Source: an uncultured Pseudomonadota bacterium (GTDB taxonomy: Bacteria > Myxococcota_A > Bradymonadia > Bradymonadales > GCA-2716585). Taken from it: a stretch of DNA of 32,490 nucleotides. The stretch is taken from positions 1 to 32,490 of the forward strand of contig CALBXO010000739.1 in assembly GCA_937890335.1 (NCBI GenBank), in the 5' to 3' direction. The position numbers and the translations under genes were made by a program. Under the pieces are notes generated by a model. That model was not told where the DNA came from, did no database searches, and saw nothing but the letters and a program-made list of their open reading frames with translations. Below are positions 1 through 32,490 of the stretch, one piece after another; the first letter of the stretch is position 1; the number at the start of each line of letters is the position of its first letter.

Positions 1-77
1 CGGGCCGGCGACGCAACCCGCGCTCGACGCGGGCCGGCGACGCAGCCGGCGGCGGGATCGACCCGTCGACGCTCGAA
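1..77. repeat. Short direct repeat and hairpin downstream of the peptidase gene
   Basis: A 15-base word, CGGGCCGGCGACGCA, occurs at 1-15 and again at 30-44, a period of 29 bases. The second copy also contains GCCGGC (33-38), which can pair with GCCGGC (45-50) around a 6-base loop. This lies about 28 bases past the stop of the minus-strand peptidase gene, so it could act as its terminator, but no T-run follows. The repeat may extend to the left of the window. No gene is visible here. Confidence 0.4.
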
Positions 78-1670
78 TCAGCCGCCGCAGGTGACCGCGT
101 GTCCGCGCGATCGCTCCGCGAGATCTTTGCGCCCATCCGCCTCATAGATCTCAGACAAGAGCCGGTGTGGCGTTGGGTCAAAGGGATTGATGCTGACCGC
201 CTCCAGGAGGTGAACTTCGGCTTCCTCCTCGCGCCCCAGCGCGTGCAGCGCCTGGCCGAGAAGTGAATGCGTCTCGTGGAGGACCGGGTAGTACTCCAGC
301 GACCGGACGAGCACATCGATCGCCTCGTTGTACCGCTTCATCACGATGAGCGTCTTGCCCAGCCGCTTCTGCAGCAGGGGGTTGCGGTCCCCGATGAGCT
401 CCCGCGCCTTCTCGTACTCGATCAACGCCGCGCCGTACCGTTTGCGCGCCTGGAGCAGCTCGCCCAGGTGGACAAAGTCCTCCGCCTCCTTCTTGCCGAT
501 CTCGAGGATGTCGCTGCCCTTCTTGTCGCCGACGAACTCGAGCTTCTCCACGTACACAAAGTCCTCGTCGAAGGCGCGGCTCGGGCGGGTCTTCAGGTAG
601 GCCTTCCAGTTCTTCTCAAAGCGCCTGAAGTCCACGCCCATCAACTTCTCCATCGCGATCTCTGCGTCGCCATGTTCGCGCATCAAGGTCAGCAGCTCCG
701 AGAAGCCCGTGGCCCCCTTTTCCCGGTGCACGTACTCCATGACGGTGTACACCTCGGCAAAGGCCAAAGCTGTCGCCTCCTGGCTCGGCAGCAGGGCCAT
801 CGACGGGTGCATCTGCTCGAAGGTGATGAGCTCGTTCTTTGCGATTCCCTTGGCCAGGTAGTTCTCCGACGACGGCAGCTGGCCCCGCTCGTGGCCATCA
901 TGGCGCCACAGCCGCTCGTTGTACTTGGCCAGCCCCTCGTGCATCCAGATGGGGACGGTGTTGTTGGACTTCTGGGTGATGACCAGATGTGCCAGCTCAT
1001 GGCTCAGCGTGTCGCGCCATCCGTACCCTTTGGCCAGCGCCTTCGGGCTCGTAAACATCAGCCGGTTGTACTTGCACAGCGCGATCGTCCCGCTGGTCTT
1101 GATCTGCTCCTCGGTCAGGAACGTGACATGCGCCAGCGTCGCTGCGGAGGGGTACATCTCCACGATGATTGGTGTCGGCGGCGCGTACCCAAACTCGTCC
1201 CGGAACGCCTTGTACGCCCCGTCCAGTGTTTCAAAGGCGTACGGGACGAGGACCTCGTCCTTTCCAGGCTCGACCCTCAGCTCGAAGAAGCCGTCGGGCG
1301 ACGTATGACGGCGGTAGTCCTTGGTCGTCTCGTGGCTCTTCTCCACCAGCTTGCGGAAGGAGGCGTAGTCCGCTTTGCGCTCGCCGTCCTCCTCATTGGC
1401 CAGCGCCTGGTCCGTCAGGTCCATCGCGCGTTTGTAGTCACCGCTGAAGAACGCGTGGTGGGCCTTGGTGAACAACCAATAGGCCGACGTGGAGCCCTCC
1501 GCCTCGATGGCGTCCAACGTCTTCTGCGCGTCGGCCATCTGCCAGTTCAGGATGTTCCGGTTGGCCCCGTCGAGGCGCTTCTCCACCGTCTCCGTAGCGA
1601 ACGCCACCGGCGTTGCCAGGAGCAGCGAGAACACCACCAAAAGCGCCCACATCCGCGGAGCCGGGCCCAT
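78..1670 (-). CDS. Exported gluzincin metallopeptidase (peptidase MA-like) with C-terminal TPRs
   Basis: Predicted secreted or periplasmic zinc peptidase; substrate unknown. From the chosen start (ATG 1668-1670, 530 aa) residues 1-25 form a signal peptide (MWALLVVFSLLLATPVAFA core). The motif LSHELAH supplies zinc ligands H224 and H228 with catalytic E225, and MHEGLAKYNE 17-20 residues later gives the third ligand E245, as in peptidase-MA-like gluzincins. The N-terminal 100 residues look TPR-like, and residues ~395-530 hold TPRs (YGAALIEYEKA, YNEAIDVLVRSLEYYP). The frame stays open to 1757, but that would overlap the upstream gene; the ATG at 1670 follows a G-rich ribosome site, sits 37 bases after the upstream stop and starts just before the signal peptide. 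ATG 1652 is an alternative. It is the last gene of the 78-4947 pair and is probably co-transcribed with the DUF4175-like gene. Confidence 0.85.
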   Translation of the reverse strand: MGPAPRMWALLVVFSLLLATPVAFATETVEKRLDGANRNILNWQMADAQKTLDAIEAEGSTSAYWLFTKAHHAFFSGDYKRAMDLTDQALANEEDGERKADYASFRKLVEKSHETTKDYRRHTSPDGFFELRVEPGKDEVLVPYAFETLDGAYKAFRDEFGYAPPTPIIVEMYPSAATLAHVTFLTEEQIKTSGTIALCKYNRLMFTSPKALAKGYGWRDTLSHELAHLVITQKSNNTVPIWMHEGLAKYNERLWRHDGHERGQLPSSENYLAKGIAKNELITFEQMHPSMALLPSQEATALAFAEVYTVMEYVHREKGATGFSELLTLMREHGDAEIAMEKLMGVDFRRFEKNWKAYLKTRPSRAFDEDFVYVEKLEFVGDKKGSDILEIGKKEAEDFVHLGELLQARKRYGAALIEYEKARELIGDRNPLLQKRLGKTLIVMKRYNEAIDVLVRSLEYYPVLHETHSLLGQALHALGREEEAEVHLLEAVSINPFDPTPHRLLSEIYEADGRKDLAERSRGHAVTCGG

Positions 1671-1707
1671 GCCCGCCCCCCGGCGGCCGCGCGCGTGCAC
1701 GCTGCGA

Positions 1708-4700
1708 CTACTTGACCAGCGATTCATAATACTGCCGTAGCTCATCTTCATAGCCACCGAGCTGCTGCTCCTTCATGGCCTCCATGATGTCCTCGCGGAA
1801 CTCCCGCGGCGCACGGCGGTCGGCGTCCGGGATGTCCACATCCTCGCGCTTGACCTTCCGACCGCCCTCCTGTTCTCCGCCGTCGCCACCCATGTGCTTC
1901 TTCTGGAGCGAGCGCCGAAGCTGCTTCTTGAGCCCGCCGAGCTTGTCGAGCGCGAGCTTCTGGTTCTCCCCCGCCCGACGCGGCTGACCCTCGCCCAGGC
2001 GCTGGCCGGAGCCCTTCATGTACTGGCCGGCCTCTTCGAGTCCGGGCGTCAGCTCCTCTCCGAGCATGGGAAACTCACTGTCTCCGGCGACTTCCTTCTT
2101 GAGTTCATCCGTCCGTTGGCGCACCTCGCCCTGTTGGCCCTCGAGCTCCTGAAGCTTGCGCGCCTGCTCGCCGCTGGGACGCGGCCTGGCGTTCTCCATG
2201 AGCTTCTCCAGGTCCTCGGTCACCTCACGGGCCTTGGGCTGTGCCTTCTTCACGGACTCGGTGGCCTTGTCGTAGCCTGGTTTGCGAGGGTCACGAGGGC
2301 GCATGTAGCGCTTCTGGAACCCCATGTTGCGTTGGAGTGCCTCCAGGTCGCTCTCGAGCTCGCGGGCCTCACCCAAGGCCTGGGACACGTCGCCGGACTC
2401 CAGGGCGCGCTCAAGCTTGCCCGCACGCCGCGCAGCGCGGTCGAGCTGTTCCTGGTCCTGGCGCGACAGGCCGTTGCGCTCGGCGTTCTCGAGCTGCTCC
2501 TTGAGCTTGCGGACCTTCTCGAGCTCGCGCTGTTTGAACTCCTCCATCGCCTTCTGGACTCGCTCTTCGTTCTCGCGCTCCATCTCCTTGTGGACTTCGT
2601 CGGTCTGCTTCTGGATGGCCTTCTCCTGGTTCTCCAGGTCACTGAGGCGGTCCATGAGCTCGGAGACGCGCTTGTCCATCTTGCTCAGGCCGGACGGCTG
2701 CATCTCGTCGAACTCGCCCTCCATCTCCGCGATCATGGAGTCCATGTCCGCGTCCATCTGCTCCAGCTCCTTCATGGCCGCGTCGATGTCGCCCTTCTCA
2801 AGAGCCTCCATGATCTTGTCCATGGCGCTCTTCAGATCGCGGGTCTTGGCCATCATCCCCTCTTTCTGGAACGCCTCCATGTTCATGTGTTCCTTCGGGA
2901 GGTCCTGCAGCTGCTCCTGCATTTTGGCGAGCATCTCTCGCATGCGCTGCCGCAGTCTCTGGAGCTGCTTCATGATCTCGGCCTTTACCGCCGGGTCGTT
3001 GGTCTCCTTGTACTTCTGGAGCAGCTCCTTGAGGCGCTGTTGGGCGTCCTTGAGGTCCTTGGCCGACTCCAGGACGTTCTCCATCCTCATCGCCGCGATC
3101 AGGTCCTCGATCGCGACGATGGCGCGCTCCGTGCCCCGGATAGACTTCTTGCGCGCGTCGAACAGGCGCACCATTTGTCCCTGACGCAACTCGTCCTGCC
3201 TGGCCGCGACCTGCATGGCGTCCAGCTGTCGCTTCTCCTGCGTGTGGAGAGTCGAGAGATCCGCGTGGGTTCGTTTGAAGAGCTCGAAGTCCCGCTGGAT
3301 CATCAGCGGATCCTGCTGCATGGACTCCAGCAGCGCCTCCATGGTCTTGATGATGGTCGAAGCCTTGCCGCTCGCCGCGACCGCGTCCGTGTACCGCGCG
3401 CCAAAGTCTGCCGCGGTCCACTCGGTCGGGATTCCCTCGCGGCGCTGGCCGCGGTCGGTCCACCGTTTGCCCACTGGCTTCTCAAGGTAGTCGCCCAACA
3501 CGTCCAGCAGCGCCTCGAAGATCTCCTCCTGGGTCTGGATGATCTCGAGGTGCTTGTCCTCGGGGCTGGCCACACGAAGGACGACCGTCCGTGAGGCGGT
3601 CACCTTGGGTCCGGAGATGGTGTCGTTGTCCACGACCTCCAGGTTGACCACCAGACGGTCCTTGGGCTGCAGCTCAAAGGGCCCGAGATCGAGCACATAT
3701 TGGCCGCTCCAGGCGCGCTTCTCCGCCGGCGCGCCTTCCCCCGTGGGCCGGGCGTCACCAGGCAGCCGCTGCTCCTCGGCCGTATCCAGGCCCCGCACCA
3801 ACGTCCGTGCCTTCTCCTGGGTGTCACCCACGGAGAAAGCGGAGACGATGGCCACCTCGACGAGCCCGTAGTCATCGGACGCCTCATACTCGAATGTGAC
3901 GGTGTCCTGCGGCGACACGTCGACTTCGCCCTCGGGTCGCGTCAGCTCGATCTTCGGGTTCTCGTCCGTTGTGACCGTGATGGGCCGCGTGATGCCGTCG
4001 TACGCGTCCCTGCCGTTGGCCAGCACCGCCTCGATCGAGTAGCTGCCCGAGTGCAGGGCCGTGAAGGCGGCGACCAGACGCCCACCGGGCCGGCGCTGAA
4101 GGACGATGCGCTGCGGACCCGTCTCCGGAGAAGATTGGTCCTGGTCCGGCACGGCCTCCGACGAGTTCAGTACGATCTCCGCCCGCTGGACGGGGACCAA
4201 ACCCGTGGCCGACAGCTCGACACGGGTTCCCGCCAACACCTGAATCTCGCCTGTCGTCCCCTCGATCGTCCGGCGACCCAGCCCTGTGTAGTCTGGGTAC
4301 TGGTACGTCAGCGTGATGTCCCCCACGAGCGGCTGCCGCACTGGACCGTTGGCGATCACGGCGTCCCCGGCTCCAAGAACCAGCCCCTGCAGGCCGCGGG
4401 CGGTTGCCGCGGGAAACACAATCGCTGCGATCGCCAGACAGGCGATCGCCATCGCAGCCACAGCCCAACCCCAGCGGGTCTGGGCTCGCGGGACGGCCTG
4501 GCCAAGCTCTGCTCGGCGCCGGTCCACAGCGCGGGCCGTGTCCCCCAGCAAGCGCTCCACCAGCGCGAGGCTCACCTGGTTGCCGCCGCGCAGATCCTCG
4601 AGCTCCAACCCAAACTGCAAAGAGGCCGTGATGTCGCTTCGGAATCCGGGGAACCGGTCCTCCATCAGGCGCCCGACACGACCCAGGTCGCGCCAGAGAG

Positions 4701-4947
4701 CCAACGGCCTCAGCAAGCGCCACCAGAACATCCCGGCGGCGGTCGCCAACCAGACCCCGAACACCACGACCCGCAGCCAGGGCACCGGGTCGGCCACCGC
4801 AAACAGCAGTACGCCCGCCGACAGCGACGCCATCGACACCGCCAGGACAAAAACCGCCGCCTCGTAGAAGAGACGACGCGTCAATGCGTCCCGTACGTCG
4901 GACACCGCGCCATGGACGCGGGCGTAATGTTTCGTAGCTTCAGACAC
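1708..4947 (-). CDS. DUF4175-like large membrane protein with long coiled coil
   Basis: A 1079-residue inner-membrane protein. Three hydrophobic segments are visible at ~30-51, 58-76 and 159-180. A beta-rich, probably periplasmic region (about 190-470, Ig-like with repeated valine/threonine strands and YEASDDYGLVEV) follows. Residues ~560-960 are highly charged and Met/Glu/Lys/Gln-rich, a long coiled coil (LKELLQKYKETNDP, RLRQRMREMLAKMQEQ). The C-terminus (PREFREDIMEAMKEQ, then YEDELRQYYESLVK) resembles a closing motif I recall in DUF4175-type proteins of Myxococcota. The GTG start at 4945-4947 is supported by an AGGTGAGG site upstream. In other bacteria such proteins lie near MoxR/DUF58/BatA-type gene sets, suggesting envelope stress or assembly, but none is present here. 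Function unknown. The family name is from memory; the topology is seen directly. Confidence 0.75.
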   Translation of the reverse strand: MSEATKHYARVHGAVSDVRDALTRRLFYEAAVFVLAVSMASLSAGVLLFAVADPVPWLRVVVFGVWLATAAGMFWWRLLRPLALWRDLGRVGRLMEDRFPGFRSDITASLQFGLELEDLRGGNQVSLALVERLLGDTARAVDRRRAELGQAVPRAQTRWGWAVAAMAIACLAIAAIVFPAATARGLQGLVLGAGDAVIANGPVRQPLVGDITLTYQYPDYTGLGRRTIEGTTGEIQVLAGTRVELSATGLVPVQRAEIVLNSSEAVPDQDQSSPETGPQRIVLQRRPGGRLVAAFTALHSGSYSIEAVLANGRDAYDGITRPITVTTDENPKIELTRPEGEVDVSPQDTVTFEYEASDDYGLVEVAIVSAFSVGDTQEKARTLVRGLDTAEEQRLPGDARPTGEGAPAEKRAWSGQYVLDLGPFELQPKDRLVVNLEVVDNDTISGPKVTASRTVVLRVASPEDKHLEIIQTQEEIFEALLDVLGDYLEKPVGKRWTDRGQRREGIPTEWTAADFGARYTDAVAASGKASTIIKTMEALLESMQQDPLMIQRDFELFKRTHADLSTLHTQEKRQLDAMQVAARQDELRQGQMVRLFDARKKSIRGTERAIVAIEDLIAAMRMENVLESAKDLKDAQQRLKELLQKYKETNDPAVKAEIMKQLQRLRQRMREMLAKMQEQLQDLPKEHMNMEAFQKEGMMAKTRDLKSAMDKIMEALEKGDIDAAMKELEQMDADMDSMIAEMEGEFDEMQPSGLSKMDKRVSELMDRLSDLENQEKAIQKQTDEVHKEMERENEERVQKAMEEFKQRELEKVRKLKEQLENAERNGLSRQDQEQLDRAARRAGKLERALESGDVSQALGEARELESDLEALQRNMGFQKRYMRPRDPRKPGYDKATESVKKAQPKAREVTEDLEKLMENARPRPSGEQARKLQELEGQQGEVRQRTDELKKEVAGDSEFPMLGEELTPGLEEAGQYMKGSGQRLGEGQPRRAGENQKLALDKLGGLKKQLRRSLQKKHMGGDGGEQEGGRKVKREDVDIPDADRRAPREFREDIMEAMKEQQLGGYEDELRQYYESLVK

Positions 4948-5082
4948 GCAACCTCACCTCGGGGCCCAACGTGACAACGGTGGACAAGATTCCTGGCCAA
5001 CCTCCGAAACGCAAATCATCTGGGGCCATCGAACCTGAACATTTGTATACACGACCCCAACCCAAAGCAAGCCTTTTGTTGT
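4948..5082 (-). promoter_or_regulatory. Possible promoter for the DUF4175-like gene
   Basis: This 135-base gap separates the pseudo-transglutaminase gene from the DUF4175-like gene. On the minus strand a TATACA (5044-5049) stands out as a -10 box in otherwise GC-rich DNA. A weak TTGCTT (5065-5070) lies 15 bases upstream as a possible -35. It would give a 5' leader of about 90 bases ending in the AGGTGAGG ribosome site at 4952-4959. No strong terminator hairpin was seen, so read-through from the upstream pair remains possible. Confidence 0.35.
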
Positions 5083-8000
5083 TTATCTCACTTCAATTCG
5101 CAGGTACGTGCCACGGTCCACGTCGCCAGCCCAGCCGCCGAACTCGCCGTACTCGTCAGGCATCACCCTCTGCGTGGGCATCGACAGGCGCATGTCGAGC
5201 GACAGGACGCCGCCTTTGAATTCAACCTTGCGCGCATAGGAACCAAAGCTGCTGAGGACCTCAAGGTCCGGCAACGCATCCGCCACCACAGATCGCCCGG
5301 CGGGCACCTTCATCTTCACGCGCACGTGGCTCTCGCGCCGGCGCAAGAGCATGGGCACGGTCCGCTGCGCCAGCCGCGCATGCCGCCGCGTCAAATCCGG
5401 AAGCGCGTACCTGTCTTCAATGAGCAGAGATCCGTCTGCGCCCGCGCGCGCGTAGCCGGGACGCCGGAAATCGATCTCGATCACCAATGGCTTGTCCGCG
5501 TCTTCGCGGCCCTCAATCCGCCATTGGGTCATCTCGCCACCGCTGATGACGTAGTTCAGGTCTCGCTCCAGGTATTTGCGCAGCTTGTCTTCGGTACCGA
5601 GCTGCTCCAGGGAGCTGCGCCGCCCGGCGCCATCGAATCCGTTGCGAACGATTCGATAGGTACCGACGAGCCCTCCATCGGCACCGAGCGTAGCCTCGAC
5701 TTCGTCTTCCACTCGACCGAGCGCCTCGTCGAACAACGGCGTCATTTCACGTGAAAAGCTGGCGCCCGGCTCGATGTTGATGGCGGGCACGCCGTGCACT
5801 TCCGGAGGCAGCAGGTCGAACGGGGCGTATTTTCCAACCGGTGCCAACCAGAGTTCCCCATCGTCGACCGCTACCCGGAGCGCCACAAACGAGTACTTGT
5901 CGAACTGCGGCAGGGCGGTGTCGTTTGGGTCTGCTGAGAGCGGACGCGCGACATACACGGCGCTGTCGATGTCGTGCACCCTCAGGAGGGTGCGCAGCAG
6001 GACAATCGGGTTGCCTTCCCCGGTGAGACCGACAAACGAGGCGGGCGTGGAGAAGTCCCCCATGCGCGGGCTTTTGACCGTCTCTGCCACATGGGCAAAC
6101 AGCGCACGAACCACCTGCCGGCGGGAGGTCGCACCGGCCTTCTCCACCACCTCGCGCGACATCGCGTCCAGCAACGGTGTCACGGCACCTACGCCGGCCA
6201 GGTCGTCCTGGCGCCGCCGGTGGACGTCCTCCCACCCGTACCGGTGCAGCATCTGAACGTGGGGGAGGTGTTCCGCATTTGCCACCGCGTCGGGTTCGGC
6301 GCGCTGCTGTACCGAACCTGTCCTCAGAAAGCGGTAACGATTGTAGCCGTTGGCCTGCGCGGTCTCTGCAACGGGAGCGCCGTGCTCGGCGAGGAAGAGC
6401 GGGTCCCAGCTGACCGGTGTCTCCACGACGAACTCCGAGTGTGCCGAGGCGATGTTCGACATCTTGAAGTAGAAGTTGGCGCCCAGCGCCGCCCCCTTTT
6501 GCGTCGGGATACGCCCCGAAAAACTCAGGTACGCGTACTCGACGTAATCACCGACGTCGAGACCGACCATGGAGACCTTGGACTTACCGCGCTGGGGCTG
6601 CGGCTCGATGATCCGGCCACTTTTCTTGATCGTCCTCAGCAGCAGCGGGACCGAACCGCTTGGGAAGCTGATCTCGCCGTGCTCATCAAGCCCCTCTTTG
6701 GCCAGCACTTTCACCACCAGGTGGGTCACGTCCGCGCTTGTGCCGTCCTCGAAGTAGCGTCGGGCCATGTAGTCCAGCACGAAAATCGCGGACGCGTTGA
6801 GCTCCTGCCGTTCCTCGCTGCGCTCGTAGCTCCGGATGGAGGCAGCCCCGTCGGCGAGGAGATCGCGCAGCGGCAACTCGCCGTCGAGCAACGCGAGTTG
6901 CCGGTGCAGGGACGCGGAGCCTGAGTGGTCCCCCAGCGCCGTGGCGAGCACCCTGCGGGCGGACTCGTCGTCGCCGCGGCTCGCGTATACATCCGCGGCA
7001 AAACTGGCCACGTCCACATCAGCCGGGTGCCAGGCGAGCGCGGCGACCAGCGCGGCGTCCACCTCAGCGGGTGCGTGAACCTCCAGCGCCCTGACCCAAT
7101 GCACCCAACGCCACGCCTGGTCCGGGTAGCGGGACACATCGCGGCGCAGATGGCCCAGATAGCCCGTCGAATCACCACGGAGGCGCGCGACGTCCCGTGC
7201 GTGCAGCCAGTTGATACCCTCACAGGCGTCCTGCACCGGTGTGAGCTCCCCCGGCGTCGCGTCCCTGGCCTGGAGTGTGCGGTACAGCTCGCGTGCGGCG
7301 TCGCAGTCGTCCGGATCCAGCTCCGTCGCTCGGCGCCAGGCCGCCTCGGTCTTCGCCGGAAAGCGACGCCAGGCGTAGTAACGGGCAGCCTCGTTCCAGT
7401 TGTGCGCCTCGTCGCCGCCCTGCGCGAGCAGCTCTGTGACCGTCTTGCCCGTGGCGTCCTTGAGCTCCTGGGAGCGCAGCGCAGTCGCCAGCTGGAGCCG
7501 CGCCAGGTTCAACGTCGGGTCTCCCGCCAACGCGGCGCGCAACTCCCTCAGACTGTCTTTGCGGCGGATCTTCGAAGGCACAGTCCACAAGGTCGCCGCC
7601 AGGTCGTGGCGGATCAACGACAAGGCCGCCCACGTGGGCGCGACCGCCTCGAGCCTGGCGATCGCGGGGCGCGCGAGCCACTCATCGTGGACAGCGATGG
7701 CATGGACGGCCAGCGCGTGCAGCACGGCTGGGTCTGACGGAAGCGCGGCTTCGGCAAGGTCAAAGAACCGTCCCTGCGTCCCGACACTCACGACGCTGCC
7801 CGAAGGACCTCCAGCATACGCGGGCCCGAGGGACGGCGGCCCCTTTGGCGACCTGTCCCACGGGTTTGCCCGCAGCGGCTGACCGGCGGCCCCGAGCAAT
7901 GCAAGCTGAAGATAGCGCTTGTACCCTCGGTCCACGGCGACGCGTAGGGTCACCCTATGTGTCCCAGCGCTGAGCGTAACGCCACGTGTGACCAGCGTGT

Positions 8001-8853
8001 TCGGTCGCGATCGGTCGCGGTCATCGCGGCGCAGAATGTCCTCGCCGTCGATGCGCAGCAACGCCAGCCCTGGGTAGTCGAGGACGACGTCCAGTCGGCG
8101 CTCACGATCGAGTTCAATCCAGGTTTCGGCGACGTAGATGCCGCTGAGCCCGTCCAGATCCAGATGGGCTCGCGTAGTCAGGAACGAGGTCCGGCGCTGA
8201 AAACCGAGCAGGTCATAGCTGTCTGCGAGCGCCGCATCGCGCTCGGGCTGGGTCTCCTCGTCAAAATCCAGCGAGCCGCGAATGCTGGTGGGGCCAACGA
8301 CGCGCCATTGCGTGGGGAATCCGAACGCGCCGCCATCAAACGGCGCGTCATCGTCGGAATTTGCCCAGACCTCGCGCGCCTCAGACATCGCACAGGAGGC
8401 CGCCTGGTAGCGCCCCCAAAGGGCCGCATCCGGGGCTGTGCGCAGCGTCTCGCAGGGCAATTGACCGAGGTTTGAAGGGCCGTTGGAGTGCCGCCATACT
8501 TCGGGCACCCGCGTGGACGCAAAGCTCGCCCATGGGCTGGTCGGCGCCGTCCGCAACAGCTCAGAGTAGGCCTCCGCTGCGCGCGTGTGCTGGCCAAGCA
8601 GACGAGCGCATTCCGCTCGTCCGTACAGCGTCGAAGCCGACGGCTCCGCCCCCCAGAACGTGTCACACGCACCGGACGTGTCGCCGGCGGCGAACTGCGC
8701 CCAGCCGGGTCCCGGCGCCGAAAGGCCGGCCAGCTCGTCCGGCTGCATGCCGCGGGTCGGACCCGTACAGGCCGCAGTGGCGAGACCGAGTACCACGACC
8801 CAGAAGCACAGATAGAAATTCTCGCGGCGTATCGCGCGCAACAGCTCTGTCAT
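5083..8853 (-). CDS. DUF3857/transglutaminase-like lipoprotein, predicted catalytically dead
   Basis: A 1256-residue exported protein. The N-terminal hydrophobic stretch ends in LGLATAAC, a plausible but weak lipobox with C29. After TPR-like helices comes a WRVVGPTSIRG segment and a jelly-roll-like sensor region (~180-330), then more TPRs (~370-650), a DUF3857-type beta region (VGDYVEYAYLSFSGRIP) and a transglutaminase-like fold at ~900-1010. Aligned by eye with its neighbour at 8850-12539, the catalytic Cys falls at Gly947 (GEGNPIVLL in place of FGDCKDKA), the His site reads YSFVAL and the Asp site reads LAPVG. All three triad residues are therefore missing. The ATG overlaps the upstream stop (ATGA, 8850-8853), implying translational coupling. 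It is probably a structural or regulatory partner of the intact paralogue. The function of both is unknown. Confidence 0.8.
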   Translation of the reverse strand: MTELLRAIRRENFYLCFWVVVLGLATAACTGPTRGMQPDELAGLSAPGPGWAQFAAGDTSGACDTFWGAEPSASTLYGRAECARLLGQHTRAAEAYSELLRTAPTSPWASFASTRVPEVWRHSNGPSNLGQLPCETLRTAPDAALWGRYQAASCAMSEAREVWANSDDDAPFDGGAFGFPTQWRVVGPTSIRGSLDFDEETQPERDAALADSYDLLGFQRRTSFLTTRAHLDLDGLSGIYVAETWIELDRERRLDVVLDYPGLALLRIDGEDILRRDDRDRSRPNTLVTRGVTLSAGTHRVTLRVAVDRGYKRYLQLALLGAAGQPLRANPWDRSPKGPPSLGPAYAGGPSGSVVSVGTQGRFFDLAEAALPSDPAVLHALAVHAIAVHDEWLARPAIARLEAVAPTWAALSLIRHDLAATLWTVPSKIRRKDSLRELRAALAGDPTLNLARLQLATALRSQELKDATGKTVTELLAQGGDEAHNWNEAARYYAWRRFPAKTEAAWRRATELDPDDCDAARELYRTLQARDATPGELTPVQDACEGINWLHARDVARLRGDSTGYLGHLRRDVSRYPDQAWRWVHWVRALEVHAPAEVDAALVAALAWHPADVDVASFAADVYASRGDDESARRVLATALGDHSGSASLHRQLALLDGELPLRDLLADGAASIRSYERSEERQELNASAIFVLDYMARRYFEDGTSADVTHLVVKVLAKEGLDEHGEISFPSGSVPLLLRTIKKSGRIIEPQPQRGKSKVSMVGLDVGDYVEYAYLSFSGRIPTQKGAALGANFYFKMSNIASAHSEFVVETPVSWDPLFLAEHGAPVAETAQANGYNRYRFLRTGSVQQRAEPDAVANAEHLPHVQMLHRYGWEDVHRRRQDDLAGVGAVTPLLDAMSREVVEKAGATSRRQVVRALFAHVAETVKSPRMGDFSTPASFVGLTGEGNPIVLLRTLLRVHDIDSAVYVARPLSADPNDTALPQFDKYSFVALRVAVDDGELWLAPVGKYAPFDLLPPEVHGVPAINIEPGASFSREMTPLFDEALGRVEDEVEATLGADGGLVGTYRIVRNGFDGAGRRSSLEQLGTEDKLRKYLERDLNYVISGGEMTQWRIEGREDADKPLVIEIDFRRPGYARAGADGSLLIEDRYALPDLTRRHARLAQRTVPMLLRRRESHVRVKMKVPAGRSVVADALPDLEVLSSFGSYARKVEFKGGVLSLDMRLSMPTQRVMPDEYGEFGGWAGDVDRGTYLRIEVR

Positions 8854-11800
8854 TTCTCAACACCCTCGAGCACGATCGGCTGGTTGAGGGCCCGGTCCAT
8901 TTTGGCGAGCCAGGCGCGGTAGGCCGGGTAGTCGGCGATCTCGACGCGCTCGGTCGCCGCTGTGTAGGACACCTCGAACTCGACGGTGCCGTCGCCGACG
9001 GTCCGACCCACCCGGAAGGCCCCAAACTTGCTCGTGCCCGCCACCGGGTCGGGGACAGCCTTTGGTCGCAGCCCGTCAGGCAGGTGGTAGGTCACACGGT
9101 GCGTCGTGCCGTACGGCACGCCCAGCATCAGATCCTGGTCGCGCGAGGCCCGCGCAGCGTAGGCGTCGAGCATGCGAAAATGCCGCCCCGCAGGGAGCAG
9201 GAATCGGCTGTCGCCGGACTGTTTGATGAAGCCCCCACCCTCGAACACGAAGCGAATGACCACATCTTTGTTGATGTCGCTGACGCTCTTGAAGGTGGCG
9301 CTCTTGATCTTGGCCCCCGGATAGGCGCGCGCGAGCATCGCCTCCAGGTTCTCCATCCGCTTCTCCTCCGTATCGAAGACTCGGCGGTAGTAAACCGCGT
9401 CCGCCCCCTTGGCGACGAACTCGCCCGTCACCAGCGGCTCCACCGGCCGCAAGTCCACATCGAGGACGCGGACCATCGCGTTGCGCTCGGCGCTGTCCAC
9501 GGGCGTTACCCGCAGAGTCACGCCGCCGCCGTCGGCGACGATGAGGCTCAGCTGACCCTGGTCGGAGAACGGCAGCTCCTCCATCCCGCTGAACGACGCG
9601 GTCCCATCCAGGTAAAGGTCAAACTTCGGCACATAGGCGATGGCGTGGTTGAAGATCGCCAGGTTGGCGGGTGACTGCGCCACGCCGCCCAGTCGCCGCG
9701 TCCGAATCAGAACGAGGTTTGCGTCGATGCCGGCGGCGTTGAGCATGACCTTGATCAGCGACGCCTTGTCTTTGCAGTCGCCAAACCGGCGGCGCAGGCA
9801 CATCGTCGTGCGGTAGGGCTTCCAGCCGTGCACACCAAACTCAATGCCGACGTAGCGGGTGTTCTTGACGACCCACTCATGGATCGCCCGCACCTTCTCC
9901 CGCTCGTCCTTTCGCCCCTTGGTGAGCTGTTGAACCAGGGCCTCGATCTCGGCGTCGACGATCAACTGGTCCTTGACGAGGTTCCACCACCAGGTGCCAA
10001 CCTGCTCCCAGGTTTCGTAGGTAGACACGAGGATGTGCGCAAAGACTTCGGCCCGTCCCGGCATCTGACCGTCGGTGGAGACACGGCGTAGACCCGAGGC
10101 CTCCCAGGCCCGCACCCGTGTCCCGTCGCGCACCTCGTCCACCTTTTTGAGGCCGTCCAGCAGGGGCTCGGCTGCGTACAGCGGCATCTTGGCGCCGCTC
10201 AGAACCGCGTACCGTGCCCGCTCCACATCGACTGCACTCTCGAAGTACCAGAGCTCGCCAAAATAGCCCTCGCGGAAGTTGTCATCGCCAATCTCGGTCT
10301 CGAAGTAGGCGTATTCGACGACATCTCCGGCCTCCAGCGGTGGCACCTCCACGTACGCGTAACGTCGCAGGTAGTAGAGGTTGCCCGAACCCGAGCCGGC
10401 GTCGTAATCGCTGCGCCGGTACGCCTCGGTCTCGGTCCCATCCGCCTTGCGAACCCGCACACTTGCGACCTCGACCCGCTCGAAGCCAGGTGAGTAATAC
10501 ATGCGGCGCCAGCTCCAGTCCTTGGCGCCGCTGTCCGTGAGCACGTGGACGATCTCCTGGGTGAACTTCGTCGATCGACCCGTCGGGGCGACCTGCACGA
10601 TCTGCTGTCGCCCGATGAAGTAGTAGTCCTGGCCCTTGTGCACCTCGGCCGCGTCGGCGTCGGGAACCAACATCGTCTCGTCCCAGCGGAAGGAAGCCTC
10701 GAAGCTCGCGGTGTCCGGCCGCAGCTCACGGATCTTCTCCGCGATGTCGCGCCGCTCAGGCGCCACATTCAGTGCCAGTTCGTAGCTCTGGATCGCCCCA
10801 GCCTCGTCTCCACCCGACTCTTGAAGTCTGCCCCGTTCCTCGAGCAGACCGACGAGGCCTGGGGACAGCGCAAGCGCCTCGTCAAGTGCGGCGACGGCGT
10901 CGGCGTTGCGGCCGAGTTGGTCCAGGGTGCGAGCGCGCAGATGGTGGCCGACGAACGAGCCGGGCCGAACGGCCAACAGCCGGTTCAGACGCGCCAGGGC
11001 GGCCTCAGGCTCGCCTCTGCGCAACTCGATGCGCGCAGCGTCGACGACCGCCTCCGAGGTGGCCTGGCGCTGCTCGGCCAGCGCCAGAGCGGCGCGCGCC
11101 CGCCCGGGGTCGTCGTCCACCTGGGCCCTGAGGCTGGCCACCGTCGTCAGCAACGGAGCGCAGCCAGGCCAGCGGACGAGCAATGGCTCCAACAGCCGCA
11201 ATGCCTGCCGTGTCCTCCCCTCACCGGCGAGGACCTGCGCGTGCAGAAGCGCTGGAACCACCGCATCGGACCCGCCGGAGGTGGTGGCGGCCCGCGTCAT
11301 TGCCAGCACCACCGGGACATCGCCGACTCCCATATTCGCGCGGATGGAGCCTGCCAGCTCCGTCTGAAGCCACGCATCGTCGGGGCTCTTGTTCGCCGCC
11401 GCAGTCAGCAGCTCCAGGCGGCGCCAATGTTCGGGTTGAACGTCTGCCGCCAACGCAAGAATCTCAGGATCGTTGGGTTCGAGCTCCGCGGCACGATCGG
11501 CGAGATCGCGCCACGGCGTGGAGGGGTCCAAGGGGCGCAACACATTCGTAAGGAAGGCAGCGTCCACGTACGCCTCGGGATCGCGCCGCGCTTTGGTCGC
11601 CGCATCCACTGCCGCCTTCGCCGGGGCGACCGCGTCAAAGACCAGGTGACCGTATCCCGGCGTGGACCCCGCACCTTTCCCCGCCGCCGCGGGCCGGGAC
11701 GGAAGGACAATCGGCACTCCCGCCCTGTCCGTGATCCGGAGGTAGAAACCCATTTTACCCCGGTTCTCAACGGCCAGTTTGAGGAGCAGGAGGTTGTCCC

Positions 11801-12539
11801 CTTTTCTCAACTCGACGCCGATGGCGTCGCGGTCCAGGGCAGCTCCGAGGTCCGTCTGTTCAGCGCCGGCCAGGATCGACCCGTGCCACAGCTTGTAGGC
11901 GCCGTCCGCCCCGACCCGCAGCACAACCTGCTGTTTGGACGGCGAGCGGATGACCGCCGCCGCATACACGACGACGGAGCGGTCGGGGTTGACCGCGCCG
12001 CCGACCTCGTTGTAGCCGCGCAGGTTCAACCCCAGCGTCCTCCACCGGACCTCGCCGACCTTGCCGTCGTACGCTGCGAGCTTGTCGATCGCGGCGCCGC
12101 CCTCCGGTGCGTAGGTCGCATCAAACCCCGCATTGTTGCCGTTCTCGAATGGGCCAACGATCGACCAGTTCTGCACAAACCCCAGCGCGTCGAGCCGGCT
12201 CTTGGCGGCTGAGGGGTCGCCGAGCTCCTCATCAAACCGCGCGGCGCGCTGGGTCAGGTACGCGGCGGCGAGGCGGCGCGGCAGCGTCGGTCTGGCCACC
12301 AGACCCGCAGCCGTGTCGAGATACAGCGTCCGGGTCTGCTCCGGATGGAGATAGGCGGTGGGGCGCGCCAGGCGACGCGCGTGCGCCAGGGCCCTCCAAC
12401 CGTCCGCTGCTTTCAGTTCCGTCAGGAGCGTGTCGAGGCGCTGCTGGGCGACAGGCGGGCCTTCCGCGGCCGACGCCACCGTCGGGGCGATCGCGACCGC
12501 GATGGCAACGAGCAGAACCGTAATCTGGGCTGGTCTCAT
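8850..12539 (-). CDS. DUF3857 and transglutaminase-like exported protein with intact catalytic triad
   Basis: A 1229-residue protein with a signal peptide (residues 1-24, ITVLLVAIAVAIAPTVASA). Domain order is an N-terminal helical part, a VGPF-containing beta sandwich (~125-290), TPRs (~330-640), a DUF3857 domain (~660-860, including VEYAYFETEIGDDNF) and a transglutaminase core (~870-1010). The triad is clear: FGDCKDKA holds C922, FNHAIAY holds H965 and YLDGT holds D978. A C-terminal beta domain follows (~1020-1229). Proteins with this architecture are often found in Bacteroidota and Myxococcota as periplasmic or surface proteins, but their substrates are unknown. The frame is open to 12614; the ATG at 12537-12539 was chosen because it directly precedes the signal peptide, though its ribosome site is poor. 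It is the first gene of a coupled pair with its inactive paralogue. Confidence 0.85.
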   Translation of the reverse strand: MRPAQITVLLVAIAVAIAPTVASAAEGPPVAQQRLDTLLTELKAADGWRALAHARRLARPTAYLHPEQTRTLYLDTAAGLVARPTLPRRLAAAYLTQRAARFDEELGDPSAAKSRLDALGFVQNWSIVGPFENGNNAGFDATYAPEGGAAIDKLAAYDGKVGEVRWRTLGLNLRGYNEVGGAVNPDRSVVVYAAAVIRSPSKQQVVLRVGADGAYKLWHGSILAGAEQTDLGAALDRDAIGVELRKGDNLLLLKLAVENRGKMGFYLRITDRAGVPIVLPSRPAAAGKGAGSTPGYGHLVFDAVAPAKAAVDAATKARRDPEAYVDAAFLTNVLRPLDPSTPWRDLADRAAELEPNDPEILALAADVQPEHWRRLELLTAAANKSPDDAWLQTELAGSIRANMGVGDVPVVLAMTRAATTSGGSDAVVPALLHAQVLAGEGRTRQALRLLEPLLVRWPGCAPLLTTVASLRAQVDDDPGRARAALALAEQRQATSEAVVDAARIELRRGEPEAALARLNRLLAVRPGSFVGHHLRARTLDQLGRNADAVAALDEALALSPGLVGLLEERGRLQESGGDEAGAIQSYELALNVAPERRDIAEKIRELRPDTASFEASFRWDETMLVPDADAAEVHKGQDYYFIGRQQIVQVAPTGRSTKFTQEIVHVLTDSGAKDWSWRRMYYSPGFERVEVASVRVRKADGTETEAYRRSDYDAGSGSGNLYYLRRYAYVEVPPLEAGDVVEYAYFETEIGDDNFREGYFGELWYFESAVDVERARYAVLSGAKMPLYAAEPLLDGLKKVDEVRDGTRVRAWEASGLRRVSTDGQMPGRAEVFAHILVSTYETWEQVGTWWWNLVKDQLIVDAEIEALVQQLTKGRKDEREKVRAIHEWVVKNTRYVGIEFGVHGWKPYRTTMCLRRRFGDCKDKASLIKVMLNAAGIDANLVLIRTRRLGGVAQSPANLAIFNHAIAYVPKFDLYLDGTASFSGMEELPFSDQGQLSLIVADGGGVTLRVTPVDSAERNAMVRVLDVDLRPVEPLVTGEFVAKGADAVYYRRVFDTEEKRMENLEAMLARAYPGAKIKSATFKSVSDINKDVVIRFVFEGGGFIKQSGDSRFLLPAGRHFRMLDAYAARASRDQDLMLGVPYGTTHRVTYHLPDGLRPKAVPDPVAGTSKFGAFRVGRTVGDGTVEFEVSYTAATERVEIADYPAYRAWLAKMDRALNQPIVLEGVEK

Positions 12540-12706
12540 GGGTCCGTAGAGTCGTGTGGGCGGCGTGGAAACGCAAGAACCGTCTGGAACTAACAGTACC
12601 GACGCCAACGACATTCGCCGCGACCGCAGCCCTGGCCCCGAGCGGCCTCAGCCTCGGGGCGCCGGGTCCCGGCACAGGCGAGCCAGATCAACCCCGGACC
12701 ACTCCG
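12540..12706. other. Leader region upstream of the DUF3857 gene
   Basis: These 167 bases hold no gene I can support. They contain the hairpin at 12635-12660 listed separately. I saw no convincing -35/-10 pair for the gene starting at 12539, although the region must supply it or allow read-through. Confidence 0.4.
12635..12660. terminator. GC-rich hairpin between GNAT remnant and DUF3857 gene
   Basis: GCCCCGAG (12635-12642) and CTCGGGGC (12653-12660) form a perfect 8-bp stem around a 10-base loop. It sits between the end of the GNAT remnant (12707) and the DUF3857 gene start (12539). No T-run follows on either strand, so termination is an inference from position and stem strength. Confidence 0.4.
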
Positions 12707-12870
12707 TCAACAGGCTGTTCTGCCACCCATGGGCGTGCGTTCCCGCTGGCTCAGGACTCCAACCCGCGCAAACCCGGCCTTCTCATAGGCCCGGATGGCG
12801 GCGGTGTTCCGCTCGGCGGGGTCGGTGCGCTGTCTCCACGGTCAGTCGCACGTGGCGAGTGGCGCGCCGC
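12707..12870 (-). pseudogene. Frameshifted C-terminal fragment of a GNAT acetyltransferase
   Basis: Reading the minus strand up to the TGA at 12707-12709, the frame from 12823 encodes NTAAIRAYEKAGFARVGV, the hallmark C-terminal helix and strand of GNAT N-acetyltransferases. Just upstream, in a different frame at about 12824-12855, HVRLTVE matches the preceding GNAT beta strand (usual pattern R-V-x-L-x-V-D-P-x-N-x-x-A). The two parts are therefore split by one frameshift near 12823. No acetyl-CoA-binding Q/R-x-x-G-x-G/A motif or N-terminal half is recognisable before the DksA-like gene at 12956. It is either a decayed remnant or a gene with a sequencing error plus truncation. It would have no activity as it stands. 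Confidence 0.6.
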
Positions 12871-12910
12871 GGCGTAACCCGTCGACGCGAGTCCGCTCGA
12901 CGCCACAGGC

Positions 12911-12931
12911 GGTCTGCTCCCGCCACAGACC
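12911..12931. terminator. Weak hairpin downstream of the DksA/TraR-like gene
   Basis: GGTCTG (12911-12916) and CAGACC (12926-12931) form a 6-bp stem about 25 bases after the stop of the DksA-like gene. There is no T-run. It may be a terminator or chance. Confidence 0.25.
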
Positions 12932-12955
12932 AGGCGGGGAAATGGCGAGATGGTG

Positions 12956-13261
12956 CTACGCCGCTCGCCGGCGTGGCATGATCCAAGGCTGCTGCCCGGT
13001 CGCGCAGTCTGCGCATTGGGGGGTCTCAGGTTCGGCTTCCAAGGTCTCGTGCTCAACCCCGAGGTCGCAGGACTCGCAGCGACCGTACGTTCCCATCCGA
13101 AGGCGTCCCAAGGCCGCGTCCAGGGCCTTGAGTTGGTCTCGTTCTCCGTCGCTTGGGTCTGGATCGCCCGTCTCATCGAACCGATCCCAGATCCGTTCCA
13201 GGATGGCATCGCGCCGGTTGACGATCATCTTCTCAAAGTAAGCAGCCGTTCCTCGATCCAT
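12956..13261 (-). CDS. Short DksA/TraR-type C4 zinc-finger protein
   Basis: A 101-residue protein with a predicted N-terminal helical hairpin (residues ~8-58) and a C-terminal zinc finger with C62, C65, C83 and C86 (spacing C-x2-C-x17-C-x2-C, the same as DksA). The hairpin tip carries DPDPSDGE, compatible with the acidic tip by which DksA and TraR act on the RNA polymerase secondary channel. It is shorter than DksA (~150 aa) and lacks much of DksA's N-terminal part, so a TraR-like or general stress regulator is more likely than the housekeeping DksA. The frame is open to 13339, but the ATG at 13259-13261 has a GAGGA site 4 bases upstream. A perfect palindrome at 13470-13485 lies in its upstream region. 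It appears to stand alone. Confidence 0.8.
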   Translation of the reverse strand: MDRGTAAYFEKMIVNRRDAILERIWDRFDETGDPDPSDGERDQLKALDAALGRLRMGTYGRCESCDLGVEHETLEAEPETPQCADCATGQQPWIMPRRRAA

Positions 13262-13588
13262 GACGTCCTCGCAAGGATTCTCGGCGCGCCTGGCGCCGTC
13301 TGTCAGGTACGCGGCGACGTGGTCGCCGGCGTTCAACACTCTGTCGTTGTTCGGGGTGGTGGTGCTGGTTACCCGGTATTCAGGGCCTTTTCCCGGCGTT
13401 CAACAGCTCCGTGAGAGGGGTCGAACGTGTGCGGATTCGCCGGGTCGGCCTCTGCCGGACACTCTCTGTCTTTGCGGTCGCAAAGCGGCGGCGTCAAGCG
13501 AAAAAACAGCCGCTCCACCGTCGGGGTGCCGCACGATCTCGGTCGATCGCGCGTGGACGGGGGCGAGGGGTGGCGTTCCGCAACAGAA
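13262..13588. other. 327-base intergenic region upstream of the DksA-like gene
   Basis: I see no gene here. It contains a 12-base direct repeat, CCGGCGTTCAAC, at 13328-13339 and 13393-13404 (65 bases apart), and the palindrome listed at 13470-13485. On the minus strand a TTGACG (13492-13497) could be a -35, but no good -10 lies 16-19 bases downstream. A run of six A on the plus strand (13501-13506) has no strong adjoining stem. Confidence 0.5.
13470..13485. promoter_or_regulatory. Perfect 7-bp palindrome (possible operator)
   Basis: CTTTGCG and CGCAAAG are separated by two bases, giving a compact dyad typical in size of a dimeric regulator site. It lies just downstream (minus-strand sense) of a TTGACG hexamer at 13492-13497 and about 210 bases before the DksA-like start. 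The bound regulator is unknown. Confidence 0.4.
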
Positions 13589-15286
13589 TCACCGCTGTCC
13601 GGGTGCCACCGCGCCGCCGCCGGATTGAGCCGGACGGGGGATCTCCCGCACAGGCGTTTCGGCGCAGCTGCGCCGCAACCCGCGCGGCGTCCGTCGCAGC
13701 CGCAGCCGACGGACACGGCGATCCAACCAATCCACCCAGTGCTCACACAGCTCCGCGGGCACCCGGGGCCGCGGCTGGTGTCCGGTGATGCGCTCCAGGC
13801 TGCGCCGGGCGTTGAACGCGATGTGATCAGGGCCCAACAGGGCGGGCACCAGCCCCCAGACGTGTTTCTTGTCCAACGCCGGCACGTCAAATCCAGCCTG
13901 CTGGAACCCGTCGAGGACCCACTGCTCGTGGCTCGCCGACTCCTGCTGCGCCAACCAGGCTTCCCAGGCGTCGGGCGCGGGAAAGCTGCGGTTGGAGAGT
14001 CTCCGCAGCGCTGCTTCGGCTGGCTCGCGCAGAGTGGGCGGCTGCGCGACCACCCACCTGTGCAGCGTCGGCGCCAGCTTCGTGTTCCCCGAGCGGCCCG
14101 CGTGCGCAAACGCCTCAATGCGCAGGTCCTCCTCGACCTGATCGGCGCCGACTACTTCCAGGAGCAGCTGCGTCGCGTCCGGACCTCCCAACGCGATCGC
14201 GGCACCGAACAGCGCACGGCGCACGGTGGGATCCTCCTCTTGCGAGAACGCTGCTGCCAGTGCCGCCACCTCGTTGGGACCACCCAGCTCGCGCACGGCG
14301 ACGGCCGCCGCTGCCCTTGGGCGGGCCTGGGGATCTCGAAGCAGGCGCAGGACCGCATCCAGGAACTCGGCGCCGTGGAGCAGCACCAGACGCTCCACGG
14401 CCCGCGCGCGTTGTTCCGGGTCCGCGTGCTCCGTGTGGGCCACGAGCGCCCGCATCGCCTCGCCACGACGCTCTGGAAACACGTCGATCCAAGCGTGTTC
14501 CACCCCGGTGTTCACACACCCCAGACCCACGTCCTCCTCGCTGCAATAGATGCGGACGTGCAGGTGGTCGTCGTGGGTGCGGCGCCCAGGCTGGTAGAGG
14601 ACCGCGGCCGCGCGCGTGACGATCCTGGCGTTTGCCCCCGAGGACCGCGCGTAGTCGAGGAGCATGGCCCGCAGCGGGTTGGCGATGAAGATATACTGCA
14701 CCTGCGTCCCCTTATGTCCGAGGACCGCGGTGACGATCGTCCAGGTGCAAGCCGCGTCAAAACGGTACTTGCCGCCATGCTTGCGTGACTTCCCCTTGGC
14801 ATCAAGCGCGATGAAGTCAGACACGCGAACGCGCTTTCCCTTCGCATTCTGGTAGCAGAACGCGAAGTCCACATCGCGCCCGGAGTTGTGGCTGACCGAG
14901 TAGGTGATGTCGCCGCCGTGGCGCGCAGCCAGGTTGCCGACGCGCAGGAGGGAGCCGCGCCGCCGGCGCAGCCGATAACCGACGAATTCGATCATGTCGA
15001 CCAGCTCGTCGGTCCCGTAGTGGAGCCCGCGCCGGGCGTGGCGAGGCAGCAGCGTATGCCCACGGCCCGGCAACTCCACGGGGCGTCCATACACCAGGCG
15101 GCCCTCGGTCACATCGCCGATGGACACCGAGCCCGGCGTCTCCCCCTCCAGGAACGGAAAGTCGGGCGGTTCGTAGGTTTCAGGCCCGATGACATCGACA
15201 TCGACACCCTCCTGTGCGCTGCTCTGCGCGCCCGCGCAGCACGACAGGATCAGCACCGCCAGCCCTGAGACAGTGGAGCGACTCAC
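13589..15286 (-). CDS. Exported MepA-like (M74/LAS-type) murein endopeptidase fused to HEAT-like repeats
   Basis: Predicted zinc endopeptidase acting on peptidoglycan cross-links in the periplasm. Residues 1-24 are a signal peptide; ILSCC could be a poor lipobox. The peptidase domain (~55-260) has SHNSGRDVDFAF, giving zinc ligands H133 and D140, and HDDHLHVRI, giving H243, matching the MepA motifs S-H-x3-G-x-D-V-D and H-x-H. Residues ~280-480 are Ala/Leu/Arg/Glu-rich helical pairs of HEAT or PBS-lyase type, absent from E. coli MepA (~270 aa), followed by a basic tail. The start is GTG at 15284-15286: an in-frame TAA lies only three codons upstream, so no earlier start exists. The GTG is embedded in GGAGGTGA, so normal Shine-Dalgarno spacing is impossible. 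It is divergent from the lyase-like gene. Confidence 0.85.
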   Translation of the reverse strand: MSRSTVSGLAVLILSCCAGAQSSAQEGVDVDVIGPETYEPPDFPFLEGETPGSVSIGDVTEGRLVYGRPVELPGRGHTLLPRHARRGLHYGTDELVDMIEFVGYRLRRRRGSLLRVGNLAARHGGDITYSVSHNSGRDVDFAFCYQNAKGKRVRVSDFIALDAKGKSRKHGGKYRFDAACTWTIVTAVLGHKGTQVQYIFIANPLRAMLLDYARSSGANARIVTRAAAVLYQPGRRTHDDHLHVRIYCSEEDVGLGCVNTGVEHAWIDVFPERRGEAMRALVAHTEHADPEQRARAVERLVLLHGAEFLDAVLRLLRDPQARPRAAAAVAVRELGGPNEVAALAAAFSQEEDPTVRRALFGAAIALGGPDATQLLLEVVGADQVEEDLRIEAFAHAGRSGNTKLAPTLHRWVVAQPPTLREPAEAALRRLSNRSFPAPDAWEAWLAQQESASHEQWVLDGFQQAGFDVPALDKKHVWGLVPALLGPDHIAFNARRSLERITGHQPRPRVPAELCEHWVDWLDRRVRRLRLRRTPRGLRRSCAETPVREIPRPAQSGGGAVAPGQR

Positions 15287-15437
15287 CTCCCCAGCTTAGC
15301 ACCGTTGCAGCGACTGCTGCGTCAGAACTCCCGCAGTTTTTCGGAGGCAACGCAGTCGCGAGTCCAGGATTTCGACCCGTTGGCGACTTCCGATTTGACC
15401 GCAGGGCACAAAACGCCGATCCGAGTAGGGAGGTGTT
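15287..15437. promoter_or_regulatory. Divergent promoter region between the endopeptidase and lyase-like genes
   Basis: On the minus strand TAAGCT (15293-15298) is a TAnnnT-type -10 ending six bases before the endopeptidase GTG, as expected for a leaderless transcript. On the plus strand TTGACC (15395-15400) is a -35-like word, but the hexamer 17 bases later (GATCCG) is a poor -10. A small hairpin, GCAGC/GCTGC, lies at 15307-15320. The plus-strand gene has a strong GGGAGG ribosome site at 15428-15433. Confidence 0.35.
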
Positions 15438-17000
15438 GTGAACAACCGACGACGACTTCTGATCATCCTATCGTTGCTGTACCTGGCAGGGTGCAGCGCG
15501 TTCCCCACGGCTCCCGGCGTGGACGACACCCGCGACGCCGACGCGGCCAACCGCGATGTGAGTGGGGGTCACGAACCGGAGATCGGAGCTCGCCCAGATA
15601 CCACGACGGACGTTCCCGCGGACGCCGCCGACACCCCGGGCGACATCCCTGCACCCAACGACGCCGACCGGCCTCCTGTCGACACGGGGCGCGATGCCCT
15701 CCCGGACACCGATCCGGATCCAGACGTCCCCCCAGATTCACCAGACGCCGACCAGCCCGATTTTGGGGACGGCCCGTGCGCGCCGATGCGCAGCGCAGGC
15801 CTGACGTTGTGCAGGGAGTCCGAGGCGCACTGCGAGACCCACGCCCCCCTGGGGCGCAGCTGTGAGGAGATCTGCAGCGCGGGCGGTCTGACCTGCGACT
15901 ACCGGGTGGCGTCCTCGTCACAGTGTGTCGCGGACGGACAAGTCGCGACCTGCGACAGCGACTCCCCGGAAGGCGTCTGCCTGTGCCGCCACTGCGAGCG
16001 CCAATGTGGCGCGTTCGAGTGTGGGAACGACGGCTGTGGCGGCGTCTGCGGCAACTGCGACCAGGGCGACGCTTGCGTGGACGGATTCTGCGAGGCCAGG
16101 CCGTGGACACTGCTGCTCGGCGAGGCTGAGGGCTATGGCGCGGAGGTCACCGGAGGCGCCCTCGGCAGCTTGTGCGAGGTCTCGACTGACGCCGACGCCG
16201 GACGTGGATCACTGCGGGAATGCCTGGGAACGGGCAACGTCTGGATCCGCTTCCTCGACTCCTACAGGATCACCCTGCAGAGCCCACTTCTGGTGCTGGG
16301 CAACACCACCATTGACGGTCGGGGACAGCACATCACTGTCTCGGGCGATACCATCGAAGTACGGGGCGAACAGAACGTCATCCTCAACAACCTGATCGTG
16401 GATGGCCTCGACTACGAAGACCGCCACGGCATCCATGTCCGCAACGGCAGCCGACGCGTCTGGCTCAATCACCTGAGCATTCTTCGCGTCGGTGACTCCG
16501 GCGTTCGGGTCACGGACAACTCCAGCGACATCACGGTCTCCTGGTGTTGGTTCACACAGCTGACCCGCGGGCTCAACGTCGGGTCGGGCGCGGAGAGCGT
16601 CAACACGCGGATCACCGTCCACCACAGCCTCTTCCGCAATGTGGAGCGCTACACCCCGCGCATCCGCTGGGGACGGATGCATGCCTACAACAACATCATC
16701 GACAATTGGTCGATCATCGGCGCGGCGGTGACGGAGGAGGGCCAATTCCTCAGCGAATCCAACGCGTATGACGAGTCGGAACGAGTGCCGGCTGTGACCG
16801 TGGAGATATTTGAGGACACTGAGCGGGGTTTTGTGCGCAGCCAGGACGACGTCGTGTATGGCGAGACGTTCGTGCAGATCAACGCACCCGAACGCGTCGA
16901 GGCGCCAGGATATCGCTACACCCTGCAGCCGGCTGGCGACATCATTTCGGACGTGAACCGACTCGTCGGGTACCAGGAGGTGGAGTTTCCGGGGCGGTGA
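15438..17000 (+). CDS. Pectate-lyase-like (PL1 fold) surface lipoprotein with Asp-rich linker and Cys-rich domain
   Basis: A 520-residue lipoprotein: LLYLAGC gives a good lipobox with C19. An Asp/Pro/Ala-rich linker (~25-110) is followed by a Cys-rich domain (~112-215, with CGNDGCGGVCGNC) and a right-handed beta-helix of the PL1 pectate lyase type (~225-470). PL1 hallmarks are NTTIDGRG, VWLNH (in place of VWIDH), DITVSWCWF, and RYTPRIRWGRMHAYNNI (in place of the R-x-P-R-x-R-x-G-x-x-H-x-Y-N-N motif). The catalytic Arg expected two residues before Pro407 is Tyr405, with Arg404 next to it, and the second Asp of the D-x3-D calcium site appears to be Arg (DSGVRVT). Activity on pectate is therefore uncertain; it may bind a glycan instead. 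The GTG start follows GGGAGG by a normal distance. It converges on the 8-Cys-repeat gene. Confidence 0.8.
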   Translation: MNNRRRLLIILSLLYLAGCSAFPTAPGVDDTRDADAANRDVSGGHEPEIGARPDTTTDVPADAADTPGDIPAPNDADRPPVDTGRDALPDTDPDPDVPPDSPDADQPDFGDGPCAPMRSAGLTLCRESEAHCETHAPLGRSCEEICSAGGLTCDYRVASSSQCVADGQVATCDSDSPEGVCLCRHCERQCGAFECGNDGCGGVCGNCDQGDACVDGFCEARPWTLLLGEAEGYGAEVTGGALGSLCEVSTDADAGRGSLRECLGTGNVWIRFLDSYRITLQSPLLVLGNTTIDGRGQHITVSGDTIEVRGEQNVILNNLIVDGLDYEDRHGIHVRNGSRRVWLNHLSILRVGDSGVRVTDNSSDITVSWCWFTQLTRGLNVGSGAESVNTRITVHHSLFRNVERYTPRIRWGRMHAYNNIIDNWSIIGAAVTEEGQFLSESNAYDESERVPAVTVEIFEDTERGFVRSQDDVVYGETFVQINAPERVEAPGYRYTLQPAGDIISDVNRLVGYQEVEFPGR

Positions 17001-17011
17001 CCGCCCCGGAA
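16987..17011. terminator. Perfect 11-bp hairpin with the stop codon as loop, between convergent genes
   Basis: TTCCGGGGCGG (16987-16997) pairs fully with CCGCCCCGGAA (17001-17011). The three-base loop is the TGA stop of the lyase-like gene. The 8-Cys-repeat gene ends nine bases further on at 17020. Position and symmetry suggest a shared bidirectional terminator, although neither side has a T-run. Confidence 0.6.
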
Positions 17012-17019
17012 GTCTTCCA

Positions 17020-19638
17020 TCAGTCGAGCCGCGTCAGGCTCCCATCGCCTTCGATGATCACGGGGATGAACACATCCCCTTGGCTCGTGACCTCACCCTG
17101 GAACTCCAGCTCGTCCCCGCCCGACGACACCACGACCGTGATTTCCGTGGGGTTTCGGCTCCGGTCCTGGGCCAGCCGCGCGATGACCTGGTAGCGACGG
17201 TCCTGCTCCAGCGCGGGCATGAGGATGGTCTCCGGCCCGAACCCATTGTTGTCGTCCACGAGGTAGTTGGGGTTGTCCGACGCCACGTCCTCCACGCCCC
17301 AATCGGGGGTGCGGTTGGCAAAGTAGCAGTCGTTCGGGTTGATGTTCTGGCTTGAGCCCGGGTCGCTGAACTCCCCGTCCTCGGACCGAATCAGGTGCAG
17401 GTCGACGTCGGAGAAGTCATCCCAGGTGACGACGATGGTCGCCACCGGCACGACAACGACGAACGTCGCAGGCTCGCACGCCTCGAGCCCGGTCAGCTCC
17501 GAGGTCGTCGTCAGGACGAAGCGGTAGGTTCCCGGCACGTCGGGGACAAACGCCAGGCGCTCGGACTCCAGGTCGGGGTCCCACTCCGGGTCACTGCCGT
17601 CGGGCAGGTCCACGACCCACTGGAACGTCAGGTCGCCACCCGCCGGGTCGTCTGACCCATCTCCGCGCAGGTCCACGTCATCGCCCACCGACGCACGCAC
17701 AGCCCCCTGCGCAAAGTCGCCGTCGCCGCCGACGCGCCCGCGAATCTCCGCAGACGGACACTCTGCGGCGTCGGCCACGACGATGCTCTCGGCGGTCAGA
17801 TCCCCGGCCGTCGCGAGCAAGCTCGCGGTCGCGCCGAGGAAGTCTTCCGGGAAGTAGTTGACCACGAGACTGATGGAGTCCCCGGCGCCGAGCTGCCTCG
17901 GGAAGTTGCCGCCGACAGTGATGCTGAAGACATCCGCTCCTTCGATCTCGATGCCATCCACATCCAGCGCGTCGTTTCCGCAGTTCTCGAGCTGAACCGT
18001 CTCCGCGGCGACCTCGTTGGGCCGCAAGAAACCAAAGTCGATCTCGCGGCGGTTGAAGCGCAGGCACTCGTCGGGGTCCGGAACACCCACGCCCGTTACG
18101 GGCACGTCCACCGGGTCGTCGTTGCTCCGGATCTGGATCTGGTTTCCGTAGGTCGTGGGCTCGTTGTTGCGCAGGAAGGTAGGCTCAAATCGTACGCGCC
18201 AGGTGACCGTCTCAAGCGCCGCCAACGTGACGGGCAGCGCCTCCGGCGCGATCAGCTGAAATCCAGTGCTCGGGTTCTGGGCGAGTCTGACGGTGTTGAC
18301 GACCAGGTCCTCGTCACCGGTGTTGGCGATGGTCAGGTCCAGGAACGCGGAGACGTTGTGGCCGACTTCGCCAAAGTCGAGCTCAGCCGGCGCGACCGAG
18401 ATGGAGGGACCCTCGTCGAGGTCGAGTTCGCAGTCGTGGGTGTCCAGGTTGCAGCGGAAGCCCTCGTCGCAGCCCCCCTCCCGGCACCCCGGAGTGCAGG
18501 CCCCCTCGTCGCAATACTCCTCGGCGCCGCACTCTTCGTCCCCGCCACAGGGGGCGTCGATGCACTCACGGGTGTCGGTGTCACACACCTGGCCATCGTT
18601 GCAGCCGCCGACGCGGCAGCCTCCCTGGCACTGTCCCTCGTCGCAGTACTGGTCGTCGTTGCATCCGATGTCCTCGCTGCAGACACACGTGCGCGTGTCG
18701 TCGTCGCAGACCTGGCCGTCGCCACACTCACCAAAGCGGCAGCCCTCCAGACACTCGCCGTCGGAGCAGTAGGCGTCGGCGGCGCAGCCGCCGTCGCCGG
18801 TGCACAGGCACGTCCTCGAGTCCAGGTCGCACACCTGGCCCTCCCCACAGCCGCCCTCGCGGCAACCATCGGCGCAGGCGCCAGCGTCTGCGTCGCAGTA
18901 CTGGGTGTCCCCGCAGTCGCCGTCGCCCTGACAAGGCAGGACCTCGCACGCGCGAGAGTCCGTGTTGCACACCTGGCCGTCGTCGCACCCGCCGAGCCTG
19001 CATCCCTCCCGGCACGCGCCGTCCGGGTCGCAGAATTCGATGTCTGCACAGTCATCGTCGCCACCACAGAGGATGTCCTCGCAGATGCGGGTAGCCAAAT
19101 CGCAGGCTTGCCCGTCGCTGCATCCATCCTCGCGGCAACCCTCCAAGCACTCGCCATCGTCGCCGCAGTACTCGATGTCGCTACAGTCGTCGTCCGCCTG
19201 GCAGCTCGCGTCGCCTACACACTCGCGCGTGTCCGGGTCACAGAAGCCTCCACGGCACGCGCCGATTCGGCACCCGCTGTCACAGGTGTTCGTGGCGTCG
19301 TCGCAATACTCGGCGTCGGCGCAGTCGTCGTCCTGAAGACACTCCAGCCCGTTGTTGCCGTTGTTGACGCCATTGTTGCCGTTGTTGACGCCATTGTTGC
19401 CGTTGTTGACGCCGTTGTTGACGCCGTTGTTGACGCCGTTGTTTCCGTTGTTCGGCGCCGGGTCCTCACAGACACGCGCGACACAGATTCGACCCGACCG
19501 GCAGTCGGCATCGGCGTCGCAGCCGGGCGCGCTCTCCGTGCAGCCGACAAGGGTCGATAGGCACAAAACCGCAACGACGGCGAGGGTGGGAAGCCATTGC
19601 CGGTCTTGGGACCGACCCTGTGGGGGTACGTGACGCAT
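17020..19638 (-). CDS. Surface lipoprotein with Asn-Gly linker, seven 8-Cys repeats and beta-sandwich domains
   Basis: An 872-residue lipoprotein with lipobox LVGC. Order: a short Cys pair region; a 35-residue low-complexity linker of ten NNG and five V units (residues 63-97); seven ~43-residue repeats (~100-403), each with eight Cys spaced about C-x5-C-x5-C-x4/6-C-x3-C-x4-C-x5-C-x6-C; two ASPM/SPD-2/Hydin-like (choice-of-anchor D type) beta domains (~410-620, APAELDFGEVGHN and RREIDFGFLRPNE); a PKD-like domain (~630-740); and a C-terminal beta domain with TWDDFSDVDLHLIRSEDG, seen in extracellular Myxococcota proteins. Likely a surface or adhesive protein; partner unknown. ATG 19636-19638 is preferred to ATG 19642-19644 because AGGAG lies 8 bases upstream of the former and only 2 from the latter. 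Confidence 0.8.
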   Translation of the reverse strand: MRHVPPQGRSQDRQWLPTLAVVAVLCLSTLVGCTESAPGCDADADCRSGRICVARVCEDPAPNNGNNGVNNGVNNGVNNGNNGVNNGNNGVNNGNNGLECLQDDDCADAEYCDDATNTCDSGCRIGACRGGFCDPDTRECVGDASCQADDDCSDIEYCGDDGECLEGCREDGCSDGQACDLATRICEDILCGGDDDCADIEFCDPDGACREGCRLGGCDDGQVCNTDSRACEVLPCQGDGDCGDTQYCDADAGACADGCREGGCGEGQVCDLDSRTCLCTGDGGCAADAYCSDGECLEGCRFGECGDGQVCDDDTRTCVCSEDIGCNDDQYCDEGQCQGGCRVGGCNDGQVCDTDTRECIDAPCGGDEECGAEEYCDEGACTPGCREGGCDEGFRCNLDTHDCELDLDEGPSISVAPAELDFGEVGHNVSAFLDLTIANTGDEDLVVNTVRLAQNPSTGFQLIAPEALPVTLAALETVTWRVRFEPTFLRNNEPTTYGNQIQIRSNDDPVDVPVTGVGVPDPDECLRFNRREIDFGFLRPNEVAAETVQLENCGNDALDVDGIEIEGADVFSITVGGNFPRQLGAGDSISLVVNYFPEDFLGATASLLATAGDLTAESIVVADAAECPSAEIRGRVGGDGDFAQGAVRASVGDDVDLRGDGSDDPAGGDLTFQWVVDLPDGSDPEWDPDLESERLAFVPDVPGTYRFVLTTTSELTGLEACEPATFVVVVPVATIVVTWDDFSDVDLHLIRSEDGEFSDPGSSQNINPNDCYFANRTPDWGVEDVASDNPNYLVDDNNGFGPETILMPALEQDRRYQVIARLAQDRSRNPTEITVVVSSGGDELEFQGEVTSQGDVFIPVIIEGDGSLTRLD
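18430..19341 (-). repeat. Seven tandem protein repeats of ~43 residues, eight Cys each
   Basis: The repeats share the cores DDDCADIEYC, then GxC, GCRxGGCxDGQVC and DxRxC. Copies 4-6 are the most alike (GQVCD, then TRxC) and copies 1 and 7 the most divergent, as expected when a tandem array grows from its centre. The eight Cys suggest four disulfides per module, which fits an exported protein. Confidence 0.75.
19348..19452 (-). repeat. Low-complexity Asn-Gly-Val coding repeat
   Basis: On the plus strand this is a 105-base array of GTTGTT-based 9- and 12-base units (GTTGTTGCC, GTTGTTGACGCC) encoding ten NNG triplets interrupted by five V. It links the lipid anchor to the Cys-rich modules. It is prone to slippage in multiples of three, so its length may vary between strains without breaking the frame. 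Confidence 0.8.
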
Positions 19639-19688
19639 TCGCATCGCTCCTGTTCTGACTGTGGTGATGCCCTGGTGAACCGCGCAGG

Positions 19689-19717
19689 ACTGTATTCGAA
19701 CGCCCGCCCCGCCGCAA
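19689..19717 (-). promoter_or_regulatory. Sigma-70-type promoter for the 8-Cys-repeat lipoprotein gene
   Basis: On the minus strand TTGCGG (19712-19717) and TACAGT (19689-19694) are separated by exactly 17 bases. Transcription would start near 19682, giving a leader of about 44 bases with AGGAG before the ATG at 19638. The rest of the gap from 19639 to 19802 shows no gene. Confidence 0.5.
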
Positions 19718-19766
19718 TCGGCAAGCCCACACCGCCAGCGGTCCGCGAGGCGACCCCGACGGGACC

Positions 19767-19788
19767 CGAGCCCACGGCGGCTCGTTTT
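19767..19788 (+). terminator. Intrinsic-terminator-like hairpin oriented to the plus strand
   Basis: CGAGCC (19767-19772) pairs with GGCTCG (19779-19784) around a six-base loop and is followed on the plus strand by TTTT. It lies about 20 bases beyond the stop of the minus-strand CehA-like gene. In that gene's direction the stem is preceded by AAAA but not followed by a T-run, so the best reading is termination of plus-strand (antisense) transcription, or a weak bidirectional element. Confidence 0.45.
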
Positions 19789-19802
19789 CCCTCACGTGGT
19801 CG

Positions 19803-22604
19803 TCAGGGGGAGGCGAGGTCGTAGGTGCAGGTCTTGGGGCCGGGGGGGTCGTACATTCCATTGCCATCTACATCGACGTAGACCGGGTTGGTCAACACGC
19901 GCGCCGTGCGGCGTGCGTTGTAGTTCCGGAATCCGCGGGGCATGGGGCGGTCACTGAAGGCGGCTACGACAATCGCGGCGTCACCATCCAGAACCAGTGG
20001 GACCTGCGTGCGCAGTTTGACCACGCCATCCGGGTCCGTCGTCGCGATGGCCTGCACCTGGTCGCAGTCCACAAAGATCGTGACCCAGCCTACATGAACC
20101 TCCGGGATCGCCTGGATCTCGATGTCGAGCGTCACCTCGCCGCCCGGGCCCTGGGCGGTCTCCCCAAGCCCGACCTCGCCGATGGAGACGCGCGCAAACG
20201 CACCGGAGCTCGTCTGCGCACGACCGCTCGTGATGGCCTGGGTCATCATGGCGTCCTCAAACGCCGGCGGGTCGTCAGTTGGCGCCGCAAAGTAGGTGCG
20301 CGGGCTGCCCGGCGGACCCTCACCATGGGCGTCCGTGACCGCCATGGCCGTGATGCGATGCCCGGCCAGGTGCCAGTTGTACCAGTCGTCAAAGAGGCCC
20401 GTGTCGTGCGGTCGGTTCGCGTCCAGGAACGGCGAGGTGAATCCGTTGGAGAGTTCCACGGCGTCAAAGTCCCAGGACCACAGGCTCTGCTCCGCGCTGA
20501 AACCGAGCAGCGTCGGGTCTTCCAGACCGGGACGCGCCTCGTTCGTGATCCAGTCAATCAGACAGAGATAATTGCAACCCTGCTTCGGGTGGTTGAGCTG
20601 CACGACACCTGCGCCGCGTTCGCGGATCGCGGCGTAGGACTGGCCGGGGTCCAGGCCGTACCAGGCCACGGGCTCGCCGCGCGGGTGCTCGGCATTTTTG
20701 GGCACCGGGTACATGTTCATGTGCTCCGGCAGCGTGGCCGTGACCTCCTGGCCAATGACGGGCCGGACCCAAGGCGCAAGCCCCGTCTCCGGCAGGGCCT
20801 CACTCCAATCCGCGACGAACTCGTGGTCCGTGGACACCGGGATCTCAAGGCCCGCGGCGGCGGCGGTGCGCAGCCTGTCGGGTACACTCACATCGGAATC
20901 CGGACTCGGGCCGGCATGGAGGTGCGAGTCCATGCTCAGCCAGCCCGTCGTGTCCACGAGCCGCTCCAGCGTCACCTCGATCCGGCCCAGACTGTCGGGC
21001 GTCACCGTCAGCTCGCCCTTGACGATGCCATACTCGTAGCCGCGCCAGACCTGCCACTCATAGGTTCCGGTCGGGAGCGGGCCTGCCCCCTCAGCAACGG
21101 CATCCGCGTAGAACCCGAACTGCCGACCGTCCCGATCCCACAGCGCAATCCGGGCCGGAAGCACCTCGCCGTCCGTGTCCCGAATCGCCCATGTGAGCGT
21201 CCCCTGCGCCTCCACGACAAACTCCACGGAATCGGTGCCGCCAGGCGCGAAGGACACCGGCTCTGGCGAGGCGCGCCCGGGAACCCGCACTGCCAATCGG
21301 TACTCGTCGCCGGTGGACGGGGCGTGTACGACCTCCAGCTCCACCTCACCATCGGGTCCCGTCTGGTCCCGGTCGTAGGTCCCCCATGCGGCGCCCGCGC
21401 GCCGCTGGATGTCGATCTGAGCCCCGGCGAGCGCGGGCCCACCCTCGGCTTCGGTGACACGAACGCGCACGGGCGTGGTGCCGTCCAGCCGCGCATCGTA
21501 AGGCGCGAGGTGGCGGGTCGCGTGGTTGGCGCCCCCCGGTCCCACAGCCACGGCATACGGGTCGGTGACGGTCTCACCGGGTGAACCCGCCGCCCCAAGG
21601 CGCGACCCGACGATGTGGCTCGCGTCGAGCATACTCCGCACCCCGGACACCGACAGCGCCGCTGTCGCCGCGCCTGGCGCGGAGATGGCGAGGGACGCGT
21701 CAGACCCGTGCGCCGCAATCCAGGGCAGATCGGCATCCACGTTGAATCCCGCGAGATTCAGCCCGCCAGTCGCGTGGTAGAAGGCCTCTGTCGTGTCACC
21801 AAACCAGATGGCCGCCCCAGTGACGATGGGCTGGCTCAGCGCAGTCTTGTTGGTCACGTGAACCTCAATCCGGAGCGCGGAAGCACCGGGGTCGAGTATG
21901 TAATCGATGACCACCTCCACGCCGAGTGGACCGCTGACGGCCTTGGGGTCACCGGTCTCAAATGCCAGGGCCACGAGCTCGAGCTCCACGAGCCAGAACA
22001 GGTCGTCCACGCCGTGCACGCGAACGATCGCCGGGCCGCCATCACGACCATCGGCGAGCACCTCGCCACGCTCGCCACGAAAGCCTCTTAACACCGATGC
22101 AGACGGTGTTCGTGCATCCAATCGTCCGATGATTGGGACGAGCTCTTCAAAGCGCTCCAGCCCCGCCTGGTGACACCGGTCCACGGCCACTGCGTCCACC
22201 AGAATGCCCCCGTAGTACCAGTAGGCCTGGTCGTCCTCGATGGGACTGATGGCGAACGCGGCGCGCTCGTTCATCAGGACCCAGCCGTTCTCCACGGGGC
22301 GGGCGTCCGGACCGATCATCGCGGGGCCCGGCGAAGTCCATTGGCGCGCGTTGGACCGTCCCGGCTCCGGACAGCCATCCGCGAACATCGGGGCGTCGCC
22401 CGGCTCCGGTGGTGGCAGGTCCGGTCCCTGGTCCACCGCTGTGTCGCTTGCGTCGGAGACATCCTCGCGCACATCGGGCTCGCCGAGATCGGGCGCGACA
22501 TCAGCGGCGTCGGCACCGCCAGTGTCCGAGTCCGTCACCGGGTCCGGGTCATCGCCGCAGGCGACCACAAACAGACAGAACAGCAGCACGGGCAGGTACT
22601 TCAT
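19803..22604 (-). CDS. CehA/McbA-type PHP metallohydrolase lipoprotein
   Basis: A 933-residue lipoprotein: FCLFVVACG gives C16 as the lipidated Cys, followed by an Asp/Ala/Pro-rich linker to ~72. Residues ~75-360 form a large beta-rich domain. Two carboxypeptidase-regulatory-like beta sandwiches follow (~365-540: VRVTEAEGGPALAGAQI, LTWAIRDTDGEVLPARI). The PHP-type metal centre is at ~555-780: SHLHAG (H561, H563), STDHEF, IGQEVT, QLNHPK and VTDAHGE. This metal-ligand set is that of CehA/McbA proteins, some of which hydrolyse carbamates or phosphoesters; the substrate here is unknown. A last beta domain ends at 933. It starts 45 bases after the hyuB-like stop on the same strand, so it may share that transcript. 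Its ribosome site (GTGAGCCC) is modest. Confidence 0.8.
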   Translation of the reverse strand: MKYLPVLLFCLFVVACGDDPDPVTDSDTGGADAADVAPDLGEPDVREDVSDASDTAVDQGPDLPPPEPGDAPMFADGCPEPGRSNARQWTSPGPAMIGPDARPVENGWVLMNERAAFAISPIEDDQAYWYYGGILVDAVAVDRCHQAGLERFEELVPIIGRLDARTPSASVLRGFRGERGEVLADGRDGGPAIVRVHGVDDLFWLVELELVALAFETGDPKAVSGPLGVEVVIDYILDPGASALRIEVHVTNKTALSQPIVTGAAIWFGDTTEAFYHATGGLNLAGFNVDADLPWIAAHGSDASLAISAPGAATAALSVSGVRSMLDASHIVGSRLGAAGSPGETVTDPYAVAVGPGGANHATRHLAPYDARLDGTTPVRVRVTEAEGGPALAGAQIDIQRRAGAAWGTYDRDQTGPDGEVELEVVHAPSTGDEYRLAVRVPGRASPEPVSFAPGGTDSVEFVVEAQGTLTWAIRDTDGEVLPARIALWDRDGRQFGFYADAVAEGAGPLPTGTYEWQVWRGYEYGIVKGELTVTPDSLGRIEVTLERLVDTTGWLSMDSHLHAGPSPDSDVSVPDRLRTAAAAGLEIPVSTDHEFVADWSEALPETGLAPWVRPVIGQEVTATLPEHMNMYPVPKNAEHPRGEPVAWYGLDPGQSYAAIRERGAGVVQLNHPKQGCNYLCLIDWITNEARPGLEDPTLLGFSAEQSLWSWDFDAVELSNGFTSPFLDANRPHDTGLFDDWYNWHLAGHRITAMAVTDAHGEGPPGSPRTYFAAPTDDPPAFEDAMMTQAITSGRAQTSSGAFARVSIGEVGLGETAQGPGGEVTLDIEIQAIPEVHVGWVTIFVDCDQVQAIATTDPDGVVKLRTQVPLVLDGDAAIVVAAFSDRPMPRGFRNYNARRTARVLTNPVYVDVDGNGMYDPPGPKTCTYDLASP

Positions 22605-22649
22605 GGGCTCACGATATCAGATGGCTCGGCGCGAAGTATCCACGGCGTG

Positions 22650-24179
22650 TCAACGAGGGGACCAGCCGCCTCCGCCAGGCGTATGAATCTCCAGGACATC
22701 TCCCGCGGCCACCTGCAGACGCACCTTGCCGGGCAGCTGGGTGACCTCGCCTGCGCGCCTGAGCAGGTTTGAACCCGGCTGCCCATCGCCGCCGCCCAGC
22801 CCCCAAGGTCCCCGGCGCCGACGCTCGGTGAGCAGTGTCACCTCGGCCGGCACGTCAAACGCATACACCCGTACAAGGCCGTCACCGCCGGTGTGGACAC
22901 CGCTTCCGCCGCTGCCATCGCGGATGCGGTAGGCGAGCACCCTGAACGGGTACGCGTGCTCCAAGGCCTCCACGGGTGTGTTGAGCGTATTGGTCATGTG
23001 GGTGTGGACGGCGCTGCCGCCGGGCCCGTCGGGGCCACCGCCAGCGCCGCCGGCGAGCGTCTCGTAGTAGGCGAAGCCTTCGCCGCCGATGGTCACGTTG
23101 TTCATGGAGCCGCAAGAGGCTGCGGGGACCCGGTCGGGCAGCACCTGGGCCAGCGCCCCGAACACGCAATCCGTGATGCGCTGACTCGTCTCTACATTGC
23201 CTGCCGCCACGGCGGAAGGATATCGCGCGTCCACGACAGAACCCGGCTCAGTCACGACCGTCACGGGGCGCATGGCCCCAGAATTGGCCGGGATGTCGTC
23301 GCCCAGAACGCAGCGAAGGGCGTAGGTCACCGCGGAGACCGTGATTGCCCGCACCGCGTTGACAGACCCCTGGACCGCGCCACTGCTCCCGGAGAAATCG
23401 ACGAGCGCCTCGTCGCCGCGGATGCTCAGCGTGCAATGGATTGGGATGTCCACAGCGCCAAATCCGTCATCGTCCAGGAAGTCCTGAAAGCTCCAGGACC
23501 CGTCCGGAAGCCGCCCCAACGCCGCCCGGACCCGCCGCTCGCTATAATCCTGAAGGCCGGTCGCCTGCGCGCCGACCTCCGCCAGGCCGCGCCTGTGGCA
23601 CATCGCGGTCAGCCGCTCGATTCCGAGGCGCGCCGCAGCAACCTGCGCCCGCAGATCGCCCCGCCGCTCGTCGGGCGTGCGCGAGGCGTCGCAGATTCGC
23701 TGCACGAGCTGGTCGTTCAGCACCGTGGGCGGAACTCGTATCCCCTCCTCGTCGATGTGCGTGCTCATGGGCATGGACCCAGGGCTGATGCCTCCCACGT
23801 CCGCGTGGTGCGCCCGGTTGGCCACGTAGAATTGAGGACGCCGCTGCCCCGGCAGCAGACACGGGGCCACCACAGTGATGTCCGGCAGGTGGGTGCCACC
23901 CTGGTACGGATCGTTGAGCAGGACCATCTCGCCCGTGGCCAATGCCTCCGGGCAGGCAGCGATGGCCGCCGCGACCGACATGGGGGTCGAGCCGAGGTGC
24001 ACAGGGATGTGGGCCGCCTGGGCGATCATGGAGCCCTCGGCGTCGAAGACGGCACAGGAGAAGTCCAGCCGCTCCTTGATGTTGGGCGAGAACGCAGAGC
24101 GCATGAGGCGGACGCCCATCTCCTCGGCGCAGGCGGCGAAGAGGTGCCGGTAGATCTCGAGCTCCACCCCCAGACTCAT
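22650..24179 (-). CDS. hyuB: Hydantoinase/oxoprolinase B subunit
   Basis: A 509-residue protein of the HyuB family, the partner of HyuA in ATP-dependent hydrolysis of hydantoins, 5-oxoproline or related cyclic amides; the acetone carboxylase subunits are relatives. Typical features are the opening (ELEIYRHLFAACAEEMG, then MRSAFSPNIKERLDFSCAVFD), HxGSTPMSV, VLLNDPYQGGTHLPDI, NRAHHADVGG, and the Gly-rich C-terminus ending in TPGGGGW. The frame runs upstream to 24323, but ATG 24177-24179 overlaps the hyuA stop as ATGA, has GGGAGA six bases upstream, and matches the family N-terminus. Cytoplasmic, no signal peptide. The substrate cannot be told from sequence. Confidence 0.88.
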   Translation of the reverse strand: MSLGVELEIYRHLFAACAEEMGVRLMRSAFSPNIKERLDFSCAVFDAEGSMIAQAAHIPVHLGSTPMSVAAAIAACPEALATGEMVLLNDPYQGGTHLPDITVVAPCLLPGQRRPQFYVANRAHHADVGGISPGSMPMSTHIDEEGIRVPPTVLNDQLVQRICDASRTPDERRGDLRAQVAAARLGIERLTAMCHRRGLAEVGAQATGLQDYSERRVRAALGRLPDGSWSFQDFLDDDGFGAVDIPIHCTLSIRGDEALVDFSGSSGAVQGSVNAVRAITVSAVTYALRCVLGDDIPANSGAMRPVTVVTEPGSVVDARYPSAVAAGNVETSQRITDCVFGALAQVLPDRVPAASCGSMNNVTIGGEGFAYYETLAGGAGGGPDGPGGSAVHTHMTNTLNTPVEALEHAYPFRVLAYRIRDGSGGSGVHTGGDGLVRVYAFDVPAEVTLLTERRRRGPWGLGGGDGQPGSNLLRRAGEVTQLPGKVRLQVAAGDVLEIHTPGGGGWSPR

Positions 24180-26149
24180 GACGGATCTCCCGCGGGCGCA
24201 GACCCGCCAGCACGAAGCACCACGCTCCCGCCCTGGACCACTTCTGCGCTCCAACCCTCGGGTACCCAGGTGGTGGAGGAGTACTCTGTGATCAGCGCCG
24301 GCCCCGCGCCTGAGGCGCCCCACGCAAGGTCCGCCCGGACCACGGTGCCGTCGATGCGCGTGCGTGTTCCAGAGGGCGCCGTGAACGGGGGTACAGCCCG
24401 GCGCCCTTCGGCGCGCAGGCGGACGGCGACGAGCTCCACGGTCCGCTCCGTACGGTACCCATAGAGCCGTTCGTGCAGGGCCGCGAAGCGCTCCAGAACG
24501 GTGGTGGTTCCGGCGCTGGGGTCCGCGTCAATCTCGAGTTCATGGGACTGGCCGGCGTACCGGAGGTCGCACGTCCAGGAAAGGATGCGCGAGGTCGCGT
24601 CGAACCCTTGCGCAGCCAGGCGGCGCTGCGCAGCTTCGGCCAGCTCCGGGGGCAGCGGCAGGGCGTCGAGAGGCCCCAGCGGCGCCAACACCGCGCGCGA
24701 TTGGGTATAGACCGCGGGCGCGAACTGCATTCCCACCGCGGACAGCAGCCCCGGATCGGGAGGAACCAGGACGGTGCGGACCCCGAGCTCCGCCGCCAGG
24801 CTGCACGCGTGCAGGCCGCCCGCGCCTCCAAAGGTCACCAGGGCAAAGTCGCGCGGGTCGTGCCCCTGCTCCACGGAGATGACCTTGAGAGCGCGCGCCA
24901 TCGTGGCTTCCGCGACCCGGACGATCCCGTGGGCCGTGTCCCGCAGGGAGGCGCCGAGGCGCTCTGCCACCCGCGCGACCGCCTGGGCAGCGGCTTGGGC
25001 GTCCAGCAGCATGCCGCCCCCGAGGAACGCGTCCGGGACCAGGCGCCCCAGCACGACGTTGGCGTCGGTCACCGTCGCCCGCTGACCACCGCGGCCATAG
25101 CACGCTGGCCCCGGCTGCGCCCCCGCCGACTCCGGACCCACCCGTAGCGCGCCGCCACCATCCACCCAGGCAATGGAACCGCCCCCGGCCCCCACGGTGT
25201 GAATGTCCAGCGTCGGGACGCGAATGGGCAGCCCTGCGATCTCGGCGCCGCGGGAGATGCTGGGCGCGCCGTCGCACAGCGACACGTCCGTGCTCGTGCC
25301 TCCCATGTCGAAGGTCAGCAGGCGGTCCATGCCGGCCGCGCGGCCTGCGGCCATGGCCCCGACGACGCCTCCTGCCGGTCCCGACAACACGGTATGCACC
25401 GGCTGAGCCACGGTCTCCTCGGCGGTGAGACTGCCGCCCGCCGAGGACATGATGCGCAGTCCGTCACCGAGCTCCCGGCGCAACCGGTCAATGTAGGCGC
25501 CCATGCGAGGCGCGACGACCGCGTTGGCGACAGTGGTCGCCGCCCGCTCATACTCGCGAAACTCCGGCAGAAGATCGGAGCTCACCGTGATGTGCAACCG
25601 CGGAAATCGGGCGCGGATCGCATCAGCCACTGCGCGCTCGTGGGCTGGGTTCGCGTAGCTATGCAGCAGACTGACGGCGACCGCCTCCACATCGCCCAGA
25701 CCGTCGAACAAACCATCGAGGTCGGCAATGGCTTGCACGACGTCACCGTGGCACCCCATGCGTTCCCGCACTCCGAAGCACGCGCCCCGCTGCACCGGTG
25801 GTTGTCGTCGGGTGGCCACCTGCGCGTACAGCCGCGGCCGATTCTGCCGAGCGATGTGCAGCGTGTCTTCGAACCCCGCCGTGGTCACGAACGCGACCTT
25901 TCCTCCGCGCCCTTCCAACAACGCGTTCGTCGCGACTGTGGACCCGTGGATAACCGTGGGAACACCGGGCGTTTCCAGCTGGTGCAGAGCGGCCGCGATC
26001 CCGTCCAGCACGGCCCGAGACGGATCGTCGGGCGTGGAGGGCAGCTTGTGCGTGATCACCTGATCGCCGCGCCGAAGCACCACGTCCGTGAAGGTCCCGC
26101 CCGTATCCACGGCAACGGTCACCCCAGGTTCTTTGGTCGATTCGCTCAT
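24176..26149 (-). CDS. hyuA: Hydantoinase/oxoprolinase A subunit (ASKHA ATPase)
   Basis: A 657-residue ATP-binding subunit of the HyuA/5-oxoprolinase family, forming a complex with the HyuB encoded next. Motifs in order are VAVDTGGTFTDVV (phosphate loop of the acetate-kinase/actin fold, residues 12-24), STVATNALLEG, NAVVAPRMGAYI, LSGPAGGVVGA, TFDMGGTSTDVSL, and GGAGGLHAC. ATG 26147-26149 places the DTGGT motif at the usual distance from the N-terminus; a TTG at 26170 is possible but has no ribosome site. The ATG also lacks a clear Shine-Dalgarno. Substrate may be N-methylhydantoin, hydantoin or 5-oxoproline. It is divergent from the small secreted protein gene, with a dyad between them. Confidence 0.88.
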   Translation of the reverse strand: MSESTKEPGVTVAVDTGGTFTDVVLRRGDQVITHKLPSTPDDPSRAVLDGIAAALHQLETPGVPTVIHGSTVATNALLEGRGGKVAFVTTAGFEDTLHIARQNRPRLYAQVATRRQPPVQRGACFGVRERMGCHGDVVQAIADLDGLFDGLGDVEAVAVSLLHSYANPAHERAVADAIRARFPRLHITVSSDLLPEFREYERAATTVANAVVAPRMGAYIDRLRRELGDGLRIMSSAGGSLTAEETVAQPVHTVLSGPAGGVVGAMAAGRAAGMDRLLTFDMGGTSTDVSLCDGAPSISRGAEIAGLPIRVPTLDIHTVGAGGGSIAWVDGGGALRVGPESAGAQPGPACYGRGGQRATVTDANVVLGRLVPDAFLGGGMLLDAQAAAQAVARVAERLGASLRDTAHGIVRVAEATMARALKVISVEQGHDPRDFALVTFGGAGGLHACSLAAELGVRTVLVPPDPGLLSAVGMQFAPAVYTQSRAVLAPLGPLDALPLPPELAEAAQRRLAAQGFDATSRILSWTCDLRYAGQSHELEIDADPSAGTTTVLERFAALHERLYGYRTERTVELVAVRLRAEGRRAVPPFTAPSGTRTRIDGTVVRADLAWGASGAGPALITEYSSTTWVPEGWSAEVVQGGSVVLRAGGSAPAGDPS

Positions 26150-26314
26150 TTGTTGTTGCGGCCCGGGCAAAGCGGCGTAGAATCTGGATTCTTTCGCACG
26201 AACTCTAACTTTTCCGCGCCCTGGTTTGTCAGGGGATCAGACCATGAGCTGTACGCGGAGCCAGGCGTATCCACAAGGCCGCACAAGGCCGTTTACCACC
26301 CAGAAGGGGGAGTT
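26150..26314. promoter_or_regulatory. Divergent intergenic region with promoter-like boxes, dyad and tandem repeat
   Basis: On the minus strand CTGACA (26227-26232) and TAGAGT (26202-26207), spacer 19, could drive hyuA. The palindrome AGAATC-TG-GATTCT (26179-26192) would then lie just downstream of the start of transcription, a repressor-like position. Toward the plus-strand gene, CACAAGGCCG is repeated in tandem at 26272-26281 and 26282-26291, about 24 bases before its start codon. Function is inferred only from position. Confidence 0.4.
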
Positions 26315-26731
26315 ATGAAGATGTTCCGTTTGGCCGTCATGGCGCTCGTCGCGCTCGGCCTTTGTCTGACCGGTCTCAGTTCCGTTTCCGCCCAGGACAG
26401 CCAGCCTGCGGCCGAGAAGCCGGACAAGAAGAAGAAGAAGAAGGCAGCCATCAAGACGCCGTGCAAGGTCGCCAAACACATCGCGACCAAGAATGGCGAC
26501 GAGAAGTTCCTCGGCAAGCTGTCAGAGTGGCGCGAGAAGGCCCAGTCCGCGGACAAACCCAAGAAGAAGGCCAAGGCGCGTCACGCGGCCCGCAAGGCGT
26601 GTCGCAAATACATCCGCGCGCACCGCAAGGCCAAGAAGGGCGACGAGGAGACCGCCTCGGATGAGGAGGCCGACGTTGCCGACGACGAGGGAGCCGCCGA
26701 GCTCGACGAGGGCGAGGAAGAAGGCGAGTAG
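26315..26731 (+). CDS. Small secreted protein with basic Lys-rich body and acidic tail
   Basis: A 138-residue protein of no family I recognise. Residues 1-26 are a clear signal peptide (MKMFRLAVMALVALGLCLTG, cleavage near VSA-Q). The mature part has a run of six Lys (38-43), two Cys (C50, C96) bracketing a helical, strongly basic region, and from 109 to the end an Asp/Glu-rich tail with no Lys or Arg. Mature charge is therefore segregated: basic body, acidic end. ATG 26315-26317 follows GGGGGAG closely. Upstream in-frame codons overlap hyuA and are not part of it. It could bind anionic envelope polymers or nucleic acids; this is speculation. It converges on the membrane protein gene at 26756. 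Confidence 0.7.
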   Translation: MKMFRLAVMALVALGLCLTGLSSVSAQDSQPAAEKPDKKKKKKAAIKTPCKVAKHIATKNGDEKFLGKLSEWREKAQSADKPKKKAKARHAARKACRKYIRAHRKAKKGDEETASDEEADVADDEGAAELDEGEEEGE

Positions 26732-26739
26732 ACCGCGCA

Positions 26740-26773
26740 GCCGACGCCCCCGGTATCACGGCGAGGCGTCGGC
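26740..26773. terminator. Shared hairpin between convergent genes
   Basis: GCCGACGCC (26740-26748) pairs with GGCGTCGGC (26765-26773), a perfect 9-bp stem with a 16-base loop. It spans the 24-base gap between two convergent stops, and one arm lies in the last codons of the minus-strand gene. No T-run is present. Confidence 0.45.
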
Positions 26774-27760
26774 GCCCTCCGGGCCCACCTGCCCCACATC
26801 CGCTGCGTTCTGCCCGACATCCGGGCCCACCAGCGTCGCATCCGGCGTCGCGGGGACCGCATCTGCAGCCGGCAGCTCCTCGGCCTCGTCTACCTCGGTG
26901 CGGATGTCTCGAATCAGCCAGGCACCACCGTCGCTCTTGCGAAGCCCGTAGACCACAGAGCCACGCGTCTTGAACTTCCGCAGATCCATGACATCCACCT
27001 TGGCCTCCGCCGTGGTGCCGTCGCTGTCCAGTGCCCGAATGCGCGCCTGGGCCTCGGGGCCAAACAGGTCCCCCTGCGAGTTGATGTAGGCCTCAAAGGT
27101 GCCGCGGTCCATCTTGCTTGTGAACTCGGGGTCCATCAGCTCCCACGCACCCTCAAAGTCCTGCTGTCCCAGACGGCGCAGGTGTTTCTGCACCACGACG
27201 CTGATCTCCCGCTCCTCCTGAAGCTCCTCCGGCTCGCCGACAAACAGGTCGTCAATGACCGGGATGGGGTCGCCACGCTCGTTCGTCTTTCCCGTCTGCC
27301 TCACGAGGAAAGTCGCCGTTCCCTTCTTGCTTTGCTTGTCGCCACCGACGATCAGCACGCTGAGGTAGACGCGCCGCTTGCCGTTTCTCGACAGCGTCCG
27401 GCTGCCCACCACGCGGGCGGTGCCACCGTCAAAGAGTGGAGAATGCTGCGCGATGAAGGCGTCGAACTCCGCCTGTGAATGGCTTTGTCGGTAGGTGTCG
27501 CTGAGGCTAAGATAGGCGCGCTGCGTGTCACCCGCGCCCACGGAATCGAGCAGGGTCTGCACTGGCATGACCATGGCGGCGTGCTGCTCCTCGATTCGGT
27601 TGCAGCAGCTGCCGACGCCCGAGCAGACGCCCCATGTCGAGAGCGCCGCAAGCGCCACGATGACCACCAGACAGCCGCCGCCCCCCAGGAGCAGAATCTT
27701 GCCCCAGGACCGCTCGCCGCCGCTGTCGTCTACCCAGTCACTCGGTGCACCAACACCCAT
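26756..27760 (-). CDS. Single-pass membrane protein with two NTF2-like (DUF4864-like) repeats
   Basis: A 334-residue protein with one transmembrane helix (residues ~21-44, ILLLGGGGCLVVIVALAAL) and a cluster of Cys just after it (SGVGSCCNR). The outer part has two similar alpha+beta segments, ~55-165 (PVQTLLDSVGAGDTQRAYLSLSDTYRQ) and ~180-295 (VVVQKHLRRLGQQDFEGAWELMDPEF). Each opens with a helix, a G-D/Q-x-x-x-A-Y/W motif and 'F-x-A-x-I' patterns, as in NTF2-like or DUF4864 proteins. The tail is an Ala/Pro/Asp-rich low-complexity stretch. Its ATG lies six bases after the preceding stop, with GGTGAGGGG before it, so it is probably translationally coupled as the last gene of the parA operon. Function unknown. 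Confidence 0.7.
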   Translation of the reverse strand: MGVGAPSDWVDDSGGERSWGKILLLGGGGCLVVIVALAALSTWGVCSGVGSCCNRIEEQHAAMVMPVQTLLDSVGAGDTQRAYLSLSDTYRQSHSQAEFDAFIAQHSPLFDGGTARVVGSRTLSRNGKRRVYLSVLIVGGDKQSKKGTATFLVRQTGKTNERGDPIPVIDDLFVGEPEELQEEREISVVVQKHLRRLGQQDFEGAWELMDPEFTSKMDRGTFEAYINSQGDLFGPEAQARIRALDSDGTTAEAKVDVMDLRKFKTRGSVVYGLRKSDGGAWLIRDIRTEVDEAEELPAADAVPATPDATLVGPDVGQNAADVGQVGPEGADASP

Positions 27761-27766
27761 CGCCCC

Positions 27767-28486
27767 TCACCGCGTCCCGGCGCCGCAGACCCGCACGTCC
27801 GGGCCCCGGGTGACTGACACAACCCGCGCAACCTCCGCGGTGTGCAGAGCGCCATCCAGGCTGTAGCCCGTCCCTGCCAGGTCGAAAGTCAGCCGCCTGC
27901 TCACACCCACACGGTGCGAGGGCATCTGCTTGCCGCGCACCAGCGCGAACGCATGGGACAACAACCGTCCGGCGTCCAGATTGTTCCACAGAAAGCAGAA
28001 CTCGCCCGGACCCGGCGGCGCGGGCGCCTTCATCTTCATCGGAAAGCGCTGGCTCACCGACGCGCCCGCCAGGGTGAGCTCTTCCGCGATCACATGGCCG
28101 TCAACGACCACTGTGGCGGCCACCGGCGCGACAGCGCCGCGGAGGGCGCGAAGGCCGCCAGCGCGGCTGTGGTCTGCGGCGTGAAAGAATGCACCGAGCC
28201 CCAGCGAAAACCCATACTGTCGCTCCGCAAGGCCACTGTCGCAGACGACGAGCGTCGCAGAAGAGGCCGGGGTTGGTGGCTTCTTGATGAGCCGGGCGTC
28301 CTGCTTGGGGTCGCCGGTGAGCGGCAGAATCGCAGCAGACAAGCCTTCGCGCACGACGCGCCGGATCACCGCCGAGAGGCGATCGGCGTCGACGGCGATG
28401 ATGTCAAAACGAGTGAGGTCCGCGTCGACGGCGACGGGCGTCGCCCCGTGCGCAGGTCCGCGGGAGACGACAGCTACGGAAGGCAT
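27767..28486 (-). CDS. Divergent diacylglycerol-kinase-like (DAGK/YegS fold) protein with degenerate active site
   Basis: A 239-residue protein. The C-terminal half resembles the beta domain of bacterial lipid kinases: FSLGLGAFFHAAD, then a 'VVVDGHVI' strand, and finally GTGYSLDGALH and VTRGPDVRVC, equivalent to the usual 'DGE ... GPALRV' ending. The N-terminal half is short. Where kinases have GGDGT it reads AVDAD (31-35), and where they have P-L-G-T-x-N-D-F-A-R it reads PLTGDPKQDAR (55-65). ATP binding or catalysis is therefore doubtful. ATG 28484-28486 follows the upstream stop by four bases; an extension to 28555 would overlap that gene. The family call is by eye and could be wrong. It may act as a lipid-binding or regulatory pseudo-enzyme in the operon. 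Confidence 0.55.
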   Translation of the reverse strand: MPSVAVVSRGPAHGATPVAVDADLTRFDIIAVDADRLSAVIRRVVREGLSAAILPLTGDPKQDARLIKKPPTPASSATLVVCDSGLAERQYGFSLGLGAFFHAADHSRAGGLRALRGAVAPVAATVVVDGHVIAEELTLAGASVSQRFPMKMKAPAPPGPGEFCFLWNNLDAGRLLSHAFALVRGKQMPSHRVGVSRRLTFDLAGTGYSLDGALHTAEVARVVSVTRGPDVRVCGAGTR

Positions 28487-28490
28487 GGGA

Positions 28491-30029
28491 TCAGAATCTG
28501 GGTTCTGGCTTGAGGACGACCTTGCCGTCGCGCACGACCACGCTGAAGCGGACATCCCTGGCCTCGTGCTTGCGCATGAGGACTGCCGTGTTCTCGGTGA
28601 GCTTCGAGATGAACTTGTCGTAGGTCAAGTCGTCCACGCCCAGGCCGAGGTTTCGGCGGGCGGCCACGTACTCGTCGAAGATACGGCGGCGGTACTCTTG
28701 CTGCGGCTCCTCGGGCTCCTCGTTGGCGCCCGACATTGGGACCCCCGTAACCATGGGCCCGGTGGCGCGAATCATCGCGGTTCGGCTGACCTCGTCGAAC
28801 TCGAAGCCCCAGCCGCTGGCCGAGACCTCGTCGTCCTCCTCGTCCGGCATGCGTTTGCCCTGGAGGAATGCGCTCATCAAATTGAGCGATTGCGCCATCT
28901 CGGTCTGGAACGCGTGGTTTCCGCTGACCTGGAACTCGTAGTCCTTGTTCCCGGCGATGACCTCCTGGATGCCCTGATCAATCTCCTCAAACGCCTTCAC
29001 GAATGAGCGGATGACGATGAGGACGGCGCCGAGCAGAATGATGAGGATGATGGGACCCACTACGAAGATGGAGGTTTTTATCTTCTGCACTGTGGCCAGG
29101 CGCTCGGTCATATTGCTGAGCACCACGAACCCGGTCTTCTTGTCGGCACCCCGCGTGCTGCTGAAGTAGCGCACGGCGACAAGGTACTCGGCGCCGTCGT
29201 GTGAGATCGTGAACGAGGGCGGCGTCGCGCCGCCGGCCAGTTTGTCCTTTCCGCCCTCAAAGATCGCGCGGCTCAGTGACTCATCGTTCTTGAGGGTGGA
29301 GGCGAAGATCTTCCCGTTGTGGAAGTAGGCCACGTCACCGCCGCCGATGTGCTCCGCGGCCGTCTGCGCCGAGCCACCCGCGATGAGCGATCCTACGACC
29401 ACCACACCGATGAGCTTCTCCGGCCCCTGCATCACTGGCGCGATGCCGACGTGGTACCAGGCCGCCGAGTCGCTGTCGGTCACCGTCCAGCGGAAGTACC
29501 AGATGCCCTCCCGCGGGACCCCGTCCTTGACGGCGAGCATGTCCGGATGCCGGGCCCCCACATCGTCTTTGTACCAGTCGTATTTGTTGGTCCCGAGCGC
29601 AGCGACGCCGATGCCCTTCTCGTCGGCGACGAACACGAGCTCGGGGTTGTAGGGTGGCCGCTCATGGATCATCGCGTCCACGGGTCGGGCGTCGCCCTTC
29701 TCCGCGGCGAGATTCTCAAACGCGTACTTCCACCGCAGGATGCCCTTCTCGTGGACACCGAGGTGCCGGTGGTACTCGTACGGGTCGTTGTACTCGGCCG
29801 TGAGCGCTGACTGGAGCCCACGGAAAGCCGCGATTCGCTCCGCCTTGGCGGTGACGCCAAAGTCGTTGAGCCTCTCGTATCGCTCCATGCTCCGGGCCGC
29901 GACTCCGAGCTGGCCGCGGGCCTCGCTTCGAATGTCGTTCTCCAGAGATTGGGGGAGCATCATGTACACCGCCGTCATCACCATGACGACGATGAGCGTC
30001 AGCATCGCGCATATCTTGATTCGCAGCAT
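28491..30029 (-). CDS. Two-TM sensor-like membrane protein with C-terminal domain of the MXAN_5187 type
   Basis: A 512-residue protein. TM1 is ~8-27 and TM2 is ~319-341. Between them is a ~290-residue periplasmic region that looks like a double-CACHE sensor (VFVADEKGIGVAALG, WYHVGIAPVM, IGVVVVGSLIAGG, AYFHNGKIFAST). A HAMP-like linker follows (343-395). The C-terminal part (~440-512: YVAARRNLGLGVDDLTYDKF, then VRFSVVVRDGKVVLKPEP) resembles a domain I remember from the M. xanthus MXAN_5187 family; that name is recollection. No kinase, GGDEF or methyl-accepting domain is present, so output must go through this C-terminal domain or a partner. The ATG is preceded by GAGG. The next gene follows after four bases. 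Confidence 0.7.
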   Translation of the reverse strand: MLRIKICAMLTLIVVMVMTAVYMMLPQSLENDIRSEARGQLGVAARSMERYERLNDFGVTAKAERIAAFRGLQSALTAEYNDPYEYHRHLGVHEKGILRWKYAFENLAAEKGDARPVDAMIHERPPYNPELVFVADEKGIGVAALGTNKYDWYKDDVGARHPDMLAVKDGVPREGIWYFRWTVTDSDSAAWYHVGIAPVMQGPEKLIGVVVVGSLIAGGSAQTAAEHIGGGDVAYFHNGKIFASTLKNDESLSRAIFEGGKDKLAGGATPPSFTISHDGAEYLVAVRYFSSTRGADKKTGFVVLSNMTERLATVQKIKTSIFVVGPIILIILLGAVLIVIRSFVKAFEEIDQGIQEVIAGNKDYEFQVSGNHAFQTEMAQSLNLMSAFLQGKRMPDEEDDEVSASGWGFEFDEVSRTAMIRATGPMVTGVPMSGANEEPEEPQQEYRRRIFDEYVAARRNLGLGVDDLTYDKFISKLTENTAVLMRKHEARDVRFSVVVRDGKVVLKPEPRF

Positions 30030-30132
30030 CGTGCCTCAGACTCGTTGAAGTACCGCCAGTCTCATCGGCAATTGGCGTGTGCGCAATGACTTTTTTGAAA
30101 CGCGCACGCGAATTGAAACCGAGAAACGGTCG

Positions 30133-30459
30133 TCAGTACTGCCGCGGCAGCTTGTCGATGTCGCAGGTGTCGATGGCGAACCGTATCAACGCTGACCGGT
30201 TCATCTTCGTCTGCCCGCGACGCTTGAGCTCTTTGACCAACGAGTCGATCCGCTCGATGTCCTCGTTGTAGAGGGAAATGCTCACGACACGGTAGTGGGT
30301 CGGCTTCTCCTTGGGCGCCTTGGTAGGCCCACCGACCAGCAGGTCCGACTGCCCGAGCGGCGCCGGCCGAAAGAAATTCTGCATCACCTCGTCATCGCTG
30401 GCGAGGGGATCGTCTCCCATGGCTCTGTCTTCGTCCTGGTGTGCCATCATCCCGCTCAC
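30133..30459 (-). CDS. Ribbon-helix-helix-like protein, partner of the ParA ATPase
   Basis: A 108-residue protein. The first ~50 residues are acidic and probably disordered. Residues 57-101 fit a ribbon-helix-helix fold: strand RVVSISLYN, helix NEDIERIDSLVKELKRRG, turn TKMNRS, helix SALIRFAIDTC. The GTG start at 30457-30459 overlaps the parA stop as GTGA, so the two are translationally coupled; ATG 30448-30450 or 30445-30447 are alternatives. A ParA gene followed by a small RHH gene is the arrangement of ParA/ParG-type (type Ib) partition cassettes, where the RHH protein binds the operator-centromere and its floppy N-terminus stimulates the ATPase. That role is inferred from fold and position. 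Confidence 0.7.
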   Translation of the reverse strand: MSGMMAHQDEDRAMGDDPLASDDEVMQNFFRPAPLGQSDLLVGGPTKAPKEKPTHYRVVSISLYNEDIERIDSLVKELKRRGQTKMNRSALIRFAIDTCDIDKLPRQY

Positions 30460-31586
30460 GCTACGACCCGTTGTTGCTTCTCATCGCTGGCCACGACCCA
30501 ATCCACGAGCTTGCGGTAGTCGGTCGCCCCGTGGCTGTCGTCCGCGTACTCGAAAATCGACATCTTGTGACTCGGTGCTTCCTTGAGTTTGGTGTTGACC
30601 CGAATCGGCGGTAGCACCTTGTCCTTGAAATACCCGCGCAGCGTGCTGACCGACTCGTGGCTGATGCGATTTCGCCGGTCGTAGAACGTCGGCAGGATCC
30701 CCATGATCCGGACCGGGTGGAGCAGCTGCTGGTTCACGTTCTTGAGCGTGCGCAGGATCTGCTTCACGCCCACGAGGCTCAGAAAGTCGCAGCCCACCGG
30801 AACGATGAGCTCGTCCGCGTAGGTCAGGGCGTTCATGTTGAGCAGCGACAGGCTCGGACCGCAGTCCAGGATGATGTAGTCGTAGTCATCAAACGCCTCC
30901 ATGCGCGATTTCAGGACACGCTCGCGGCCCTCGTTCATCCGCGCGAGGAAGATCTCCGCCGACGCCAGCGTCTCGTTGGAGGTGATGAGGTCCAGGTTCT
31001 CGCGCATGGGGATGACAACATCTCCAGGCGGCACACCCTCGACGATGAGGTGGTAGAGGGAGTACTTGCCTTTGACGCCCATGCTCACGCCGACGTGCCC
31101 CTGGGCATCCATGTCGATGACCAGGGTGCGCATGCCTGCGGCCGCCAACCCCGCGGACAGGTTCACGCTCGTGGTGGTCTTTCCGGTGCCGCCCTTCTGG
31201 TTGAGGATGGCGATCTTCCGTGGACCGCGTCGCGCCCGGTGCACCCGCTGCTCCAGGTCCCGCAGCACGGGCTGCCGGCACTTCATGGAGCAGAAGTATT
31301 CAACCCGCGGGCCTACGGTCACCTGCTGGAACGCATAGCGCAGCTCGAACGCGTCGCCGCAGCAACGGCAGGCAACCTTGCCCTCCTCTGCTTTTGGCGC
31401 CGGCTGCTCGGCGGAAACCTCGGCCTCTGGCTGGGGCTCCGGGGCCGCCTGCACGCGAAACTGGAGTTGGCAGCGCTGGGTGCAGAAATAGCGTACGACC
31501 CCGCTGGGGTCGCGCTGCACTTGAAAGCTGAATTTGACGTCGAAGCGCCGACCACAGACGTGGCAGCCCTGTAGAGCGATGGTCAT
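30456..31586 (-). CDS. ParA-family ATPase with two N-terminal zinc fingers
   Basis: A 376-residue protein. Residues 1-110 hold two similar zinc-finger-like modules: C8-x2-C11 ... C35-x3-C39 and C73-x2-C76 ... C99-x3-C103, each with a YFC-x3-C second half, joined by a Pro/Glu/Ala linker. The deviant-Walker ATPase follows: KGGTGKTT (131-138, signature Lys131 and Lys136), LVIDMDAQG (Walker A'), YIILDCGPS (Walker B) and a closing helix. Chromosomal ParA proteins lack such fingers; they may bind DNA or a protein anchor. It may position a cargo such as a plasmid, the chromosome or a protein cluster. ATG 31584-31586 has GAGGGA five bases upstream. The next gene overlaps it, and a ParB with a parS site was not seen in the window. 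Confidence 0.88.
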   Translation of the reverse strand: MTIALQGCHVCGRRFDVKFSFQVQRDPSGVVRYFCTQRCQLQFRVQAAPEPQPEAEVSAEQPAPKAEEGKVACRCCGDAFELRYAFQQVTVGPRVEYFCSMKCRQPVLRDLEQRVHRARRGPRKIAILNQKGGTGKTTTSVNLSAGLAAAGMRTLVIDMDAQGHVGVSMGVKGKYSLYHLIVEGVPPGDVVIPMRENLDLITSNETLASAEIFLARMNEGRERVLKSRMEAFDDYDYIILDCGPSLSLLNMNALTYADELIVPVGCDFLSLVGVKQILRTLKNVNQQLLHPVRIMGILPTFYDRRNRISHESVSTLRGYFKDKVLPPIRVNTKLKEAPSHKMSIFEYADDSHGATDYRKLVDWVVASDEKQQRVVA

Positions 31587-31649
31587 GGCAGTCCCTCGTG
31601 TGACCGTGCGGCCGTCCTGGCCTCGGGGCAGTGGTACAAGTCCACGTCC

Positions 31650-31679
31650 ACCCTAGCGGGGTCCGAGGCGACAGGTCAA
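31650..31679 (-). promoter_or_regulatory. Sigma-70-type promoter for the parA operon
   Basis: On the minus strand TTGACC (31674-31679) and TAGGGT (31650-31655) are separated by 18 bases. TAnnnT is a common -10 form in GC-rich bacteria. Transcription would begin near 31643, leaving about 57 bases to the ATG at 31586. Confidence 0.5.
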
Positions 31680-31842
31680 GGAGAGAAGTACCCGATCATG
31701 GGTGTACCGTGCAAAACGAAGTTGGCAACTTCTTTGGCCGGCAATCTCGGCACAGCCAACTTCACGCATTTGTCGGTGGACCCCATCGGTCGCCGGGCAC
31801 GCGCGCGCACGGCCGACGGCTCCGACAACAACGGGCCAACGT

Positions 31843-31855
31843 GCGCCCAAGGCGC
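31843..31855. terminator. Small hairpin just past the sctL-like stop
   Basis: GCGCC (31843-31847) and GGCGC (31851-31855) form a 5-bp GC stem with a 3-base loop, six bases downstream of the stop at 31861. No T-run follows, so this is a weak candidate. Confidence 0.3.
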
Positions 31856-31860
31856 CGCGG

Positions 31861-32421
31861 TCACGGCTCCTGGCGCGGCAGGGGCACCTTCATCGCGCGG
31901 GCCAACGCGCTCAGCTGCGACTCCAGGTCGCAATCAAGCGTGCCCGCCTCCGTGTCGATACTGACGGCGTTTTTCGGCCGGGTGGGGTCCGCGACGAACA
32001 CGACGGCGCCGCCCGCTGCAGCCTCGATCCGCGCCCGCCGGTCCACCAGGACATCCAGGCTCGCCGGATGAACTCGAAGCAGCAGCTGGTGCCGGCCGCG
32101 CAGAGTCCCAATCGCGTGGCAGACCATCTGCGCCAGGGTCTCAGGGGCGACGGTCAGCTCCCGTCCGACAATGCGGCGCGCCAGGCCAAGCGCCAGAGAC
32201 GCCAGCTCTTCTTCGGCGGCGGTCAGGACGCCCTCCCGCTCCGCGCGCGCCGCGCGCAGCACCACCGCAGCCTCCGCGACACCCCGCGCAAAGCCTTCTG
32301 CGCGCGCCGCCTCCCGCAGCCGCAGAAGATCCGCCTCGTGCACCGCAACCTGAGGGGCCTCCTCGAGCGGGCGAACGTCCAGCTCCGCCGTGTTGGCGGC
32401 ACGTACCAGTCGAAGTGTCAT
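31861..32421 (-). CDS. FliH/SctL-type stator of a type III secretion or flagellar ATPase
   Basis: A 186-residue cytoplasmic protein of the FliH/YscL/SctL family, which links the secretion ATPase (SctN/FliI) to the sorting platform (SctQ/FliN). Residues ~25-85 are an Ala/Arg/Glu-rich helix (LLRLREAARAEGFARGVAEA). The C-terminal domain shows LALGLARRIVGREL, ETLAQMVCHAI, LLLRVHPASLDVL and NAVSIDTEAGTLDCDLESQL, closely following the usual pattern of 'R-V-H-P-x-D' and 'G-x-C-x-I/L-x-T-x-x-G-x-I-D'. ATG 32419-32421 overlaps the stop of the preceding frame as ATGA. The same frame stays open to the window edge, so a longer start cannot be excluded. It seems to be the last gene of its operon. Confidence 0.75.
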   Translation of the reverse strand: MTLRLVRAANTAELDVRPLEEAPQVAVHEADLLRLREAARAEGFARGVAEAAVVLRAARAEREGVLTAAEEELASLALGLARRIVGRELTVAPETLAQMVCHAIGTLRGRHQLLLRVHPASLDVLVDRRARIEAAAGGAVVFVADPTRPKNAVSIDTEAGTLDCDLESQLSALARAMKVPLPRQEP

Positions 32422-32490
32422 GGCTGATCTTGGCTCCAGGCCCACTCTATCCAGCCCGCCGCTGCCTCGACGCACGGCGGTGCCGCGGCC
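32418..32490 (-). CDS. C-terminal end of an upstream gene (partial; possibly SctK-like)
   Basis: In the frame offset from the SctL-like gene, 23 codons are open from the window edge to a TGA at 32418-32420 that overlaps the next ATG (ATGA). The visible end is WIEWAWSQDQP. In Yersinia-type loci yscK precedes yscL, so this may be the end of an SctK-like protein. Too little is visible to assign it with confidence. Confidence 0.4.
   Translation of the reverse strand, partial: AAAPPCVEAAAGWIEWAWSQDQP

Follow-up and report, generated by a model that had tools for sequence, protein, structure and literature searches.

The conserved gene order of the locus supports the coupling of a ParA/RHH pair to a membrane sensor, a reading that we draw from sequence comparison. 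The locus lies in a window of 32,490 nucleotides (the whole stretch of DNA that was analysed), and we put at about even the chance that it encodes a chromosomal ParA/adaptor positioning module like that of type Ib partition, coupled in the window's lineage to a membrane sensor. ParA-family ATPases place both DNA and protein cargos, and many of them are without a known partner (PMC10241942).

A total of five ORFs are carried on the minus strand (26756-31586), encoding in order a ParA ATPase, an RHH-type adaptor, a 512-aa receptor-like protein, a degenerate lipid kinase homologue (LK) and an NTF2-like protein (Table 1). The ORF coordinates match the genes, strand and gaps listed in an earlier note on this DNA: the GTGA of the RHH gene overlaps the ParA stop (gap -4), and gaps of 103 bp to the 512-aa gene, 4 bp from there to LK and 6 bp from LK to NTF2 follow. 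The domain calls of that note also largely hold. Its zinc fingers of ParA were found as two C-x2-C...C-x3-C ribbons, its CACHE-like sensor was matched by fold on the predicted structure and its pseudo lipid kinase was borne out by profile-profile comparison, whereas the RHH call, although supported, scores under the Pfam cut-off and the NTF2-like call falls just short of that for Pfam DUF4864 (25.2 bits vs 27.1).

Table 1. Annotated features of the ParA locus (positions in the window).
Feature	Position	Strand	Evidence
ParA ATPase, 376 aa	30456..31586	-	Pfam AAA_31 2e-48; deviant Walker set; two N-terminal zinc ribbons
ParA zinc ribbon 1, residues 8-39, C-x2-C ... C-x3-C	31470..31565	-	alignment of homologues
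ParA zinc ribbon 2, residues 73-104	31275..31370	-	two alignments; C73, C76, C99, C103 invariant
RHH-type adaptor (probable), 108 aa, GTG start	30133..30459	-	Pfam RHH_1 below cut-off; predicted fold; ParA adjacency
Adaptor N-terminal motif, residues 12-32, RAMGDDPLASDDEVMQNFFRP	30364..30426	-	pattern count vs shuffles
Membrane receptor-like protein, 512 aa	28491..30029	-	TM peaks; AlphaFold; Foldseek; NF041621
Receptor MXAN_5187 C-terminal domain, residues 443-512	28494..28703	-	NCBIfam NF041621; predicted fold
LK, degenerate diacylglycerol/lipid kinase homologue, 239 aa	27767..28486	-	hhalign
Membrane-anchored NTF2/DUF4864-like protein, 334 aa, TM about 18-50	26756..27760	-	Pfam below cut-off; TM prediction
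Promoter-like site TTGACC-18-TAGGGT, upstream of parA	31650..31679	-	direct reading; kept in relatives
Inverted ACTTC/GAAGT repeats, upstream of promoter-like site, possible operator	31715..31763	.	weak; not conserved across genomes

The promoter-like site sits 64 bp upstream of parA, and the site recurs with its 18-bp spacing in all four genomes examined from the window's family (f1); in L051, L052 and L056 the hexamers are similar and the spacing identical. Neither a promoter nor a terminator was found in the 103-bp gap between the RHH and receptor genes by a consensus scanner, whose strict rule also missed the promoter-like site upstream of parA. The same gap contains a modest stem-loop (z -2.3).

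Relatives were sought in several hundred genomes, and the cluster was resolved into layers. A family-specific C-terminal stretch of ParA was used for the scan, the zinc-ribbon alignment being too variable for scanning. An RHH gene was found at most 500 bp downstream of parA in 56 of the 82 loci and a receptor gene at most 1.8 kb from parA in 22 of them. The receptor gene adjoins the ParA module in f1, in the sister family f2 and in f4. In f1 and f4 the RHH gene stands between the ParA and receptor genes, while it is absent from 21 of 21 f2 genomes, where ParA and receptor remain adjacent. The receptor gene of f3 lies away from the ParA-RHH pair and receptor coupling is therefore not universal. 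A single-sequence scan of GTDB contigs with the receptor returned no relative. The five genes of the earlier note do not form one conserved system: gene order supports the ParA-RHH-sensor core but not the inclusion of LK and NTF2. Adjacency confined to this genome, which the note had named as evidence against itself, was observed for the five genes as a unit but not for the core. Its pairing of ParA/RHH with a sensor gains from the conserved gene order, and the ParA and RHH genes are adjacent across much of the phylum.

The Walker motifs of ParA are complete and of the deviant type (NQKGGTGKT, DMDAQG and ILDCGPSL), with residues invariant across 15 aligned homologues, and its nearest solved structures are Soj/ParA. 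In the homologue alignment R305 is near-invariant and position 333 is always R or K; both align with the positions of the DNA-binding arginines of Soj. These are reported to mediate non-specific DNA binding (PMC9178275). As judged from these alignments, the zinc-ribbon ParA is a Soj-like ATPase with all catalytic residues and both basic Soj DNA-binding positions. It shares at least 52% identity with every orthologue and 40% with the genome's canonical ParA, which is encoded together with a ParB_N protein on another contig (C897). No ParB_N-domain gene was found next to the zinc-ribbon ParA, as canonical chromosomal ParABS would have; since a canonical ParA-ParB lies elsewhere in the genome, the zinc-ribbon ParA forms a system of its own. 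One or two N-terminal zinc ribbons were detected in 78 of the 82 loci, ribbon 1 being kept in f1, f2, f3 and beyond and absent in f4.

The adaptor consists of an N-terminal motif, a basic Pro/Ala-rich linker and a beta-alpha-alpha domain. Pfam RHH_1 scores below its cut-off, yet was found in nine of 17 members, and the AlphaFold model shows an extended segment followed by helices 65-80 and 88-98 (pLDDT 93-98), which together make the RHH assignment probable. Foldseek with the short adaptor model gave no match, and profiles of the RHH, LK and receptor proteins found nothing useful among PDB sequences. The N-terminal motif, which spans a short predicted helix (22-29, AlphaFold), is new; its pattern occurs in 55 of the 58 RHH proteins as against 1.9% of shuffled sequences. 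ParA partners usually have a basic N-terminus (PMC10241942), whereas this motif is acidic and aromatic. A basic residue does precede it within 12 aa in 51 of 55 cases, to be compared with the arginine finger in the N-terminus of type Ib partners.

The receptor is ordered as TM1, periplasmic dCACHE, TM2, HAMP-like helix, disordered linker and MXAN_5187_C domain, with TM peaks at 1-27 and 316-348 and a mean AlphaFold pLDDT of 80. Foldseek matched it to the Tlp3, McpB and DctB sensor structures (E 8e-9 to 1e-6), and an orthologue passes Pfam sCache_3_2. A CACHE-type sensor between two TM helices is thus present, as in chemoreceptors, while the cytoplasmic part is without the MCP signalling hairpin and no kinase or MCP output domain was matched by Pfam. 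The C-terminal domain, of predicted alpha-alpha-beta-beta fold, matches NF041621 with 80 bits (cut-off 30, E 1.2e-22) and is shared with the MXAN_5187_C proteins of Myxococcota, from which the N-terminal part differs as a different protein; the full-length family NF041620 reaches only 75 bits against a cut-off of 200. NF041621 was not detected in the f2 and f4 orthologues. Another protein of the genome has a TM segment, a HAMP-like helix and a C-terminal stretch similar to that of the receptor. Vibrio ParC-ParP, which positions chemosensory arrays, likewise ties a ParA-family ATPase to receptor proteins (PMC5706961), whereas the receptor here lacks an MCP signalling domain and the operon shows no CheW/CheA-like partner. 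No description of MXAN_5187 or of a zinc-ribbon ParA with RHH was found in the literature.

In the positioning module as we picture it, ATP-bound ParA dimers would coat the nucleoid, and the RHH protein would grip DNA, either at some site or at its own operator, while its N-terminal motif touches ParA and stimulates ATP hydrolysis. By analogy with type Ib partition, the RHH-bearing complex would then be moved or spaced. The zinc ribbons may provide an extra docking face, and the cytoplasmic tail of the receptor may dock onto the ParA module, which would make the receptor either a cargo to position or a membrane anchor that tunes ParA according to its ligand state; in f2, with RHH gone, it would be the sole remaining partner. 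We infer that the sensor controls ParA placement, and the cargo, partner contacts and ligand are likewise putative. A tentative extension is a signal-gated ParA, in which the CACHE receptor serves as partner or anchor, the ligand sets where the ParA/RHH complex is held at the envelope, perhaps with a chromosomal site, and the receptor has taken the place of the DNA-binding adaptor in RHH-less Bradymonadaceae-like genomes.

RHH proteins are often repressors, and the operon has a conserved promoter with inverted repeats nearby. The pair could then be a transcriptional regulator, with RHH as autorepressor or local regulator, ParA as co-regulator of the FleN type and the receptor as a co-regulated target. 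We regard this as unlikely: ParA is closest to Soj and not FleN, keeps the Soj-type DNA-binding positions with the full catalytic set and persists where RHH was lost, and a search upstream of the loci found no conserved operator. That result, together with the lack of any centromere array, also speaks against the positioning module, as do the RHH call below its cut-off, the missing Foldseek match of the adaptor, its acidic and aromatic motif and the distant receptor gene of f3. GAGCTCGA and AGTACTTC are enriched upstream of parA mostly inside one close clade and ACTTC only 2-fold overall, and all three were dropped as a shared operator for being clade-limited or weakly enriched.

A ParA gene with an RHH gene downstream is the type Ib layout (PMC5016525), which would also suit a domesticated partition cassette of a plasmid or mobile element with chance neighbours. 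As in ParF-ParG of TP228 and delta-omega of pSM19035, a ParA-family ATPase whose deviant Walker motifs are all complete adjoins a small same-operon partner, with a putatively flexible N-terminus before a probable beta-alpha-alpha RHH domain (RHH_1 only below cut-off). Here, however, the ParA is chromosomal and single-copy in 60 of the 176 good Myxococcota genomes sampled, has no plasmid match at 1e-50 among 72,556 records and is joined in the window's lineage to a receptor whose linkage is conserved in three families; a domesticated cassette is accordingly improbable. The region upstream of the operon has no direct repeats and few, unconserved inverted ones, as opposed to the repeat array of a type Ib centromere. 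Type Ib ATPases are without an N-terminal domain, and we know of no zinc ribbons among them. Archaeal SegA-SegB also combines a chromosomal ParA-like ATPase with an RHH partner (PMC9178275), but SegA is not known to have zinc ribbons or a receptor partner.

Positioning of a type III secretion-like apparatus encoded nearby in the window's family is very unlikely. A FliH/SctL-like gene does lie directly upstream (31861-32475), the relative G002 has a FliH/SctL-like match and a secretion-ATPase-like ORF several kb from parA, and G004 has an SctJ-like ORF in the parA region (both ORFs read by eye). Outside f1, however, the neighbours are NamZ muramidase, nucleotidyltransferase-like, DUF2520 or Clp-like genes, or unrelated ones, and the ParA module therefore does not track secretion genes.

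The LK family aligns end-to-end with 24 DAGK proteins (hhalign probability 96.8, E 3e-10, 280 columns; reversed control 0.1), which indicates whole-fold homology to diacylglycerol/lipid kinases, although no such match was found in Pfam or NCBIfam. Unlike YegS/DgkB-type kinases, LK has lost the GGDGT motif (replaced by VDADR in the window, by GADAG and GGDAG in relatives) and the PxGTGND-type motif, and is therefore probably not a kinase. That LK and NTF2 act in one pathway with ParA, RHH and receptor, as the earlier note had envisaged, is very unlikely despite the short gaps in the window and a receptor-LK junction in one further genome (G004, across a 24-bp contig overlap), since LK was matched in only three of 58 genomes, all of the window's family, and in G002 is separated from the receptor gene by about 3.3 kb, since an opposite-strand ORF follows the receptor gene in G001, and since the NTF2-like gene adjoins the operon in this genome only, being distant or on another contig in relatives. 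We take both for passengers of the operon or modifiers specific to the lineage.

Besides its zinc ribbons, this ParA has an adaptor linked to it, with a conserved peptide that is new, and in one lineage the gene that follows encodes a sensory membrane protein. The module occurs in the cultured Lujinxingia vulgaris and in assemblies that bear the names Nannocystis and Sorangium, so its partner and cargo are directly testable. In the Bradymonadales-like branch, the operon that joins ParA to the chemoreceptor-like protein is a hint that sensing may feed into a machinery for positioning inside the cell.

The best-supported reading of the locus is a chromosomal, type Ib-like positioning module made up of ParA and an RHH adaptor, to which a membrane CACHE receptor has been added in the window's lineage. 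On re-reading the window, the five ORFs were found exactly as the earlier note had described them, on a common strand with gaps of -4, 103, 4 and 6 bases. A promoter-like site (TTGACC-18 bp-TAGGGT) lies 64 bp 5' of parA and recurs with identical spacing in all three same-family relatives where this region was read (loci L051, L052 and L056). A consensus scanner found neither promoter nor terminator in the 103-bp gap, its strict rule also missing the site upstream of parA.

Genes of the operon and adjoining features in the window
Feature	Position	Strand	Remark
FliH/SctL-like gene	31861-32475	-	directly upstream of parA
ParA ATPase	30456-31586	-	N-terminal zinc ribbons
RHH adaptor	30133-30459	-	
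Membrane receptor	28491-30029	-	512 aa
Lipid-kinase-like protein	27767-28486	-	
NTF2-like protein	26756-27760	-	
138-aa ORF	26315-26731	+	adjoins NTF2 gene; signal peptide-like start, lysine-rich middle, strongly acidic tail
ORF pair similar to hydantoinase/oxoprolinase subunits HyuB and HyuA	22650-26170	-	by eye

The window ParA matches Pfam AAA_31 (2e-48) and its closest solved structures are Soj/ParA proteins. Its Walker residues are all invariant among 15 orthologues and, of its two C-x2-C...C-x3-C ribbons, the second is invariant in the orthologue alignment. R305 is kept almost without exception and position 333 is R or K in every case; both align with positions in Thermus Soj, probably its DNA-binding arginines. 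Surface arginines reportedly mediate the non-specific DNA binding of Soj (PMC9178275). On contig C897 of the same genome, ParB adjoins a canonical ParA to which the window ParA is 40% identical, as against at least 52% to every zinc-ribbon ParA orthologue; judged by sequence, it is a system separate from that canonical pair.

Zinc-ribbon ParA occurs as a single copy; of the 190 Myxococcota genomes sampled, 62 gave a match (60 of the 176 good ones), and a plasmid search gave no match at 1e-50. The 80 named loci retrieved take in Lujinxingia vulgaris as well as assemblies under the labels Nannocystis exedens, Labilithrix, Sorangium cellulosum and Sandaracinus. Among 82 loci retained after duplicate removal, each extending 600 bp or more past the 3' end of the ParA gene, the ribbon is detectable in 78, an RHH gene lies within 500 bp downstream in 56, a receptor within 1.8 kb in 22, both in five and neither in nine, these adjacencies being drawn from fragmented assemblies in which related genomes are non-independent events. 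The family labels f1 to f4 are tool-assigned, f1 being the window's own and f2 its sister family, with few relatives in f3 and f4. The order is ParA-RHH-receptor in f4, and the receptor gene lies apart from ParA-RHH in f3. An RHH profile search of 21 f2 genomes had no match in any, despite which the ParA-receptor adjacency is kept.

Pfam RHH_1 matches 9 of 17 adaptor members below its cut-off and the predicted model has an extended segment and two confident helices, so the domain is probably RHH; a Foldseek search with this model was uninformative. An N-terminal motif in which acidic residues precede a hydrophobic position and two adjacent aromatic residues (e.g. LDxDEVxxVLSGAFY) occurs in 55 of 58 RHH proteins read from ORFs versus 1.9% of composition-shuffled sequences, a figure that measures rarity by composition and is no independent discovery test as the pattern was defined after reading the sequences. 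The other three are near-matches. A basic residue falls within the 12 positions preceding the motif in 51 proteins, and between the motif and the RHH domain lies a basic linker rich in Pro and Ala (median 22 aa). Partners of ParA ATPases are described as touching the ATPase through a charged, disordered N-terminus (PMC10241942); the adaptor motif has the same position but an unusual composition, and may contact ParA.

The receptor has two TM segments, a predicted periplasmic domain whose predicted structure matches the dCACHE sensors of Tlp3, McpB and DctB, a HAMP-like helix and a C-terminal domain, NF041621; one orthologue exceeds the Pfam sCache_3_2 cut-off. Among the receptors scanned, those of f1 and f3 have the C-terminal domain; in those of f2 and f4 it was not found. 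A second protein of the window's genome (L002, contig C138) has a TM segment and HAMP-like helix, and its C-terminus matches the receptor's last 80 residues. At a contig end (L055:8468-9562), an 83-aa receptor N-terminus is fused to penicillin-binding-protein-like sequence, probably an assembly chimera. Outside f1, NamZ muramidase genes come after the receptor; a conserved block of receptor, NamZ exo-muramidase, nucleotidyltransferase-like gene, DUF2520 and Clp-like ATPase gene was seen in L057-L058, L060 and L061-L064.

The lipid-kinase-like protein has no kinase match in Pfam or NCBIfam. By hhalign, however, three such proteins align with 24 DAGK proteins from relatives (probability 96.8, E 3e-10, 280 columns) versus 0.1 for the reversed control, and the GGDGT motif is lost, making 'pseudo lipid kinase', as first proposed, a fair name. 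Matches were found in three genomes only, all of f1. Adjacency to the receptor is indicated by a 24-bp overlap of contig ends in G004, the gene lies ~3.3 kb from the receptor gene in G002, and an ORF on the opposite strand follows the receptor in G001. The NTF2-like protein scores 25.2 bits against DUF4864 (cut-off 27.1), and its gene was next to ParA-module genes in no relative seen. The ParA-RHH and ParA-receptor links of the suggested five-gene adjacency are thus conserved in relatives, whereas the full unit is private to the window's genome.

ORFs resembling SctJ and a secretion ATPase were read by eye near parA in two relatives (L052:667-1461, L056:8664-10417); together with the FliH/SctL-like gene, they indicate that a type III secretion-like locus adjoins the operon in f1. 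The same loci carry, 5' of parA, an ORF that, by eye, resembles a fusion of chorismate mutase, prephenate dehydratase and DAHP synthase (L052:2328-4481, L056:2218-4263). In G004, too, the NTF2 gene has a HyuA-resembling ORF nearby.

Two defining features of type Ib partition are an ATPase without an N-terminal domain and an upstream repeat array; when tested, the window ParA was not such an ATPase and its locus had no such array, and therefore the module is not classed as type Ib. The main rival reading is that ParA and RHH form a regulator pair acting on transcription. The positioning module starts from gene order, catalytic completeness, folds and a motif that are established here. In such a module, ParA would bind the nucleoid, the RHH adaptor would contact ParA so that cargo is positioned as in type Ib partition, and the receptor may dock onto the ParA module, through which a ligand would exert control.
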